The translations under genes and the position numbers were made by a program. Positions 1 through 64,000 of a DNA stretch of 64,000 nt are shown piece by piece. Positions within the stretch are counted from its first letter, which is position 1, and every line of letters starts with the position of its first letter. The notes below the pieces were generated by a model. It was not told where the DNA came from. It saw only the letters and a program-made list of their open reading frames with translations, and made no database searches. The DNA comes from Haliscomenobacter hydrossis DSM 1100 (GTDB lineage: Bacteria > Bacteroidota > Bacteroidia > Chitinophagales > Saprospiraceae). The DNA lies in assembly GCF_000212735.1 (NCBI RefSeq), contig NC_015510.1:7875001-7939000 (forward strand). Reading direction: 5' to 3'.

Positions 1-2
1 GT

Positions 3-176
3 TACCTGGACAATACCAAAACTTGTGAAACGGGAAAAACCAGCCGTCGGCTATGCCGCAAACGCTTTTACCTCAGTGATTTACCCAAATATGATTACCG
101 GGAAGAATTTTCTGAAGCTGGAGCAGTCATTACCCTCACCCGTTTGAATATTTCAAAACTTCCCTTAACCCAATAA
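3..176 (+). CDS. C-terminal end of an unidentified protein (cut by window edge)
   Basis: An open frame enters from the left edge and runs 57 codons to a TAA at 174-176. The peptide is rich in Lys, Arg and Tyr and includes the stretch RRLCRKRFYLSDLPKYDY. I recognise no family. The stop lies only 8 nt before the next start codon on the same strand, so the two genes are probably co-transcribed. The reading frame has no internal stop and is the only one that fits this spacing, but the piece is short and function cannot be assigned. Confidence 0.5.
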   Translation, partial: YLDNTKTCETGKTSRRLCRKRFYLSDLPKYDYREEFSEAGAVITLTRLNISKLPLTQ

Positions 177-184
177 GCCAAATA

Positions 185-808
185 ATGAGTCAAAAAAAGA
201 AAAGTCTCCTGGGCTGTTTGCCTTATCTGCTCATTGGCGCCTTACTCAGTTGGGGCGTCTATGAGTGCAATTACCGCTTCAGTTATTGGCAGGACTTACA
301 AGCCCGACCCTGGGCTTACAGCAAAGACAAAAATGCCAAATTGCTGGTAGGACAATGGCAAGGCAGCTTCAGTGATCCCGATGGCATTGCCAAATCGATC
401 AGCCTGGAAATTTTTGCACCACTCAGTGATGCGGAACGCAGGAAAAAAGCAAGTGGAAGACATCGCCGACGCACCCGTGGCGGTTTGGGCTCACGCAAGG
501 ACAAACGGCTTTTTGAAGGTGTAGCCACCGTATCGAGCCGTTTGGGACAGGAAGAATACACCTTGTATGGTTCTGTGGATGAAGCAGACTACCATCAATT
601 GCAGCAAATCACCTTTGGTGCTGTCGACGAAAAAAAACGCATCAAACCTAACTTTGCCTTAAACCTCAGCGAGTCCGGTCAATGGACGGAGGATGAAATG
701 ACGCTACGCCTGGTTTTTGCGTACTTTCAAGTCGACGGCTCCAGCTTTTCAAGCAGCGCCGATCCCCGTTTTGATCACATTGCTTCGGTTGTGTTAAAGC
801 GACAATAA
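185..808 (+). CDS. Hypothetical single-span membrane-anchored protein
   Basis: The 207-aa product starts with a basic MSQKKK tail followed by one hydrophobic segment (about residues 9-26), so it is probably anchored in the inner membrane with the rest periplasmic. The C-terminal part alternates short hydrophobic and polar stretches, suggesting a beta-rich domain (VGQWQGSF, YTLYGSVD), and residues 90-106 are an Arg/Lys/Gly-rich loop. I recognise no family. It follows the upstream partial gene by 8 nt, which suggests an operon. The start is the first ATG after that stop, and an antisense frame within it is a shadow. Confidence 0.65.
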   Translation: MSQKKKSLLGCLPYLLIGALLSWGVYECNYRFSYWQDLQARPWAYSKDKNAKLLVGQWQGSFSDPDGIAKSISLEIFAPLSDAERRKKASGRHRRRTRGGLGSRKDKRLFEGVATVSSRLGQEEYTLYGSVDEADYHQLQQITFGAVDEKKRIKPNFALNLSESGQWTEDEMTLRLVFAYFQVDGSSFSSSADPRFDHIASVVLKRQ

Positions 809-920
809 CACCACGCTCAAAATTCAAAATGATGAACCTAACGATTTAAAAAATCGCTTTGTGGGCAATGGTCATTGCTAAATTTTCACCCTTTGCGGAG
901 ATTTTATTAAGCAAATGCAC

Positions 921-928
921 TACTTTCG
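921..928 (+). promoter_or_regulatory. Possible Bacteroidota -7 element (TACTTTCG)
   Basis: TACTTTCG resembles the TAnnTTTG -7 box of Bacteroidota housekeeping promoters and lies about 30 nt before the next start codon. A TTTG at 892-895 is upstream, but the spacing of 25 nt is longer than the usual 19, so the assignment is weak. Confidence 0.3.
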
Positions 929-958
929 CGCCGCATTTATTCACCAACAATTTGCAAA

Positions 959-1249
959 ATGGTTGAGGACCAAGAAGAGTACTACGATTACGACAGTGAG
1001 TATTACAAATACGATGATGAAGAAAAAACGCAAGACAGCGTGTGTAAAGACAGCAACGGCAACGTGCTGCAAGACGGTGACTCGGTTACTTTGACCCAGG
1101 ATTTAAAGGTAAAAGGTACCTCGGTCAATTTAAAAAGAGGTACCCTGATCAAAAACATTCGGATTACTGATAATCCCGAAGAAATTGAATGCCACGCGGA
1201 GAAAGTGAAGAATTTGGTGCTGAAGACTAAGTTTTTGAGGAAGCATTGA
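959..1249 (+). CDS. PhnA/YjdM C-terminal domain protein with acidic N-terminus
   Basis: Residues about 28-96 match the PhnA (YjdM) C-terminal domain: CKDSNGNVLQDGDSVTLTQD, then DLKVKGTSVNLKRGT and a terminal LVLKTKFLRK. Typical PhnA proteins are about 110 aa and carry an N-terminal zinc ribbon with paired cysteines. Here that part is replaced by a Glu/Asp/Tyr-rich segment (EEYYDYDSEYYKYDDEE) with no CxxC pair. The family was once linked to phosphonate use but its function is unsettled. The domain assignment is solid from the motif; the biological role is open. The start is the only in-frame ATG that keeps the acidic leader. Confidence 0.8.
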   Translation: MVEDQEEYYDYDSEYYKYDDEEKTQDSVCKDSNGNVLQDGDSVTLTQDLKVKGTSVNLKRGTLIKNIRITDNPEEIECHAEKVKNLVLKTKFLRKH

Positions 1250-1278
1250 TTTTAGAGTACACATTCCTGGCCTATTGC

Positions 1279-1914
1279 TCATCCCCCGACTTTCAACCAG
1301 CCCGTAATGCTCATCCGCGGCGCTTGAGTTTCTAACACCTCGTGTTCCAACTCAGCACTTTTAAAAAACACACATTGACCGTGGAGTGGGGCAATGGTTT
1401 GCACGTGGTCCGGGTGGTAAACGCGCAATTCTCCGCCGTCTTTGGCTTGCCAATCGCTGTTTAAATACATGATCATGGAAAAGGCCCGACTGTTGTCGTT
1501 GCGGAACTGGTCGAGGTGTCTTTTGTAAAAACTGCCTTTTTCGTACAAGGCGTAATGAAATTCATACCCGGTAATCCCCGTGTAACAACTACTATTAAGA
1601 TAACTTACAAAACGATCCATGAGGTCGAAAAAATCGTTTTCTGGCAGGTTGTTGTGTTCCCGATCCAGCCAGTAGATTTGATCACCACGAGTAGCCTTGT
1701 CGTTTAAGTGCAGGTCCTTGTTGCCGATGCCAGCGGCATGGAATTGTTGCCCCGCGTAAAGTGTAGTTAAATTTTCTTTTAGCTGTGTAGCCAAGGCTTC
1801 ACTCAGAAAATGTTCTGCTAAACCAACTTTGTCTTCGATAAAACTATTGATGAGGCAATCAAATTGGGTTTGCAATACCTTGAATTGTGGACTATTCTGG
1901 CATAAAACCAGCAT
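1279..1914 (-). CDS. 2-oxoglutarate/Fe(II)-dependent oxygenase (prolyl 4-hydroxylase type)
   Basis: The 211-aa protein has the iron-binding facial triad of 2OG-Fe(II) oxygenases: HxD at His133/Asp135 (YKRHLDQFRND) and a distal His191 (ELEHEVLE), followed nine residues later by Arg200, which in this family binds the 2-oxoglutarate carboxylate. The strand GELRVYHP and the turn LHGQCVFFKS fit the double-stranded beta-helix of P4Hc/PiuC-type enzymes. It probably hydroxylates a protein side chain or small molecule; the substrate is unknown. It is cytosolic, with no signal peptide. It is a stand-alone gene transcribed in the same direction as the secreted-protein gene upstream, 60 nt away. Confidence 0.85.
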   Translation of the reverse strand: MLVLCQNSPQFKVLQTQFDCLINSFIEDKVGLAEHFLSEALATQLKENLTTLYAGQQFHAAGIGNKDLHLNDKATRGDQIYWLDREHNNLPENDFFDLMDRFVSYLNSSCYTGITGYEFHYALYEKGSFYKRHLDQFRNDNSRAFSMIMYLNSDWQAKDGGELRVYHPDHVQTIAPLHGQCVFFKSAELEHEVLETQAPRMSITGWLKVGG

Positions 1915-1974
1915 TGCATCAAGGTAAACCTTATTATTGTCCCAAATTGAAATATTTACAATTGTAAACTCAAC

Positions 1975-3222
1975 TCAATTGCACATCGTGCCCGCTTGCA
2001 CAAAGTACCTTTTGCCATTCAACAGCACTTCATTGCCCGCTTGTCCGGTCGTCATGGTGTATTCCCAGACCCGACCATCGTTGAAACGCAAAATCAAAGT
2101 AGGTTGCCCAGCCCGGGCAATGACCTGCCACTTGCCCCCATCTGCACCCGCGCTGGCGTAAGAGAAATCGCTGTAAGCATTGCTGGAGCTGTAAGAGTTG
2201 TCGTTTTTGTAGACAAACACACCATCGGAACAAACGTGGATGATGTAGTGGTCGGCCATGCCATTGCCCGTTTTGTAATAATCCAGTCTTTTGCCTTTGA
2301 TCTTTTGTTTCCACTGCTCCGCGATGCCCGATACCTGAGGTTTGCTGAATTGTACACTATTGGCAATGGATTTCAGCAAGGTGGTGTACTCGGCAGTATA
2401 GAGGCTCTTTTCTCCGGTAGCGGCTATGGTCACCCCACCGCCATTCGGCGAAAGTATGCTGATCATTTCAATCACCACGGGTTTGCCTTGCGCTGTTCCA
2501 TCAAAACGAATCAGTAAGGCGTTGCTGCCGTAAGCCTGCGTTTGACCTTTGAGGTAGGTATTGCTTTGGGCGTCGTTGGCATCGATGACCTGGGCGCGTA
2601 TCTCATTCAGGGATTTGTATTCGTGAGGGCTGACGCCAATTGGGATTTGACCGCCCACTTTGTTCAGCACAAAACCGCCACTTTCCTCCTGACTTTTCCA
2701 GCCACCGGGGCTTTGGAAAGTGTACCCACTGTATGGATCACCTACCCGAGTTCCTGTAGCAGCGGGTGCACTGGTGGAAGTGGTTTTGCCGCCCGTAGTT
2801 GTTGTAGTTGGTGTAGTCGTACTGGTGGTCGTTTTGTTGGTCGCGGTACCCGTATTGGTGCTGGCTTTGGGCGCAGCAACGGGCTGATCTGCAGTTTTGA
2901 CTACCGGAATGCTCACGCCTTCACTGGTCACGTAATATTCGCCCAATAAACGGGAAAGGGAAAACGCAAAGGCCGAACCATTGTACTGGTACTCGGCATT
3001 GACCATACCGAGGATTTTGGCTCCATTGCTAAAGCTGTATTGCTGGCCTTGCAATTGAAAAAAGCCCTGATATGTACCATCAGTGGCTTTACCCATCGAC
3101 AAAACCAGGCCCGATTGTTGATTGCTGAATGTGCCCACGTAGTGGTCTTCATTGCTTTGAGCACCAAGCGTTTGGAAAAGAACCATTGCGGTGAAGAATG
3201 CCATAATCTTGTGCGTTTTCAT
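1975..3222 (-). CDS. Secreted hypothetical protein with Thr-rich linker
   Basis: The 415-aa product begins with a signal peptide (about residues 1-21, ending TLGAQS). An N-terminal beta-rich domain (residues 25-110, YVGTFSNQQSGLVLSMGKAT) is joined by a low-complexity Thr/Ser/Pro linker (about 120-152) to a domain starting VGDPYSGYTFQSPGGWKSQE. The C-terminal part (about 300-415) has tryptophan and glycine turns such as GKWQVIARAGQPTLILRF. I do not recognise a named family; the layout looks like a calcium-independent export protein with two or three globular modules. A 19-bp perfect hairpin lies 16 nt upstream of the start codon. Function is unknown. Confidence 0.8.
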   Translation of the reverse strand: MKTHKIMAFFTAMVLFQTLGAQSNEDHYVGTFSNQQSGLVLSMGKATDGTYQGFFQLQGQQYSFSNGAKILGMVNAEYQYNGSAFAFSLSRLLGEYYVTSEGVSIPVVKTADQPVAAPKASTNTGTATNKTTTSTTTPTTTTTGGKTTSTSAPAATGTRVGDPYSGYTFQSPGGWKSQEESGGFVLNKVGGQIPIGVSPHEYKSLNEIRAQVIDANDAQSNTYLKGQTQAYGSNALLIRFDGTAQGKPVVIEMISILSPNGGGVTIAATGEKSLYTAEYTTLLKSIANSVQFSKPQVSGIAEQWKQKIKGKRLDYYKTGNGMADHYIIHVCSDGVFVYKNDNSYSSSNAYSDFSYASAGADGGKWQVIARAGQPTLILRFNDGRVWEYTMTTGQAGNEVLLNGKRYFVQAGTMCN

Positions 3223-3237
3223 GGTAATAAGTTCTTT

Positions 3238-3283
3238 AGACTGCTAATGAACCACCTTTGAGGTGGTGGTTCATTAGCAGTCT
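3238..3283. repeat. Perfect 19-bp hairpin in the leader of the secreted-protein gene
   Basis: Bases 3238-3256 (AGACTGCTAATGAACCACC) are the exact reverse complement of 3265-3283, with an 8-nt loop. There is no T-run on either side, so it is not a standard intrinsic terminator. It sits between the TPR membrane gene (stop at 3388) and the start codon at 3222. Confidence 0.85.
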
Positions 3284-3387
3284 TGTGGATGAACAAAAAT
3301 GATAAAACAAAGATCAGGCTTTGTACAATGCTATGCTACATCCCTAGAGGGGAACTGGAGAATATCCTCATTTATGGGGAGGAAAAA

Positions 3388-4659
3388 TTAAAATCGCCGT
3401 GCTGCACGGTGCAAAATGTAATTGGCGACAAAAGCATAAGCGAAAATCCCCAAGCCATAAACCCCCAGCAGGACAAAAGCAGCAGGAAACAAGACCGGAA
3501 TAAACCCGAATACCGCCAGGATGATGGCGTACCAGGCCAGTTGTTTACGTGCATTACTGCCAACTGGAGCCATGAAAGATCCACTTACGGGGATCAACAT
3601 GGTGCCGACCACCAATAGGGCAAAAAACAAACGATCTTTGCTCCATCCCAGCCAACCTGCTTCGGGGGCTATCCAATACAGGATGGCAATGCACAATAAG
3701 GCCAACAGTTGGGCCCCTACCCAATTGGCAGCGCGGTTCTCATCGCTGGAAAGCGCGTGTTTGCCCAAGGGATGAAAGCGCAGGAAAAAATTGGACACGG
3801 GTTGCCCAATCCAGGTTGAAAAAGCAAACAACACATACAGCACGATGAGCGGGACGAACAAAAAGCTCAAGGCGGGATAATTTTTGTTCAAACTAATCAC
3901 GATGCGGTACAGAAAGTACAAGCCAATGATGAACCACCACTGTTTGCCACTTTGCATTTTGCCCATCCACAGGAAATAATTCAGAATGCCCCGGTACAAG
4001 GGATTTTTGGCTTTAATGGCCTCTTTCAAACCCGCCCGGGCGTGATTATTTTGTGGATTGAGGCGCAGTGCTTCTTTAAAAGATGCAATAGCCTGCTCAA
4101 AATTATTCTGATTTACGGCCACCCAACCCTGATTGGCGTGCGACATGGAGTTGTGCGGGTCGGTGTACAAGGCGTAATTCATCGTCGCCTCAGCTTCGGC
4201 AGTGCGGTTCAGTTTGAGCAATGCACGCGCGCGCAGGTTGACCAGCTCGGTATCTTCAGGATCGATCTCCAGACCTTTTTCGGCATTGAAGAGGGCCTCT
4301 TCCCAACGGTCTTCGTGCATGGCAATTTCGCCAGCCAGTTCAAACATGTTGGGCATGTAGGGATTGAGGTTCAGGCCACTGCGGATCAAAGACTTGGCTT
4401 GATCCGACTGATTGTTGTAAAAATAGACCACCGCCAGAATATAGTGGTTGCTGGGATCATCAGGATCCAGTGCCAGCGCCTTTTGCGCCGGAGCAAGTGC
4501 AGCAGGGTAATTTTGTCCCATTATTTTACACAAAGCAAGCAATCGAAAAACGCTGCCACTTTCGGGGTTTTCCTGTAAGGCCTGGGCGAGTTCTTTTTCT
4601 GCTTCGGGAAGGCGCCGTTGCTCCATTAACAGTTGCGCGCGATCGAGATGTTGAGACAT
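3388..4659 (-). CDS. TPR-repeat integral membrane protein
   Basis: The 423-aa protein has five to six tetratricopeptide repeats over residues 1-215 (for example AIASFKEALRLNPQNNHARA), then at least five hydrophobic segments between about 240 and 415. The TPR part should face the cytosol because there is no signal peptide. The next gene upstream on the same strand encodes a TPR-AAA ATPase, 105 nt away, separated by an inverted repeat. The two proteins share TPR style (QENPESGSV, DPDDPSN), so they may work together as a membrane docking site and an ATPase. No named family is recognised for the C-terminal membrane domain. Confidence 0.8.
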   Translation of the reverse strand: MSQHLDRAQLLMEQRRLPEAEKELAQALQENPESGSVFRLLALCKIMGQNYPAALAPAQKALALDPDDPSNHYILAVVYFYNNQSDQAKSLIRSGLNLNPYMPNMFELAGEIAMHEDRWEEALFNAEKGLEIDPEDTELVNLRARALLKLNRTAEAEATMNYALYTDPHNSMSHANQGWVAVNQNNFEQAIASFKEALRLNPQNNHARAGLKEAIKAKNPLYRGILNYFLWMGKMQSGKQWWFIIGLYFLYRIVISLNKNYPALSFLFVPLIVLYVLFAFSTWIGQPVSNFFLRFHPLGKHALSSDENRAANWVGAQLLALLCIAILYWIAPEAGWLGWSKDRLFFALLVVGTMLIPVSGSFMAPVGSNARKQLAWYAIILAVFGFIPVLFPAAFVLLGVYGLGIFAYAFVANYILHRAARRF

Positions 4660-4662
4660 AAG

Positions 4663-4767
4663 TAAAGGGTTCGGGGGTTCGAGGGTTCGGGGGGGTGGGA
4701 GTTCGAGGGCAACACCAGACGTTTTGCCAACCCTCGAACTCCCGAACCCTCGAACCTCGAACCTTTA
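4663..4767. repeat. Imperfect inverted repeat built of GGTTCGAG units
   Basis: The left arm has tandem GGTTCG-type units; the right arm has the complementary CGAACC units, with a central GTTTTGCC-type loop near 4717-4725. It fills the gap between the two TPR genes and overlaps the stop codon of the ATPase gene. It could act as a transcription attenuator between them or be a mobile intergenic palindrome. Confidence 0.75.
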
Positions 4768-6105
4768 TTTTTTCACATTAAGGTACTTCAAAACTTCATC
4801 ATACTGCCCACTTTCATTGGAAAACAAGGCATAGTTTTTGGCGGTACTGAACCACTCCGTGGTGGTCGCGCGGTGTTTACCTACTGCTTTGAGCAGGTCG
4901 TTGGTCTCAATGGGTAAGGGGATTCCTTTGCGCATACTTTCTTCCATTTTGCCTTCGATGGCAATATCGATGACCGCTTCGAGGTCGGCACCGGAAAAGC
5001 CTGGCGTTTTTTGGGCAATTTTTAGGTAATCAACGTCTTTGACGGGTTTATCCCGCAGGTGGATTTCCAAAATGGCTGTGCGCCCGGCCTCGTCGGGTGG
5101 CGGTACAAAAATGATGCGGTCGAAACGCCCCGGACGCCGGAAAGCCGGATCCAAATGCCAGGGCGCATTGGTGGCAGCCAAAACGAGCACCCCATCGTTG
5201 GACTGTTCAATGCCGTCGAGTTCGTTGAGGAATTGGTTGATGAGGTGACGTCCTGCACTCATGCGCATGTCGCTGCGGTTGGCACCAAGGGCATCTACTT
5301 CGTCAAAAAACAGTACGCAGGGTTTGATCTGTCGGGCTTTTTGAAAAATGGCATGCAGGTTTTTTTCACTTTGCCCCAGCCACATGTCCAGGATTTCGTT
5401 GATGCCTACCGCCATGAAGTTGCTCTTGATCTGGCCCGCTGTGGCGCGGGCGAGGTGGGTTTTCCCACAACCCGGAGGGCCGTACAAGAGAATTCCACCG
5501 CCAATTTTTTTTCCGTAAGCCTTATAGATCTCTGGATGTTCCAGCGGATGGATGATTTTGAGGCGAATTTCTTCTTTCACTTTTTCCATGCCACCCACAT
5601 CGTTGAAGCTCACTTTGGGGCGTTCAAACTCGATGATGCGGTCTTCTTCCTCCGTCTCACCAAAGCCGCCGAGCCGAACTTTGCTGGCTTCCGGTTCGGT
5701 ATCCAGTTTTTGGCTGATTTCGCTGTTCAGGTAAGCATCAGCCAAATTGGGATCGAGGGTAATGGCGTTGTCATAGGCCTCTTGGGCATCGCGGGCATTG
5801 CCCATCGCCAGCAAGATGCGTGCCTGAATGATCCAGGCCTGAGGGGGAGGCATGTCGAGTGCCAAAATATCTTCCATGATCACGGAAGCCATGCCGTGTT
5901 TTTCTTGTTCCAAAAATGCCGTAGCCAGCCCCATTTGGAGCCCCAAATCTTGCGGCGCCATGCGTAGCGCTTCTTTGTATTCTACTTCCGCTTCCGCAAA
6001 ACGACGGTTTTTGAGCAAAGCCGAAGCCAGCAGTTTGCGGAGGGGTAAATTGTCGGGCGAAGCTTTAACCGCTTCCAATAAAAATTCAAGATCGTTCAAT
6101 TCCAT
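4765..6105 (-). CDS. TPR-AAA+ ATPase (CDC48/FtsH-type AAA domain)
   Basis: Starting at MELNDLEFLL the protein has 446 aa; a longer frame to 6144 adds only 13 unlikely residues. Residues 1-130 form TPR-like helical repeats. Residues 165-400 are a classical AAA module: FNDVGGMEKVKEEI, Walker A GPPGCGKT (209-216), Walker B LFFDE (265-269), and the second region of homology with RRPGR (Arg324 and Arg327 as arginine fingers). The C-terminal lid is LEAVIDIAIEGK. There is a single ATPase ring and no protease domain, so it probably unfolds or remodels proteins delivered by the TPR part. The downstream neighbour is a TPR membrane protein. The substrate is unknown. Confidence 0.9.
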   Translation of the reverse strand: MELNDLEFLLEAVKASPDNLPLRKLLASALLKNRRFAEAEVEYKEALRMAPQDLGLQMGLATAFLEQEKHGMASVIMEDILALDMPPPQAWIIQARILLAMGNARDAQEAYDNAITLDPNLADAYLNSEISQKLDTEPEASKVRLGGFGETEEEDRIIEFERPKVSFNDVGGMEKVKEEIRLKIIHPLEHPEIYKAYGKKIGGGILLYGPPGCGKTHLARATAGQIKSNFMAVGINEILDMWLGQSEKNLHAIFQKARQIKPCVLFFDEVDALGANRSDMRMSAGRHLINQFLNELDGIEQSNDGVLVLAATNAPWHLDPAFRRPGRFDRIIFVPPPDEAGRTAILEIHLRDKPVKDVDYLKIAQKTPGFSGADLEAVIDIAIEGKMEESMRKGIPLPIETNDLLKAVGKHRATTTEWFSTAKNYALFSNESGQYDEVLKYLNVKK

Positions 6106-6270
6106 TTGTCTGGGCATTTCTGGTAAGAGATGAAAACAAGACACCTCTGAGGTCTCAAATGTAGCAGTTTGTTCTGAGTTTACAAGTTTCTTCTCTTTGT
6201 AAACGATGGCTTGGCGTTTTGCGTTTTATCCTTACCTTTCGAAGGTTTTTATAAACAATTCAAACTGAAG

Positions 6271-6903
6271 ATGATTCGCAAAACATTGACTGGCACCCTG
6301 CTCTTAATGGTGCTTACGCTGGGCGCTTGCCGCTGGGAAACAACTAAAAAGGCCCTCAAACACGGCGAGGTATTAAAAAGCTCCATTGAGTCTTTTGAAA
6401 AAAACCGGGTAAAATTATCGACGCAAGTCGTCGAAACCCTACAACAAGCTGAAGAAAGCCTGACCGAACCCAATCCCGACTTACCCGAAGTGTCCAAAGA
6501 TTTTGAAAAAGAATGGACCGGCATTCAAGCCCGCTACAACAAACTCAAAAGTGATTTTGAACGGGTTGGCAAAAGTTCGGATGAATATTTTGGTACCCTC
6601 GATCAACTGAGCAGCAGCATCAACAACGAACGTTTGCGCAAGGAAGAGTTGGGTAAAAATGCCGAACTGCGCAAAAAATGGGATTTGACCTATAAAGAAG
6701 CCGGACAAAGCATCGATAAAGTGACCACTGTCCTGGAATCGGGCAATGATTTCCACATGGTACTCGTGGCATCAAGCATTCGTCAAAAACTCAATCAAAA
6801 CGTAGACGAGTTGCACAACATTGCCGAACAAGCCAAAACACTACTGGCCGATTTAGAGGCTTTTACCCAGGCCGGAAGACAATTGGTGGAAGGCGGGGAA
6901 TAA
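6271..6903 (+). CDS. DUF2959-like coiled-coil lipoprotein
   Basis: The start chosen is the ATG at 6271, which gives a proper lipoprotein signal: MIRKTLTGTLLLMVLTLGAC, with the lipobox cysteine at residue 20. The longer frame from 6211 would bury this signal. The mature part (about 190 aa) is almost entirely charged alpha-helix with heptad-like spacing (IESFEKNRVKLSTQVVETLQ), typical of DUF2959-type periplasmic lipoproteins. It should be attached to a membrane by its lipid anchor. No enzymatic motif is present. It is divergent from the AAA gene and is followed by an inverted repeat. Confidence 0.8.
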   Translation: MIRKTLTGTLLLMVLTLGACRWETTKKALKHGEVLKSSIESFEKNRVKLSTQVVETLQQAEESLTEPNPDLPEVSKDFEKEWTGIQARYNKLKSDFERVGKSSDEYFGTLDQLSSSINNERLRKEELGKNAELRKKWDLTYKEAGQSIDKVTTVLESGNDFHMVLVASSIRQKLNQNVDELHNIAEQAKTLLADLEAFTQAGRQLVEGGE

Positions 6904-6908
6904 TTTCA

Positions 6909-6984
6909 GCACGGATTTACCCAGATTCACACAGATTTTTCCATCATATCCATAAAATCTGTGGAATTCTGGGTTAATCAGTGC
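6909..6984. repeat. Imperfect palindrome of the CACAGAT family
   Basis: The left arm GCACGGATTTACCCAGATTC and the following ACACAGATTTT pair with AAAATCTGTGGAATTCTGGG and GTTAATCAGTGC on the right. The same CACAGATT vocabulary returns at 39976-40050 and around the group II intron insertion site. It lies between converging genes and may help end both transcripts. Confidence 0.75.
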
Positions 6985-7019
6985 AGAAAAAATCTGCCAC
7001 AGGCAAGGCTAAAAAGGTG

Positions 7020-7895
7020 CTACTCCTTTTGATATACCCGCACATAATCTACCTCATATTTTATACTTGACGTACCCATTTTAGGCGTACCTCCATTTCT
7101 GCCGACAGCTAAATTCAGCAACAAATAATGTGGCTTGAGGAAAGGATTTCCTCCGTCAGGATTGAGCGCTGAGGGGGTTGGCTGGGTATTCAGCAATTCG
7201 TCGTCCAAAAAAATCTGGATGTTCTCCGCAGTCCAATCCATGCGCCAGGTGTGGAATTTTTGGACCCAATCTTTGTCTTTGGACGTAAAATAGGAGAGGG
7301 GTACTTTTTTTTCGTTCCATTTGGCTCGACGGGTGGTTTGATCTCCCAACCAGGCAAAATTGGCCAAAATGGTCGGCGTCTCTTTGACCTGATAAAACTC
7401 CATGATGTCGATTTCTCCAGCGTCTGGCCAAGGCCCTGTGCCCAGGGTCCAGATGGCAGGCCAGGCGCCGTAGGTGGTATCAATGCGGGCGCGGATTTCG
7501 AAGCGACCAAATTGCCATTGCTGCAAGCCACGGGTTTGAATACTGGCCGAGGTGAATTCCGAAACCGGGCGATTGTTTTTCCAATTTTTGCTATCGGCCT
7601 GGTAGTTGGGATTCACGACGGCTTCACGTTTTGCTTCAATCATCAACACCCCGTCTTTGCAGGTGGCGTTATCGGGCTGATACCATTGCAGTTCTTCATT
7701 GCGCACAAAACCCGTTTCGTGCCGCCAATCGGCAGGCTTGGGTTTGCCGGATTCATTGAATTCATCGTGCCAGACGAGTTTCATGCCGGCGTGCTGTTTG
7801 GGTTCGGAAAAATCTGGTTTATACGCATCGACGGTCGCTTTTTTTGTGGTAGCGCAGGCGCTGAGCAGGAGTAGGAGGGGAAGCAGTATTTTCAT
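7020..7895 (-). CDS. Glycoside hydrolase family 16 lipoprotein (laminarinase/beta-glucanase type)
   Basis: The 291-aa protein carries a lipobox LLLLLSAC (lipidated Cys14) and a GH16 catalytic domain. The diagnostic motif DAGEIDIMEF places the nucleophile Glu161, the assisting Asp163 and the acid/base Glu166, in the order ExDxxE, that is the EIDIME form of bacterial laminarinases and lichenases. Other GH16 blocks are present: VWHDEFNESG near residue 41, GRFEIRARIDTTYGAWPAIW and a terminal VDYVRVYQ. It should cleave beta-1,3 or beta-1,3-1,4 glucans at the cell surface or in the periplasm. No SusC/SusD pair is adjacent, so it is not part of a visible utilisation locus. Confidence 0.93.
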   Translation of the reverse strand: MKILLPLLLLLSACATTKKATVDAYKPDFSEPKQHAGMKLVWHDEFNESGKPKPADWRHETGFVRNEELQWYQPDNATCKDGVLMIEAKREAVVNPNYQADSKNWKNNRPVSEFTSASIQTRGLQQWQFGRFEIRARIDTTYGAWPAIWTLGTGPWPDAGEIDIMEFYQVKETPTILANFAWLGDQTTRRAKWNEKKVPLSYFTSKDKDWVQKFHTWRMDWTAENIQIFLDDELLNTQPTPSALNPDGGNPFLKPHYLLLNLAVGRNGGTPKMGTSSIKYEVDYVRVYQKE

Positions 7896-8080
7896 GATTG
7901 GTCGTTCAAGTGATGGAAGAAATGCCAGACAAATTTCGGAATTGTAAAGCTATATTAAAATTGATTACTGCTTTTTTGTTTGCTTTTCCACTTGACTGGT
8001 ATGGATACAAAGGTTTATTTTGTACAGACCGAATTATTCTGATAATCTAGATCGAAAATATAAATTAAAATATAATACTT

Positions 8081-8893
8081 ATGGGATTTACATTAATTAA
8101 GGGACAATTTATGCCCAAAGCTGGCGCTCCGGACGGAGATTCAGTGCGATTTAAGCCAAATAACCTCGACCTGCTCAAAAAGTTAGAGGGGGTAAAAGCT
8201 GTAATTGGTACGGGTGTAAAAACAAAAGATACCGTCCAATTGCGGTTTGAAGGCATCGATGCCATTGAAAAAGGAGCAACAAAACCACTCTCTGTCGAAG
8301 CAAAAGACAATATGATGAAGCTCATTGGCTCTTCCATCGATACGCCTGAGCCACGCGGTTATATTCTTGCCCGAATGACGGATCCACACGGACGTGTTGT
8401 TGCATTTGCATTTTCAGGTACAACTTCAAGAGTAGATGGCAGCGAGGTCTTTCTTGAAGCTACGCTGCTGGGAAAATCGGTCAATTACAAACAGCTGCTG
8501 GCTGGTTATGCCTACCCTTTGTACTACAATACCCTTTTTGCATCGTTGCGCAACAAGTTCAACAAAGCCTTGAAACAAGCCAAACGCAGAAACCGGGGCT
8601 ATTGGATGCTGGACAAAACCCTGCTGGGGGTAACCGTAAACGGGCAAGATTCACTGGCCACCATCGACCCTGTCTGGCCTAAATTGTGGCGAAGATTTGA
8701 GGAATACCTCAGGAGTAACGCCAATATGGACAATTTCATCAGCTGGCTTGATCGTAAAAATGAACGGGTGGTACTTATTGACAGCACCGACGAAACAGGT
8801 CTGGCAAATGTGGTTAACGTGCAAGGCAATACGGTAAGTTTGACCCAAAGGCCGGAGAACTTGATGATCATTACGACGATTGAGCGGGGGTGA
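8081..8893 (+). CDS. Staphylococcus-nuclease-like (SNase) domain protein with extra C-terminal region
   Basis: The first 205 residues follow the SNase pattern: DGDSV (Asp18, Asp20), LRFEGIDAIEK (Arg55, Asp60, Glu63), DPHGRVVAF (Arg105), then VNYKQLLAGYAYPLYY and ALKQAKRRNRGYW. These are equivalents of the calcium ligands and the two catalytic arginines of staphylococcal nuclease, so an active phosphodiesterase is plausible. Unlike secreted thermonucleases it has no signal peptide, and it carries about 90 further residues (DPVWPKLWRRFEEYL onward) that I do not recognise. The product may act on DNA or RNA in the cytosol. It is a stand-alone gene upstream of the tRNA cluster. Confidence 0.8.
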   Translation: MGFTLIKGQFMPKAGAPDGDSVRFKPNNLDLLKKLEGVKAVIGTGVKTKDTVQLRFEGIDAIEKGATKPLSVEAKDNMMKLIGSSIDTPEPRGYILARMTDPHGRVVAFAFSGTTSRVDGSEVFLEATLLGKSVNYKQLLAGYAYPLYYNTLFASLRNKFNKALKQAKRRNRGYWMLDKTLLGVTVNGQDSLATIDPVWPKLWRRFEEYLRSNANMDNFISWLDRKNERVVLIDSTDETGLANVVNVQGNTVSLTQRPENLMIITTIERG

Positions 8894-8935
8894 GGTTTGA
8901 TCAGCATTCTACTCGATATTATTGTATTCTGCAAA

Positions 8936-9094
8936 CGGAGGACTTGAATTGCCACGTGCTTTAGCTCGTGGATCGCGATTGCCCTCTTGATTGGGCTTTA
9001 GCCCAAGTATTAAGTTTCAGGCCAGGGCTAAAGCCCAAATCTGAGGGTGTTCCTATGCACCCAGGCTGAAGCCTGGAGCTATTCATGTCCTCCG
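8936..9094. repeat. Compound palindrome element with nested GCTTTAGC hairpins
   Basis: The outer arms CGGAGGACTTGAAT (8936-8949) and ATTCATGTCCTCCG (9081-9094) are inverted copies with one mismatch. Between them lie several small hairpins with a shared core: CACG..GCTTTAGC..CGTG, GGGCTTTAGCCC, GGGCTAAAGCCC and CCAGGCTGAAGCCTGG. This is a composite intergenic repeat, not a coding region. Its right end lies about 30 nt from the truncated GIY-YIG gene. Confidence 0.8.
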
Positions 9095-9123
9095 AGCAAA
9101 ATGTTGTCCTGTAGTCGAAATTA

Positions 9124-9318
9124 CTATGAATATGGGGGAACCATTGCTTCGGATCTGGTTTCAAAAGCACGGGAGAAAATCAAAGTCCAGGGCCCTTTAT
9201 TTTTGGTCCATTTATTGCGATTGGTATTGTGACGAAGGATTCGATCTGGTAGATTGTTAGTTTGTCCAATGTACAAAACGCCGGAAGAAGTGGATTGAAT
9301 AATGTAGGTGTGGAACAT
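9124..9318 (-). pseudogene. Truncated GIY-YIG endonuclease-domain gene
   Basis: From the ATG at 9318 the 64-aa peptide begins MFHTYIIQSTSSGVLYIGQT, the Y-x-I...Y-I-G core of GIY-YIG domains, followed by DRILRHN with the catalytic arginine. Small stand-alone GIY-YIG proteins of this type are usually 80-100 aa and continue after SEAM with a Lys/Arg/Glu-rich helix containing the catalytic glutamate. Here the frame ends in the unrelated VPPYS and a stop, so the catalytic end is missing. It precedes the composite palindrome and lies just downstream of a tRNA-Pro on the same strand. I treat it as a remnant. Confidence 0.75.
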
Positions 9319-9374
9319 GGGGAAAGAATTAATTGAAATAAAAAAGGCCATCCCGAGAGATGGCCTTTTGTTTG

Positions 9375-9448
9375 TCGGGGCACCAGGATTCGAACCTGGG
9401 ACCCCCTGCTCCCAAAGCAGGTGCGCTACCGGGCTGCGCTACGCCCCG
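9375..9448 (-). tRNA. tRNA-Pro (TGG)
   Basis: Minus-strand sequence starts CGGGGCGTAGCGCAGCCCGG and folds into a full cloverleaf: 7-bp acceptor stem (one G-T pair), anticodon loop TTTGGGA giving anticodon TGG, and T-arm GGTTCGAATCC. CCA is not encoded. It is the last gene of the minus-strand tRNA cluster. Confidence 0.95.
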
Positions 9449-9575
9449 AAAATTGCGTGTGGGTGTGGGTGTGATCGTGTGGGCATGAATCGCCAGCCTT
9501 TGATTTTGTTCGTAGACCTGTTGATCCACATTCCAAACCAAGATTTTAATCTTGGCGCGTGTGTGTATTCGCTTG

Positions 9576-9662
9576 CGGTGGAGGCGGGATTCGAACCCGC
9601 GGTACCGTTGCCAGTACGTCAGTTTAGCAAACTGGTGGATTCAGCCACTCTCCCACTCCACC
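9576..9662 (-). tRNA. tRNA-Ser (GCT)
   Basis: The 87-nt gene has acceptor stem GGTGGAG/CTCCACC, anticodon stem-loop CAGTTTGCTAAACTG (anticodon GCT) and a long variable arm as expected of a class II serine tRNA. The discriminator is G and CCA is not encoded. A textbook Bacteroidota promoter lies 60 nt upstream. Confidence 0.96.
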
Positions 9663-9720
9663 TTGGAGGGTGAAAAACGGGGCATTTCATTCAATAACCA
9701 CGTTTTTCCCGAAGCGACTG

Positions 9721-9751
9721 CAAAGATATGCGCCGCTGTCGTTATTACAAA
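9721..9751 (-). promoter_or_regulatory. Bacteroidota sigma-type promoter for the tRNA-Ser/tRNA-Pro genes
   Basis: On the minus strand TTTG (9751-9748) is followed, after exactly 19 nt, by TATCTTTG (9728-9721). This matches the TTTG-N19-TAnnTTTG consensus of the Bacteroidota primary sigma factor. The tRNA-Ser 5' end is at 9662. Confidence 0.8.
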
Positions 9752-9920
9752 TGAAATCGGAAAAAAATTCCAGGAAAACGAAGATTTTTTTCAGATTTGA
9801 ACAAAAAGATTTGATTCTCAAAAAATTGAGCGATTGCCTTTAGTTTGCCCCTGGAAACATTATTCCAGGGGCTTGTAGTCAACGACGGTGCCGGGGCACC
9901 GTACACACTTGACAGATGTG

Positions 9921-9993
9921 TTCCCCAAGAGGGATTCGAACCCCCATCGCTCGTTTCTAAGACGAGTGCCTCTGCCAATTGGGCTATTGGGGA
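9921..9993 (-). tRNA. tRNA with anticodon TAG (formally Leu) and short variable arm
   Basis: The 73-nt sequence starts TCCCCAATAGCCCAATTGGC and folds well: 7-bp acceptor TCCCCAA/TTGGGGA, anticodon stem CTCGT/ACGAG, loop CTTAGAA, and T-arm with TTCGAAT. The anticodon read from the loop is TAG, which would decode CUA (Leu). True bacterial tRNA-Leu has a long variable arm; this one has only four or five variable nucleotides (CGAT). The identity is therefore uncertain. The D-stem has three strong pairs and one mismatch. Discriminator A; no encoded CCA. Confidence 0.8.
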
Positions 9994-10072
9994 AAATAGG
10001 GTGTGGGTGTGATGGTGTGGGTTAGGGTGTGTTGGGGCAACCCTGCATGGTAGCCCAATCCGCCCTTCTCTG

Positions 10073-10145
10073 TAGCCATGCAGGGATTTGAACCCCGATT
10101 TTCAGTTTCGTAGACTGATGTCCTTTCCAGTTGAACGACACGACT
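10073..10145 (-). tRNA. tRNA-Arg (ACG)
   Basis: The anticodon stem-loop TCAGT-CTACGAA-ACTGA gives anticodon ACG. The acceptor AGTCGTG/CATGGCT contains two G-T pairs, the D-stem is GTTC/GGAC, and the T-arm is CGGGG-TTCAAAT-CCCTG. It follows the tRNA-Asp gene by only 5 nt, so both are processed from one transcript. Confidence 0.88.
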
Positions 10146-10150
10146 GAATG

Positions 10151-10222
10151 CGGCGACGACGGGACTCGAACCCGCAACCTGAGGATAGACAATCCCCTGC
10201 TCCACCATTGAACTACGTCACC
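10151..10222 (-). tRNA. tRNA-Asp (GTC)
   Basis: The 72-nt gene has acceptor GGTGACG/CGTCGCC, anticodon loop TTGTCTA (anticodon GTC), T-arm CGGGTTCGAGTCCCG and discriminator G, the expected identity base for Asp. It is the first gene of the minus-strand tRNA group. Confidence 0.95.
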
Positions 10223-10470
10223 GTGTGGAAAAAATAAACCGTTTTGAAAAGGAGAATGGCAATTAGCGCAGATCGGCACGACTTCGCAGCGCGTAGAGTC
10301 GCGGCAACTGCGGAGCACCGATCACTCGATCTCGAGTGGGTCGCGTCGCTTGAGGAGCTTGGCTGGGTGCTGAGTAGATGAAATAAAAGCCTGCCATGAT
10401 GAATGCTTTGAAATGTTTTGATTTACAGGTTAACCACAGGGCGGGTCTCAAAAGTTCCACGAAGTGAAAA
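10223..10470. other. Intergenic stretch with a GC-rich patch, no convincing gene
   Basis: Between tRNA-Asp and the DUF2278 gene terminator there is a GC-rich patch (about 10262-10370) with repeated CGCG and TCGAG words, unlike its AT-rich flanks. A 65-codon minus-strand frame crosses it, but it is Arg/Pro-rich with no recognisable domain and no clear start. I see no supportable gene. Confidence 0.5.
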
Positions 10471-10540
10471 AAAAATGGGCGCTATACAAGTTTTTAGCTT
10501 TTGTGAGCAAAAAGCCCAAGCTGTATAACGCCCAATTTTT
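10471..10540 (-). terminator. Intrinsic terminator after the DUF2278 gene
   Basis: AAAAATGGGCG-TATAC on the left pairs with GTATAA-CGCCCAATTTTT on the right, giving a stem flanked by A and T runs. An inner hairpin AGCTTTTGTGAGCAAAAAGC sits in the loop. It starts at the stop codon of the gene at 10539. Confidence 0.75.
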
Positions 10541-11543
10541 AAAATTTTACCAGAAAACCACTGGCCTCGGCATCTTGGGTGGTGTACGAAACCCCCGTGA
10601 TTTTTACACCATTCTTGTCCAACAAGGTGATGTTTCCACCTTTGTTGCTCAATTGGGCGCCTTGCCCGCTGAGGTTGATGCGCAGGGTGCTGGTTGCAGC
10701 AATGGTTTGACCGCTGAGGGTATCTTTTTTGTTGTTTTTGTCTACGATTTGCCAGCCGCTCAAGTCAACTGCTTGATCACTTTTGTTCAACAGGATCAAA
10801 AACTCCTTGCGCGCGTCGTCCCCACTTGGATTCACTAAAGCCGCAACGATGCTGACTGCTGATGATTGTCCAGTTGGCGGGTCAATGGGTTTCGGGTTTC
10901 CACGCTCATCCGTATGAAATGATTGCGATTGAAAAGCAGTGAATACGGCTGCCCAGCGGTTACGCGAAGCATAATGAAACAAAAGCCCGCCATCTTGCCA
11001 AACCCCGTTATCTTTATAAAACCTGCCTTGGGGGTTTCCCTGATTCATGTGAATGTCGTGGATACCCGTACTTGGCCGAATTTCAGGAAAATAGCGATCT
11101 GGTTCCGTATCGTCTTTCCAATGTTCTCCAAACGCATAAACGGTAGCACTGGGATCTTGAATGGCTTGTTGTACAAAAAAGTCCAAGCGATCGTTCAGAT
11201 CGTCATTCTCGGCAGGCCCACGAGAGGGTAGGGGTACCATTAGTTTGGCGTCGAATAGATTGCGGCGGACAAAATCGAGTGCCAAAGTTCCCGCTCTGGA
11301 TGGAATGGTTGTGAATCCCAAAGGCAAGTCGGCTTGCAGTAATGCATCTAAAATTTCATGGCTAAAATTATCGATGGCATAATAAAGCACTTGGCTAGGT
11401 TCCAGACTTGACTTGGTGTTGATCGCAATGCGGTGAGGGTTGTTGTTGCGATTGATCAGGATTTGGAAATGTTCATTTTGGGCAGTGGCTTTAATGCGGT
11501 CAAAAGCTCGACCTTTCAATACACCATAATTTTTCAGTGGCAT
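10539..11543 (-). CDS. DUF2278 (YukJ-like) protein fused to a lamin-tail domain
   Basis: Residues 1-225 match YukJ/DUF2278: the start MPLKNYGVLKGRAFD, the central RAGTLALDFVRRNLFD and the hallmark GIHDIHMNQGN, followed by WQDGGLLFHYASRNRWAAVF. Residues about 230-334 form a lamin-tail (LTD-like) beta sandwich: LNKSDQAVDLSGWQIVD, then LSNKGGNITLLDKNGVKI. DUF2278 is found in many bacteria but its function is unknown; LTD domains often occur with nucleases or on surface proteins. There is no signal peptide, so the protein should be cytosolic. It ends in a strong terminator hairpin and stands alone. Confidence 0.85.
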   Translation of the reverse strand: MPLKNYGVLKGRAFDRIKATAQNEHFQILINRNNNPHRIAINTKSSLEPSQVLYYAIDNFSHEILDALLQADLPLGFTTIPSRAGTLALDFVRRNLFDAKLMVPLPSRGPAENDDLNDRLDFFVQQAIQDPSATVYAFGEHWKDDTEPDRYFPEIRPSTGIHDIHMNQGNPQGRFYKDNGVWQDGGLLFHYASRNRWAAVFTAFQSQSFHTDERGNPKPIDPPTGQSSAVSIVAALVNPSGDDARKEFLILLNKSDQAVDLSGWQIVDKNNKKDTLSGQTIAATSTLRINLSGQGAQLSNKGGNITLLDKNGVKITGVSYTTQDAEASGFLVKF

Positions 11544-11597
11544 AACTTTTGTTTAACTGGGTGAAAAATAAAGGTTAACGAGGTTTAAGTTAAAGAT

Positions 11598-11640
11598 AAA
11601 AACAACCGTCCGCAAGTTAATTTCGCGAACGATTGTTTTT
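11598..11640 (-). terminator. Terminator downstream of mltG
   Basis: AAAAACAACCGTCCGC and GCGAACGATTGTTTTT pair with two mismatches around a short loop, with A and T runs on the outside. It lies just after the mltG stop and may also serve the DUF2278 promoter side as an insulator. Confidence 0.75.
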
Positions 11641-11656
11641 ATTGCTGATTTTTGAC

Positions 11657-12691
11657 TTAACGCAAGCCTCTGGCTTCCAGGTTTTTTACATAAGTGCGCA
11701 CGTTGCCCAGGTGCTGGTCATAGTCTTCTGCAAAAGCATGCGAACCAGAGCCATCCCCAACTGCGCAGAAGTAAGTATAATTGTGTTTATCGTGGTTCAA
11801 TACGGCGTCGATGCTGGTAATGGAAGCCATGGCAATCGGGCCAGGCGGCAAACCCGCATACATGTAGGTATTGAACGGAGAATCAAAGCTGGTATGGGCA
11901 TTGGTTACTCGTTTGGTCGCAAAGTCGCGGGTAGCGAATACCACCGTGGGATCAGCCTGCAAACGCATGCCAATTTTGAGGCGATTGAAGTAAAGGCCAG
12001 CAATAGTCGATTTTTCTTCCTCTTTGTTGGTTTCTTTCTCCACAATCGAGGCCAGGGTGTAGACTTCTTCCGGCGTCATACCCATAGCTTTGGCCTTAGC
12101 GAGGCGATTGTTTTGCTTCCAGAAATTTTTGTGTTCCAAGAGCATTCGATCCATAAAAGACTCTGGTGAAAGATTCCAGTACACTTCATAAGTGTTGGGA
12201 ATGAAGACCGACATGAGGTTGTCTATGTTGTAGCCAATTTTACTGAGGTAAATCTCATCGAAAAAGAGAGCTTTCAAGGATTGGGAATCCGGTTCAATGA
12301 AACGGGAAACTTTTGCGGCTACTTCTTCCAGGGTGCGTTCGGTGGTGAGAATGACTTTGACTGGAGCCTGTTCTCCTCCCCGCAAGTGCCGTACCAGTTG
12401 AATCACACTCCAACCCGGCTCAATTTTGTATCGCCCACTGCGCATGGGGTCTTGTCGGTAAGCCATTCGTTCGGCAATGTTGCGGAAAATGGTCTCTTTT
12501 CTGACCACACCTTCCTTTTTCAGCACGGCCACCACTTCATCAAAAGTAGCGTTGCTGGGAATTTGCACATGGAAATCTTTTCCAATACTACGGGGTACCT
12601 CAGCCTCTCCCAAAATAAAACGGTAACCAGCATAAAGACCAATCACCAATAACATCAACACGATAAGCAGTGTGCGGGCTTGGATTTTCAT
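11657..12691 (-). CDS. mltG: Endolytic murein transglycosylase MltG
   Basis: The 344-aa protein has an N-terminal membrane span (LLIVLMLLVIGLYAGYRFI) and the YceG/MltG fold. Diagnostic blocks are LASIVEKETNKEEEKSTIAG with the catalytic glutamate, FNRLKIGMRLQADPTVVFAT, YAGLPPGPIAMASITSIDAV, and the terminal YFCAVGDGSGSHAFAEDYDQ. MltG cleaves nascent glycan strands next to the inner membrane and sets their length. Length and motif order agree with the family. panB lies 61 nt upstream on the same strand and could share its transcript. The start is the first Met before the membrane segment. Confidence 0.95.
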   Translation of the reverse strand: MKIQARTLLIVLMLLVIGLYAGYRFILGEAEVPRSIGKDFHVQIPSNATFDEVVAVLKKEGVVRKETIFRNIAERMAYRQDPMRSGRYKIEPGWSVIQLVRHLRGGEQAPVKVILTTERTLEEVAAKVSRFIEPDSQSLKALFFDEIYLSKIGYNIDNLMSVFIPNTYEVYWNLSPESFMDRMLLEHKNFWKQNNRLAKAKAMGMTPEEVYTLASIVEKETNKEEEKSTIAGLYFNRLKIGMRLQADPTVVFATRDFATKRVTNAHTSFDSPFNTYMYAGLPPGPIAMASITSIDAVLNHDKHNYTYFCAVGDGSGSHAFAEDYDQHLGNVRTYVKNLEARGLR

Positions 12692-12752
12692 AGGTTTTGA
12701 TGAAATGTTTGTGGTTTAAAAGTAGGTGTCTTGCAATGTCGCAATTGTACTT

Positions 12753-13568
12753 CTAATATTGCTCCTGATCGTTTGGAAAATCCTGAGCTTTTACATCTTT
12801 GACATAATGCTCTACGGCGCCTTTGATGGTTTCGTATAAGTCGGCATAACGCCTCAAAAAACGGGGTGAAAAATCCTTGTTGATGCCCAACATATCGTGC
12901 GTGACCAGCACTTGACCATCACAATGTTGACCGGCGCCAATGCCAATGGTGGGAATAAACAGACTTTCACTGACTTTTTTTGCCAAATGTGCCGGGATTT
13001 TTTCCAAAACCATCCCAAAACAACCTAGTTCTTGCAACAATTTGGCATCTTCTTGAAGTTGGATGGCTTCGGCGTCTTCTTTGGCCCGTACGGCATAAGT
13101 ACCAAACTTGTAGATGGATTGGGGAATCAAACCCAAATGTCCCATCACAGGAATACCCGCCGAGAGGATTCGTCGAATCGAATCAGCAACCTGAGCCCCA
13201 CCTTCCATTTTGACCGCGTGCGCACCCGATTCTTTCATGATGCGGATGGAGGATTCCAAGGCCAACTTGGAGTTTCCCTGGTAGGTGCCAAAGGGAAGAT
13301 CGACCACCACCAGTGCCCGACTTACCGCCCGTACCACTGCCGAAGCGTGGTCAATCATTTGATCCAGGGTGATCGGGAGGGTGGTTTCATGCCCATGAAT
13401 GACGTTTGAAGCGGAGTCACCCACCAAAATGATGTCGATTCCTCCTGCATCGATGATTCCGGCCAGGGAAAAATCGTAAGCAGTGAGCATGGCAATTTTT
13501 TCCCCTTTGGCTTTCATCGCCTGCAAAACGTGGGTCGTAATGCGTTTAACCTCTTTGTTGACGGACAT
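12753..13568 (-). CDS. panB: 3-methyl-2-oxobutanoate hydroxymethyltransferase
   Basis: PanB adds a hydroxymethyl group from 5,10-methylenetetrahydrofolate to 2-oxoisovalerate, the first step of pantothenate synthesis. The motifs are clear: [40 protein letters not shown] with the Mg-binding aspartate, [19 protein letters not shown], and [15 protein letters not shown] take the start at 13568 ([16 protein letters not shown], 271 aa); the longer frame to 13613 would add a hydrophobic leader not seen in the family. No panC is adjacent. A possible TATCTTTG -7 box lies at 13594-13601. Confidence 0.97.
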
Positions 13569-13593
13569 GATAAGGCATTGAAAATTTGAGGCG

Positions 13594-13601
13594 CAAAGAT
13601 A
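13594..13601 (-). promoter_or_regulatory. Possible -7 element for panB (TATCTTTG)
   Basis: On the minus strand TATCTTTG occurs 26 nt before the panB start. A TTG at the expected 19-nt distance is not obvious, so only the -7 box is supported. Confidence 0.4.
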
Positions 13602-13689
13602 AAAAATTATCAAGTTTGTCTCCTAAAAAGCCAGGATGGCTTTTATCGGGTTTGCGTCCAATAGTTTTTTTACTTTTGATAGTGAATAA

Positions 13690-14697
13690 ATGAACGATAA
13701 ATTGAGCCATTTTATGCGTTTTTTCCTAGCATTGACTTTGTTGGGGTGTTTTTCCTGCACCACTGATTTTGATCTGGAAGGAGATTTTGAGGACCTGCCC
13801 GTGGTTTACGCCTTCATCAATCGGCAGGACACTGCCCATTACATTCGGGTGGAACGCTCCTTCTTGTCTGGAGGAGCAGATGCGACTCAATTGGCGCAGA
13901 ATCCCGAGCGCATTTATTTCCCCAATGCCAGGGTGGAATTGGAAAAGGTGGGGACGAGCCAAAAGTTTTTACTCACGCGGGTTGATGGCAACAACGAAGG
14001 TTATCCCCGTGAGGAGGGGCCATTTGCCAAAGCGCCCAACTACCTCTACAAAATCAAAGCCAGTCAACTCGGGCTGAAAGGAGGAGAAACCCTGCGGGTC
14101 ATTGTCACCCCTGGGGAGGATGCCACACCCGCCAGTGCCGAAACCACGGTTTTGACCGATTTACAATCCCTCGATCGCCCGGCCAGTCCGGTAACCATGG
14201 TGGACTATGCGCGTACGATCACCTTTGCCTGGAATGCACCCCCGACAGCTCGTTTGTTTGATTTGCGCCTGCGCATTCATTACCGTGAATCCACCACAGG
14301 CAGTAATTTTGAAAATAAAACCCTGGAATGGCCGGTAGTCAAAGACCTGGAGCGCGCCGATGAAGATGTACGGGTAGCTCACACGATTACGGGAGAGCAA
14401 TTTTATCAATTCCTCGCCGCCAATATTGATGGCAACGTCAACCGCCGACGTGTTTTTGATGGTTTTGATGTAGTGGTTACTGCCGGGGGCAAAGAAATGG
14501 CCGATTTTGTACGCATCAGCCGGGCAAACCTGGGCATCACCAGTTCACAAGTGACCACCAAGTACAGCAATGTGACCGGTGGGGTAGGGGTGTTCAGTTC
14601 ACGGGCAACACTTTTACGGACGAATTTGCAGTTGAGTGGTCCTTCGGGGGATTCGTTGCGCTTGGGGAAGTTTACGAAGAGGCTAGGGTTTCAGTAG
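13690..14697 (+). CDS. DUF4249-type surface lipoprotein
   Basis: The 335-aa product starts with a lipoprotein signal (FFLALTLLGCFSC) followed directly by DFDLEGDFEDLPVVYAFINR, the conserved opening of DUF4249 proteins. The rest is beta-rich (YIRVERSFLSGG, LEKVGTSQKFLLTR, APNYLYKIKASQL), consistent with a lipidated envelope protein. In many Bacteroidota these lipoproteins sit after a TonB-dependent receptor; here no receptor is adjacent, so this copy is isolated. The function of the family is not established. Transcription is divergent from panB. The gene ends next to an extended palindrome. Confidence 0.75.
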   Translation: MNDKLSHFMRFFLALTLLGCFSCTTDFDLEGDFEDLPVVYAFINRQDTAHYIRVERSFLSGGADATQLAQNPERIYFPNARVELEKVGTSQKFLLTRVDGNNEGYPREEGPFAKAPNYLYKIKASQLGLKGGETLRVIVTPGEDATPASAETTVLTDLQSLDRPASPVTMVDYARTITFAWNAPPTARLFDLRLRIHYRESTTGSNFENKTLEWPVVKDLERADEDVRVAHTITGEQFYQFLAANIDGNVNRRRVFDGFDVVVTAGGKEMADFVRISRANLGITSSQVTTKYSNVTGGVGVFSSRATLLRTNLQLSGPSGDSLRLGKFTKRLGFQ

Positions 14698-14708
14698 AAC
14701 GTTGAAAA

Positions 14709-14809
14709 AATGACGAATTTCTCGAATGACGAGTGACGAATACCCTGCACTTCGGCTTCGCTCAGTGACCGGGTATTCTTCACTCGTCATTCGAATAATT
14801 CGTCATTCA
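14709..14809. repeat. Extended imperfect palindrome (AATGACGAAT arms)
   Basis: The left arm AATGACGAATTTCTCGAATG plus ACGAGTGACGAATACCC pairs with GGGTATTCTTCACTCGTC plus ATTCGAATAATTCGTCATT on the right, with a 25-nt centre containing CTTCGGCTTCG. It lies between two converging genes and is probably both a mobile intergenic repeat and a transcription stop. Confidence 0.8.
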
Positions 14810-14813
14810 AAAA

Positions 14814-15920
14814 TCAGGCTGCTAAGGCTGGACTCGCCTCATGCACCGGATAATCTGTATACCCTTTTTCATCTGCCGAATAAAACAAATCCATGTTGAG
14901 GTCTTTTGACAAAGGCCAATTGTGCTCAAATCGATCAATCAGATCGGGATTGTTGATGAATGGCCTTCCAAAAGCGATGAGGTCAGCCAGCCCACTCTGG
15001 AGCTCGGCTTCGGCGCTTTCCAGATTGTAATTTCCACAGAGGATCAAGGTGTTTTTGAAATTCTTGCGGATGAGCTGTTTGATGGCTCGGGGTACTGCGG
15101 GTGCGCCCATCCCGGAATGGTCAACGAGATGGATATAGGCAATGTCGAGTTCGTTGAGTTGGGTGGAAAGATAATCGTAGGTATCATCGATCTCAGGGTA
15201 ATGCGGCATGTCGCTGGCCGTACCGTAAGGGGATAAACGAATGCCAGTCCTCTCTTTTCCAATCGCCTCCGCTACGCCGGCTACAACATCGAGAACAAAT
15301 CGGCAACGATTTTTGAGGCTACCGCCATAATGATCCTCGCGGATGTTGCTTACCGGAGAAAGAAATTCTTCCAGCAAATAACCATTGGCACCATGTAATT
15401 CCACCCCATCAAATCCAGCTTCCATGGCATTTTTAGCGGCATTGACATATTCCGCTTTGGTTTGCCAAATGTCTTCGGCAGTCATTTCCTGGGGCAAAAG
15501 AAAATCTTGCAATTTTTTCGCGTCCGTCCACATTTGTCCCGCTGCTTGAATGGCGGAGGGGGCAAAAATCTGGGAACTTGGGGGCATATTTAGTGGATGG
15601 CTAATTCTGCCTGTATGCATCAACTGGATAAAAATTTTACTCCCGGCTGTGTGTACGGCCGTGGTGACTTTTTCCCAGCCTTCAATTTGTTTCTGACTAA
15701 ATATTCCCGGTACGCGGGCGTAACCCAATCCATTTGGCGAGGGGGAAGTACCTTCGGTAATGATCAAACCCGCCCCGGAGCGCTGCTCGTAATAGGTTTT
15801 CATCAAGTCATTGGGAATGTTTCCAATGGCCCGGCATCGGGTCATGGGTGCCATTGCGGCAGCATTTTTCAAAACGATGGACCCCAGTTTTTTATGGGCG
15901 AACAACTTATAATTTTGCAT
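14814..15920 (-). CDS. Old Yellow Enzyme family alkene reductase (NemA-like)
   Basis: The 368-aa protein is a TIM-barrel flavoenzyme with the OYE motifs: LKNAAAMAPMTRCRA near residue 18, IFIQLMHTGRISHP, the substrate-binding pair in GVELHGANGYLLEEFLSP (His and Asn), DHYGGSLKNRCRFVLDV, and FGRPFINNPDLIDRF. It should bind FMN and reduce activated C=C bonds with NAD(P)H; nitro-ester and quinone substrates are also typical. Size fits the family. It lies 21 nt downstream of mlaD on the same strand, so it may be the last gene of the Mla operon, although no functional tie is known. Confidence 0.94.
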   Translation of the reverse strand: MQNYKLFAHKKLGSIVLKNAAAMAPMTRCRAIGNIPNDLMKTYYEQRSGAGLIITEGTSPSPNGLGYARVPGIFSQKQIEGWEKVTTAVHTAGSKIFIQLMHTGRISHPLNMPPSSQIFAPSAIQAAGQMWTDAKKLQDFLLPQEMTAEDIWQTKAEYVNAAKNAMEAGFDGVELHGANGYLLEEFLSPVSNIREDHYGGSLKNRCRFVLDVVAGVAEAIGKERTGIRLSPYGTASDMPHYPEIDDTYDYLSTQLNELDIAYIHLVDHSGMGAPAVPRAIKQLIRKNFKNTLILCGNYNLESAEAELQSGLADLIAFGRPFINNPDLIDRFEHNWPLSKDLNMDLFYSADEKGYTDYPVHEASPALAA

Positions 15921-15941
15921 GCTTTTTTGTTTAAATTGATT

Positions 15942-16921
15942 CTATTTGATCAATAGGGAATCTTGCTTCGCTTTTTTGGCCTTCTTCTTAAAAAAGCCGC
16001 GCAGCAGAAAATTATGCTGCAATGCTTCCATGTTTTCCTCCAATTTTTGTGAGCTGCCTTCCAGGTTTTCAATGATCCCTTTCAATTGAGTGCCCGCCTT
16101 CTGATCCTGGATCAAAACCCCCATGGGTGTATTTGGGTTGCTACTCGATGTCTTAAGGTTGGCTACCATTGCGGCTGCATTATCCGTAGCTTGTTTCAAT
16201 TGAAAAACAGAAGCTTTTACCGACTTGAATACCGTTGTATCGGTGGTCAATTCATTGGCCAGAGTTCCTTTTTTATTGAGGCCGGCGCTGAAATCGACCA
16301 GAGAATTGACCAGTACTTCAGCCCGCTGCGAAGTATTTTGCAGCGAAGCAGTGGTGGAATTGAGCTGGTCGTACAGGGTGTTTTCGGCCAACAATTTTCC
16401 AATGGTGCCTTCCCCTTCCGCTATTTTTTTGCTGATGTTTTTAAAATCAGTGGTGATGGCCAATACGTTTTTATTGTTTTCCTGGAACATGTTGAGGATC
16501 TCCTCCGAGGAAAAAGTTTTTTCCACCAATAAGGTATCGCCTTCTTCCACTGCTCCCGAGCGGGTGTTGCCGCCAAAAATCACCAGTATTTTGTTCCCAA
16601 TGAGTCCATCGGCACTGATTCGTATTTTGGAATCCTTTTTAATGTATTCACGGTGTTTGGTATCAATTTTTATCCCACGGCTACCTGTGATTTTCCATAA
16701 AAAGCCAGGCTACTTACGGTTCCTATTTTTACCCCTGAAAACCAGATGTTGTTGCCCTCTTCCAGGCCGTTTACATCATCAAAAAGGGTAACGAGTTCTA
16801 TTTTCCTTTTAAAGGTATCATGGATATCGCCGACCATAAAAATGGCGACGACGAGTAGCAAAAGCCCTGCTAAAACAAAGACTCCCACCATTACAGCATG
16901 TTTATTTTGCGGATCTTGCAT
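15942..16921 (-). pseudogene. mlaD: MlaD-like MCE-domain protein, interrupted by a frameshift
   Basis: The first frame (16921-16670) encodes a membrane anchor (VMVGVFVLAGLLLLVVAIFM) and the start of the MCE domain (FDDVNGLEEGNNIWFSGVKI). It hits a TAA right after VAVG. The MCE domain continues in another frame (about IKIDTKHREYIKKDSKIRI, then ISADGLIGNKILVIFGG) to the stop at 15942, followed by a long helical tail of the phospholipid-shuttle type. A single missing base around 16671-16677 explains the break. MlaD holds lipids between the ABC transporter and the outer membrane. Either the gene is dead in this strain or the base was lost in sequencing. No slippery heptamer for programmed shifting is visible. 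Confidence 0.85.
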
Positions 16922-16924
16922 GGT

Positions 16925-17704
16925 CTATTGGATGAAATTGTAATTGAAAAAATCTTTTACCTGTTGGTTATCGGTACCGAATAGTTCCTCAAATTTCCCA
17001 CTTGGTAAAAATTTACCTTCAACCAACATGACGACACGATTGCACGTATTTTTGGCACAAGTCAGGTCGTGAGTAATGATGATGGAACTGGTATTGTATT
17101 TCTCCTGCACTTCGTTGATCAACTCATTGATTTCGGCAGAAGTAATCGGATCCAAGCCGGCCGTCGGTTCGTCGTACAACATGATTTCTGGTTTGAGAAT
17201 GAGTGCCCGTGCAATGCCGATTCTTTTCCGTTGGCCTCCCGACAATTCAGCGGGCATTCGCTCCGCTTTGTCTTTCAAACCCACTGCTTCCAGTGCTTCT
17301 TCTACCGCACTTTCCACTTCCTTTTTAGTCAGGTGTTTCACGTTCATGGTCAAGGGGAATGCCAGGTTTTCGAAAACGCTCATGCTGTCGTACAAGGCAC
17401 TGCCTTGAAAGGAAAAGCCGATGCGCAAGCGCAGTTCATCCAGCTCTTTTCCGTTCAATTCTTCAACTTCTTTTTCCAGCACATTTAAAGTACCTTTATC
17501 TGGCTTCAGCAAACCCACGATAATTTTGATCAGCACCGACTTACCCGAGCCGGATTTACCAAGTACGGCCACGTTTTCGCCTTCACAAACGGTCAAATCA
17601 ATACCTTTTAAAACATCCAGTGTACCAAAAGATTTATAGAGCCCTTGGATGGAGATGACTGGTTCTCCTTTGTTTTTATCCGGTTTACATTTGCTTTTTT
17701 GCAT
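16925..17704 (-). CDS. mlaF: MlaF phospholipid-transport ABC ATPase
   Basis: The 259-aa protein is an ABC ATPase: Walker A GKSGSGKS, signature ELSGGQRKRIGIARAL, Walker B IMLYDEPTAGLD and the His-switch in IIITHDL. The helical subdomain FSFQGSALYDSMSVFENLAF is the form seen in MlaF/Ttg2A. It powers lipid movement by MlaE. The stop lies 3 nt before the mlaD start and its own start is 3 nt after the mlaE stop, so the three genes are tightly coupled. Confidence 0.95.
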   Translation of the reverse strand: MQKSKCKPDKNKGEPVISIQGLYKSFGTLDVLKGIDLTVCEGENVAVLGKSGSGKSVLIKIIVGLLKPDKGTLNVLEKEVEELNGKELDELRLRIGFSFQGSALYDSMSVFENLAFPLTMNVKHLTKKEVESAVEEALEAVGLKDKAERMPAELSGGQRKRIGIARALILKPEIMLYDEPTAGLDPITSAEINELINEVQEKYNTSSIIITHDLTCAKNTCNRVVMLVEGKFLPSGKFEELFGTDNQQVKDFFNYNFIQ

Positions 17705-17707
17705 GAT

Positions 17708-18502
17708 TTAAAAATAACGTAACCAGTTGGATACCTGAACAATGATCACTTCTTCCAAAAAAACCAGAAACATGGCCAGCACGACCGCTTCATTGGCTGC
17801 TTTGCCCACGCCGTGGGTTCCTTTGGTGGCATTGAATCCCTTGTAACAGCCAATGATGCCAATTGTAAATCCATACACAGTTGCTTTGGCTGTGGCTGCG
17901 AATAGATCAACAAAAGTGATGCTCGAAAATGCATCTTTGAAAAAAGTGGTGAAGCTGGTTGTTTCAGCAGCGTGTACGTTGATGAAAGAACCCATTAGCC
18001 CAATAAAAATACAATACAGGGCCAGCAAGGGAACCATTATGGTGGCAGCAACTACCCGCGTAACGACCAGGTATTTAAAGGGATTAATGGCCGAAACTTC
18101 CATGGCTTCGATTTGCTCGGTTACTTTCATCGAGCTCAATTCTGCGCCAATGCTTGATCCTACTTTTCCCGCACAAATCAGCGCAGTCAGCACGGGCCCT
18201 AAGGCTCGAATGATGGCAATACCCACCAAATTGGGCAACCAGGACGCTGCACCAAAATCTTCGAGGGAAGGCCGGGATTGTTTGGTAAAAACGATACCAA
18301 TGATGAACCCGGTGACGGAAATCAGCGCAAGTGATTTGATGCCGATTTCGTAAGACTGGGTGATGATCGCGCGAATGTGGAAAGGAGGTACAAATACTTC
18401 TTTAAAAAAGCGAATTACAAATTTATAGGCGGTATAAACGCCAATAAAATATTCGTCAATGCTATCCGAAAATACAGTTTTTTTGGTATCGTCTTTACTC
18501 AT
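17708..18502 (-). CDS. mlaE: MlaE phospholipid-transport permease
   Basis: I take the start at 18502 (MSKDDTKKTVFSDSIDEYFI, 264 aa), whose ATG overlaps the stop of the SOUL gene as ATGA. The protein has five to six membrane spans and the MlaE permease blocks PNLVGIAIIRALGPVLTALI, CAGKVGSSIGAELSSMKVTE, EAMEVSAINPFKYLVVTRV and the C-terminal GKAANEAVVLAMFLVFLEEV. With MlaF it forms the inner-membrane transporter that keeps outer-membrane lipid asymmetry. The longer frame to 18532 adds ten unlikely residues. Confidence 0.95.
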   Translation of the reverse strand: MSKDDTKKTVFSDSIDEYFIGVYTAYKFVIRFFKEVFVPPFHIRAIITQSYEIGIKSLALISVTGFIIGIVFTKQSRPSLEDFGAASWLPNLVGIAIIRALGPVLTALICAGKVGSSIGAELSSMKVTEQIEAMEVSAINPFKYLVVTRVVAATIMVPLLALYCIFIGLMGSFINVHAAETTSFTTFFKDAFSSITFVDLFAATAKATVYGFTIGIIGCYKGFNATKGTHGVGKAANEAVVLAMFLVFLEEVIIVQVSNWLRYF

Positions 18503-19116
18503 TTGATGCTTAGTAAACTTGTTGATCCCCAATTCACATTTACGATGATTTCATTTTTTCGACCCAATAGTTGGTAAGGAGGATTGTATCCCAGGATGCG
18601 GAAACTTCCATAGTAAGCAATTGAGGACCTTTTGAGGTTTTTTTCCAACCTCCGGGTATTTATTTTGATGTCATCTTCAGTGGCAAATCCACCAAATCTG
18701 ATTGCAGCCACGTATTCATCCGCCATGGTTTCGAGCATCACTTCAGCATTCAGGGGTTTGGGTAAATTTCCTTGAACGTACTTGGCGGGCATTACAAAAC
18801 TCATTGAAGAGGTGTAATCATTGATGTCCATATGTACAGGGGAAGTCATGGCAATGCGCAAATTGCTTTCATTGCCTCCAACAATGTAGTTGGCCAATTT
18901 CCCAAATCCAGAACTGCCCAAATCCTGATAAGTCTTTGCTGATGAATTGATAGTGGCCATGACTACTGCGGGATAAAAGCGGATTTCAAAGTCTTTGCCT
19001 TTAAAAACCATTTGATAGTTTTGGGTTTCCGAAGTGTAAGAGGCCACCAGGAGATACAATTGGAAGATCAATAAGAAGGCAACCAAAAGTATGCTGAGGA
19101 TCAACAATATTTTCAT
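18499..19116 (-). CDS. SOUL heme-binding family protein, membrane-anchored
   Basis: The 205-aa product starts with a hydrophobic anchor (ILLILSILLVAFLLIFQLYL) followed by a SOUL domain: FEIRFYPAVVMATINSSAK, FGKLANYIVGGNESNLRIAM, TSPVHMDI, SMSFVMPAKYVQGNLPKPLN, and FGGFATEDDIKINTRRLEK. SOUL proteins bind heme or related molecules in eukaryotes; bacterial members are poorly studied. The gene overlaps mlaE by 4 nt (ATGA), a sign of translational coupling, and sits in the same transcript as the lipid transporter. A role near the membrane is likely from the anchor and the context. Confidence 0.9.
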   Translation of the reverse strand: MKILLILSILLVAFLLIFQLYLLVASYTSETQNYQMVFKGKDFEIRFYPAVVMATINSSAKTYQDLGSSGFGKLANYIVGGNESNLRIAMTSPVHMDINDYTSSMSFVMPAKYVQGNLPKPLNAEVMLETMADEYVAAIRFGGFATEDDIKINTRRLEKNLKRSSIAYYGSFRILGYNPPYQLLGRKNEIIVNVNWGSTSLLSIK

Positions 19117-19164
19117 GACGCGCTATTTGGAAAAATAAAATGGGAGAATATTTGCCCATTTTTA

Positions 19165-19416
19165 TTAATACACATACTCTTCATTGAAGGTAACCATCAA
19201 CTCATTGTCTAAAGACTTAACGCCGGCAGCATTCGAGGCAATTCGGCCAGCTTCTTCCCTTTGCAGCCATGTATTGACTTGCCCCACTAACTTTACGTTG
19301 GAACCGGAAACAATGACTTCGATATCATTGGTATCAAGCGACTCATTGCCAGCAAGTGCAAGCTCGATGTCCTTTTTTTGGATCTCAATTGGTTGTAAAA
19401 CTTCATCGCTTATCAT
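19165..19416 (-). CDS. BON-domain protein
   Basis: The 83-aa product is essentially one BON domain: DIELALAGNESLDTNDIEV, SGSNVKLVGQVNTWLQREEA, IASNAAGVKSLDNELMVTF. BON domains occur in OsmY, Kbp and related proteins and are thought to bind lipid or ligands. No signal peptide is visible. It is the first gene of the minus-strand run leading into SOUL and mlaEFD, with a 48-nt gap, and is divergent from dnaK. Confidence 0.85.
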   Translation of the reverse strand: MISDEVLQPIEIQKKDIELALAGNESLDTNDIEVIVSGSNVKLVGQVNTWLQREEAGRIASNAAGVKSLDNELMVTFNEEYVY

Positions 19417-19758
19417 GGAACGAGGTATAGCATTGTAAATGAATTTTCACAATGCTACAAAGGTGGGCTGTTTCAGGAGGGAATGTGTTACACATTTGTG
19501 GGGAATTGTTGCAGAATTCACAGGTAAAAATGATTATTTGGCCTGTCATTATGACGCTTAGTTGTTGTCGAAATACCCGTTTTGACTTAAATCGCGGAGT
19601 CGTATTTTTTCCTTCTGCCCAAATGTCAGTTCTCTTCTGCCATTCCCCCCTTTGGCACATCCCTTGCTATCCATTGCTCGTAAACAAGAATTTCAGAGTT
19701 CAATCAAGCAAGACAGCGCAAGAACGAGCTCTTCATAAACAACATAAAGTACAAGAAC
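19417..19758. other. Divergent promoter region between the BON gene and dnaK
   Basis: This 342-nt stretch separates the BON gene (minus) from dnaK (plus). I looked for the CIRCE operator (TTAGCACTC-N9-GAGTGCTAA) and found none, so HrcA-type control is not supported here. Short frames in it have no recognisable product. Confidence 0.6.
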
Positions 19759-21672
19759 ATGGGAAAAATTATCGGAATTGACCTTGGTACCACTAACTCT
19801 TGTGTGGCGGTAATGGAAGGAAATGAACCGGTGGTAATTCCGAACGACGAAGGTCGGCGCACCACGCCATCCGTTGTAGGTTTTCAAGACAACGGGGAGC
19901 GCAAAATCGGTGATCCTGCCAAACGCCAAGCCATTACGAACCCCAGGCGCACCATTGCTTCGATCAAGCGCTTTATGGGTCGTCGCGCATCGGAAGTACA
20001 AGGTGAAATCAGCCGCATGGCCTACACGATCGCCAAAGGCGACAACGACACCGTTCGGGTAGACATTGACGGCCGCATGTATACGCCCCAGGAAATTTCT
20101 GCAATGGTACTGCAGAAAATGAAAAAAATCGCCGAAGATTACCTTGGCCAGGAAGTTACCGAAGCAGTAGTTACGGTACCTGCCTATTTCAATGACTCTC
20201 AACGCCAGGCGACCAAAGAAGCGGGTGAGATTGCTGGTTTGAAAATCAGCCGGATCATCAACGAGCCTACGGCTGCCGCTTTGGCTTACGGCCTCGACAA
20301 GCGCAACAAAGACATGACCATTGCGGTGTACGACCTTGGTGGTGGTACCTTCGATATCTCCATCCTGGAAATGGGTGAAGGTTTGTTCGAAGTAAAATCT
20401 ACCAACGGGGATACCCACCTGGGTGGTGACGACTTCGACGGCGTGATCATCGACTGGTTGGCCGAAATGTTCAAGCAGCAAGAAAACATCGATCTGCGCA
20501 AAGACCCTATGGCCTTGCAACGTTTGAAAGACGCTGCGGAAAAAGCCAAAATCGATCTGTCTTCTTCAACTGAAACCGACATCACGCTGCCCTACATCAC
20601 GGCAGTAGATGGTGTGCCCAAACACTTGACCACCAAGTTGACCCGCGCACAGTTTGAAAAGATGATTGACACCCTGGTACAACGTTCGCTGGAGCCTTGC
20701 CGCAAAGCCTTGCAAGATGCTGGCATGAGCAAAAATGACATCGATGAGGTGATTCTTGTCGGTGGTTCGACCCGGATCCCGCGCATCCAGCAAGCGGTTG
20801 AAGATTTCTTTGGCAAAAAACCCAACAAAGGGGTTAACCCCGATGAGGTAGTAGCCATTGGCGCTTCGATCCAGGGTGGTGTATTGAGCGGCGATGTGAA
20901 AGACGTACTTTTGCTCGACGTTACGCCACTTTCTTTGGGCATCGAAACGATGGGCAACATGTACGATGTAGTAATCGAGTCCAATACCACGATTCCTACC
21001 AAGAAATCAAAAACATACTCTACAGCTTCGGACAACCAGCCCAGCGTAGAAATACACGTATTGCAAGGAGAACGCCCGATGGCGAAAGACAACCGTACGG
21101 TTGGCCGCTTCATCCTCGATGGCATCCCACCCGCACCTCGTGGTGTACCACAAGTTGAAGTTATCTTTGACATCGACGCCAACGGTATCCTGAGTGTAAC
21201 CGCTAAAGATAAAGGCACTGGAAAAGAGCAAAGTGTACGCATCGAAGCTTCTACTGGTCTTGACCAAAAAGAAATCGAACGGATGCGCGCAGAAGCTGCC
21301 GCCAACGCTGATACCGACCGCTTAGCTCGTGAACGCGCTGAAAAACTGAACACGGCCGATGGTTTGATTTTCAATACCGAAAAACAAATCAAAGAGTACG
21401 GTGACAAGATTCCTGCTGACAAAAAAGCAGACATCGAGTCAGCGCTCAACGAATTGCGTGAAGCGCACAAAGCCCAGGATCTGGATGCCATCGATACTGC
21501 TTCGCAGAAATTGAATACGGCATGGCAGGCAGCAAGCCAAGATTTGTACCAAGCTTCAAACGAAGCCGGTGCTGATGATACTGCGCCAAACGCAGGTGCA
21601 GCAGGTGGTAGCGCTAGTGGTGCTCCCGATGACGTGACGGATGTTGAATACGAAGAAGTAGATAAGAAATAA
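19759..21672 (+). CDS. dnaK: Chaperone protein DnaK (Hsp70)
   Basis: The 637-aa protein is full length. Nucleotide-binding domain motifs are [18 protein letters not shown] (phosphate 1), [38 protein letters not shown] (phosphate 2), and [20 protein letters not shown] (adenosine). The linker [18 protein letters not shown] leads into the substrate-binding domain. The end, [12 protein letters not shown], is the expected C-terminus. It folds nascent and stressed proteins with DnaJ and GrpE; neither partner gene is adjacent, and no CIRCE element is seen upstream. Long antisense frames across this gene are shadows of its codon bias. Confidence 0.99.
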
Positions 21673-21677
21673 TCGTA

Positions 21678-21743
21678 GGGGCACCCCTGCGTGGGTGCCC
21701 CACCCCCACAAAAAAAATGCGCCCAAAAGGCGCATTTTTTTTT
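21678..21743. terminator. Double hairpin terminator between dnaK and the glycosyltransferase gene
   Basis: The first hairpin is GGGGCACCCC-TGC-GTGGGTGCCCC; the second is AAAATGCGCC-CAAAA-GGCGCATTTT with A and T runs on both sides, so it can stop transcription in both directions. It lies between the converging ends of dnaK and the GT2 gene. Confidence 0.85.
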
Positions 21744-21781
21744 GTATTTATAGGATCGCATAGGGCAATCAGATAGGGCAA

Positions 21782-22525
21782 TCACATAGGATTGCCCCTA
21801 CGGTAACTATTAAAAAAACTCCGCCAGCACATCTGAAATACCCCCACAATGGCTTCTTGAATAATGTTGGCCGACATCTTTGACACGCCAGCCACCCGAT
21901 CGACAAATGTAATCGGTACTTCGGCAATCTTGAAGCCAAGCAAATGGCTAGCGTATTTCATTTCAATCTGAAAAGCATATCCCACAAAACGTATTTTATC
22001 CAGATCGATACTTTCCAGCACTTTACGACGATAACAGATAAAACCGGCCGTAGGGTCTTTGACCGGCATGAAGGTCATTAACCGTACGTATAGGGAAGCC
22101 CCGTACGACAACACAATCCTATCCCAGGACCAATTGCTGACTTTCCCGCCTCGGGTGTAGCGAGAACCCACCGACAAATCGGCACCAGCGATGGCACAAG
22201 CTTCGTACAAACGGGGAAGATCCTGAGGGTTGTGTGAAAAATCGGCGTCCATTTCAAAAATGTAGGGGTAACCGTGTTCCAAACCCCATTTGAATCCTGC
22301 GATATAGGCCGTACCAAGTCCTAATTTACCAGCACGTTCGAGCAGGTGTAATCGGTCGGTGTATATTTCCTGTAGGTTCTTGACAAGTTGTGCGGTACCA
22401 TCCGGCGAACCGTCGTCAACGATCAACACGTGGAAAGGGTGAGTAAGGGCAAACACCGTATTGAGCATCCGCTCAATGTTTTCCTTCTCATTGTATGTAG
22501 GAATGATGACCAAACTATCTGACAA
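21782..22525 (-). CDS. Dolichol-phosphate-mannose-synthase-like GT2 glycosyltransferase
   Basis: The 247-aa protein is a GT-A fold polyprenol monophosphomannose synthase: VIIPTYNEKENIERML, HVLIVDDGSPDGTAQLVKNL, GAGxxxG-like GKLGLGTAYIAGFKWGLEHG, and the metal site FEMDADFSHNPQDLPRL. It transfers mannose or another hexose from a nucleotide sugar to polyprenyl phosphate. It lacks the C-terminal membrane domain of longer relatives, so it is a soluble or peripheral type. A possible -7 box TATATTTG lies upstream at 22603-22610. Confidence 0.9.
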   Translation of the reverse strand: MSDSLVIIPTYNEKENIERMLNTVFALTHPFHVLIVDDGSPDGTAQLVKNLQEIYTDRLHLLERAGKLGLGTAYIAGFKWGLEHGYPYIFEMDADFSHNPQDLPRLYEACAIAGADLSVGSRYTRGGKVSNWSWDRIVLSYGASLYVRLMTFMPVKDPTAGFICYRRKVLESIDLDKIRFVGYAFQIEMKYASHLLGFKIAEVPITFVDRVAGVSKMSANIIQEAIVGVFQMCWRSFFNSYRRGNPM

Positions 22526-22562
22526 AACAATAAATTTGGGTGATGAACAATGTGCTAGACTG

Positions 22563-22590
22563 GAACGCTAAATGCTACGCTTTAGCGTTC
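22563..22590 (-). terminator. Hairpin downstream of the first 2TM gene
   Basis: GAACGCTAAA-TGCTACGC-TTTAGCGTTC is a perfect 10-bp stem. On the minus strand it follows the 2TM gene ending at 22659 and precedes the GT2 gene. T-runs are weak, so termination is likely but not certain. Confidence 0.55.
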
Positions 22591-22658
22591 AAAAAGAGTG
22601 GGCAAATATAATGTGAAAAAAAAATAAGTAAGGCGTAAAAAATTAAACAAACCCCGAA

Positions 22659-23069
22659 TCACACCAATTCATTGTCATCCCAGGATTCCTTTTTTCGTTT
22701 CTCGAGCTCTTTTAATTCCAGCGGTTTTTCCTCTCTGGGGGCTGGTTTTGAGATGTCCATGCCCTTTTTTTCCAACCTGCGCAGTTCCGCCTGGATTTGT
22801 TTTTCTTCCCATTCAGGCGACATTTCTTCGATCAACCCGGGGATGCCAAATATATTCACGTAATGAAACGCCAGGCCAACCCCCCAACCCAGCATGGGCC
22901 AGTAAAACCACCATTGCCCGGGACTGCTCAGGTAATTGATCATGTAAAAAAATGCGCTCATCACCACGTAGGATGAAAGGTGGCGGTAGAATTGTTTCTT
23001 TTCTTCCACCCTTTTTTTGGCAATGTCGTATGCCGTTAGTGGTTCCTGGTTTCTTCGATTTCTTCCCAT
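22659..23069 (-). CDS. 2TM domain protein (first copy)
   Basis: Starting at MGRNRRNQEPLTAYDIAKKR the product is 136 aa; the longer frame to 23126 adds a low-quality leader. It has the 2TM-domain pattern: a charged segment (KKRVEEKKQFYRHLSSYVV), two membrane spans around residues 35-75 separated by WWFYWPMLGWGVGLAFHYV, and a charged C-terminal helix (IQAELRRLEKKGMD). The family is small, membrane-bound and of unknown function, sometimes fused to LytTR or histidine-kinase domains. A second copy lies 121 nt upstream on the same strand. Confidence 0.85.
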   Translation of the reverse strand: MGRNRRNQEPLTAYDIAKKRVEEKKQFYRHLSSYVVMSAFFYMINYLSSPGQWWFYWPMLGWGVGLAFHYVNIFGIPGLIEEMSPEWEEKQIQAELRRLEKKGMDISKPAPREEKPLELKELEKRKKESWDDNELV

Positions 23070-23190
23070 GAGTAAAATATAGGTTCGCGGTGACGAGCCA
23101 CTTGGCTTCAATAATGAGGGGCTCACCTCAATGAAGCAAATTTACATAGATATGCCGAAACCTATGTCGATTCAGTGCAGTAAATGTAGA

Positions 23191-23568
23191 TTAAACCAAG
23201 TCTTTGTCTGACCAATTGGGGCCTTTGTCTTTTGGTTCATCTTGCTCTTCGTCTTGATCATCATCATCCAAAGGCATCTTTGCTGCCTCAGTAGGCCAAC
23301 CAAACACGGAATAATAATGCACCAAAACGCCGATTCCCCAAAAGAAAGCAATGGGGAAGAAACTGAAGATGTTGCCATGGTTTTTGTACAGGAAAAACCC
23401 CATAATGGCAATGTACCAGGTCAGGTGTTTGTAAAACTTGGCCTCCGGGCTTTGTTGACGGCGTTTGTAATTCTGGAAATCCCGCCATTCTTTTTTATTG
23501 ATGGGGCCCCGATTGAAAAATTCATCATTCTCGCCGTAGCGTTGTTTGTAACGTGATTGTCCGCACAT
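23191..23568 (-). CDS. 2TM domain protein (second copy)
   Basis: The start at 23568 (MCGQSRYKQRYGENDEFFNR, 125 aa) is chosen because the longer frame overlaps the serine hydrolase gene by about 95 nt. It shares the pattern of its neighbour: a charged lead (SPEAKFYKHLTWYIAIMGFF), two membrane spans, the aromatic turn FFWGIGVLVHYYSVFG, and an Asp/Glu-rich tail (DDDDQDEEQDEPKDK). Both copies end with WDDNELV or WSDKDLV, a shared C-terminal motif. Function is unknown. Confidence 0.8.
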   Translation of the reverse strand: MCGQSRYKQRYGENDEFFNRGPINKKEWRDFQNYKRRQQSPEAKFYKHLTWYIAIMGFFLYKNHGNIFSFFPIAFFWGIGVLVHYYSVFGWPTEAAKMPLDDDDQDEEQDEPKDKGPNWSDKDLV

Positions 23569-23656
23569 GATATTGGTGGTTTTGTCCAAAATTGTCCCCA
23601 ATCTCAGGCAAAGCCAATTTTTATAGACGAGTTTCCGGGATTGATCGGTAAAGGGA

Positions 23657-24952
23657 TCAATCGCCCCCGGGTAGGAGTACCACTCTTTCAATTCCGAATG
23701 CTGATTTGAGGAAATAAACCCCACTAGGTAAGTCGTATACCTCCAGGCCACGGTTCATTTGACTGAGTTCAAAACGCAAAACGATTTGCCCCTTGGTGTT
23801 GACCAAACTGGCGGCCCCTTTTTTGTCGGTTCGTGCATACAAGTGCCCTCCGCGGGCAGGATTCGGGTAAATACCCATTCGCTCCTGTGCTACCATTTCC
23901 CTGGTGCTGGTACTTACACTCAGGGCTGTACGGATGGCATCCACCAATTGAAACGTAAAAGGAGTGGTGATGGCTGAAAGTGAAGACATAAAAACGACGC
24001 CGGTAACGCCTCTGACCCGATCTACCCAAAAATAAGTGCCAAAAGCTCCAGCTCCGCTGATTTGTTCCTGGTACATGGTGGTGGGGTTGTAAATGTCTTG
24101 CCAGGTACCAATTCCGTAATAGATGGTGCTTGCGGCGTACGGATTGTTGTTTCTGGGTTTATCGGGGTAGGGTGAGGCCAACTGGGGGGCTTTGTTGGTT
24201 TGGTCTTTCCACAATTCCTCCATCACTGCGGCACTGATCAATTGTTTTCCCTGGAATTTTCCCCGATTGAGGATTAACTCGGCCAGTAGCATGATGTCTT
24301 TAGGCGAGGTACAAACACCCCCGGCAATGCGTGGATTGCTGGCGCTGTTGAGGCAAAAACTGGTTTGGCTCAACCCGAGAGGATTGCCCAGGTATTCCTC
24401 AAAGGCCTGATTCCAGGACTTGCCCGTGACGACTTCCGCAATCCTGCCCGCCACTTGCATCGATACTCCCCCATAGGCAAAAGCGGTTCCGGGTTGATAT
24501 GCAAAAGGTACAGTTTCGGCAACGGTATTGGCAACTTCTTCCAGGGTCATGGTTCTGCTGCTCAGAAAATTAGAAGTTTCATCCCCAGGGAAACCACTGG
24601 AGTGTGAGAACAATTGCCGGATGGTCGGGCTTCCTTTGCCATACTTTGTAAAAATGGGCAAGTGTTTACCCAGTGTATCGTCCAGACTCAACAATCCTTT
24701 ATCAACCAACGCCAGCATCAATACCCCGCTGAAGGTTTTGCTCACCGAGGCAACTGCGGCAATGGACAAGGAGTCATAACCGCCAATACTGCGATAATAA
24801 ATGGGTTTCCCTTGTTGTTGCACCAGCACGCACACCTTGTTGCGGTAAACGGTTAAGTTTTTTTGTAAAATGGCATCAGCTTGGCTAAAATTTTGGCCAA
24901 ATAACAGCGAAGCGGAGAAAAGGAAGGCGAGGAAGTAGCAAGATTGTTTCAT
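23657..24952 (-). CDS. Secreted class C beta-lactamase-like serine hydrolase with T9SS sorting domain
   Basis: The 431-aa product has a signal peptide (FLAFLFSASLLFGQ) and a serine beta-lactamase/D-peptidase domain. The SxxK motif is VASVSKTFSGVLML (nucleophile Ser and general base Lys); the second motif is a YxG form (FAYGGVSM), and a third block is SGAGAFGTYFWVDR. The last 75 residues (MGIYPNPARGGHLYARTD to the end) form a type A sorting domain for type IX secretion, so it is exported to the surface. It may hydrolyse esters or D-peptides; real beta-lactamase activity cannot be claimed from sequence. Confidence 0.9.
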   Translation of the reverse strand: MKQSCYFLAFLFSASLLFGQNFSQADAILQKNLTVYRNKVCVLVQQQGKPIYYRSIGGYDSLSIAAVASVSKTFSGVLMLALVDKGLLSLDDTLGKHLPIFTKYGKGSPTIRQLFSHSSGFPGDETSNFLSSRTMTLEEVANTVAETVPFAYQPGTAFAYGGVSMQVAGRIAEVVTGKSWNQAFEEYLGNPLGLSQTSFCLNSASNPRIAGGVCTSPKDIMLLAELILNRGKFQGKQLISAAVMEELWKDQTNKAPQLASPYPDKPRNNNPYAASTIYYGIGTWQDIYNPTTMYQEQISGAGAFGTYFWVDRVRGVTGVVFMSSLSAITTPFTFQLVDAIRTALSVSTSTREMVAQERMGIYPNPARGGHLYARTDKKGAASLVNTKGQIVLRFELSQMNRGLEVYDLPSGVYFLKSAFGIERVVLLPGGD

Positions 24953-24988
24953 AAAAGAGGCTTTCCACTTTGACGGTGAAAAGCCTTT
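24953..24988 (-). terminator. Hairpin after the small membrane protein gene
   Basis: AAAGAGGCTTTCCAC pairs with GTGAAAAGCCTTT with one or two mismatches. On the minus strand it follows the gene ending at 25013 and precedes the serine hydrolase start. Confidence 0.6.
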
Positions 24989-25012
24989 CAGGTTTAGTCT
25001 ATGCCAATAATT

Positions 25013-25360
25013 TTATTTCGCTATCACTTGTTTGAGGGCATGACCCGTCAGGCCAAACAGCCCGCCAATCAATCCACCCAATGCCGCAGTGATCAATACC
25101 AGTTGCAGGTCACTCATTCCGCCGAATAATGCACCCATTTTTCCGGCTAATAATCCAGCATTGCCAGCATTTTGTATAAAAGCCAAAACACCCCAAACCA
25201 ATGTCAATACCGTGCCAGCTTGTGAAAACGCCAACAGGTTATTAGAAGCAAAATAGCCAAATACGAGTGCCGGAATGGCCACACTCCACCAAGGTAAAAA
25301 CTGTGGGAGTAAGTAATAAGCCAATGCAAGAGCCAGGATCAAAAGTGTATTTTTCAGCAT
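25013..25360 (-). CDS. Small hydrophobic membrane protein (hypothetical)
   Basis: The 115-aa product is nearly all hydrophobic with about four membrane spans: TLLILALALAYYLLPQFLP, VAIPALVFGYFASNNLLAF, VLTLVWGVLAFI and LVLITAALGGLIGGLFGLTG. Glycine-rich packing motifs (GGLIGGLFGLTG) occur in the last span. I recognise no family. It lies 34 nt downstream of the NCS1 permease gene on the same strand, so it could be co-expressed and perhaps serve as an accessory subunit, but this is inference. Confidence 0.7.
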   Translation of the reverse strand: MLKNTLLILALALAYYLLPQFLPWWSVAIPALVFGYFASNNLLAFSQAGTVLTLVWGVLAFIQNAGNAGLLAGKMGALFGGMSDLQLVLITAALGGLIGGLFGLTGHALKQVIAK

Positions 25361-25394
25361 GATGAAACTTTGATTTTTGAAAAAGCTGGTAAAA

Positions 25395-26807
25395 CTACCC
25401 CAATAACTGCTTTTTTTGCATCATTTTACTGATCAACAGGTATAAAATTCCACAAGCCAACCAGGCAGGTAAGGTCAAAAATGACAAGAAAATCCCCTGG
25501 CTAACCGATAAGGCGTAACACACCCCGGCACTCAACAACCAGGCCGCCAAGACCGCCACATTGAAATGAATACCAGCCTTCTCAGCATACTCCGTTTGAA
25601 CCCCAAAACGTTTGGCAAAAAAATGTTCAAAAACGATGACCGCGCCAATTGGGGCCAGAATGAAACCATACAGCGCTACAAAATCCAGCAGTTTCATGGC
25701 AAAAGCAGGGAAAATACCCGCGATGGTAGCAATGGAACCCGCTAAAATGGTCATCCAAAAAGTAGAGGATTTGGGAAAGATGGCCTGAAAGGCCAAACCC
25801 GCCCGGTAAATGGTGGGGTTAGCGGTAGTCCAACTGGCCAGGATTACGGCCAGAATGCCAAATATACCAATCGCATTGTAGGCCATGGGGCCAGGTGCAA
25901 CCGGAGGCGCAATACCTTGAGTCAGGTAGCCTTGGGCTTCAGGCGAACGCAAGTATACTGCATACAACAAAGCGGCAGCAATCCAGGCCATGTAATGTCC
26001 AACGAACATACCTGCTGCGGTTGTCCATCCAGCGCTGGCCTTGCGGGCGTAGCGCAAGACTGAAAGATCGGACATGCCGATGTGCATAGCGGCGTTACAA
26101 AACCAGGACCACAGGACCACGTGCCAAAAAGTATATTTTATTTTACCAGGAAAAGGCTCTCCGCCATCTCCCCAGATGTTCCAAAATTCGCTGAAATTCT
26201 TGACCCCCAGTTGGCCAATGGCTACAATGCCTGCGGCAATGAAGGCCAACACGATGAATGGAGACATCCAATTGGCGGCTTTGGATACCGAGTCATAACC
26301 CCGGGCAGCAATAATTGAAATCACAGCTCCGGTCACGAGGACGATAAGCACCCATGGGATACCGTTGGGCATGGTGTCGTCAAGCTTGGGCATCGGGAGG
26401 TCAAAAGGAATCCCCACCGCAGTAGTGGACACGGTGATCATTGACCCGGCTAAAAAACAGAATAGAACACCATTTGCTACGTTGTACACCGTAACCAATT
26501 GTTTCCCACATATTTTTTCCAATTGGTAATACAAGGTAATGCGGTGTTTGACGGCAATTTCTGCGGTCAGGTAGCGCCAACACAGCACCGCCATAAAATT
26601 CCCCAACAACAACCCAATGATCAGGTCAAAAGCACTTACTCCGGCGGTGAGAAACAAGGGGCCAATCATAAACTCGGTCCCTGCTACATGCTCCCCAGCA
26701 TACATGCCCAAAAAACTTTTCCAACTTTTGAGTTGCGAATTGGGCACGGGTTCGCGTTCATATTCCTCGGTTTGAGCGATTGTTTGTTCGATGTGGACTT
26801 CCGACAT
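25395..26807 (-). CDS. NCS1-type nucleobase/cation permease-like transporter
   Basis: The 470-aa protein has about 12 membrane spans and an N-terminal cytosolic tail. Blocks such as FLGMYAGEHVAGTEFMIGPL, GLLLGNFMAVLCWRYLTAEI, and IFGILAVILASWTTANPTIY fit the nucleobase:cation symporter-1 (purine/cytosine permease) superfamily with a LeuT-type fold. The substrate cannot be told from the sequence alone. The downstream small membrane protein may belong to the same unit. A related APC-type assignment is the main alternative. Confidence 0.75.
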   Translation of the reverse strand: MSEVHIEQTIAQTEEYEREPVPNSQLKSWKSFLGMYAGEHVAGTEFMIGPLFLTAGVSAFDLIIGLLLGNFMAVLCWRYLTAEIAVKHRITLYYQLEKICGKQLVTVYNVANGVLFCFLAGSMITVSTTAVGIPFDLPMPKLDDTMPNGIPWVLIVLVTGAVISIIAARGYDSVSKAANWMSPFIVLAFIAAGIVAIGQLGVKNFSEFWNIWGDGGEPFPGKIKYTFWHVVLWSWFCNAAMHIGMSDLSVLRYARKASAGWTTAAGMFVGHYMAWIAAALLYAVYLRSPEAQGYLTQGIAPPVAPGPMAYNAIGIFGILAVILASWTTANPTIYRAGLAFQAIFPKSSTFWMTILAGSIATIAGIFPAFAMKLLDFVALYGFILAPIGAVIVFEHFFAKRFGVQTEYAEKAGIHFNVAVLAAWLLSAGVCYALSVSQGIFLSFLTLPAWLACGILYLLISKMMQKKQLLG

Positions 26808-26909
26808 AGGTTCTTTGTTTTGTTCGGGGTAAATGTAGGGAATATTTTGTCGGGACTGTCCTGTGCTGTGCTGTTTTGGATGATGTTATCCTTGATCAAA
26901 TGGTATTTT

Positions 26910-28418
26910 TTAAGGTCGTGTTTCTTTCTGTTGATGAATTTTAATTTCTTTGGGGGTACAAAATTTTTCTAAAATACTGCTTAAGATTTGCTTTGCTGCG
27001 GGGCTTTGGCGGATTTGCCAGTATCGATCTTTGTTTTGAGCTGCAACTTTATCAAAATCAACCAATGGAACTGGATAATCACTGCCAATGCTACAATGGT
27101 AAAATTTTTGTTCCATTGGCGTCATTTTCCAGGGCTCGGCCAACAGTGTACTGGGCACGGCTTGCAATTCGGGCACCCATTTTTTGATAAAAATTCCATC
27201 AGGGTCATTTTTTGTCACTTGTGTACTCGGATTGTACATGCGCAGGGTATGGTAGCCGGTAAGTCCCGCTTGCATCTGGATTTGGGGGTAATGAATACCC
27301 GGTTCAAAATCCAGAAACAAACGAGCCAGGTGGGTCGCCACTGGCCGCCAATCCAGCCACAAAACAAACGTGGCAAAAGATACCAACATCGCCCGCATCC
27401 TGAAATTGATCCAACCGGTGGCCTGTAGGCAGCGCATGGAGGCATCTACCATCGGAAATCCCGTTTTTCCCTGCGCCCAGGCTTCGAACCAGGGGCCATC
27501 CATTTGTCGGTCCAGTTGAACAAAAACCGGATTGATGGGGGCAATTTCCACACGCCAGTCGGTTTCCAGTTTTTGGATAAAATGGGAACGCCACCACAAG
27601 CGCGAGCGAAAATTATTGAGGTTCCACCGATCGGCAGACTGCGACAAGTGGGCATCAAGATGCTGCATGACTTCGCGTGCACTGATGCAACCAAAGGCCA
27701 AATAAGGTGACAGGCGACTACAACTGGTTCGACTTCCCGCAGGTTTTGATAGTTGACGGTTGTAATTTTTGCTGCGCTCTTGTAAAAAAGATTGAAAATA
27801 CCGCCAGGCATAGGTTTCGCCACCACGCTGAAATCCTTCTTGGTAGCTTTGGATGACTGAAGGAAGTGGGGCAGTAGTAAATTTTTCAAGCAAAACTGGA
27901 TCGATACTAAGCGTTTGTAGTTTTTCCAAATCTACTTTTGTGGCAGATGCTTTGAACGTAGACTTTTCCAAAAGTTTTAACCAACCCTGGCGGTGTTTTC
28001 TACCGCGGATGATGCCATTTTGGGGGAATTCCTGATAAGCGATGCCCTGCTCGGTGCACCATTTTTTTACGGCCTTATCGCGGTCAAACGTGATTTTAAT
28101 CCCCACCTCTTCATGGCTGTATACCTGTTGAATTTGGTAAAAATCGGTGATCCATTCCAGGACTGTGATTACCTCTTGATGGACAGCGTATAACTGTTTC
28201 TCCCTGATTTTTAATCGGTTTTGCAGGTCGGCCAGACTTTCAAACACAAAACGCCAATGCCGGACATCACTTTCAGGGCAGGCCATTAAACTTGGTTCAA
28301 AACAAAAAAGCAACAACGTTGGTAGACCATTGTCAATGGCTGCTGCCAATGGATCGTGATCGCGTAGCCGAAGGTCACGTTTGAGCCAAACGATATTGAT
28401 TTGTTGCTTTACCATCAT
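26910..28418 (-). CDS. Cryptochrome/photolyase family FAD-binding protein
   Basis: From the Met at 28418 (502 aa) the protein begins with the photolyase N-terminal domain NIVWLKRDLRLRDHDPLAAA. The C-terminal FAD-binding domain shows GETYAWRYFQSFL, SRLSPYLAFGCISAREVM, FPMVDASMRCLQATGWINFR and MRAMLVSFATFVLWLDWRP. The region IHYPQIQMQAGLTGYHTLRM differs from the usual photolyase form at this site, so it is a variant subclass. It may repair UV dimers or act as a blue-light sensor. A longer frame to 28487 adds 23 unlikely residues. It is divergent from the helicase gene. Confidence 0.9.
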   Translation of the reverse strand: MMVKQQINIVWLKRDLRLRDHDPLAAAIDNGLPTLLLFCFEPSLMACPESDVRHWRFVFESLADLQNRLKIREKQLYAVHQEVITVLEWITDFYQIQQVYSHEEVGIKITFDRDKAVKKWCTEQGIAYQEFPQNGIIRGRKHRQGWLKLLEKSTFKASATKVDLEKLQTLSIDPVLLEKFTTAPLPSVIQSYQEGFQRGGETYAWRYFQSFLQERSKNYNRQLSKPAGSRTSCSRLSPYLAFGCISAREVMQHLDAHLSQSADRWNLNNFRSRLWWRSHFIQKLETDWRVEIAPINPVFVQLDRQMDGPWFEAWAQGKTGFPMVDASMRCLQATGWINFRMRAMLVSFATFVLWLDWRPVATHLARLFLDFEPGIHYPQIQMQAGLTGYHTLRMYNPSTQVTKNDPDGIFIKKWVPELQAVPSTLLAEPWKMTPMEQKFYHCSIGSDYPVPLVDFDKVAAQNKDRYWQIRQSPAAKQILSSILEKFCTPKEIKIHQQKETRP

Positions 28419-28562
28419 ACGGAAGTACAATGTAAAATCACTCAAAATGTTTAAGCATTGCTTCAAAAAGGCTGATCGAAAAACCACAATTTATATTGGG
28501 TTTAATGTGCGTGTAAAGTTGTCGGAGCTTTTACTAAACCAAGAAAACTGTATCTTCGCCCC

Positions 28563-29894
28563 ATGCAAACCACACCCACTTTAGCGGATACCCTCGCCAA
28601 TCTCGGCATTATCTCCTTGAACGAAATGCAGGAGCAAGCACTGCAAAGCATTCCTGCCGAGCCTAATCTCATGCTTCTAGCCCCCACTGGATCGGGCAAA
28701 ACCCTGGCTTTTTTGCTGCCCATTCTGGAATTGTTGCAGCCCGACCGGCCTGGTGTGCAGTGTTTGGTGTTGTCTCCTACCCGGGAATTGGCCATTCAGA
28801 TTGAACGGGTGTGGCAAAAAATGGCTACGGGCTACAAAGTCAATACCTGTTACGGTGGCCACCCGATGCAAATCGAAATCCGTAACCTGAGCCAGGCACC
28901 AGCCCTACTGATTGGTACACCCGGCCGCATCATTGAACATTTGCACCGCAAATCTTTTGAACTCGAAAACCTGCATATTTTGGTGCTGGACGAATTTGAC
29001 AAGTGTTTGTCGATGGGTTTTCAGGAACAAATGGAGCAAATAGTGGAAGGTATTCCCCATTTGGAAAAAAGAATCCTCGTTTCGGCCAGCAATGAACAAA
29101 GCATTCCAAAGTTCACGGGCATCGTTGCTCCGAAAGTATTGGATTACACCAATACCGAAGACAAATCCACGGATGGCTTGCAGGTCAAGGCCGTGATGGC
29201 GAAAGACGAAGACAGAATAGCGGCGCTTTACGAGTTGCTGTGTACCCTGGGGCAGGAACAAACCCTGGTGTTTTGCAACCAACGGGATGCAACCGAACGG
29301 GTGGTGAGCGCATTGCGTGATCTGGGACTACAAAGTTCCTTCTTTCATGGGGGGATGGAACAGTTGGATCGTGAAAAAACGCTGGTGCAGTTTCGCAACG
29401 GCAGCATTGTGGTATTGGTTTCCTCCGACCTCGCAGCCAGAGGACTGGACATTCCCGAAGTCAGAAATGTCATCCATTTTGAATTGCCGGACAGGGCCTC
29501 GGATTTTGGTCACCGCAACGGACGAACCGCCCGGATGCACAACGAAGGTACAGCCTTTTTGATCCTCAACTCAGCAGCAGACCTTCCGGAATACCTCCCC
29601 GGTTTGCCGGAGCTTTTTGAGTTGCCCGAACTTGCGCCCATGCCCCCTTTGGCGGAATGGGTCACCCTGTACATCAGTGGAGGTAAAAAGGACAAATTGA
29701 GCAAAACGGACATCGTTGGTTTTTTGTCCAAAAAAGGAGAATTGCAAAAGGAAGATGTGGGTAAAATTGAATTGCTGGATCACATGTCGTTTGTGGCAGT
29801 AAAAAAAGAATTGGTTCGCACCGTGTTGAAAAAAATCCAGGGCGAAAAAATGAAAGGAGATAAGTATAAAATTGAGGTGGTGCGCCTGGGGTAA
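28563..29894 (+). CDS. DEAD-box RNA helicase with DbpA-type RNA-binding domain
   Basis: The 443-aa protein has all helicase motifs: Q motif LNEMQEQAL, motif I APTGSGKT, Ia PTRELAIQ, Ib TPGR, II DEFD in place of DEAD, III SAS, and VI HRNGRTARM. The C-terminal 75 residues (WVTLYISGGKKDKLSKTDIV onward) form a DbpA RNA-binding domain, which in E. coli DbpA targets 23S rRNA helix 92 during ribosome assembly. The DEFD form of motif II keeps the two acidic residues. A large-subunit assembly role is likely. The leader is very short: a TATCTTCG box ends 5 nt before the start. Confidence 0.93.
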   Translation: MQTTPTLADTLANLGIISLNEMQEQALQSIPAEPNLMLLAPTGSGKTLAFLLPILELLQPDRPGVQCLVLSPTRELAIQIERVWQKMATGYKVNTCYGGHPMQIEIRNLSQAPALLIGTPGRIIEHLHRKSFELENLHILVLDEFDKCLSMGFQEQMEQIVEGIPHLEKRILVSASNEQSIPKFTGIVAPKVLDYTNTEDKSTDGLQVKAVMAKDEDRIAALYELLCTLGQEQTLVFCNQRDATERVVSALRDLGLQSSFFHGGMEQLDREKTLVQFRNGSIVVLVSSDLAARGLDIPEVRNVIHFELPDRASDFGHRNGRTARMHNEGTAFLILNSAADLPEYLPGLPELFELPELAPMPPLAEWVTLYISGGKKDKLSKTDIVGFLSKKGELQKEDVGKIELLDHMSFVAVKKELVRTVLKKIQGEKMKGDKYKIEVVRLG

Positions 29895-29943
29895 CCAGTG
29901 ATTGGGCTCTACTAGTAAGTCAGTTGAACCCAATCAGCCCTGA

Positions 29944-30498
29944 TCACTTTTTATTGATTTTGAGGTGCAACGTGTACGCTCCTTCGGCCAATCCTTCGGC
30001 ACCAACCACTCCAATGAGCACTTGGTACGGATTGTTGATGGCCAGAATATCTTTTACCCTGCGGGTATGATCCTGGGTTACGCCGCGTTTTTTGTAATCC
30101 CACTTGTGGTCTACTTCACAGCGGATGCACGAACTCAAATTGGGAACAGTGGTGTTGTTGGCGACCTTGCCCACTTCGTACGCATAAATGCTGAAGTTGG
30201 CGTTTTTGTCTTCGGGAACCAACCAAATTTCCATTTCGGAAAAACTGGGCAAATCCAAGGCATAAAGGACGTGATTGCCCGTGAATTTTTGCACCTGGGT
30301 CTGTGGAAAACAGGCTATGGCGCTGTTCCAGGCCCAGGAGAGGTCTTCCATTTTTTTACCTTCGCTGAGGTTTCCCGCTACTGTAAAGGCTTCATTGGGC
30401 TGGAGTTTTAGCCAAATTGGACTTTTGCCCTCTTGTGCGCTGAGCAGTAAGGGCAGACAAAAAAGCAAACAACAACAAATAATGAATGATCTGGTCAT
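29944..30498 (-). CDS. Secreted hypothetical protein
   Basis: The 184-aa product has a signal peptide (FIICCCLLFCLPLLLSAQ) and a beta-rich mature part: WLKLQPNEAFTVAGNLSEG, MEIWLVPEDKNANFSIYAYE, VLIGVVGAEGLAEGAYTLHL. The end resembles a pre-peptidase-type beta sandwich, but I do not recognise the family with confidence. One cysteine pair (CIRC) is present near residue 125. It converges with the helicase gene. Confidence 0.7.
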   Translation of the reverse strand: MTRSFIICCCLLFCLPLLLSAQEGKSPIWLKLQPNEAFTVAGNLSEGKKMEDLSWAWNSAIACFPQTQVQKFTGNHVLYALDLPSFSEMEIWLVPEDKNANFSIYAYEVGKVANNTTVPNLSSCIRCEVDHKWDYKKRGVTQDHTRRVKDILAINNPYQVLIGVVGAEGLAEGAYTLHLKINKK

Positions 30499-30584
30499 GG
30501 TATTTCAGGATTTAATGGACTGGTACTTCTGGATTCAAAATTATGGGCAAAATGATTCTGTTCCTTCACCCAAAAGTATGATTT

Positions 30585-31199
30585 TCAAAAAGTCATTTCC
30601 CTGAGCTTGACGATGGCTTCCGAGCGGGAGCACACGTTGAGTTTGTCGTATAAATTTTGGAGATGAGTCTTGATCGTATTGACACTGACAAAGTGTTGTT
30701 CGGCCATTTGTTTGTTGGTGCAGCCCTGGTAAATGTCTTGCAATACCTGAAACTCTTTTTCGGTGAGTGGACTCAACAGCTGTTGATTTAGTTTTTCGAG
30801 ATTGAAGTTGCGCGGCTGTGCATTTTGAGCAAAATTGTACAAGGCAATTTCAATGCTCGAATACAAGTCTCGTTCAGTAAATGGTTTCAAAATATACCCC
30901 ATGGGGCGAGTCAATTTGGCTTGATCAAGAATGCTTTTATGGGCATAAGACGTCAAAAAAATAAAGGGGGTATGGTATTTTTGGTTGATGAGTTGGGCCA
31001 AATCAAGGCCATCCAGATTCCCTCCCAGGTTGATGTCCAACAATACCAGATCGGGTATTTGTTTTTCTAGCGCAAGCAATGCCTGTACCTTGTTGAAGGC
31101 AATGGCAGCAACAGTATAATCCACATTGCTCAAGTATTCACTGATGTCCTCGGCAATGAGCGGCTCGTCTTCAACCACCAATATTTGAATGTTTGCCAT
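30585..31199 (-). CDS. LuxR/NarL-type response regulator
   Basis: The 204-aa protein has a receiver domain with the acidic pair in VVEDEPLIAEDI, phospho-acceptor DLVLLDINLGG (Asp about 53), FLTSYA and the conserved Lys in YILKPF. A C-terminal LuxR-type helix-turn-helix follows (LTEKEFQVLQDIYQGCTNKQ, then VSVNTIKTHLQNLYDKL). Its start codon overlaps the stop of the histidine kinase gene as TGATG, so the two are translationally coupled and almost certainly form one signalling pair. The target genes are unknown. Confidence 0.93.
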   Translation of the reverse strand: MANIQILVVEDEPLIAEDISEYLSNVDYTVAAIAFNKVQALLALEKQIPDLVLLDINLGGNLDGLDLAQLINQKYHTPFIFLTSYAHKSILDQAKLTRPMGYILKPFTERDLYSSIEIALYNFAQNAQPRNFNLEKLNQQLLSPLTEKEFQVLQDIYQGCTNKQMAEQHFVSVNTIKTHLQNLYDKLNVCSRSEAIVKLREMTF

Positions 31200-33133
31200 C
31201 AGCTGAGTTTTTGTTGGGGAATAAATATTTCAATATTGCTTCCCCGGTCATTCCAGATTTTTATCACGCCGTCTAATTTCTTGGCAAAGGACTTGATCAA
31301 CCTGAATCCCAGACTTTTGAGTGTATCAATGTCAAAATTTGGGGGCATTCCACGGCCATTGTCGGCGATGCTGAGTAACAAACCATCAGCCTTTTGGAGG
31401 AGTGACAATTTTACTTCGCCTTTTTGTTCTTTGTCAAAAGCATATTTTAGGGCGTTGCTGATCAATTCGTTGAGAATAAGGCCAAGTGGGATGATGGTGT
31501 CGACGTCCAGTTTTAATTGATCGATATTTTTGGTAATGGTGATGTTTTCGGGATTGATGTTGTAACTGTTCACTAGGCTGTCAATCAATTTATTGATGTA
31601 TTCCTGGGAATCCACACCGACCAATTTTTCATCCTGATATAAATTTTCATGGATCAGTGCCATCGAATTTACCCGATTTTGCCCATCCTGAATGGCTTCG
31701 AGTACTTTGGGATCGTCAATTCTACGGGATTGCAAACTCAATAGGGAGGAAATAATCTGCAGGTTGTTTTTAACCCGGTGGTGAATTTCTTTGAGCAAAA
31801 CCTCTTTTTCTTCCAGTGCACTTTGGATTTGGGTGTTTTTTTCACTCAATAACTCATTCGCTCGTTTGCGCTGAATGGACAAACGGTAGGCAAGTCCAAG
31901 AATCAACACCAGTGCCAGCAGTGCAAACAAGTAAATCAGTCGTTCCCGGTTGTTTTTCAGGATTTGTAGCTTTTGGATCTGAATCTGGCTCTCCTTTTCG
32001 CGGGTGAGGTATTTGGCTTCCATGTCTTTTTCCAGGCTCAACTTATCTTCCGAAATCAGCGTATCCAGGTACAATTTGTGGTTCAATAGCGAATTATAGG
32101 CTTCGTCAGGCTGATGTAGGGCGTGTTGGACATATGCTTTCAATTCATAAAAGGTTGATTTGGCTTTGATAAAATTGGTCTTGGTAATTTCCGGTTCAAT
32201 TTCCATCAAGATTGCGTTGGCTTTACCATGATTGCCTTCGCTGGCATTGATTTTCGCCAATAGCAATTTTGCCTGGATAAGTTCATAAATGTGAATGTTC
32301 AGTGGACCTCCATCAAAAGCGCGTATGAGCAAAAATTTTGCTTCTTTCTCCCTGCCTAATTCATGCAAAGCCGCCGCCAGCGATACATCCACACTTCGCG
32401 CTTCGTCGGGTTTATGTAAAGATTCGTAAATTTTTTTAGCGGTTTTCAGGTATTTGACGGCTTGGGGATGATCTTCCAAATACCCATATACCAACCCAAT
32501 GTTATTGAGCGTGTTGGCAATGCCCAAGCTGTCTCCATTGGTTTGTTTTATCGCCAAAGACTTTTGGTAAATGCGCACGGCATCTGCGTATTTTTTGGAG
32601 TTTCGATACACCACGGCCATGTTGTTGAGCAATTTGGCATAAATAGGATCTTGGCTGTCTTTTGCAAACTGTTTTTCAGCCTCAATGTAATTTTTTAGCG
32701 CATTGCCCATATCCCCCGCTAAGTAATAGGCCACGCCCTTATTGATGAAAAAATCTCGATATTCTTTTTTCCATTGTTCACTTTCCCGGGCGGTAGAGAT
32801 GCCTTCGTTGTACCATTGAATGGCTTTGGCGAGTTCACCTTTGTAATCGGCGATTAGCCCTTTGCTTTTTAGCGCAGCGAGAATACCCTTGGTGTAGCGC
32901 AATTTTATGGATTGAGACAAGGCCCGATCGGCCCAGGTATCAGCCAGTAATAATGAATCTGGCGTGTACAATCTTGCCAATTCATTGTATGCATTGACCC
33001 GATGGGTGTCTTTTTGAGAAGAGACAACTGCCAAAAGGCTGTCTTTGAAGCCTGCTTGACCGATGCACAATGTGCAGGGAACTGTTAGAAAAAACAGGGC
33101 GCAAACAAAGTGAAATGATGCTCTCATCGGCAA
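31199..33133 (-). CDS. TPR-containing sensor histidine kinase (HisKA_2 type)
   Basis: The 644-aa protein has a signal peptide (residues 1-26), about six TPR repeats (residues 45-350, periplasmic), a membrane span at 398-419, a coiled-coil linker, and a HisKA_2 domain with the phospho-acceptor in [18 protein letters not shown] (His451 or 452). The HATPase end shows [15 protein letters not shown] (N box) and ADNGRGMPP (G box). Periplasmic TPR kinases of this type are common in Bacteroidota, but their ligand is unknown. It passes phosphate to the coupled LuxR regulator. Confidence 0.93.
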
Positions 33134-33203
33134 TATTTAGGTGATAAGTGCAGGAACCTGATGAACCGAGACCGCAACAAATATAACCATTTGCCCCAGA
33201 GAT

Positions 33204-33782
33204 TTACCAACAAGAATCGCGCAGCAATTTCATTTGAGCCAGCCCCTGTTTACGTGCATATTCCATATTGCGCTGGGGGATGTTTTCGGGATCGGGATAG
33301 TTTTCCAACGCTTTATCGAGGCTGGATTCCCGCAGCAAATGCAGCATGGGGTACAAGGAACGGTTGGTATAATTGGCTGGATCATCGGCTGGCGCATCCG
33401 CAAATTGGTAATCTTCGTGAAAACCTGCGACCTGATAGATGCCTTCGTAATCGTTGTCCTCAAGCATATCTTCACAGTTTTCGATTAGCTCCAAATAATC
33501 CTTGAATTGGCGAAACATGCCAGGGAAAATGACCAAAGTTGTCTCAATACTTTCATCGCTGTCCAGAAGTTCGCACTCGGCGAACATGGCCTCCATACAC
33601 GTCTCCATATCTTCGGAGCGAACGACGGTGTAGCGGATGCTACCGCGTTGGACTTCCCGGTTGGCAAATGGGCAAAAGTTACAGCCAACCACCACATTTT
33701 TCACCCAGGCCTGGGTTTGAGCAATGATGACCTCATCACTGGGGAGTTCTTTTTTCAAAAGGGGCGTTTTTGTTTTTGGCAT
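33204..33782 (-). CDS. DUF1415 family protein
   Basis: The 192-aa protein matches DUF1415: TQAWVKNVVVGCNFCPFANR near the N-terminus with two cysteines, IRYTVVRSED, TTLVIFPGMFRQFKDYLELI, and QVAGFHEDYQFADAPADDPA followed by NYTNRSLYPMLHLLRESSLD. The family is widespread and cytosolic with no established role; the conserved Cys, His and Asp suggest an enzyme or a metal site. No operon partner is evident. The start MPKTKTPLLKK is the only good one. Confidence 0.9.
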   Translation of the reverse strand: MPKTKTPLLKKELPSDEVIIAQTQAWVKNVVVGCNFCPFANREVQRGSIRYTVVRSEDMETCMEAMFAECELLDSDESIETTLVIFPGMFRQFKDYLELIENCEDMLEDNDYEGIYQVAGFHEDYQFADAPADDPANYTNRSLYPMLHLLRESSLDKALENYPDPENIPQRNMEYARKQGLAQMKLLRDSCW

Positions 33783-33886
33783 TGCAAGGGATTAAAAATG
33801 CGTGAAGGGTGAAGGTGAGGCTTTTTTAGCAGAGCTAATAGCAAAAACCGGATTATGAATGGAATAGCATGAAAATACCGATGGTT

Positions 33887-35194
33887 TTATTTATAACACC
33901 ATTGCTCAAAAAAAGGCTGGAGGTTCTGTTGGCTTGCTTTTTCCATGGCGCTTTGAAAATCTTTTGTAATCACTGCTTTGCCAAAATTCGCCTGGGTGTA
34001 TTGCTGGATGCCTTTCCAAAACAATTCGTCGCCCAGTTCTTCCCTCAGCAGATGCAGCACATAGGCCCCTTTGTAATACACCAAGTTGCGGTCTTCGGCG
34101 CTGGGATTGTTCCAATTTGCAAACACCAGGGGTTTGTCCAGTCCTTTGTCTTTCACTTTTTGATACTCGATCTGGTAATCCTTGATGTCTTGCAGGTAGG
34201 CAGCACGGCCAAAACGTTGTTCCTTGAACGCGGAAGACATAAAAACGGCAAAACCCTCATTGAGCCAAAAATGCCCCCAATCCCGACAAGTCACCATATT
34301 GCCCCACCATTGATGGGCAAGTTCGTGCGCAGCCAGATTGATCTGAGTAGAATCCTTCAACACTTGCTGTCCGTAGCTGTGGCGAATGACCGTAAAACCG
34401 CTCATTTCCTGGGAAATTTCAGCTTTGCCCAGGATCTGGTTGTATTGCAGCAAAGGATAGTTGAGCCCCGTTTTTTGCTGAAAAAATGCCAGCATGTTGC
34501 CACTTTCTTTAAAAATGAGCGCCAATTCAGCGGAAGTATGGCCTTGTGAAAAATACTGCAAAGAAGTACCACCCACCCGCTTGTTGCTGTAATTGAATGT
34601 ACCAATGGCAAAACCAAAAGTATAAGCAGGAATGGGGGTTTCATGCACCCAGGTCAAGCTTAATTTATGTTGCTCCAGCCTTAATTTTTCCACCAATCTG
34701 CCATTGGCTATCCCGATTAGTGAATCGGGTACGACTAAACTGATCTGTACTGTTGCCCGATCGGCTGGTTGTATATTGCAGACCATCCATTCATTGCTGT
34801 GGAACACGGAATGCACCTGGTTTATTTCGGGAAAAAAGCTCACCCCGCGGCTGGGAGTGCCGTGGTATTTGATGGCCAATAAGTAATCTGACTGGCTCAT
34901 GGGGCTGAGTGTGAGGATGAGTTTTTGTTTTTCTTGTCGATAACTGAGCAGTTCTGCACACTTTGCATCATCGATGATCAAACTTCCACAATCAAATGCG
35001 ACTTCACTGGCAGCGCCTTTTTTTAAAAAACGAATCATGATGGTGCCAGACAAGGATTTTTGAGCAATATTCGGCTCCAGGATGACCTTGTAATCAAGCA
35101 CGTCGAGCTCAGCCCGCGCGGTTTTGGTTTGTGCAAAAGTAGTGCTCCAAAACGAGCTATAGACCAGGAGTAAAACCGTCAGATGTTTTTGCAT
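33887..35194 (-). CDS. M1 family metallopeptidase (aminopeptidase-like), secreted
   Basis: The 435-aa product has a signal peptide (HLTVLLLVYSSFWSTTFAQ) and the gluzincin zinc site AAHELAHQWWGNMV (HExxH), with the third ligand glutamate in LNEGFAVFMSSAFKE. The later tyrosine in LVYYKGAYVLHLLREELGD fits the M1 transition-state residue. It is shorter than classic aminopeptidase N (about 870 aa) and lacks the large C-terminal helical domain, so it belongs to the compact secreted M1 type. It should trim peptides outside the inner membrane. The GNAT gene is 13 nt upstream. Confidence 0.92.
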   Translation of the reverse strand: MQKHLTVLLLVYSSFWSTTFAQTKTARAELDVLDYKVILEPNIAQKSLSGTIMIRFLKKGAASEVAFDCGSLIIDDAKCAELLSYRQEKQKLILTLSPMSQSDYLLAIKYHGTPSRGVSFFPEINQVHSVFHSNEWMVCNIQPADRATVQISLVVPDSLIGIANGRLVEKLRLEQHKLSLTWVHETPIPAYTFGFAIGTFNYSNKRVGGTSLQYFSQGHTSAELALIFKESGNMLAFFQQKTGLNYPLLQYNQILGKAEISQEMSGFTVIRHSYGQQVLKDSTQINLAAHELAHQWWGNMVTCRDWGHFWLNEGFAVFMSSAFKEQRFGRAAYLQDIKDYQIEYQKVKDKGLDKPLVFANWNNPSAEDRNLVYYKGAYVLHLLREELGDELFWKGIQQYTQANFGKAVITKDFQSAMEKASQQNLQPFFEQWCYK

Positions 35195-35207
35195 GGGTTT
35201 AAATCTA

Positions 35208-35720
35208 CTAATCGATAGGTAATACCAGTTTCCAGGAACACAATGCTGCCTTTTTGTTCAGCTGTACAAACCCATTCTTTTTCAAAACGGACATCGATGC
35301 AAAATTATCCGGTGCCGTTTCGGCGTAGATGGATTTGACTGCTGGTTGTTCTTTAGCCCATTTGATCATGCCCGCAACCGCTTCGGTCATGTAACCTTGG
35401 CCTTCATGGCGTTCATACGTACCGAAACCTAGTTCAATTTGCCCATTGGCATCAGGTTCACCTACGAAGCACAAATCAGCCACCATTTGCCGATCCGCTT
35501 TGCTAATTACGGTCCACAGGGTGGAATACAAATAATTTTTGCTGCCATCAGCCACATTGGGCAAGATGGTTTGTTCGAGGGCTTCCACGAGCTCGGGCGA
35601 AATATTGCGGGAGCTGTCTTTTAGGTTAAGCTCCTTTTCGAGGGATTGGTCGTTTTGGACGTATTTTTGCAGTTGTGCGTAAGTGAGGGGTTGGATCTTT
35701 AGCCGGTATGTTTCAATCAT
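35208..35720 (-). CDS. GNAT family acetyltransferase (RimJ/RimL-like)
   Basis: From the Met at 35720 (MIETYRLKIQPLTYAQLQKY, 170 aa) the protein has the GNAT pattern: GSKNYLYSTLWTVISKADRQ, ELGFGTYERHEGQGYMTEAV with the acetyl-CoA loop, and AETAPDNFASMSVLKKNGFV. RimJ/RimL relatives acetylate N-terminal amines; the substrate here is unknown. The longer frame to 35762 adds a hydrophobic leader which is unlikely. It is probably co-transcribed with the M1 peptidase. Confidence 0.9.
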   Translation of the reverse strand: MIETYRLKIQPLTYAQLQKYVQNDQSLEKELNLKDSSRNISPELVEALEQTILPNVADGSKNYLYSTLWTVISKADRQMVADLCFVGEPDANGQIELGFGTYERHEGQGYMTEAVAGMIKWAKEQPAVKSIYAETAPDNFASMSVLKKNGFVQLNKKAALCSWKLVLPID

Positions 35721-36159
35721 GGTTGATGCTTTTTGTAAAAACAAAAGTGCAAATAAAATCACTAATATTTAAAAAGTTCTTAAAATACCACCAGTAAGTT
35801 TATGGAATTTTAATAATTTATGTTTTTAAGAATCAATTTTTAATGTATATAAATCAGATAACTAGGCTACTGGATTTCATTTTAATGTTAATGCTAGGTT
35901 AATAATTTGCATTCCATGCTGTAATGTATTTAAGTTTGCATGTCAGCACAAAAGCTGTCGAGCTTAATTTATTTTTTTAATACTTAAAACCAATATTTAT
36001 GTCGGATTCAAAGGTTATTCCTTTTTGTCATCCTGTATTTCGATTACCCTGGCGAAATATTCTCGTCTTGCATGATTTTTTTAATCTGAGCTCGATAGTC
36101 TTGTGCTGCAGCCGTCGTTCTCGAGACGTAAAACTTGAGTAGCAGCACAGGCTTTTTTA
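35721..36159. other. AT-rich intergenic region with one possible small frame
   Basis: This 439-nt stretch is AT-rich and holds the GNAT promoter side. One plus-strand frame (35999-36142, 47 codons, MSDSKVIPFCHPVFRLPWRN...) is open, but I see no homology or ribosome-binding support. No strong hairpin or repeat is present. Confidence 0.4.
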
Positions 36160-36708
36160 TTAGAGGTTCAATTTTTTTAGAAATTCTAATCCCTCTACAT
36201 TTAGTTCCCAGGTTGTTTTATTTCCAATCTTATTTTTTTTGACAACTAGGTTATTGTTTTGCATTTCCAGAATAAATTTGACTACATATTTTCTGTGTTT
36301 GAGGCCAGAAATTTTCAGAATAGTAGTAAAATCCAAATCAATGTTATTGCTTCCATATTCATTTATGAGCACTTTGGAAACTTCTACTCTGGTCACAGAC
36401 AATAGAAATTCTTCGAAATACATGTGTTTATTATTCGTGTCTTCCAAATTTTCCTGAGCAGAAACCTGGTTGTTTACAAATGCAATAATACTTTGATTTA
36501 ACAAATTGAGTTCTTGATTGATGTGCTCTGGTTTAGCCGTTCCATAACTTGTTTCTTTCTTCAGTCTTGAATACCGTGCATTTTGCATAATAATAGCATC
36601 AATTTCCGCATCGTTTTTGAAATGCTCCATCAATAAAATAAGGGCTTCATCAAGCTGGTCATAAGCAACCAATTGTTTGATTTTTTCGGTTAATTGTTTT
36701 CTATTCAT
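36160..36708 (-). CDS. EAD11-like effector-associated domain with winged-helix tail
   Basis: From MNRKQLTEKIKQLVAYDQLD the product is 182 aa. Residues 1-75 form a helical effector-associated domain: IKQLVAYDQLDEALILLMEH, NARYSRLKKETSYGTAKPEH, NQELNLLNQSIIAFVNNQV. The same layout opens the STAND protein near 45.1 kb (IRQLIAEDELPAALQQLHAL, then GRLADVRKQMRLGMVS), so both belong to one EAD type. Residues 95-182 look like a winged helix (LKHRKYVVKFILEMQNNN, then VVKKNKIGNKTTWELNVEG). EAD modules bring receptors and effectors together by like-like contact. This could be an adaptor or regulator; no effector domain is visible. Confidence 0.7.
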   Translation of the reverse strand: MNRKQLTEKIKQLVAYDQLDEALILLMEHFKNDAEIDAIIMQNARYSRLKKETSYGTAKPEHINQELNLLNQSIIAFVNNQVSAQENLEDTNNKHMYFEEFLLSVTRVEVSKVLINEYGSNNIDLDFTTILKISGLKHRKYVVKFILEMQNNNLVVKKNKIGNKTTWELNVEGLEFLKKLNL

Positions 36709-37092
36709 AACTTGGTTGTAAATAAACAAATACTCCCATAGCTCCCCAGTTTATACTTTTCCAAATGTATTTAATAGGAACCAGAAAACCAAGTTATCAA
36801 CTCCCTGATAAAATAAAGATTTAGAGTTGTAGCTGTAGAGGTGTATCCTGTAAGTATGTCTTTCGAGACCCCCAGGCTTGCCATTCAACGCTGTTAATCC
36901 TTCTTTCATCTCCAAATCAGCAGAACCCCTTTTTAGATCATCGAAGATTATCTATTTTCACCGGGAAACACGATAGAAGTTGAAAAGTCCAAGACCAAAT
37001 ATTGCTAAAATGAGCACTCAAATGCTGCACAACCGACAACTCTTCAACGCTTCAACCCTAAACATTTCAACTACATACAAACACATTCACCA
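36709..37092. other. Divergent intergenic region, no gene seen
   Basis: The 384-nt gap between the EAD gene (minus) and the sortilin-like gene (plus) must hold both promoters. I see no frame with recognisable product, no clear palindrome and no RNA gene. Confidence 0.6.
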
Positions 37093-39969
37093 ATGAAACC
37101 ATTTTTACCCATACTCCTGCTCTCTGCGTGTACGATCCTCCAAGCTCAACCTTCAGCAACCCCTGCGGCACAACGCATGCAGAGCTACCAACAGCGCAAA
37201 GCCCTGGAAGCAGCTTCCATCGTCAATGGCGTGGAATTCCGCAGCATCGGGCCAACGGTACACAGTGGGCGCATTGTAGACGTTGACGTACGCGAAGACG
37301 ATCCCAGCCATTTTTACGCGGCATTTGCTTCGGGTGGCCTCTGGAAAACCACCAACAATGGCATCAGCTTTGAGCCTCTTTTTGACAAAGAAGCGGTGAT
37401 GACCATTGGCGACGTAGCCGTCAATTGGAAAAACAACACCATTTGGTTGGGTACAGGAGAAAACAACTCCAGTCGCTCCTCTTACGCAGGAAACGGCATG
37501 TACAAAAGTACCGACGGTGGCAAAACCTGGCAGCACATTGGCCTCGAAGAAAGCCACCACATCAGCCGGATTATTCTGCACCCTACCGATCCCAATACCG
37601 CCTGGGTAGCAGTGCTTGGCCACTTGTACAGCCCCAACAAAGAACGTGGCGTATACAAAACCAGCGATGGGGGCAAAACCTGGAAACTGGTGCTTTTTGC
37701 CAATGAAAATGCGGGTGCAGCCGACCTCGTAATCGATCCCCAAAACCCCAACGTGCTCTACGCCGCCACCTGGCACCGCGAACGCCGCGCCTGGAACTTT
37801 GTTGAGTCGGGTACGGGAACGGGTTTGTACAAAAGCACCGATGGGGGCAACAAATGGACTTTGCTCAGCACCGCCATCGCTGGTTTTCCAACTGGCGAAG
37901 GGGCAGGCCGGATCGGTTTGTCGCTCAGCCGTGCGGGAGGAAAAACCGTTTTGTACGCCGCCATCGACAACTACAACCGTCGCCCTGCGGAAATGCCCGA
38001 AGTGCCCGATGCGCTGACCAACAAGCAATTGCGCAGCATGAGCAAAGACGAGTTTTTGGCACTAAAAAAATACCAGATCAAGGAATACCTGAGCAACAAC
38101 CGCTTCCCCGCTGATTTGACGGTAGAAAAAGTGACCGAAATGATCAAGTCGGACAAAGCTAAACCGCTCAGTTTGGTGGAATTCACCGAGGATGCCAATT
38201 CGCTGCTCTTTGAAAATGAGGTAATTGGCCTGGAAGTTTACCGCTCCGACGATGAAGGCAAATCCTGGAAACGCACCCACAAAGACTACCTCGATCAGGT
38301 GTACAGCAGTTACGGCTACTATTTCGGTCAGGTGCGCGTGGCACCCAACGATGCGAATAAAGTCTACGTTTACGGCGTACCCATCCTCCGCTCAGACGAT
38401 GGGGGCAAAACCTTCCGCAGCATCGATGACGACAATGTACACAGCGACCACCACGCCCTGTGGGTCAATGGTCGTCGCCCCGGTCACCTCATTTTGGGCA
38501 ACGATGGTGGCATCAACATTTCTTACGACGACGGGGAAAACTGGGTGCATTGCAACACCCCCGCAGTAGGCCAGTTTTATTACATCGCCGTCGACATGGC
38601 CACGCCCTACAACGTATATGGCGGTTTGCAGGACAACGGCGTTTGGATGGGGCCCAGTACCTATACCGCTGGTAGCTCCTGGTACTCGCGTGGACAATAT
38701 CCCTACAAAGCCATCGGCGGTGGCGACGGGATGCAAGTGGCGATAGATACCCGCGACAATGCCACCGTATACTCCGGTTCACAATTCGGCAGTTATTCCC
38801 GCCAAAATACCAGAACTGGCGAGCGCAAGTTCATCACGCCACGCCACAAGTTTGGTGACCGACCCCTGCGCTGGAACTGGCAGGCACCGATCCATTTGTC
38901 CGTACACAACCAGGACATCTTGTACATGGCTTCCAATAAACTGCACCGCTCTTTCAATAAAGGCGACAACTTTGATGAAATCTCGGGCGACCTGACCCAG
39001 GGTGGCAAAAAAGGCGACGTACCTTTTGGCACTTTGAGCTGTATCCACGAATCACCGCTGCGGTTTGGACTCCTGTATACCGGTTCCGACGATGGATTGG
39101 TACACATTAGTCGCGACGGTGGGGTGAGCTGGAAAAACATCACCAGCGGCTTACCCAAAGATCTCTGGGTGGTGCGCATCCAGGCCTCCAAATACGTGGA
39201 AGGCCGCGTGTATGTGGCCCTGAACGGCTACCGCTACGACGATTTTGCACCTTATGTGTACATGTCGGACAACTACGGCGATACCTGGACGGCCATTGGC
39301 AAAGACCTACCGATGGAACCCCTCAACGTGGTCAAAGAAGATCCGGTCAATCAAGATTTACTGTACGTAGGTTCCGATCATGGACTGTACATCTCGCTGG
39401 ATCGCGGTAAATCTTTCCAGTTGATGAACAACGGCTTACCCGCTACCCCCGTACACGACGTGGTGATCCACCCCCGCGAGCGCGAAATCGTGGTAGGAAC
39501 CCACGGTCGCTCCATGTACATCGGGCAAGGCAAAGAAATGCAACAGCTCAAGGCGGATGTATTGGCCAGTACCATCAAGGCTTTTGAACCTGAAGCCGTA
39601 CGTTGGTCGCCACGTTGGGGCGCAGTATTTGCCGTTTGGGCGGATACGGGCAAAGCGGAAACCAAACTTCCCGTGTACGTCAATACCGCTGGAAAGGTCA
39701 AGATCAGCATCAAGTCGGATGATGTGGTGGTCAAAACGTATGAAGTGGCCGCCAAAAAAGGCTTGAACTACCTGCGTTACGACCTGAGTATGGATCCGGC
39801 CAAAGCAACGGACATAGAGGCTAAGCTGAACAAAACCCGCAAGGATGATGAACGCCCGATTAAACTCAAGGCTGCCAAGGATGGCAAAATGTATTTGCCC
39901 CGTGGTGAGTACAAAGTGCTGATGAGTAAAGATGGGAAGGATTCGGAAGTGAAATTGAGCGTGAAGTAA
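37093..39969 (+). CDS. Sortilin-like Asp-box beta-propeller protein, secreted (copy 1)
   Basis: The 958-aa product has a signal peptide (FLPILLLSACTILQAQ) and many Asp-box repeats of the S-x-D-x-G-x-T-W type (YKSTDGGKTWQHIGLE, YKTSDGGKTWKLVLF, YRSDDEGKSWKRT, ILRSDDGGKTFRSID). These are the blades of a VPS10/sortilin-type propeller, with the opening FRSIGPTVHSGRIVDVDVRE. The C-terminal 150 residues are a beta domain (VYVNTAGKVKISIKSDD). Such proteins are often labelled glycosyl hydrolases, but no catalytic residues can be shown. A paralogue lies at 47407-50481. Location is periplasmic or extracellular. Confidence 0.85.
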   Translation: MKPFLPILLLSACTILQAQPSATPAAQRMQSYQQRKALEAASIVNGVEFRSIGPTVHSGRIVDVDVREDDPSHFYAAFASGGLWKTTNNGISFEPLFDKEAVMTIGDVAVNWKNNTIWLGTGENNSSRSSYAGNGMYKSTDGGKTWQHIGLEESHHISRIILHPTDPNTAWVAVLGHLYSPNKERGVYKTSDGGKTWKLVLFANENAGAADLVIDPQNPNVLYAATWHRERRAWNFVESGTGTGLYKSTDGGNKWTLLSTAIAGFPTGEGAGRIGLSLSRAGGKTVLYAAIDNYNRRPAEMPEVPDALTNKQLRSMSKDEFLALKKYQIKEYLSNNRFPADLTVEKVTEMIKSDKAKPLSLVEFTEDANSLLFENEVIGLEVYRSDDEGKSWKRTHKDYLDQVYSSYGYYFGQVRVAPNDANKVYVYGVPILRSDDGGKTFRSIDDDNVHSDHHALWVNGRRPGHLILGNDGGINISYDDGENWVHCNTPAVGQFYYIAVDMATPYNVYGGLQDNGVWMGPSTYTAGSSWYSRGQYPYKAIGGGDGMQVAIDTRDNATVYSGSQFGSYSRQNTRTGERKFITPRHKFGDRPLRWNWQAPIHLSVHNQDILYMASNKLHRSFNKGDNFDEISGDLTQGGKKGDVPFGTLSCIHESPLRFGLLYTGSDDGLVHISRDGGVSWKNITSGLPKDLWVVRIQASKYVEGRVYVALNGYRYDDFAPYVYMSDNYGDTWTAIGKDLPMEPLNVVKEDPVNQDLLYVGSDHGLYISLDRGKSFQLMNNGLPATPVHDVVIHPREREIVVGTHGRSMYIGQGKEMQQLKADVLASTIKAFEPEAVRWSPRWGAVFAVWADTGKAETKLPVYVNTAGKVKISIKSDDVVVKTYEVAAKKGLNYLRYDLSMDPAKATDIEAKLNKTRKDDERPIKLKAAKDGKMYLPRGEYKVLMSKDGKDSEVKLSVK

Positions 39970-39975
39970 AGATTT

Positions 39976-40050
39976 TTCACCACAGATGGCCACAGATTAG
40001 CACAGATTTTAAAAAAAAATCTGTGCTAATCTGTGGCCATCTGTGGTGAA
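39976..40050. repeat. Perfect 34-bp palindrome (CACCACAGAT family)
   Basis: Bases 39976-40009 (TTCACCACAGATGGCCACAG...) are exactly repeated in reverse complement at 40017-40050, with a short A-rich loop. The vocabulary CCACAGATTAGCACAGATT matches the site that carries the group II intron near 45.45 kb and the palindrome at 6909-6984. It can also terminate the gene ending at 39969. Confidence 0.9.
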
Positions 40051-40142
40051 ACTTTTCTCTTGCACTAATTGTGGTTAAATCCTTATTTTGCCCCATGAAA
40101 CTTACCCATGGCTCGTGCTCATGGGACCTAAACAGATTAGCA

Positions 40143-41987
40143 ATGTTACACTTGAAATGGATTGGCAGCGGGGTGCTCACCCTGTGGGCCCTTTGTCTAT
40201 TTGCCCAAATTGAACGCATCGAACCCATGAATTGGTGGGTGGGCATGAAAAATCCGGAACTTCAACTGCTGGTACACGGCCAAAACATCGGTGAAACCAC
40301 CCCCAGCATTACCTATCCTGGTGTAAGCATCAAAGCCATTCACCGCGCTGACAGCAAAAATTACCTCTTCATCGATCTGCTCATTGCCGCAGGCACCAAA
40401 CCCGGGAGTTTTAACATCAACTTCAGGAAAACCGGGCAAGCGACACAAAGCTTCAAATACACCCTCTTGCCACGCAACAAGGTGGCCCAAACCCAAATGG
40501 GTTTTTCTTCCAAAGATGTCATTTATTTGATTACACCTGACCGCTTTGCAAATGGTGATCCCAGCAATGATTTCAGCGATACCCTGCGGGAAAAAATCAT
40601 CGACCGCAAAAGCGATTACCTCCGCCACGGTGGCGACATTCGCGGCATCATCAATAGTCTGGATTACCTGGCGGAGCTGGGCATTACCGCCATTTGGCCT
40701 ACACCATTTCTTGAAAACAACATGCCTGCCTGGTCGTACCACGGTTATGCCATTACGGACTATTACAAAGTAGATCCTCGCTTTGGCACCCTGGCCGATT
40801 ATAAAGAATTAGCTGACAAAGCCCGCCAAAAAGGCATCAAACTGATCAAGGACGATGTGGTGAACCACTCCGGGATAAAGTACTGGTGGATGCCCGATCT
40901 GCCCTTCAAAAACTGGGTGAATTTCCCGGATTCCATGCAGGTGACCAACCACCGCCGCACCATCAACGAAGACCTTTACGCCGCCCAGGTAGACAAAAAA
41001 CTGATGACCGAGGGCTGGTTTGTGCCCGATATGCCGGACCTGAACCACCAAAACGCTTTTTTGGCCAAATACCTGATCCAAAACAGCATTTGGTGGATCG
41101 AAACCCTGGCATTGGGTGGCATTCGGCAGGATACTTATCCTTATTCGGAAAAATCGTTTTTGAAAGACTGGTCTTGCGCCATCATGCGCGAATACCCCAA
41201 TTTCAGCATCGTAGGGGAGGAGTGGAGCACCAATCCCCTGATTGCGGCCTACTGGCAGCAGGGCAAAAAGAACCACGATGGCTACGTCTCTTGCCTGGAA
41301 AGCCCGATGGACTTCCCGTTGCAACAAGCGCTCGCCCAAGCACTGGCAGAACCCGGCAACAGGGGCCTGGACAAACTGTACGAGGCGCTGTCCAATGACT
41401 TCGTGTACGCCAACCCGCAAGCCCTGATGGTCTTCGGTGAAAACCACGACATGGATCGCCTGTTTACCCAAATGAAACAAGACGTGGATCTGCTGCAAAT
41501 GGCCTTGACCTACCTCTTGACCGTCCGCGGCATTCCACAACTCTACTACGGCACCGAAGTGCTGCTGCAAAACACCGCCAAACCCGGCGACCACGGCCTC
41601 ATCCGCAGCGATTTTCCCGGTGGCTGGGCGGGTGACGCAGTGAATGGGTTTACGGGTCAAGGCTTGAATGCGGATCAGGTGCGCATCCAGTCTTTTATGA
41701 AAAAAATCCTGAACTGGCGCAAACAGAAGAGCGTAATCCATCAGGGAAAAACCTTGCACTTCGCACCGATGGATGGGGTGTACGTGTACGCTCGCTACAC
41801 CGCTACTGAAACAGTGCTGGTGGTGATGAACAAAAATGCCGGGGCCAAGTCGATCGACCTGGAGCATTATGCAGAGGCCATCAAAGGAAAAACGAGTGCG
41901 CTGGATGTGCTGAGCGGAGAGACGATTGCGCTGGGAAAAAATCTGGTAGTAAAGGGGAAGATGGCGACGGTGCTGGAGTTGAAGTGA
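40143..41987 (+). CDS. GH13 alpha-amylase family cyclomaltodextrinase/neopullulanase-like enzyme
   Basis: From the Met at 40143 (614 aa) there is a signal peptide (WIGSGVLTLWALCLFAQ). An N-terminal beta domain (about residues 25-110) resembles the cyclomaltodextrinase N domain. The GH13 barrel has the conserved regions: DDVVNHSG (region I), GGIRQDTYPYS with the nucleophile Asp (II), IVGEEWS with the acid Glu (III), and FGENHDMDRL with the third Asp (IV). The C-terminal domain is of the cyclomaltodextrinase type (LVVMNKNAGAKSIDLEHYAE). It should hydrolyse maltodextrins or pullulan in the periplasm or at the surface. No SusCD pair is adjacent. Confidence 0.93.
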   Translation: MLHLKWIGSGVLTLWALCLFAQIERIEPMNWWVGMKNPELQLLVHGQNIGETTPSITYPGVSIKAIHRADSKNYLFIDLLIAAGTKPGSFNINFRKTGQATQSFKYTLLPRNKVAQTQMGFSSKDVIYLITPDRFANGDPSNDFSDTLREKIIDRKSDYLRHGGDIRGIINSLDYLAELGITAIWPTPFLENNMPAWSYHGYAITDYYKVDPRFGTLADYKELADKARQKGIKLIKDDVVNHSGIKYWWMPDLPFKNWVNFPDSMQVTNHRRTINEDLYAAQVDKKLMTEGWFVPDMPDLNHQNAFLAKYLIQNSIWWIETLALGGIRQDTYPYSEKSFLKDWSCAIMREYPNFSIVGEEWSTNPLIAAYWQQGKKNHDGYVSCLESPMDFPLQQALAQALAEPGNRGLDKLYEALSNDFVYANPQALMVFGENHDMDRLFTQMKQDVDLLQMALTYLLTVRGIPQLYYGTEVLLQNTAKPGDHGLIRSDFPGGWAGDAVNGFTGQGLNADQVRIQSFMKKILNWRKQKSVIHQGKTLHFAPMDGVYVYARYTATETVLVVMNKNAGAKSIDLEHYAEAIKGKTSALDVLSGETIALGKNLVVKGKMATVLELK

Positions 41988-42046
41988 TGTAAACGACTGT
42001 CCGGCGGGCAGTTATCTCGGTGGAATTGCAGATGAAGTATTGAATT

Positions 42047-42122
42047 GGCTGCCCGGAGGGGAGCTATCTAAAAATGATTTTCGGGTTGAGGGAATTATAA
42101 GATAGCTGCCCGCCGGGCAGCC
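42047..42122. repeat. Palindrome with GGCTGCCCGG arms, plus extra partial copies
   Basis: GGCTGCCCGGAGGGGAGCTA at 42047 and its inverted partner ending at 42122 (AGATAGCTGCCCGCCGGGCA) form a 23-bp stem with two mismatches. Partial copies occur at 41994-42016 (GTCCGGCGGGCAGTTATCT) and 42151-42174 (GATAGCTTCCCGCTGGGCAG), so the motif is present about four times within 180 nt. Confidence 0.8.
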
Positions 42123-42247
42123 AAACGCATGTATTTTGTCATTGGTTCTACAGAGATAGCTTCCCGCTGGGCAGGGAAATTGGGACGATTGATTTTTTCA
42201 CCACTAGAGTACATTTTCGGTTTGTGTGAAACGCTGCTTCTTTTTAG

Positions 42248-42444
42248 AAGTCGCGTAGCGACGAGCCATTTTGTAGCGGCGGGTTTTAACCCGCCGATGG
42301 AATGCCCATGTTTTTAATGGAGTGCCGTAGGTACGACCCATTTTAATCTGAATAATTCGTACCTACGGCACGCTAATGACAGACTGACGTTCTTGACGGC
42401 GGGTTAAAACCCGCCGCTACAAAATGGGTCATCGCTACGCGATT
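42248..42444. repeat. Nested palindrome with GCGGCGGGTTTTAACCCGCC arms
   Basis: The outer arms (42248-42296 and 42396-42444) pair over 49 nt with three mismatches. Each arm is itself a hairpin, GCGGGTTTTAACCCGC or its counterpart. An inner hairpin GTGCCGTAGGTACGA (42322-42336) with TCGTACCTACGGCAC (42357-42371) is perfect. The result is a palindrome within a palindrome. No open frame within it is credible. Confidence 0.85.
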
Positions 42445-42487
42445 TGTCGGTTTAACTTCAGGGATGATTAGAACCAATCGTTGTTTT

Positions 42488-42667
42488 CAACCCCGAAGGG
42501 GTGACAGGATTATAGAAAATGGCATGAGGATGTATGTGAACTCTGAAGGGGTGGCATGATTTGACCACACCCTTACCGTTTTATTTCACAATTCCACCCC
42601 TTCGGGGTTTCTCTTAATGGAATAAATACGGTTATTCTGCTATAATCCTGTCACCCCTTCGGGGTTG
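42488..42667. repeat. Palindrome with CAACCCCGAAGGGGTGACAG arms
   Basis: The 28-bp outer arms (42488-42515 and 42640-42667) are perfect inverted copies. Two further CCCCTTCGGGG/CTCTGAAGGGG hairpins lie inside (near 42541 and 42592-42611). The element forms the third palindrome family in this 680-nt gap between the amylase and the STAND gene. Confidence 0.88.
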
Positions 42668-42785
42668 AGGCCAGAACCAATCGACCCTGCTCATAGGGGG
42701 GCGGTGATTCGGGAATACAAGCACAATCTTGCGCTGCTACATCAACTATCAATGCCTTTGCCAAGGCTGGCCTCACCCTTAAAAT

Positions 42786-45112
42786 TTATGCCGCTCCACT
42801 CCCCAGCCTCTCATTCACCCACTCCAAATTCTTTTTAAACTCTACATATGCTGGAAAACTTTCCACCAATTCTATTAGTAGTGCCTGCGAAGCCCGATAA
42901 CACTCCTGCGCTTTTTCCTGGTTCTGGAGTTTTTCCTCATGAAACCAGCCCAGCCATTGGTAGGATAAAGCCAAACTGTTTTTGAAGGACACATTTTGCG
43001 GATAGTCCGCATATAGTTCTTCAAATAGTTTTGTTTCATCTTCAAAAAAAGTCAAAGCCTGTGGCAAATTGCCTAGGTCCCTGTGGGTTTGCCCTAGTCT
43101 TTCATACGAAACGGCTAAACCGTTTTTGAATACCACATTTTGCGGAAAGTCCGCATACAGTTCTTTTTCCAGTTCGTTGAATTGTTCAAAAAAAGCCAAA
43201 GCCTGTTGCAAATTGCCTAGGTTGCTGTGGGTGTTTCCAAGGAATTGATACGAAATAGCCAAGGTGTTTTTGAATTCCACATTTTGCGGATTGTCTGCGT
43301 ACAGTTGTATTGTTCAAAAAAAGTCAAAGCCTGTTGCAAATTGCCCAGGGCGCTGTGAGTTTGCCCTAGCCTTGAATACGAAGTGGCCAAACCGTTTTTG
43401 AAGTTTACATTTTGCGGAAAGGTCGCGTACAGTTCTTCACATAAAGTGTTGTATTGTTCAAAAAAAGTCAAAGCCCGTTGCAAATTGCCCAGGGCGCGGT
43501 GATAACTCCCCAATCGTTCACACAAATTGGCAATATCATAATCCGGTATTAAAGGAGCATTGACCACCGATTCTCCCAGTTTGGCATAGGTGGCAGCCTC
43601 TGCATAACTTACGTTCAGCAAATGCCCAATGGTACCTTCGTAATCTAATTTTTCAATCAAGCTGCGTATCAATGGTCGACAATCCACCAACAAATCCTCA
43701 TTTTTCACCCTTACCACTTCCTGCACCACGGGGTTGACCCTAAACGCATCTTCCTCCACATTTTTATCCAACCAGCCTTTTTGCGCCAGAGCAATCAATA
43801 GTTGATCAAGGTCTGAGAGATTCGGCAGCAAACTTTCCAAAATGGCGTAAGGCAAGTACTCGGCGGGTAACACCGCAAAATTGGATAACAATTGTGATTC
43901 GGCTCGGTTCAATTCACTCAAATCGTACATGGCCAGCAAAATCACGGCGGGTTTTTCATGGCGCAGGCCAGTGCCTTTAGCTTGGTACGCCACGGCTACT
44001 TCTTTGCTTTGGCTCAAGTGGCTCAGGCCCTTTTCCAAGTCGCGCTTGAGTTCGGCCAATTGGTAGCGTTTTTTGAGTTTGGTATTGTGCTGTTGCAGGT
44101 TTTTGGCCAGTACTTCCAGCACCAGGGTATTGCCTTGCACGGCGTCGTAGACCTCGTAAAAAAGGGGAACTTCCTGGTTTTCGAAGGCTGTGTAATGCAT
44201 TTTAAAAACCTCCAGAGCGGCCTTTTCTTTTTCCAGCGGCGCAATGGGATAAGTACTGGCCTGCTCAAATTCGGTGATACGCGAAGTCAACAACAAGCGG
44301 AAATTGGGGCAAGCGCGCAGGATGTTGTCGTGTTTTCTTAGCTCCTCCAGGTCATTGGCGTTGTCGATGACCAATAAGGCCGGGCCTTCCAACTCGCGCA
44401 GGGCATCCATAAGGAGCATGACCCGTTCGGAATTGGGCATGGCGGGTGGGAAATCAAGCTTGAGTTTGTTGTTCAACGTCAGCAGGGCTTCGGTAATGCC
44501 CGTTTCGGCAAACACCCAGGCCAGGTGGGTGTATTGCGGCAGGAAGCGGCAGTAGTATTCGGCGGCCAGGGTGGTTTTGCCCATGCCGCCCATGCCATTG
44601 ACCAGCAGCAGGAAGTGTTGACCGGATTGAAGTTGCTGGTGGATGTTGCCTAAATCATCCTCTCGTCCTAGCAAGAGTGCTGGTTTGCTGACCAAAGAGC
44701 CAAGGTGGCGGGGGATTTTTATATCCCCATATTGAATGAAAGTGTCCCCAATGTTGATGTTTCCCCCTGCCTGGAGCGTAGAGCCAGCCACCGCATTTTT
44801 GCTATTATTGATCGACAGAATCGCCTTTTCTACTTCTTCTTTCCACCCCGGCTTTACCCCTTCTTTTTCAATTTCGCTGACCAATTCCAGCAAACCCATG
44901 CGGATTTGGTTTTTTGTCACTGTCATTTGTTCAAAGCTCACCATACCTAGGCGCATCTGTTTGCGGACATCGGCCAAACGGCCACTTTGTTGGATGACTT
45001 CGTCGAGTTTGGGGGTGTTTTCCAGCAATGCATGCAGTTGCTGGAGGGCAGCGGGCAGCTCGTCCTCGGCAATGAGTTGGCGAATTTGGGTGAGGAAAGG
45101 GTGCAAGGCCAT
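42786..45112 (-). pseudogene. EAD11-STAND (NB-ARC-like) NTPase with TPR tail, broken by a 16-nt deletion
   Basis: From MALHPFLTQIRQLIAEDELP the frame encodes an EAD11-like domain (residues 1-82), a linker with QAGGNINIGDTFIQYGDIKI, a STAND/NB-ARC ATPase (GREDDL; Walker A GMGGMGKTT at 173-181; Walker B LLVID at 246-250; TSR at 276-278), a winged helix region (about 420-520), and 50-residue TPR units (ALTFFEQYNTLCEELYATFP). At about 43306 a 16-nt deletion between GTT repeats shifts the frame; the TPR tail continues in another frame to 42786. Restoring the 16 nt gives one protein of about 780 aa. STAND NTPases of this kind act as sensors in defence or programmed cell death. This copy is probably inactive or C-terminally truncated. 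Confidence 0.85.
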
Positions 45113-45259
45113 GGCTGGGGCTTTTGATCTTGTCGTGAAGATAGAGAATGTTGAGAAAAAAATCAAAACTAAGGTTCATTTCACCACAGGTTCCACAGAT
45201 TTGATAGACATGAAGTATAAGTTTAGCACCCCACCTCCGGTGGAGTGTTTTTTAGAGAT

Positions 45260-45373
45260 TTAGCCACAAATGACACAAAATTTCACAAAAAAAGGCACAA
45301 ACTTGCGTTTGTGCTTCCGACACGAACGAAGTTCGTGCCTTTTTTTGTGAAATTTTGTGTCATTTGTGGCTAA
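45260..45373. repeat. Perfect 39-bp inverted repeat with nested hairpins
   Basis: TTAGCCACAAATGACACAAA starts the left arm (45260-45298) and its full reverse complement fills 45335-45373. The 36-nt centre has smaller hairpins CACAAACTTGCGTTTGTG and CACGAACGAAGTTCGTG. It lies upstream of the intron and belongs to the same intergenic landscape as the other palindromes. Confidence 0.9.
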
Positions 45374-45449
45374 AAAAATGTTGTCGCGCTTCGCTGAAGG
45401 CGAGGTGGGACAACATTTACGATAGGTCAAAAAAATCTGTGTTAATCTG

Positions 45450-47374
45450 GTGCGCCACGAGGCGTGCGGTAAATATAAAATAAAACCTATGTGGATGCAA
45501 GAACCACACGAGCCAAGATGCCGATCAGCTTGAAGGAGGTGCGATTGTTGTGGAGGAAACGAAATGACAAGAGCTCGCACTAACGAGATGGATAAGCTGC
45601 ATTAGTTAGGCCTCGTTACACTGTTGGTAGTGGTCAGTCTGCCAGATTGGATGAAACCTGCCACCCCAATGGAAGCATCGGCAAAGTGCACAAAGGGGGC
45701 TACCCGGGGTAAAATAATGTTGCGTGTCCATCAAAGGTGCCGCATGAACGTGGGAGACCCTAACGGAGGGATATCCAACCCTGCCGAGGGAGTCGGAGAT
45801 GCCCATATTAGTGCTGATCCCCGAAAAGGTAAAAGCGGGAGGAGCGAAGGGGCATTACTATGAACAAAACTTGCAAAATGGAAGACCAGTCAAAATTGAG
45901 AAACAAGTATCATCAGAAAGACGGAGCGGAGGGAGAACTGCCACTATTCGGGAAGAAGAAATGGGAGATGAGCGATGCGGAAAGGGTATTTTCGTTACAA
46001 TGCAAGCTATACCAAAAAGCCAAGCAGGACAAGGGGTATAAGTTTTACGTGCTATACGACAAGGTGTTTCAAAAACATATGTTGAGCGTTGCGTGGAAGG
46101 CAGTAAAAGCCAACCAAGGCTCCCCCGGCATAGACGGGATCAGCATAAATGATATTGAGCAAGGCGGCGTGGAGAACTATTTGGAGGAACTAGGGGAAGA
46201 ACTAAGGACGAAACGCTACCGGGCGCAAGCAGTAAAACGGGTAATGATCCCGAAAGCGAACGGAGGAGAACGGCCATTAGGGATACCGACAGTTAGAGAC
46301 CGGATAGTACAGACAGCATGTAAACTACTAATAGAACCGATCTTTGAAGCGGACTTTGAGGAAAGTTCCTATGGGTTCCGGCCAGAACGCAGTTCTGGGG
46401 ATGCACTAGGAGCGATCAAGGGTTATCTACAGGAAGGGAAGAGTGAAGTATTGGATGCGGACTTGAGTAAATACTTTGATACGATACCACACGATAAACT
46501 GCTGATTGGGCTAAAAGAGCGGATCAGTGACGGACGGATATTGGACTTAATCGGTCAATGGTTGAAAGCGCCGATATACGAGGATGGACAGTTTAAAGGG
46601 GGTAAGAAGAACAAAGTAGGGACACCACAAGGGGGCGTGATCTCGCCCTTACTGGCCAATATATACCTGAACCTATTAGATCGGATCGTGAACAATCCGA
46701 AGAGTTTGTTTTACCAAGGTGGAGTGAAGATAGTACGGTATGCAGATGATTTTGTGTTAATGGGCAAACAGATCGGAGAACAGGTGAAGGAGCAGCTCAA
46801 AAGCTTGCTAAGTCGAATGGGATTAAGCTTGAATGAGCAGAAAACCCGAACGGTTGAAGCAAAAGCGGAGAGCTTTGACTTTTTAGGGTTCACCATCCGC
46901 TACGACAAGGATTTATGGGATCGTAACAAACGCTACTGGAACATCATTCCAAGTCAGAAATCGGAGCAAAAGATCCGAGACAAGATTGATACATATCTTG
47001 AAGCACATGGTCACTACAAGGGAGAACAAGTGAGCGAAGACCTGAATAAGCTATTACGGGGATGGTTGAACTACTTTGACATCAAAGGGGTGAGCTATCC
47101 AGCGGTGAGCAAAAGACGGTTACGGCACTACCTGCAAGAGCGACTGAACCGTTACTATAACCGCAAGAGTCAACGGAAGTGTAGGCTTTATGGACAAAGA
47201 GCCTTTGAGGCATTAGTCGAAAAGTATGGACTAATCGACCCGACGAAATACACTTCCGGAGGAGTTCGCCTGTGAAAGCTCATGAAGAAGTTCATAGGAA
47301 AGCCGTATGCGGGAAAACCGCACGTACGGATTGACGAGGGGGAGAAGCGGCAGCGCCGCTTCTCTCTACTCTAC
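45450..47374 (+). mobile_element. Group II intron, boundaries defined by the interrupted repeat
   Basis: The 5' end GTGCGCC at 45450 is the conserved group II start. Domain V is at about 47300-47333 (AGCCGTATGCGGGAAAACCG, then CACGTACGGATT), with the catalytic AGC. Domain VI (47334-47374) ends in CTACTCTAC. Joining the flanks gives AATCTGTGTTAATCTG-TGTGAATCCGTGG, an uninterrupted piece of the CACAGAT-type palindrome family, which supports these exact ends. Domains I-IV lie in the non-coding 45451-45859. The ORF is in domain IV. Length is 1925 nt. Confidence 0.9.
45860..47275 (+). CDS. ltrA: Group II intron reverse transcriptase/maturase
   Basis: The 471-aa protein has the RT blocks GSPGIDGISINDIEQGG, RPLGIPTVRDRIVQTACKLL, EADFEESSYGFRPERSSGDA, DLSKYFDTIPHDKL, GTPQGGVISPLLANIYLNLL and the catalytic YADDFVLMG. 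The maturase X domain follows (LLRGWLNYFDIKGVSYPAVS, then RRLRHYLQERLNRYYNRK). No C-terminal HNH endonuclease domain is present, so retrohoming would rely on nicked or single-stranded target DNA. All motifs are intact, so the element may be active. It splices its host RNA and copies it into DNA. Confidence 0.97.
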   Translation: MNKTCKMEDQSKLRNKYHQKDGAEGELPLFGKKKWEMSDAERVFSLQCKLYQKAKQDKGYKFYVLYDKVFQKHMLSVAWKAVKANQGSPGIDGISINDIEQGGVENYLEELGEELRTKRYRAQAVKRVMIPKANGGERPLGIPTVRDRIVQTACKLLIEPIFEADFEESSYGFRPERSSGDALGAIKGYLQEGKSEVLDADLSKYFDTIPHDKLLIGLKERISDGRILDLIGQWLKAPIYEDGQFKGGKKNKVGTPQGGVISPLLANIYLNLLDRIVNNPKSLFYQGGVKIVRYADDFVLMGKQIGEQVKEQLKSLLSRMGLSLNEQKTRTVEAKAESFDFLGFTIRYDKDLWDRNKRYWNIIPSQKSEQKIRDKIDTYLEAHGHYKGEQVSEDLNKLLRGWLNYFDIKGVSYPAVSKRRLRHYLQERLNRYYNRKSQRKCRLYGQRAFEALVEKYGLIDPTKYTSGGVRL

Positions 47375-47406
47375 TGTGAATCCGTGGTGAATAAAAACAC
47401 GATGTG

Positions 47407-50400
47407 CTACGGCATTTTTAAATACTCCTCAAAAGATTTCACCTTCAGCGCCACCATTCCATTTTTGCCCAACAGCTCATTCAATTTGGCCAAATGTTTG
47501 TCCTTTAACTTTTGAAACTCAAGTTTGGCGGTGTTAAAACCTCCTTCAATGAACTTGAGGTTTCCCAACTCATTGGCCGAAGGTTTGTACAAGCTGGAGG
47601 CAAGATTGTTGTAAAGTGCGGCCATTTTTTCGCGGAGTTGAAGCTCACCCGCAGACACGTAGTTGTCGCCAGTGGTGACCACCAAGGTTTCCTTTAACTT
47701 CTTGAATTCGGCCAACATGGGGCTGATGGTGTTGGACAGGTTTGCATCTTTAACCAGGAGCTGATTGGCTACCGCTGCGGTTTCATCCAATTCGTACACC
47801 AGATAGGCCAAGGATTGGGTCATGTCGAACATTTTCTGGATCGTTTGTTCCTTCACTTTGCGTTCTTCCAGCGTAAGTTTGGAACGTGGATCGTAAGAGA
47901 TGTCCCAATCATGGATATAGGTTTCGGTGCCCTTCTGGACCACAATTTTGTATTTCCCAGCAGGAACGCGGAGAGGGGCACCAAAAGTGAGGGTTTGGCC
48001 TTTGGCAATTTTTGGGGTTTTGCTGGTATAGCCCCATTCAACGATGTTGATGCCTTTGGTTTTTCCAGGTGTAATATCCGCGAGCTTTTGGCCAGCAGCA
48101 TTCTGGATTTCCATGGTGAATTTGCCCAGGGTGTGGCGCTTTTTGAGGTAGTACACGATCTGCCCTGCCCGTGAAGGGTTGGGCCCAACGAACTGGGTCT
48201 CGCCGCTGGTGCCGCCAAATCCGTTTTCGTCATACATGATGGCAGGCCGGTTTTTGAAAAAATGCAAATCCTTGGCCAGTACCTCATCGTTGATCTGGCG
48301 CAAAGGGCTAATGTCGTCAATGATGATGACACCCCGGCCGTGAGTGCCCATCACCAGGTCATTGGTTTTGCGCTGGATTTCAATAAAATGCACTGCTACG
48401 GCTGGCATGTTGTTGGTGAATTTGTACCAGTCCTTTCCCCCATTCAGGGTGATGTACAAGCCGAACTCGGTACCCAGAAAGAGTAGATTAGGATTCACAA
48501 AATCTTCCTGGATGTTGCGCGCGATGCCTTCCACATCGGGCGTCAAAACCGAAGTCCAGGTAGCGCCGAAGTTGGTGGTTTTGTAGGCGTAGGGCTTCAT
48601 GTCGCCGCTGGAATGGCCGTCAAACACCGCGTAGGCGGTTCCTTTGTTAAAACTGCTGGGTTCGATGTGGTAACACCAGGTTCCAGCGGGTAACCCCGGC
48701 AGATTAGTGTTGACGTTTTTCCAGGTTTTGCCTCCATCCTGGGTAATTTGTACATTGCCATCATCGGTACCCACCCAAATGACTTTTTCATCGAGCGGAG
48801 ATTCCGAGATCGTGAAAATCGTGCAATGGTTTTCTGCCCCCGAATTGTCGGTTGACAAGCCACCCGAATTGCCCTGATCATACTTTTTAGGGTCTTTAGT
48901 GGTCAAGTCGGGCGATATTTTGACCCAAGTATCACCCATGTCCTCCGACTTGTGTAAAAACTGGCTACCCATGTAAAAACGATCGGGCTGGTGTCGGCTG
49001 GTGGCCATGGGCGGGTTCCAGTTCCAACGCAATTTGGGGTCGCCGATCACGGGTAAGGGTTGAATTACCCGGAATTGGCCTTTTTCAAGATCTACTCGCC
49101 ACACGTTGTCGGCGCCTTGCATTTCTGAATAGGCGATGCGTTTGGTGGGGTGGGGGAGCACCCGAAATCCATCTCCAGCGCCGATCAGGTTCCAATCACG
49201 GGCTTCGATGCCACCAGGTGAGGAGGAAGGGCCATACCAGGCGTTGTTGTCCTGCAATCCGCCGTAGATATTGTAGGGCTCCTGATTGTCGACGCTGACG
49301 TGGTAAAATTGCGATACAGGCAGATTTTCTACAATTTCCATCGTGGTTCCGCCATTCCAGGAGCGGTACACACCGCCATCGGTGGCGGCAAACAGGCGTT
49401 CGGAGTCATTGATGGCAAAAACGACATCGTGGATATCTGAGTGCATCGCACCCAGGTTGCGAAAGGTTTTGCCACCGTCCCGTGAAATGGAACCAGATAA
49501 GCCACCTTTGGCAATCACATCCGGATTGCGCGGATCAACGGTAATTCGGGAAAAATAAAAAGGACGCACCACAATGCCGAAGTCATTGTTCAACTGTTTC
49601 CAGGATGCACCAGCGTCATCGCTGCGGTACAAACCCTTGTCTTTGTCTTGTTCGGATTCAATGACGGTGTACAATATCTTGGGATTAGATGGCGCAATGG
49701 CGATGCCCAGACGGCCCAGTTTGCCACTGGGAAAGCCGTTGTGGATTTTGTTCCAGGTTTTGCCGCCATCGGTAGATTTGTACAGGGCGCTGTTGGCTCC
49801 GCCGGAATTGAAATTCCAGGCGGTGCGGCGAAATTCCCAAAAAGAGGCATACAACACTGCGGGATTGTTGGGATCCATGGCCAGGTCAGCACAGCCCGTT
49901 TTTGGGTCTACGTACAGGATTTTGTTCCAGGTTTTGCCGCCGTCGTTGGTTTTGTATACGCCACGGTCTTCGCTGTCGCTCCACAAGGCACCGAGAACTG
50001 CTACGTATATTTCATTGGGGTCTTTCGGGTTGACAATGATGTTGGCAATCCGTTCAGATTTTTCCAGCCCCATTTTGGTCCAGTTGATGCCCCCATCCGC
50101 AGATCGGTAAATGCCATTGCCAATGGAAACGCTGTTGCGGGTCCAGGTTTCGCCAGTGCCCACCCAAACCACGTTGTCGGGCGCGCTGGGATCTACAGCG
50201 ACTGCGCCGATGGACTGGCAATGGTTGTCAAAAACGGAGTTGAAACGTGCGCCCCCGTCATTACTTTTCCAGACCCCACCTCCGGCGGTACCGGCATAAA
50301 TGATTTTGGGATTGCTGGGATGCAATTCCAAATCGGTGATTCGGCCACTCATGATGGCGGGCCCAATCTGGCGGGCACGGAGGTCACCAAATAATTCTTT

Positions 50401-50481
50401 GCCCTTAGTGATGGCGTCTTGCGCGGGGAGGAATGCCGGCAAAAGCAAGCTTAAACAGATGAAGGTGTATATCTTCTGCAT
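47407..50481 (-). CDS. Sortilin-like Asp-box beta-propeller protein, secreted (copy 2)
   Basis: The 1024-aa product has a signal peptide (FICLSLLLPAFLPAQ) and a propeller built of Asp-box units (VWKSNDGGARFNSVFDNH, IYRSADGGINWTKMGL, YKTNDGGKTWNKILY, LYKSTDGGKTWNKIHNG). The opening ARQIGPAIMSGRITDLELHP is the counterpart of GPTVHSGRIVDVDV in copy 1. The C-terminal part has a coiled segment (EERKVKEQTIQKMFDMTQSL) absent from copy 1. The function is probably carbohydrate or peptide binding at the surface; catalysis cannot be shown. The group II intron ends 32 nt from its stop. Confidence 0.85.
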   Translation of the reverse strand: MQKIYTFICLSLLLPAFLPAQDAITKGKELFGDLRARQIGPAIMSGRITDLELHPSNPKIIYAGTAGGGVWKSNDGGARFNSVFDNHCQSIGAVAVDPSAPDNVVWVGTGETWTRNSVSIGNGIYRSADGGINWTKMGLEKSERIANIIVNPKDPNEIYVAVLGALWSDSEDRGVYKTNDGGKTWNKILYVDPKTGCADLAMDPNNPAVLYASFWEFRRTAWNFNSGGANSALYKSTDGGKTWNKIHNGFPSGKLGRLGIAIAPSNPKILYTVIESEQDKDKGLYRSDDAGASWKQLNNDFGIVVRPFYFSRITVDPRNPDVIAKGGLSGSISRDGGKTFRNLGAMHSDIHDVVFAINDSERLFAATDGGVYRSWNGGTTMEIVENLPVSQFYHVSVDNQEPYNIYGGLQDNNAWYGPSSSPGGIEARDWNLIGAGDGFRVLPHPTKRIAYSEMQGADNVWRVDLEKGQFRVIQPLPVIGDPKLRWNWNPPMATSRHQPDRFYMGSQFLHKSEDMGDTWVKISPDLTTKDPKKYDQGNSGGLSTDNSGAENHCTIFTISESPLDEKVIWVGTDDGNVQITQDGGKTWKNVNTNLPGLPAGTWCYHIEPSSFNKGTAYAVFDGHSSGDMKPYAYKTTNFGATWTSVLTPDVEGIARNIQEDFVNPNLLFLGTEFGLYITLNGGKDWYKFTNNMPAVAVHFIEIQRKTNDLVMGTHGRGVIIIDDISPLRQINDEVLAKDLHFFKNRPAIMYDENGFGGTSGETQFVGPNPSRAGQIVYYLKKRHTLGKFTMEIQNAAGQKLADITPGKTKGINIVEWGYTSKTPKIAKGQTLTFGAPLRVPAGKYKIVVQKGTETYIHDWDISYDPRSKLTLEERKVKEQTIQKMFDMTQSLAYLVYELDETAAVANQLLVKDANLSNTISPMLAEFKKLKETLVVTTGDNYVSAGELQLREKMAALYNNLASSLYKPSANELGNLKFIEGGFNTAKLEFQKLKDKHLAKLNELLGKNGMVALKVKSFEEYLKMP

Positions 50482-50514
50482 TTTTTTTTGGTTGAGCGAT
50501 TCGATAAAATAAAA

Positions 50515-50579
50515 AAACTGCTTTCCACCTGATCAATGGGAGGTTGGTTTCCGGTTGATGTCAAGTGAAAAAGCAGTTT
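50515..50579 (-). terminator. Hairpin downstream of the LolA-like gene
   Basis: AAACTGCTTTCCACCTGA pairs with TCAAGTGAAAAAGCAGTTT with a few mismatches. On the minus strand it follows the gene ending at 50621 and precedes the sortilin-like gene. Confidence 0.6.
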
Positions 50580-50620
50580 CTTGGACCTGTGATGCAGGCA
50601 TTATTTTTTAAGGATGATCC

Positions 50621-51373
50621 TTACTTCTCTTCCGTAAACACAAACTCCTTCGGATCAACCTGCGGATTCAATTCGATCTTAGTGATGACAATGGGTTGGC
50701 TACCTGCTCCTTTGACACCTTGTCCAAGTGCAAAAGGAAAAAACAGGCCATCCACTTCCTGATAATCACTCATGGTAATTTGGGAAATTTGTCCTTTGGC
50801 TGGGCCAACCTTGACTTCTGATTCTACCAGGATGGGAATAAAATCTTCCGCATCAAAAAAGTAGAAAGAGACATTTTCTTCGGTTTTGCCTTCGATGGTG
50901 TAAGGCTTTTTGGTCAACTTGATTTTGAAGGTTTCCGTGCCTTCCACGGTTTCTTTGCCAACCAATTCCACCTTGTACCCTTTGGTGCCGTAATCCAGAA
51001 ATGGATCCGGGAAATCGCCCAGACTGGTTTTGAACATCGCGGTAGCTTCGGCGTCACTTTTTTCGGCCTTCATGGTCATGAAGTTGGTGCCCCACAGGTC
51101 TTTGCCATCAAAAACGCCCTGCTTTAAGGTTTTTCCTTGAAAGTTAATGCTGGTCATTTGGCGGCCATCCTTGAGGTTGTAAATCTCCAGGGGAATGTCC
51201 ATGCCGCCTTGATTGACCTTGGCAGACATTTTTATCCCCTCCAGTTTGCTCAATTTTTCTCCTCCTCCCATGGCGGTAAGGTATTTGCTGATGATCTCTT
51301 CGGCGGTTTGCGCATAGCTTGCGGTGAAGCTGGTAGACAGGATTAGGGCAAAAAAGAAGAATGCTGTTTTCAT
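50621..51373 (-). CDS. LolA-fold secreted protein (outer-membrane lipoprotein-sorting-like)
   Basis: From the Met at 51373 (250 aa) there is a signal peptide (FFFALILSTSFTASYAQ). The mature part is a half-barrel of the LolA/LppX type: IISKYLTAMGGGEKLSKLEG, YNLKDGRQMTSINFQGKTL, KGYKVELVGKETVEGTETFK, YFFDAEDFIPILVESEVKV, ISQITMSDYQEVDGLFFPFA. Proteins with this fold carry lipids or lipoproteins across the periplasm. It is likely not LolA itself because a LolB or LolCDE context is missing. The longer frame to 51421 would hide the signal. Confidence 0.8.
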   Translation of the reverse strand: MKTAFFFFALILSTSFTASYAQTAEEIISKYLTAMGGGEKLSKLEGIKMSAKVNQGGMDIPLEIYNLKDGRQMTSINFQGKTLKQGVFDGKDLWGTNFMTMKAEKSDAEATAMFKTSLGDFPDPFLDYGTKGYKVELVGKETVEGTETFKIKLTKKPYTIEGKTEENVSFYFFDAEDFIPILVESEVKVGPAKGQISQITMSDYQEVDGLFFPFALGQGVKGAGSQPIVITKIELNPQVDPKEFVFTEEK

Positions 51374-51537
51374 AAGTGGTGGTAATTTGTTTTGGTTAAA
51401 TAGAGGTTTGTGATAGGACAAAGAAAAGGAGAAGAATGTTCAGGAAATGGATAATTATAAAAATGAGGGTAAAGTATAGACGAGTGTTGATTTTTGGGAT
51501 ATGAAGGCGGTTTTTATGAATTTAGTCCCGGGAAAAT

Positions 51538-51579
51538 AAACATACCCTTCAGGCTCATCAAAGCTTGAAGGGTATGTTT
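51538..51579 (-). terminator. Intrinsic terminator after the PorE-like gene
   Basis: AAACATACCCTTCA pairs with TGAAGGGTATGTTT around a short loop. On the minus strand this follows the gene ending at 51598 and is bounded by A/T-rich flanks. Confidence 0.85.
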
Positions 51580-51597
51580 AAGTCATCGGTTGACAAC

Positions 51598-53586
51598 TCA
51601 CTCTACAACCCGAAACGCAGTCCTGCGATTCAACTGGTGCTCATCCTCACTACATCTCGCGCAAGCGCAAGTTGCCTCAGGCACTCCTTCGCCGTAGCCG
51701 CGTGCTTCCAGACGTTGCGCTTCAATCCCTTTGCTGATCAGGTAATCCACGGCAGATTGCGCTCGTTTTTGCGACAAAGACTCGTTGTACACATCCGTGC
51801 CTCGACAATCCGTATGTGAGGAGAGTTGAATTCTGACTTTTGGGTTCAATTTGAGGGTTTCAGCCAGTTTATCCAAAGTTGGTTGGGCATCGGCACGGAT
51901 GTCCCATTTGTCCAGATCATAATAAATGTTCTCCAGGCGGATTTCTTTGTCGAGGTAGATTTTGTCAAGGACAATCTCTATTTCAAAAATCTGCTCGGGG
52001 TTTTTGGGATCTTTGGCGATGCCTTTGGTGGAAAATTTGGCAGAATTGTTGAGGTAGCCCGGGTGCGAGGCCAGAAAATTGTAATCGAGGTTCTCGGAAA
52101 GTTCCAGGCGGAAATGCCCTTCGGCGTCCACGGTGATGGTTTCGGTTTTGTTGCCAATTTTGATGTCCACCTTGGATTCGGGTAGCGGTTTGCGGCCTAG
52201 CACCTTACTGTTGGGGTTGTTGGCGTCCTGGAAGATTTTTTCCAGCACAAAACCATCTAGGATCAGCTTGGCCTTAGGTTCTTCCTTTGGGCGCTCCGCT
52301 ACGGGCGGCGGGGGAGGAGGAGGTACATAACGCCGCTCAAAAGTATAAATGTCGTCGTTGCCTTGGCCCTCGCTGCGGCTGGAAGTGAAATAGCCCATGC
52401 TGGTGACCCCCGAGTCGCGTTTGGACTGGTAGTCAACCAGAAAGCCAAAATCATCGCCCATGGAGTTGATCGGGGGCTTGAGGTTGAAGGCAGGTGCCCA
52501 GTCACCATTTTTGAGGCGATAGGTTTTGAAAATATCCAGGCCACCCATGCCCGGATGGGTATCGGAGGAAAAATAGAGGGTATCGTTGTCGAGGCTAGGG
52601 AAAAGTTCATCACCCAGGGTATTGATGGTTCGGGGCAGAAGTTTGGGTTCCGTCCATTCGCTGCCAACGCGCTCGCTCATCCAAATATCGTGTCCTCCCC
52701 AACCGTCGGGGTGAAGCGCGGAATAGTAGAGCGTTTTTCCATCAGCCGAAAGGCAAGGCTGTCCGTAATTGATGCCCGCTTGCTGGAAACTCAGGGGTTC
52801 GGGAGCAATCCAGGAGGTGCCATCAAATACACTGTGCATGATTTTGCAGAATTGATCTTCCTTTTTAGTGCCAGTACAACGGGTGAAAAACACTTCGGTG
52901 AAGTTGGCATTGAAGGTGGCGGTACCCTCATTGGCCATCGTATTGATGGCGGCGCTAAAATTGCTGGCATCGCCAGTCTGGGTGTTTACCGCAAAAAGGT
53001 CGCTGAAGTCATTGCCCGTCCAGGCGTAGACTTTTTTGTCGCCCGTCGCTGTGGCGCGATCAGAGGTAATGACCAGTTGATCTTTAAAAAACACCGGGGC
53101 ATAATCGGCGTATTTGGAGTTGAAGGTGGCGGGTTCGACGGAGTATTCGGGTGTTTTGATTTTTTTCCAGCCTTCGGCCACGTCACAGGCGGCAATTTCT
53201 TTGCGGTATTCGTAAGGGCTACCAATTTCAATACCCAGGTTTTTGTAGGCCTCTTTGGCATCGGCGTAGCGTCCGGCCATTTTGAGGGCTTGGGCCATTT
53301 CTTTGAGGGCATCGGTGCCTGCCTGGTTGTCGTAGGCTTTTTGAAACCAGTCGATGGCCTGTTCACTTTGGTTGGTTGCTTTGAGGGATAAGCCGAGCAT
53401 GTAAGCAATTTTTCCTTTTTCGAGGCGGGTTTTGGCCTTGTTGAACTCTTTTTGCAGGAGCCCCACGGCTACTTTGTATTGTTTGGCCTCATAGGCGGTT
53501 TTGCCGTCGCGCACCTGATTGGCTACACTACACGCGCTAAGCAAAAAAAGCAAGGATAAACTGATAACAGAAAAAATAGCCTTCAT
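51598..53586 (-). CDS. PorE-like lipoprotein: TPR, WD40-type propeller, CarbopepD_reg domain and OmpA domain
   Basis: The 662-aa product has a lipobox (SLLFLLSACSVANQVRDGK), TPR repeats (residues 20-130), a PD40/WD40-like propeller (about 165-410; YYSALHPDGWGGHDIWMSE, YFSSDTHPGMGGLDIFKTY), a carboxypeptidase-regulatory-like domain (about 440-540) and an OmpA-like peptidoglycan-binding domain at the end (IYYDLDKWDIRADAQPTLDK, IQLSSHTDCRGTDVYNESLS). This order is that of PorE of the type IX secretion system, which ties the PorKN ring to peptidoglycan. Paralogues without a secretion role also exist in this group, so the T9SS assignment is likely but not proved. Confidence 0.87.
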   Translation of the reverse strand: MKAIFSVISLSLLFLLSACSVANQVRDGKTAYEAKQYKVAVGLLQKEFNKAKTRLEKGKIAYMLGLSLKATNQSEQAIDWFQKAYDNQAGTDALKEMAQALKMAGRYADAKEAYKNLGIEIGSPYEYRKEIAACDVAEGWKKIKTPEYSVEPATFNSKYADYAPVFFKDQLVITSDRATATGDKKVYAWTGNDFSDLFAVNTQTGDASNFSAAINTMANEGTATFNANFTEVFFTRCTGTKKEDQFCKIMHSVFDGTSWIAPEPLSFQQAGINYGQPCLSADGKTLYYSALHPDGWGGHDIWMSERVGSEWTEPKLLPRTINTLGDELFPSLDNDTLYFSSDTHPGMGGLDIFKTYRLKNGDWAPAFNLKPPINSMGDDFGFLVDYQSKRDSGVTSMGYFTSSRSEGQGNDDIYTFERRYVPPPPPPPVAERPKEEPKAKLILDGFVLEKIFQDANNPNSKVLGRKPLPESKVDIKIGNKTETITVDAEGHFRLELSENLDYNFLASHPGYLNNSAKFSTKGIAKDPKNPEQIFEIEIVLDKIYLDKEIRLENIYYDLDKWDIRADAQPTLDKLAETLKLNPKVRIQLSSHTDCRGTDVYNESLSQKRAQSAVDYLISKGIEAQRLEARGYGEGVPEATCACARCSEDEHQLNRRTAFRVVE

Positions 53587-53737
53587 ACGATCGTTTTGTG
53601 ACGGGAATATAAGAAAAACGTAGAAAAGGGTGGAAGAGTTTATTGGTCGTTGGCGTTACAATTGCTGAAAAAGGAAAAAGTGCTTGACTTAAACACTTTT
53701 TTGTGTTAACTTTATTTTTTATCAAAAAATTTAAAGG

Positions 53738-53973
53738 ATGGATGCAAAGTCAAAAAAAGCAATCATAAACCTTGGAATTAGTGAAGAAGTGCTTCAACGA
53801 TACCTTATGTTGCTGAAAAAAGAGACAGGGAACAATTGACATCGGATGAACACGAAGAATTGATTGCGATTTCGGATGAAATAGAAATTGCAAATGCCGA
53901 AAGAGTAAGAAAACTTGTTGAGAAGGGCTTAATGACATTGGATTACAGGGAGAGGCTAAGAAAAATTGATTAG
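53738..53973 (+). pseudogene. Frameshifted small antitoxin-like gene
   Basis: The first frame (MDAKSKKAIINLGISEEVLQ, 33 aa) stops at 53839. The next frame carries on with KRDREQLTSDEHEELIAISD, then EIEIANAERVRKLVEKGLMT, to a TAG at 53971-53973. The joined product would be about 77 aa and resembles small helical proteins that often precede HNH or PIN-type genes, as I recall it; the link is tentative. The last codons overlap the left inverted repeat of the DUF559 element (53966), so insertion may have trimmed the end. A promoter-like TTG-N20-TAACTTTA lies just upstream. Confidence 0.55.
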
Positions 53974-54618
53974 TTGTTGATATTGAACATTTTGCAAAAG
54001 TTGAACAACCCCCGACCCCTAAAGGGGAGTACATTTGAGGTAAGCACAAATACCAATCGGTTTCCCAAATGACGACAATTATTTTTCTAAAATTTGGATG
54101 ATAGTACCCAAGACTGATGGTAAGTTCGTTAAAATATCTTGATTTGTGAACCTTAGTTCTTTGATCCCAGCTTGATATAATAGTTCTGTTCTTGCTCGAT
54201 CATATAGTTGCTGTTCTTGCTCTAAGTGATACTCGCCATCAATCTCAATGGCAAGTTTAGCCGCATGACAATAAAAGTCAAGAATAAATATTCCAACAGG
54301 ATGCTGTCTCCTGAATTTATAGCCTTTCAATTTTTTGTTTCTCAATTCTTCCCACAAAGCACTCTCTGCTGGTGTTGAATTTACCCTATTTTGCTTTGCA
54401 AATTCAAAATTTCTAGTCAATGCACCATAGTACATTTCAAGTTGGTCATTTTGTTTGGCCATTTTAGTATGGTTTCGTGAACGAATTAATATTCCAAGTT
54501 GTCAAAAATGTATTTTTTTACAAAAAGCAAGACTTTAGACCTACCTAAAATGTGCTCCCCTTTAGGGGTCGGGGGTTGTTCAACTTTTGCAAAATGTTCA
54601 ATATCAACAACTAATCAA
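53966..54618. mobile_element. Putative DUF559 element bounded by 78-bp inverted repeats
   Basis: The left arm 53966-54043 (TTGATTAGTTGTTGATATTG...) and the right arm 54541-54618 are inverted copies differing at only a few positions. Each arm contains a small hairpin CCCC-TAAA-GGGG next to CCCCCGA. The only gene inside is the minus-strand DUF559 gene. No clear target duplication is seen at the ends (A-rich on both sides). This is a self-contained 653-bp unit: a nuclease-type gene in a cage of palindromes. The mobility is inferred, not shown. Confidence 0.75.
54079..54462 (-). CDS. DUF559 (PD-(D/E)xK/Vsr-like) endonuclease-domain protein
   Basis: The 127-aa product matches DUF559: STPAESALWEELRNKKLKGY, KFRRQHPVGIFILDFYCHAA, KLAIEIDGEYHLEQEQQLYD, RARTELLYQAGIKELRFTNQ. 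The acidic residues of ILDFYC and AIEIDG correspond to a PD-(D/E)xK-like nuclease core related to very-short-patch-repair (Vsr) enzymes. It has no signal peptide. The gene is the sole cargo between two 78-bp inverted repeats. Its activity has not been defined in the literature I know. Start MAKQNDQLEMYYGAL is the first Met. Confidence 0.88.
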   Translation of the reverse strand: MAKQNDQLEMYYGALTRNFEFAKQNRVNSTPAESALWEELRNKKLKGYKFRRQHPVGIFILDFYCHAAKLAIEIDGEYHLEQEQQLYDRARTELLYQAGIKELRFTNQDILTNLPSVLGTIIQILEK

Positions 54619-54698
54619 AAAATATGAAGGAATAGCAACAAAAAACCGGTAGCCAAGCTTGCGCTCAACCACCGGTTCGGTATATTCAAAAGATACAA

Positions 54699-57600
54699 TT
54701 ACACTTTGGCTACAGCTTTGTTGCTGCCTTTGCCCTTGCCGTCTTCTTCGGCATTGCTGCGGGTAGCAAAGTTTGCATCCAGGTAGTCGCCCTTGGTCAG
54801 GTCGGCTACAATTGGAGAAGCAATGAAGATAGAAGAGTAAGTACCAAATACTACGCCCAACATCATGGCGAAGGCAAAACCTTTGATGCTGGTTCCTCCG
54901 AAGAAGAACAGGATCAATACCGTAAGGAAAACCGTCATCGAAGTAATGATGGTACGGCTCAGCGTACTGTTGATGGCAGCATTGATCAGGTCGTTCTTTT
55001 TCATGGTCGGGAACTTGTGGATGTATTCCCGGATCCGGTCAAATACAATTACCGTATCGTTGATGGAATAACCCAACAAGGTCAGAATCGCTGCGATGAA
55101 CGCCTGGTCGATCTCCATGTTGAACGGCAAAATGCCATGAAACAGGGCAAACGCACCGATGGCAATCGTGGCGTCGTGGATCAAGGCAATGATACCGCCC
55201 AATCCGTACTTCGCTTTGCTGAAACGCAAGAAGATGTAGAGGAAGATACCCAGCAGACCGAACAAGCCAGCCTTCCAGGAACTCCGTGAAATGTCGTCGG
55301 CAATGGTTGGATCTACTTTACCAGAACTGGTAATGTGGGTACCAGTACCATCAGGGGATTTGAAGTTTTCTTCCTCCAAATTACCACCGGCCAGTTTATT
55401 TACCCCGGCGAACAATTTGGCCGTAGCGCGATCCTGTGCGTCATCAGCAGTATCGTCGATGAGGTAACTGGTTACCACGTTCAAGGTATTGTCGCTGTCA
55501 ACTACTTTTACCACTGGCGTGCGGCCAAATTCAGCAGTAAGCGATTGGCGCAATGCCTCTGCATCCACTGTTTTTTCAAACTGGATATTGTAAGAATAAC
55601 CCCCTTTGAAATCAACCCCAAGGTCGAAACCACGCACCAGAATAGCAATGATGCTGATGACGACAAACACCGCCGAGATGGCATAGGAAATTTTGCGGAT
55701 GCCCATCCAGTCTACATTCTGGTTGAGCAGGGTGTGAGAAGACCAAGGGTAGCTGAAGCTCATGCTGCGGCCTTTTTTCTCCGTCCAATATTCTACCATC
55801 ATGCGGCTCACCAAAATCCCCGTAAAGAGGGTCGTGGCAATACCCAACATCAATACGATGGCAAAACCTTTGATCGGGCCCAAACCGAATACCGCCAGGG
55901 CGATACCTACGATGAAGGTGGTAAGGTTACCGTCGATGATGGCGCTAGCGGCGTGTTTAAAACCGGCCTGAATGGCATCACGAAGTCCCAGACCGGAACG
56001 CAATTCTTCCCGGATGCGCTCGTAAATGATTACGTTGGCGTCAACGGCCATACCGATGGTCAGTACGATACCGGCTATACCGGGCAGGGTGAGTACCGTA
56101 CCCAAGGAAGCCATGGCACCCAGCAACAAGAAGATGTTGATGATCAAGGCCAGGATGGCGACTATACCACCACCAGCGTAATAGGCGACCATGAAGGCCA
56201 AAATCGACAAGAAGGTAATCACCAAGGTACCAAAACCTTTATTGATGTTTGAAGCACCGAGGGATGGCCCGATTACCGATTCCTGAATGATGCGGGTTTC
56301 AGCGGGCAGTTTACCTACTTCCAGGAGGTTGGCCAAATCTGTGGCTTCTTCCAGGTTGAAACTACCGGAAATTTGTGAGCTACCCCCAGTAATGGGTTCG
56401 TTCACACCGGGACAAGAAATTACTTCGTCATCGAGGACGATGGCAATTTCGCGGTTGTTGTCCTGAGCGGCTTTGGTGGTCATGGCGGCCCAGGTTTTGG
56501 CCCCTTCGCCATCCATCCGCAGTGAAACTACAATTTTACCCGAGTTCTGATCCGAGTCTTCAAAAGCCTGGATCACGTGGTCACCATTGAGTGGTGCCTG
56601 GCTGCGATTGCCTTCTTTTTTGAGGGCGTACAGCTCGTATACGTTGGTTGGCTTCTTGGTGGTTGGATCCGTAATTGGATCTTTTGACCAGGCGAAAGTC
56701 AGATCTCTTGGAAACTGTGCTTTAGCCTCTGGGCGCGCCAACATGGTATCGATGATTGCTTTACGGTTCTTCTCTGCATAACCCATTAGCGCGGGCGCTG
56801 TACCTTGGGTATTGATTTGCAGTACTTCGAGTAGTGGGTTGTCAGCAGGGCGTTGTACGATGCTGTCCCAGGTCCATTTGTTTTTTGCCAATGCATTGCC
56901 GAGTGAGTCTACTTTGACGATACCGATGGTGTCTGAGCGCGTCTTGCCCGTACCCATCGTTTTAGCCAAAGCCTCGTTTGCAGCAATAAATCCTTCGATC
57001 ACTTGTTTGCTGCTGGAAGCATTCGGGTTGATCGGGTCGCTGAGGCGATAGATGTTCCAGAACTCCAAACGGGCAGCTTTTCCGAGGAAATCACGGGCAC
57101 GTTGAGGGTTGTCGATACCAGGCAATTCCACCAGGATCAAGGCCCGGGCGTTGTCCAAAGACACGTTTGGTCCAGTTACCCCTAATTTGTCGATCCTTTC
57201 TTTCAACAAACGGAAAGTCAGTTCAGCGGTTTGATCGGCTTTTTGCTTCAGCACACCAATGACCTTTTGATTGGGGTCACCAGATTTGATTTCCTCTTTC
57301 AAGGCATCGTTGCGAGAAAACAAGTTTGCCAATGGTTTGTCACCACTGATTTCACGGTACGCTCTTGCAAAAAGCGTAACGTAGTTGTCTTGGGTTGTGC
57401 GCTGATCCTGCGTCGCTTTTTTCAAAGCGCGCTCAAATTCTGATTCTGGATCCGCTGAGTTAGCGGCAAGTGAACGGATGAAATCTTCCAAGTCAACTTG
57501 TAAGACCACACTCATACCCCCCTTCAGGTCCAAACCCATCGCCAACTGTTGACCCTTCAAATCCTGATAGGTGTACTTTTTCAGTCCCTTGAGATCGAAG

Positions 57601-57812
57601 ACTACCTCAGTGGACATAGAGTCCAGGTACTCAGCGCGTTTGCTTTTGAGAACTGCACTTTGCAGATTCGCGGGCACTTTGGCGCTGGCCTTCTGAGCAT
57701 AAGCTTCGGCATCTTTCTCCACTTTCCGAGTAGGAATAGTCAGTAGAAACTGAAATAGCGTGACGATCGTCATCAGTATCAGGAAAAACCTTACCAGTCC
57801 TTTTCCTTGCAT
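54699..57812 (-). CDS. secDF: Fused protein-export membrane protein SecDF
   Basis: The 1037-aa protein joins SecD and SecF. The SecD half opens with an N-terminal span (LVRFFLILMTIVTLFQFLLT), the motif MGLDLKGGMSVVLQVDLEDF, a large periplasmic domain (about 100-520) and the C-terminal six-span block (IYERIREELRSGLGLRDAI). The SecF half begins near residue 690 with FDLGVDFKGGYSYNIQFEK and has IVFDRIREYIHKFPTMKKND. The proton-driven complex pulls proteins through SecYEG. The fused form is common in Bacteroidota. A possible -7 box TATATTTG lies at 57862-57869. Confidence 0.97.
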   Translation of the reverse strand: MQGKGLVRFFLILMTIVTLFQFLLTIPTRKVEKDAEAYAQKASAKVPANLQSAVLKSKRAEYLDSMSTEVVFDLKGLKKYTYQDLKGQQLAMGLDLKGGMSVVLQVDLEDFIRSLAANSADPESEFERALKKATQDQRTTQDNYVTLFARAYREISGDKPLANLFSRNDALKEEIKSGDPNQKVIGVLKQKADQTAELTFRLLKERIDKLGVTGPNVSLDNARALILVELPGIDNPQRARDFLGKAARLEFWNIYRLSDPINPNASSSKQVIEGFIAANEALAKTMGTGKTRSDTIGIVKVDSLGNALAKNKWTWDSIVQRPADNPLLEVLQINTQGTAPALMGYAEKNRKAIIDTMLARPEAKAQFPRDLTFAWSKDPITDPTTKKPTNVYELYALKKEGNRSQAPLNGDHVIQAFEDSDQNSGKIVVSLRMDGEGAKTWAAMTTKAAQDNNREIAIVLDDEVISCPGVNEPITGGSSQISGSFNLEEATDLANLLEVGKLPAETRIIQESVIGPSLGASNINKGFGTLVITFLSILAFMVAYYAGGGIVAILALIINIFLLLGAMASLGTVLTLPGIAGIVLTIGMAVDANVIIYERIREELRSGLGLRDAIQAGFKHAASAIIDGNLTTFIVGIALAVFGLGPIKGFAIVLMLGIATTLFTGILVSRMMVEYWTEKKGRSMSFSYPWSSHTLLNQNVDWMGIRKISYAISAVFVVISIIAILVRGFDLGVDFKGGYSYNIQFEKTVDAEALRQSLTAEFGRTPVVKVVDSDNTLNVVTSYLIDDTADDAQDRATAKLFAGVNKLAGGNLEEENFKSPDGTGTHITSSGKVDPTIADDISRSSWKAGLFGLLGIFLYIFLRFSKAKYGLGGIIALIHDATIAIGAFALFHGILPFNMEIDQAFIAAILTLLGYSINDTVIVFDRIREYIHKFPTMKKNDLINAAINSTLSRTIITSMTVFLTVLILFFFGGTSIKGFAFAMMLGVVFGTYSSIFIASPIVADLTKGDYLDANFATRSNAEEDGKGKGSNKAVAKV

Positions 57813-57861
57813 AACTTCTTGTTTACTTTGCTAGTATAAGATTTGTCTAAAAAAAACTTGG

Positions 57862-57869
57862 CAAATATA
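57862..57869 (-). promoter_or_regulatory. Possible -7 element for secDF (TATATTTG)
   Basis: TATATTTG on the minus strand lies 50 nt before the secDF start. A TTG at the usual 19-nt distance is not seen, so only the -7 box is supported. Confidence 0.4.
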
Positions 57870-57961
57870 AGCTGTTTTGTAAAAAATAGGAACCTCAATT
57901 GCGGAAAACAGAAATAAATTTTAGGATTTGGCCATTTTCGGCGGATTGCGGTTTTGTTTTT

Positions 57962-57969
57962 TATATTTG
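57962..57969 (+). promoter_or_regulatory. Possible -7 element for kbp (TATATTTG)
   Basis: TATATTTG lies 40 nt before the kbp start at 58009. The region between 57862 and 57969 is thus a likely divergent promoter pair with secDF. No convincing -33 TTTG at 19 nt was found. Confidence 0.4.
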
Positions 57970-58008
57970 GCATCGGAAAATTTTACCACTCAACCAAATC
58001 AAATTAGC

Positions 58009-58479
58009 ATGGGACTGTTTTCATTTTTAAAGAATGCTGGCGCCAAATTGTTCAAGCGCAAAAAAGAGGAAGTTACCGTTCCAGAAGAAGCGGAAAAAAC
58101 CCACGAAGACAACCTGGAAGCACTCAGAAGTGCCGTGGCTGACCTTGGCATTGAGGTGAAAGATTTTTTTGTAGATCTGCAAGGAGAAACGGTCATCGTA
58201 TTTGGTGAAGTCAATTCTCAGTCCGATAAAGAAAAAATCGTACTGACTTTGGGCAACGTAGAAGGGATAGAACAGGTAGACGACCGCATGACGGTGCTTG
58301 CACCCGAGCCGGAAGCTACTTTTTACGAAGTCAAAAAAGGGGACTCACTGTCCAAAATCGCCAAAGCACTCTATGGCGATGCCATGAAATATCCGCTCAT
58401 CTTTGAAGCGAATAAACCGATGTTGAAGGATCCAAATTTGATCTATCCTGGTCAGGTATTGCGGATTCCGCAATTGTAA
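58009..58479 (+). CDS. kbp: Kbp-like BON-LysM protein
   Basis: From the Met at 58009 (156 aa) the protein starts MGLFSFLKNAGAKLFKRKKE, close to the E. coli Kbp/YgaU start. A BON domain follows (LGIEVKDFFVDLQGETVIVF, then GEVNSQSDKEKIVLTLGNVE) and then a LysM domain (FYEVKKGDSLSKIAKALYGD, then LIFEANKPMLKDPNLIYPGQ). E. coli Kbp is a cytosolic potassium-binding protein important under high potassium; the same role is likely here. The longer frame from 57928 would add a hydrophobic leader absent in the family. A terminator hairpin follows. Confidence 0.9.
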   Translation: MGLFSFLKNAGAKLFKRKKEEVTVPEEAEKTHEDNLEALRSAVADLGIEVKDFFVDLQGETVIVFGEVNSQSDKEKIVLTLGNVEGIEQVDDRMTVLAPEPEATFYEVKKGDSLSKIAKALYGDAMKYPLIFEANKPMLKDPNLIYPGQVLRIPQL

Positions 58480-58500
58480 TACGCTGCAATTCAGCACTTC

Positions 58501-58533
58501 AAGGGCTTGTTCAAATGATCTGGACAAGCCCTT
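58501..58533 (+). terminator. Intrinsic terminator after kbp
   Basis: AAGGGCTTGT pairs perfectly with ACAAGCCCTT around a 13-nt loop and is followed by GCTATTTTTT. This is a standard intrinsic terminator 21 nt past the kbp stop. Confidence 0.9.
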
Positions 58534-58606
58534 GCTATTTTTTAACTCCATTTTAATGTACTTCTGCCCGGGGATTACCAAATTTGAGCTGTTTGAAACC
58601 TTGTAA

Positions 58607-59296
58607 ATGGAGAAAATACCTATACTCTTAGTAGAAGATGAACCCAAAGTGGCCAGTTCTATCCAGCAGTGGCTATTGGAACACGACTTTTTGGTCGATG
58701 TGGCACCCGACGGTGCTGTAGGGCGTCATTTGGCCCTGACCAATGACTATGCCCTGATTCTTCTCGACTTAAATTTACCTTTTATTGATGGGTTTGAGGT
58801 GTGCAAGGCCATCCGTAGTACTAAACCAGATGTACCTATTATTATGGTGACAGCATTGGGCAGTATGGACGAAAAGCTCAATGGTTTTGCCGTCGGTGCC
58901 AACGATTATCTGGTTAAACCTTTTGATTTTCGGGAACTCTTGGCACGGATGAGGGTTTTGCTCAAAAACGCAGTCAGCTTTAACACGGACAATCCAAGCC
59001 TGCTAAAGGTAGCCGATTTGGAAATGAACCTCGATACCAAGAACGTTTATCGTGCTGGGCATTTGATTCCACTTACCCCCAAAGAGTTTGGATTGTTGGT
59101 TTTTTTGATCAAAAACGAAGGTCGAGTTGTTTCTAAGTACGACATCATGGAGCAGGTTTGGGACCTCAACTTCGACTCTGGCACCAACGTGGTGGAAGTG
59201 TACATCAATTTTTTACGCAAAAAAATTGACCGCAATTATGAACCCAAACTGATCCATACCAAACCCGGAATGGGGTATTATCTCGCTGCAAATTGA
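58607..59296 (+). CDS. OmpR/PhoB-type response regulator
   Basis: The 229-aa protein has a receiver domain (LLVEDEPKVASSIQQWLLEH, phospho-acceptor in LILLDLNLPFIDG, MVTALG, LVKPFD) and a C-terminal winged helix (LTPKEFGLLVFLIKNEGRVV, then SKYDIMEQVWDLNFDSGTNV). It is followed 10 nt later by a histidine kinase gene on the same strand, which forms its partner. The target genes are unknown. The winged-helix loop motif NVVEVYINFLRKKID is intact, so the regulator should bind DNA. Confidence 0.95.
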   Translation: MEKIPILLVEDEPKVASSIQQWLLEHDFLVDVAPDGAVGRHLALTNDYALILLDLNLPFIDGFEVCKAIRSTKPDVPIIMVTALGSMDEKLNGFAVGANDYLVKPFDFRELLARMRVLLKNAVSFNTDNPSLLKVADLEMNLDTKNVYRAGHLIPLTPKEFGLLVFLIKNEGRVVSKYDIMEQVWDLNFDSGTNVVEVYINFLRKKIDRNYEPKLIHTKPGMGYYLAAN

Positions 59297-59306
59297 TTTA
59301 CCTCCG

Positions 59307-60684
59307 ATGAACATCCGTTACAAACTCAGTCTGCAGTTTGCGCTCATCGCGGCTGGTATTTTATTGCTGTTTTCCATCATCATCTACTCTTTGTCCGAAT
59401 ACCATCGGCAACAGGAGTTTTTTTTTCGCCTGGAAACGCGAGCCTTAACAACTGCCCGCTTGTTGATTACGGTGAAGGAAATAGACTCTACACTTTTAAA
59501 GATTATCGATAAAAATTCGGTTCGATCACTTTTTGATGAACAACTTGCCGTTTTTGATGAAAAAAACCGCTTGATTTATTCCAATCTGGATGCAAGCGAT
59601 CTGTCGGGTCTTTTTTCCTCCGACTTTATTGAACATACTCGGCAAAATGGGCAACTCAATACGCGTTTGGGGAAAAACGAAGGGGTGGGTTTGCGTTACG
59701 AGGATGATCAATTGGGGCAATTTGTGGTACTGGTGACTGCCGAAGACCGCTACGGCTGGGCCCATATGAAGGCTTTGAAACGGGTCTTGTTGCAGGGATT
59801 TGTCATCGGATTATTGGTGGTAATTGTTGCGGGGCTCGTTTTTTCAGGCCGGGTTTTGGCCCCCATTACCAAACTCAACGAAGAAATTGGACTCATTACA
59901 GCAGGCAACCTCAACCGCCGTATCCCAGAAGGCAATGGACGGGATGAACTGGCCATTTTGGCCATCAATTTTAACCAAATGCTGACCCGACTTGAGGCGG
60001 CTTTTGATGTACAGCGCCAGTTTGTTTCCAATGCGTCGCATGAGTTGCGTACGCCGTTGACCGCATTGACCAGTCAAATTCAGCTCGTTTTGGGTAAAGA
60101 GCGTAGCCCTGAGGCTTACCAGTCCGTATTACATTCCCTCTATGAAGACACCCAAAAACTCATTGCTTTATCGAATGGTTTGCTAATTCTGGCCCAAACC
60201 AGCCTGGAAAAACAGCGCTTGTTGTTTCGCCCTGTACGGGTAGATGAAGCAGTGCTCAATGCCCAAAACGATTTGGTGAAAGCCCACCCAAATTACCGGT
60301 TCAGCATAGAATATGTCCAATTGCCAGAAGAAGAGTCTTTGCTACATGTCAATGGAAACGAAACCTTGCTGCGCACTGCTTTTACCAATTTGATGGAGAA
60401 TGGATGTAAGTTTTCCAAGTAATCACTGTGTCAAAATTCACATTTCATTTGCTCCAGAAGCGGTCAATATTGCTTTTGTAGACGATGGCATTGGAATTCC
60501 TGTAGCGGAACAAGAACACGTTTTTAGACCTTTTTACCGGGCATCCAATGCCCAAAATCAAACCCAGGGAAATGGGATTGGGCTGGCTTTAAGTCGCCGC
60601 ATCATTGAGTTGCACGATGGAACCCTCAGTGTATATTCTCGACCGGGGAAAGGCTGTACTTTTCGGGTGCATTTGCCGCTTTGA
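59307..60684 (+). pseudogene. Sensor histidine kinase split by a frameshift inside the ATPase domain
   Basis: The first frame (59307-60422, 371 aa) has two membrane spans (about 9-29 and 161-181), a HAMP domain (GRVLAPITKLNEEIGLITAG), the H box FVSNASHELRTPLTAL and the start of the ATPase N box (FTNLMENGCKFSK). A TAA at 60420-60422 then stops it. The next frame continues as NHCVKIHISFAPEAVNIAFV, DDGIGIPVAEQ, the F box FRPFYRASNAQ and the G2 box GNGIGLALSRR to 60684. An extra T near 60420 (or a lost pair) explains the shift. A stop here would remove ATP binding. The kinase pairs with the OmpR regulator just upstream. Either a real mutation or a sequencing slip. Confidence 0.88.
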
Positions 60685-60846
60685 TGGCTGCTCGACCTGC
60701 ATTTTAAATAAATTTTAAGCCGGTTTTAAGAGCACTTAGGGTAAGGGGCTCGATCTTTGTTTCCATCATTTTTCTACATTCGATTCTTTTGGTTTAACTA
60801 ATCCATTTATGACCCAAATTAAGTCTCCAATGGGTTCCATCATGGC

Positions 60847-60876
60847 AAGAGACGCATCATTCCGAGGGCGTCTCTT
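60847..60876. terminator. Bidirectional hairpin between the kinase and nhaD
   Basis: AAGAGACGC pairs with GCGTCTCTT around a 12-nt loop. It is followed by CTTTTAG on the plus strand. It lies in the converging end region of the kinase gene and nhaD. Confidence 0.7.
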
Positions 60877-60879
60877 CTT

Positions 60880-62157
60880 TTAGAATGCACTTTGTAAATA
60901 ATACACCCCGATACCCGCAAAATAACTCAGCAGCGCAATCCAGGTGATTTTTTGCAAATACCACCCGAAAGTAATTTTTTCGAGGCCCATCGCCGCAACC
61001 CCTGCCGCTGAGCCAATGATCAACATGCTTCCACCCGTACCTGCGCAGTAGGCCAACATTTCCCAGAAGCGACTATCCGCAGGAATATCGGCCAGGGGGT
61101 ACATACCCATTGCCGCAGCAACCAAGGGCACATTGTCGACTATCGCCGAGAGTATTCCCGTGATAATCACCACAACATCCATATTGCCCACCGTGGTGTT
61201 GAGCCATTGCGCTAAACCTGGCAGCGTGCCTTGGGTTTCCAATGCGGAAACCGCCAACAAAATGCCCAGAAAAAAAAGTATAGAAGGCATGTCCATGCGC
61301 TGTAGCGCGGTCAGTACTGATAGCGATCTTTTGTGCCCATGCTCCTTATCGTGGTGGAGCAGTTCCGTTAACAACCAAAGTATACCCAGCGCCAGCAGCA
61401 TGCCCATGTAGGGGGGCAGGTGGGTAATCATTTTGTATACGGGTACCATCAGCAACAAAAACACCCCAGCAACTAAAATCAGCTTTTTTTCGCGAGGGCT
61501 AACCTCGTTCTCTTTGGAGGTTTCCGCTTCAATTTCTTGCGGGTTCAATGATCCTTTTAATTGCCATCCAATCAAAAGCATGGCAATTAAAAGGGATGCC
61601 AGGGAAGGTAAAATCAATTTTAGCACAATGTTGCCCGCAGAAAGTTGCCCACCGATCCAGAGCATGGTCGTGGTTACGTCTCCAATGGGCGACCAGGCAC
61701 CCCCCGCATTGGCGGCAAGGACGATCGCACTGATGAAATACAAGCGGTCTTTAGGGCTGGAAATGAGTTTTTTAAGCAATACCACCATGACAATTGTAGT
61801 CGTCAAATTGTCGAGGATAGCCGAAAGAAAAAAGGTCAACACCCCGACCGTCCAGAGCAATTGTCGCTTGTCACGGGTGCGGATTTGTTGGGTAATGACT
61901 TCAAAGCCCTCGTGTGCATCAATCAACTCCACAATGGTCATGGCCCCAATCAAGAAAAAAAGAATGCCCGCAATGTTGGACAGGTGATGCCCCAGGTGCT
62001 CGCTCAAATGATGGGTATCAACCCCGGAAAGACTGTACAAGGTCCAGCACAATACGCCAGTAATGATCGCCGTAGCGGCTTTGTCGATGTGTACATTGTG
62101 TTCGAGGGCGATGAGTAGATAGCCCACCACGAAGACAATAATGGTCAGTAGTTCCAT
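60880..62157 (-). CDS. nhaD: Na+/H+ antiporter NhaD-type
   Basis: The 425-aa protein has about 12 membrane spans and NhaD blocks: YLLIALEHNVHIDKAATAII, LFFLIGAMTIVELIDAHEGF, FLSAILDNLTTTIVMVVLLK, VLAANAGGAWSPIGDVTTTM, ALETQGTLPGLAQWL, SAIVDNVPLVAAAMGMYPLA and GTGGSMLIIGSAAGVAAMGL. The DNxTT and DNVPLV segments are the two half-helix motifs of this family. It exports sodium in exchange for protons. A 38-aa membrane peptide is encoded 104 nt upstream on the same strand. Confidence 0.95.
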   Translation of the reverse strand: MELLTIIVFVVGYLLIALEHNVHIDKAATAIITGVLCWTLYSLSGVDTHHLSEHLGHHLSNIAGILFFLIGAMTIVELIDAHEGFEVITQQIRTRDKRQLLWTVGVLTFFLSAILDNLTTTIVMVVLLKKLISSPKDRLYFISAIVLAANAGGAWSPIGDVTTTMLWIGGQLSAGNIVLKLILPSLASLLIAMLLIGWQLKGSLNPQEIEAETSKENEVSPREKKLILVAGVFLLLMVPVYKMITHLPPYMGMLLALGILWLLTELLHHDKEHGHKRSLSVLTALQRMDMPSILFFLGILLAVSALETQGTLPGLAQWLNTTVGNMDVVVIITGILSAIVDNVPLVAAAMGMYPLADIPADSRFWEMLAYCAGTGGSMLIIGSAAGVAAMGLEKITFGWYLQKITWIALLSYFAGIGVYYLQSAF

Positions 62158-62260
62158 GTGTTTATTTTGTAAAACAAAAGAGGGCAGCTTTATAATGAGC
62201 TACCCTTGATGGCTGTAAACTTAAGTCGTGGACATTAAAAAACGAAAAAACCCTGGTTAT

Positions 62261-62377
62261 TTATTCTTTGTCATGAGGCTGTTGTTTGGTTGTAACGACC
62301 TTGTAGAAAAAATATCCACAAGCGCTTGCTACCACAATCTGGGTAGAAATCATCATAATCAGCGCGTCCGTATTCAT
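62261..62377 (-). CDS. Tiny membrane protein upstream of nhaD (38 aa)
   Basis: A minus-strand frame too short for most gene finders runs from the ATG at 62377 to a TAA at 62261: MNTDALIMMISTQIVVASAC, then a membrane continuation GYFFYKVVTTKQQ and a charged PHDKE tail. It is one membrane span with a short cytosolic end. Its style is like the small accessory subunits of membrane transporters, such as MetS of NSS carriers. It precedes nhaD by 104 nt, with only an AT-rich gap between, so it may be co-expressed. Family identity is not established. A hairpin at 62396-62424 lies upstream. Confidence 0.6.
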   Translation of the reverse strand: MNTDALIMMISTQIVVASACGYFFYKVVTTKQQPHDKE

Positions 62378-62395
62378 AGATTCAATTTTAAAGCA

Positions 62396-62424
62396 AAAGG
62401 GAATCACTGGAAAGTGATCCCTTT
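62396..62424 (-). terminator. Hairpin between the dehydrogenase and small-protein genes
   Basis: AAAGGGAATCACT and AGTGATCCCTTT pair around GGAA with one bulged A. On the minus strand it lies after the dehydrogenase gene (stop at 62544) and before the 38-aa frame. Confidence 0.7.
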
Positions 62425-62543
62425 CAATCAATGTGGTAATAACTATTGCCTTACTAGAAAATAAATAGACTACAATGATAAACGCATTGACAGCAAACAG
62501 CCCTTAAAATGAGATTAAAAATGCCTTAAAATTCTAGCAATGG

Positions 62544-63512
62544 CTAAGCATTCACCACGTTCTGGGGTTTCCCCCGCAAATAAGAAGCGACGTTGCCCAC
62601 CGTAATGTCGAGTAGGCGTTGGCGGGCCTCTTTGCTGGCCCAGGCTTGGTGAGGAGTGATGATGCAATTGGGCAGGTCAAACAGGGGATGATCGGCACGG
62701 GGAGGCTCCCCGTCCAGTACATCCAGTCCGGCTCCGGCTAGTTTTTCTTCCACAAGTGCCTGATAAAGATCACTTTCGTTGATCAATTCTCCACGCCCCG
62801 TATTGATCAAAAATGCAGAAGGTTTCATGCGCTGTAGCATCTTGGCGTTGACAATTTGGCGGGTTTTATCGTTTAGCGGCACGGTTAGACTAACGACATC
62901 ACTTGCGGCAAACAAATCTTCGATGCGCACAAAAGTCACCCCCACCAAAGCGTCTCGTTCTGGATGCCGGTGGGTGGCCAAAACCCGCATGCCCATCGCC
63001 ATGGCAATAGAAGCAACTTTTTGTCCAATTCGGCCAAAGCCCAAAATGCCCATGGTTTTGCCATTGAGTTCAATAAGGGGTTTTTTCCAATAACTAAAAT
63101 CCGGTTGATGGCTCCAATCCCCGTTGAGTACACTTTGGTGGTGTAGCGCTACGTGGTTGCTCAGTTCGAGCAGCAGGGCAAATACATGTTGTGCCACGGA
63201 ATGGGTGCCGTAACCCACCGCGTTGGATACACCAATCTCACGTTCGCGGGCAGCTGCCAGATCTACGTTGTTGTACCCGGTAGCGCTTACACAAATGCAA
63301 CGCAGCCTGGGCAATTGCTCAATGTGCTCACGAGTAAGCACCAACTTGTTGACAATGAGAATAGTGGCGTCTTTGGCCCGAGGTATGATTTCGTCGGAGG
63401 TGGATCGATCGTAAAAATCAACTTCGCCCAGGCTTTTTAATTCATTCCAGCTCAAATCACCGGGATTGAGGGTATGTCCATCCAATACTACAATTTTGGG
63501 TTGCTCGCTCAT
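62544..63512 (-). CDS. D-2-hydroxyacid dehydrogenase (glycerate dehydrogenase-like)
   Basis: The 322-aa protein has the NAD-binding motif GKTMGILGFGRIGQKVASIA (GxGxxG) and the catalytic trio of the family: Arg in FLINTGRGELINESDLYQAL region's lead SLTVPLNDKTRQIVN, Glu in LDVLDGEPPRADHPLFDLPN and His in CIITPHQAWASKEARQ. It should reduce 2-oxoacids such as hydroxypyruvate to D-2-hydroxyacids with NADH. The neighbouring 38-aa frame and nhaD follow on the same strand after a hairpin. Substrate choice between glycerate, lactate and others cannot be made from sequence alone. Confidence 0.93.
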   Translation of the reverse strand: MSEQPKIVVLDGHTLNPGDLSWNELKSLGEVDFYDRSTSDEIIPRAKDATILIVNKLVLTREHIEQLPRLRCICVSATGYNNVDLAAAREREIGVSNAVGYGTHSVAQHVFALLLELSNHVALHHQSVLNGDWSHQPDFSYWKKPLIELNGKTMGILGFGRIGQKVASIAMAMGMRVLATHRHPERDALVGVTFVRIEDLFAASDVVSLTVPLNDKTRQIVNAKMLQRMKPSAFLINTGRGELINESDLYQALVEEKLAGAGLDVLDGEPPRADHPLFDLPNCIITPHQAWASKEARQRLLDITVGNVASYLRGKPQNVVNA

Positions 63513-63652
63513 CTTGATGTTCAGGTTTAAAGCGCTTTGTGTTGATCAAGTCTGGAGTAAAAAAAGTGATTTTTGTGGAAAAAGACGTAATTTAAAGTCT
63601 GGATTTATCCACAGCCTGTGTTTTTAGTGGATTTCTCCCAAAAATCGATTTC

Positions 63653-63898
63653 ATGAAGAAAGCCATTGATGATTGGAAATTTGTGGTTTTGGCATGTTTG
63701 ACCCTTGGCTTGGCTCCTTTTTCTCCTCAGCCGCACATCATCAGCAAACTCATTTGGTTGCGGGATGGTGCTAAGGGGCAAGATTGGCTGGATTGGGCCG
63801 ACCTGGGTATGCATGGATTGCCCTGGTTGTTGCTTTCCCGCTGGGTGCTGTTGTTTTTTTTTCGTCAACTGAAAAAAGAAAAACCCTCAGGTATGTAA
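63653..63898 (+). CDS. Small two-span membrane protein, conserved-type hypothetical
   Basis: The 81-aa product has two hydrophobic spans (WKFVVLACLTLGLAPFSPQP and GLPWLLLSRWVLLFFF) joined by a polar loop with RDGAKGQDWLDWADLGMHG. The first span contains the proline-rich APFSPQP turn. I recall similar short proteins in Bacteroidota, but no function is known. It is the last gene in the window and is divergent from the dehydrogenase gene. The start at 63653 follows an AT-rich leader. The remaining 102 nt to the window end show no gene. Confidence 0.7.
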   Translation: MKKAIDDWKFVVLACLTLGLAPFSPQPHIISKLIWLRDGAKGQDWLDWADLGMHGLPWLLLSRWVLLFFFRQLKKEKPSGM

Positions 63899-64000
63899 CT
63901 TTTCCCTATTGAAGCGTTTAGTGGTTGGTGCAAATAAGTGCTTATTGGCTCAAAATGTAAACATCGATGTTTGGTAAAGTATTTTTTCCAGCTGACAATG

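Follow-up and report, generated by a model that had tools for sequence, protein, structure and literature searches.

The window, i.e. the whole stretch of 64,000 nucleotides of Haliscomenobacter hydrossis DSM 1100 DNA that was analysed, contains at 53966..54618 a cassette of 653 bp in which a DUF559 (putatively Vsr-like) nuclease gene of 127 aa (54079..54462, minus strand) is placed between two inverted arms. The left arm (53966..54043, plus strand), to which dispersed copies are related, is a palindrome with an outer C5 block that reads CCCCCGA-CCCC-TAAA-GGGG, and the right arm (54541..54618, minus strand) is its inverted copy. The inverted arms around a single gene, as reported in the preliminary description of this DNA, are real: they are 77-78 nt long, 97% complementary as inverted copies and separated by 491-499 nt, and 54079-54462 on the minus strand is the one substantial ORF between them. 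The CCCC-TAAA-GGGG motif ascribed to each arm is also present, as CCCCTAAAGGGG at 54016..54027 in the left arm and as CCCCTTTAGGGG at 54557..54568 in the right arm, and the window has no further exact copy. As a folding structure the hairpin fared less well, since its stem has 4 bp and the single-stranded arms fold no better than shuffled sequences (z -0.36 and -0.05); the case for the arms is therefore built on their repetition and their association with the gene, not on hairpin energy. Reading the cassette as an RNA family was rejected, as an Rfam search of 53500-55000 gave no match up to E=1. A broken small gene (53738..53973, plus strand) in two pieces of different frames overlaps the cassette with its end: the ORF 53836-53973 terminates within the left arm, and the putative 5' part begins at 53738 in another frame and meets a stop after 33 aa.

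The sole gene inside the cassette had been called a DUF559 gene, and the protein matches PF04480 (DUF559) at 109.5 bits and E=1e-31 (cut-off 20.6), which bears this out. In an alignment of 48 DUF559 sequences (the window protein, placed first, and those of 47 of the 80 multi-phylum loci described below), the residues E33, K49-H54, D62, F63, E73, D75, G76 and H79 are invariant. Searched against solved structures, the profile of these 48 sequences matches 3hrl, an endonuclease-like protein (3.3e-38), and the mobile intron protein 3r3p (E=1.5e-5), which we take to be a Vsr-like homing endonuclease of a mobile intron. Matches to defence families in PADLOC are partial (DpdF 5e-9 over 50 residues) and those to phage families in PHROG are weak. 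The available text of PMC1189080 assigns the family member YcjD to the PD-(D/E)XK superfamily, near Vsr. Between the window gene and its copy in G151, a genome of the same genus, dN/dS is 0.088 (127 codons, a rough estimate), which indicates purifying selection on the window nuclease.

BLAST of the left arm against the H. hydrossis genome (8.77 Mb, four contigs) gave at least 66 matches, a copy number far beyond chance; 40 of 57 first-look candidates were scored, and further copies may exist. Among these matches are 30 inverted pairs and 6 unpaired copies. The spacer measures 38-62 bp in 29 of the 30 pairs, and only the window pair holds a DUF559 gene, which is also the single DUF559 match in the genome. 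In alignment, the gene-less pairs L013 and L008 correspond to the cassette with about 54040-54513 removed, except for one 8- or 13-nt block, and thus equal the cassette without its gene; their alignment restarts at 54514, so that the inner stretch 54514..54540 beside the right arm is retained by gene-less copies. The solo copies of the arm that the preliminary description proposed to look for thus exist as 29 gene-less inverted pairs, and the refuting view that it named, arms that are terminators unique to this locus, fails on the point of uniqueness, since related copies are present elsewhere.

Gene-less pairs fall into those inside elements bearing IS4-type ends (19/29) and those without such ends (10/29). 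In H. hydrossis, CTGTCGATTACCCACAAATCC or a near variant of it forms the ends of 24 elements of 231-247 bp, 19 of which enclose a palindrome pair; a 1.55-kb insertion sequence with these ends encodes a 462-aa protein that matches PF14706, a transposase DNA-binding family; we take this insertion sequence to be of the IS4 type. One copy of it lies at G000:C1:2285673-2287221, with four further 1.5-kb copies in the genome, and the 231-247-bp elements look like a MITE family that captured another repeat, the palindrome pair. Because 19 of the 29 pairs sit within IS-ended elements, IS-borne amplification is layered on the palindrome in H. hydrossis, and much of the gene-less copy number there may be the work of the IS4-type transposase. 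The window cassette itself lacks the IS4-type end CTGTC(A/G)ATTACCCACAAA(T/A)CC with up to 3 mismatches allowed. By eye, many of the short elements L011-L026 are flanked by ACCTTAGACACCTTAG-like runs, which look like a further degenerate repeat used as a target.

In G151 the 653-bp cassette occupies the same place in inverted orientation and is 93% identical to that of the window, compared with 84% for the flanks; G151 is a draft of 420 contigs in which inverted repeats can mislead assembly, and the inversion is provisional. The dS between the two genomes is 0.23 for the nuclease gene and 1.36 for a neighbour gene (127 codons, rough). A second relative, G125, lacks window positions 53650-54639, i.e. 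the small gene together with the cassette, and has about 25 bp there instead, the gap being inexact at the cassette ends. Neither G018 nor G125 has a DUF559 match at E<=1e-10. The small gene survives as a shortened remnant in G151, and this, with the 33-aa 5' piece in another frame, makes its earlier description as a broken gene overlapped by the cassette a fair one. From the inversion and low dS in G151 and the absence in G125, it is most likely that the cassette moved or was exchanged after H. hydrossis, G151 and G125 separated as species. No target duplication was seen. Genome G042 has two 618-bp cassettes, 97.6% identical and 1.8 kb apart (L152, G042:C2:20050-22450); both carry one in-frame TAG in the DUF559 match, possibly a dead copy that was duplicated. 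In five genomes with 17 DUF559 loci, cassettes at different places had no mutual match at E<=1e-20, with near-by duplicates in G208, G210 and G042 as exceptions; hence the gene-bearing form does not seem to amplify freely, and free amplification was dropped as an explanation.

The pairing of DUF559 genes with such palindromes recurs in other genomes. A Saprospiraceae set was made of 60 loci (L101-L160) among the 70 DUF559 matches listed, leaving out the window gene, the second G042 copy (within L152) and the eight weakest matches. The density of CCCC-N3..7-GGGG at these loci is 1.6-2.7/kb up to 300 bp from the gene and 0.01-0.07/kb beyond 1 kb, compared with 0-0.34/kb and 0-0.03/kb for the reversed-motif control. 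A multi-phylum set comprised the best 80 of at least 581 confirmed DUF559 loci found with one peptide pattern, from records of Alpha-, Beta- and Gammaproteobacteria, Anaerolineae, Armatimonadetes, Candidatus Uhrbacteria and others. Within 150 bp of these genes, C-type hairpins, typically CCCTCTCCC-loop-GGGAGAGGG, reach 4.8/kb upstream (52 loci) and 5.6/kb downstream (54 loci) and fall to 0.04-0.18/kb beyond 1 kb; G-type control hairpins stand at 0.17 and 0 per kb within 150 bp. Some flank bins were shortened by contig ends. Hairpins with a stem of at least 6 stand within 160 bp on both sides of the gene at 19 of 29 Bacteroidia loci and on a single side at 7, against a far density of 11 hairpins in 62 kb (29 of 30 loci were used; L177, where the motif was not found, was dropped).

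The left and right arms of one gene also match each other as inverted copies, with a score of 32.0 compared with 16.0 for swapped partners in the 80-locus set (50 loci testable) and 21.5 compared with 11.3 in the Saprospiraceae set (24 of 60 testable); in each set 0 of 2000 permutations reached the observed score. Saprospiraceae flanks match better still in direct orientation (27.0; 11.5 with others) than inverted (21.5), because some genes, e.g. those of G042, lie between whole palindrome pairs. In genome G088 a DUF559 gene (L047) has to either side of it a long array in which C-run hairpins of two types, CCCCTAAAAGGGG and CCCCCTCCCAGGGGG, alternate. The association of DUF559 with these palindromes is strong and extends across phyla, which answers with a clear yes the question whether the two go together beyond the window. 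CGTC-type palindromes gave 1 match within 600 bp at the 80 loci, a set that does not contain the window, and DUF559 was therefore rejected as the missing enzyme of the CGTC-tagged REPs (known to us from the available part of PMC3733652).

Many of these palindromes resemble a known repeat. The TM, earlier called PIT, is described in the available text of PMC4666352 as a G/C-rich intrastrand triplex motif, CCCTCNCCC-N3..6-GGGNGAGGG-N3-GGGNGAGGG; the same text reports that no transposase, integrase or other mobility gene was found alongside TM sites and cites earlier work in which TM motifs had neither promoter nor terminator activity. Allowing up to 3 mismatches and laxer loops, the TM consensus was found within 300 bp of DUF559 at 48 of the 80 loci, with a density of 3.4-4.1/kb within 150 bp and 0.02-0.10/kb beyond 1 kb. 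Upstream copies are mostly forward (30:11) and downstream copies mostly reverse (33:16). By a freer measure, 46 of the 156 C-type hairpins around these genes lack a third block, and 16/156 and 15/156 shuffled flanks on the two sides pass the same measure. The window arms fail the strict TM consensus, having CCCC-TAAA-GGGG with an outer C5/G5 block; judged by this sequence they are a divergent form of the TM-like palindrome with a C4/G4 core.

In E. coli K-12, TM number 9 is located at 1351204-1351239 according to the part of PMC4666352 available. The gene ycjD (1351407-1351760), annotated as DUF559, lies 167 bp from this TM, which is one of 23 TM copies in K-12. Seen by eye, a second, imperfect TM-like palindrome (L301:1896-1922) overlaps the 3' end of ycjD. 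Of 5426 E. coli genomes, 3362 cover at least 80% of the ycjD stretch. In two strains without ycjD whose fabI region was inspected, its place is taken by genes for a TetR-type regulator and an RND adaptor, which in the available text of PMC12817139 belong to the eef operon; a clean empty site of ycjD in E. coli was discarded for this reason.

Co-occurrence was also seen at the level of whole genomes. In 395 Bacteroidia genomes, with DUF559 presence defined as E<=1e-15, CCCTCTCC-N3..8-GGAGAGGG reaches five or more copies in 59 of the 153 genomes that have DUF559, compared with 10 of the 242 that lack it; these 10 have up to 42 hairpins. After removal of two hairpins per DUF559 gene the counts are 46/153 and 10/242. 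In within-family permutations, 0 of 5000 reached the contrast at five or more hairpins and 1 of 5000 reached the hairpin total. H. hydrossis enters this comparison as a DUF559 genome with zero such hairpins, since its palindrome differs. The control read backwards gave 0 or 1 per genome for this pattern and, for a 9-bp-stem pattern, zero in 12 of 12 genomes tried. Loci of Y1_Tnp genes (RAYT-type) served as a second control, with 56 matches in 15 genomes, from which 20 loci were taken and 15, in 11 genomes, were usable, 5 being incomplete. No enrichment of C-type hairpins was found there (0.11/kb near, 0.15/kb far; one hairpin within 300 bp of the 15 usable loci), whereas other hairpins are enriched (3.0/kb near, 1.26/kb far). 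Within this material, the C-type palindromes accompany DUF559 genes but not Y1 genes. Y1 matches were present in all 15 genomes tested, two of them weak, and help from Y1 transposases to the palindromes is therefore possible. H. hydrossis itself has a Y1 gene (L331, G000:C1:5841005-5841334) flanked on either side by inverted CGGCGGAT hairpins that match each other; this looks like a regular REP/RAYT system existing beside the DUF559 cassette system.

DUF559 is often found inside conserved protein genes, lying within open frames of at least 350 aa in 79 of the best 150 of 325 Bacteroidia matches and in 5 of the 70 Saprospiraceae matches listed. Aligned to solved structures, isoleucyl-tRNA synthetase, MnmE and methionine synthase are each seen to be interrupted by the DUF559 part. 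When 20 proteins were scanned with NCBIfam, the hosts were leuS (8), metH (7), ileS (1), hsdR (1) and recG (1); in the other two, one was purQ with DUF559 past the end of the match and L161 had no host name. One more ileS and one more metH host were named by NCBIfam besides these 20. In all 10 genomes checked, of which 8 are at least 90% complete, no leuS besides the interrupted one was found at E<=1e-60; its product must therefore function either with the insert in frame or after a processing step that escaped our view. The hairpins are translated through as Pro/Gly-rich stretches, and neither intron nor intein was seen at the insertions, the DUF559 part remaining in the frame of the host protein.

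One place in metH was followed through 13 genomes of genus g140, presumably Flavobacterium, with boundaries read in 6 besides G369 and with G420 left out. The place is empty in G463, G484, G395 and G284, bears short palindromic remnants in G503 and G215, and holds a full cassette in G369, which ends in GACCTCACCCC...GGGGTGAGGTC, the host sequence starting again about 20 bp further on; in G171, G251, G343, G198 and G217 the metH alignment continues through the insert. The nuclease of G369 shares 49-50% identity with its counterparts in G171 and G251, although the host part is 77-82% identical, while between G171 and G251 the figures are 80% for the nuclease and 82% for the host. This low identity relative to the host reads as at least two independent arrivals at the metH place. 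As for the empty sites that the preliminary description hoped to find in close relatives, those at metH are clean, while the gap at the window place in G125 takes in the small gene as well.

Among known systems, REPtrons (REP/REPIN palindromes with their RAYT, or TnpA_REP) are alike in having an enzyme gene between inverted palindromes whose left and right copies match, and gene-less palindrome pairs scattered in the genome (29 in H. hydrossis). They differ in that their enzyme is a Y1 HUH transposase and not a DUF559 PD-(D/E)XK nuclease, and that DUF559 cassettes are often in frame in conserved genes. Beside the stem, where REPs carry a GTAG tag, the window arms as read have a C5 block. The resemblance to REP/RAYT with a nuclease of another fold, suggested at the outset, is thus supported, and the nuclease itself may drive the movement. 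By its layout the DUF559 cassette is a REP-plus-enzyme arrangement with an unrelated enzyme, and an apparently new pairing: in the literature searched (preprints apart), the texts available held no description of DUF559 paired with palindromic or inverted repeats, and no paper mentioning DUF559 appears, from the portions available, to concern repeats. TM/PIT repeats share with the cassette the consensus at 48 of 80 DUF559 loci and the occurrence as inverted pairs, but the available part of PMC4666352 reports no mobility gene for them, whereas DUF559 is linked to them here. The Vsr-like homing endonucleases of mobile introns (3r3p) are akin in profile (E=1.5e-5) and as mobile genes interrupting conserved genes; DUF559 arms are, by contrast, repeated palindromes, and no intron or intein is seen. 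Occupied and empty alleles and recurrent arrival at the metH site are as expected of a homing endonuclease element, though the window place itself shows only presence, inversion and an inexact gap. Rickettsia palindromic elements and the CGTC-tagged REPs (available text of PMC3733652) likewise place palindromes in frame in protein genes, but the DUF559 insert carries a nuclease gene and the CGTC tag is not near DUF559. The IS4-type MITEs of H. hydrossis hold 19 gene-less arm pairs between their terminal repeats; the window cassette, unlike them, has no such ends and carries its own gene.

We favour, by a modest measure, the interpretation that the cassette is a mobile element of the REP type, in which a Vsr/homing-type PD-(D/E)XK nuclease gene sits in the spacer of a palindrome pair and spreads in homing-like fashion into palindromes; this palindrome family would most likely have the nuclease as its dedicated enzyme. 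Cleavage would take place within the palindromes or next to them, probably while they are single-stranded or extruded during replication, after which break repair or strand transfer would place a copy of the cassette, or of a gene-less pair, at the cut. The outcome would be a homing-like spread into existing palindromes, and recombination between the inverted arms could invert the cassette. This cycle is favoured by the DUF559 profile match to 3hrl and 3r3p and by the position of YcjD near Vsr (available text of PMC1189080). It accounts for a gene placed in the pair spacer and for repeated arrival where solo palindromes also occur, and it explains why no target duplications were seen and why the cassette can be inverted between its arms. 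The chief rival, which we hold to be unlikely, follows the REPtron more closely: the nuclease would excise and insert gene-less pairs as single-strand hairpins, in the way proposed for TnpA_REP, without homing, and the gene-bearing form would stay in place. Gene-less pairs are indeed many and cassettes few, and distant DUF559 cassettes in one genome are unlike each other (17 loci). To our knowledge PD-(D/E)XK nucleases have no strand-joining activity, and the enzyme would therefore need a strand-joining partner; the metH cassettes, moreover, seem to be independent arrivals at one place, which homing fits better.

In a housekeeping or domesticated role, DUF559 would trim or repair DNA at palindromes by Vsr-like processing, the flanking copies marking regulation or origin. 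The low dN/dS agrees with such a role, as does the proposal, in the available part of PMC12907096, that the DUF559 protein VsrA of Caulobacter acts in mismatch repair, but presence and absence, inversion and in-frame insertion at many unrelated places would be odd for a gene of this kind, and we think it improbable. Slightly less probable again is that IS4-type or Y1 transposases move the palindromes with DUF559 as mere cargo. The 19 gene-less pairs with IS4-type ends and the general presence of Y1 matches speak for such a passenger, but ten gene-less pairs lack these ends, the DUF559-palindrome association spans phyla, and the 15 usable Y1 loci (of 56 matches) showed the one C-type hairpin mentioned above. 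Arms that merely served a stand-alone gene as terminators or regulatory stems could explain hairpins close to both gene ends; this is very improbable given in-frame insertions that read through the hairpins, gene-less pairs that are scattered, window arms that are not strong folds, and a TM without promoter or terminator activity in the earlier work reported by the available part of PMC4666352.

Returning to the homing-like spread, a wider claim would be that DUF559 proteins are the dedicated enzymes of palindromes worldwide, TM/PIT included, forming a REP class that homes by a nuclease, without a transposase, and can sit in frame inside essential proteins (leucyl- and isoleucyl-tRNA synthetase, methionine synthase, MnmE, RecG), in one chain with the host; this we offer tentatively, as a possibility somewhat short of even. 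Although TM/PIT repeats were described years ago, no enzyme that spreads them is known, and DUF559, a widespread family, may be the missing partner. The link between them makes both the spread of the repeats and the in vivo role of DUF559 testable in E. coli K-12, with ycjD and TM number 9. The in-frame insertions would mean that essential enzymes carry nuclease domains without splicing, a matter of relevance to the way in which proteins acquire domains. Should the nuclease prove to drive the repeats, bacteria would have a second REP system, with an enzyme of unrelated fold.
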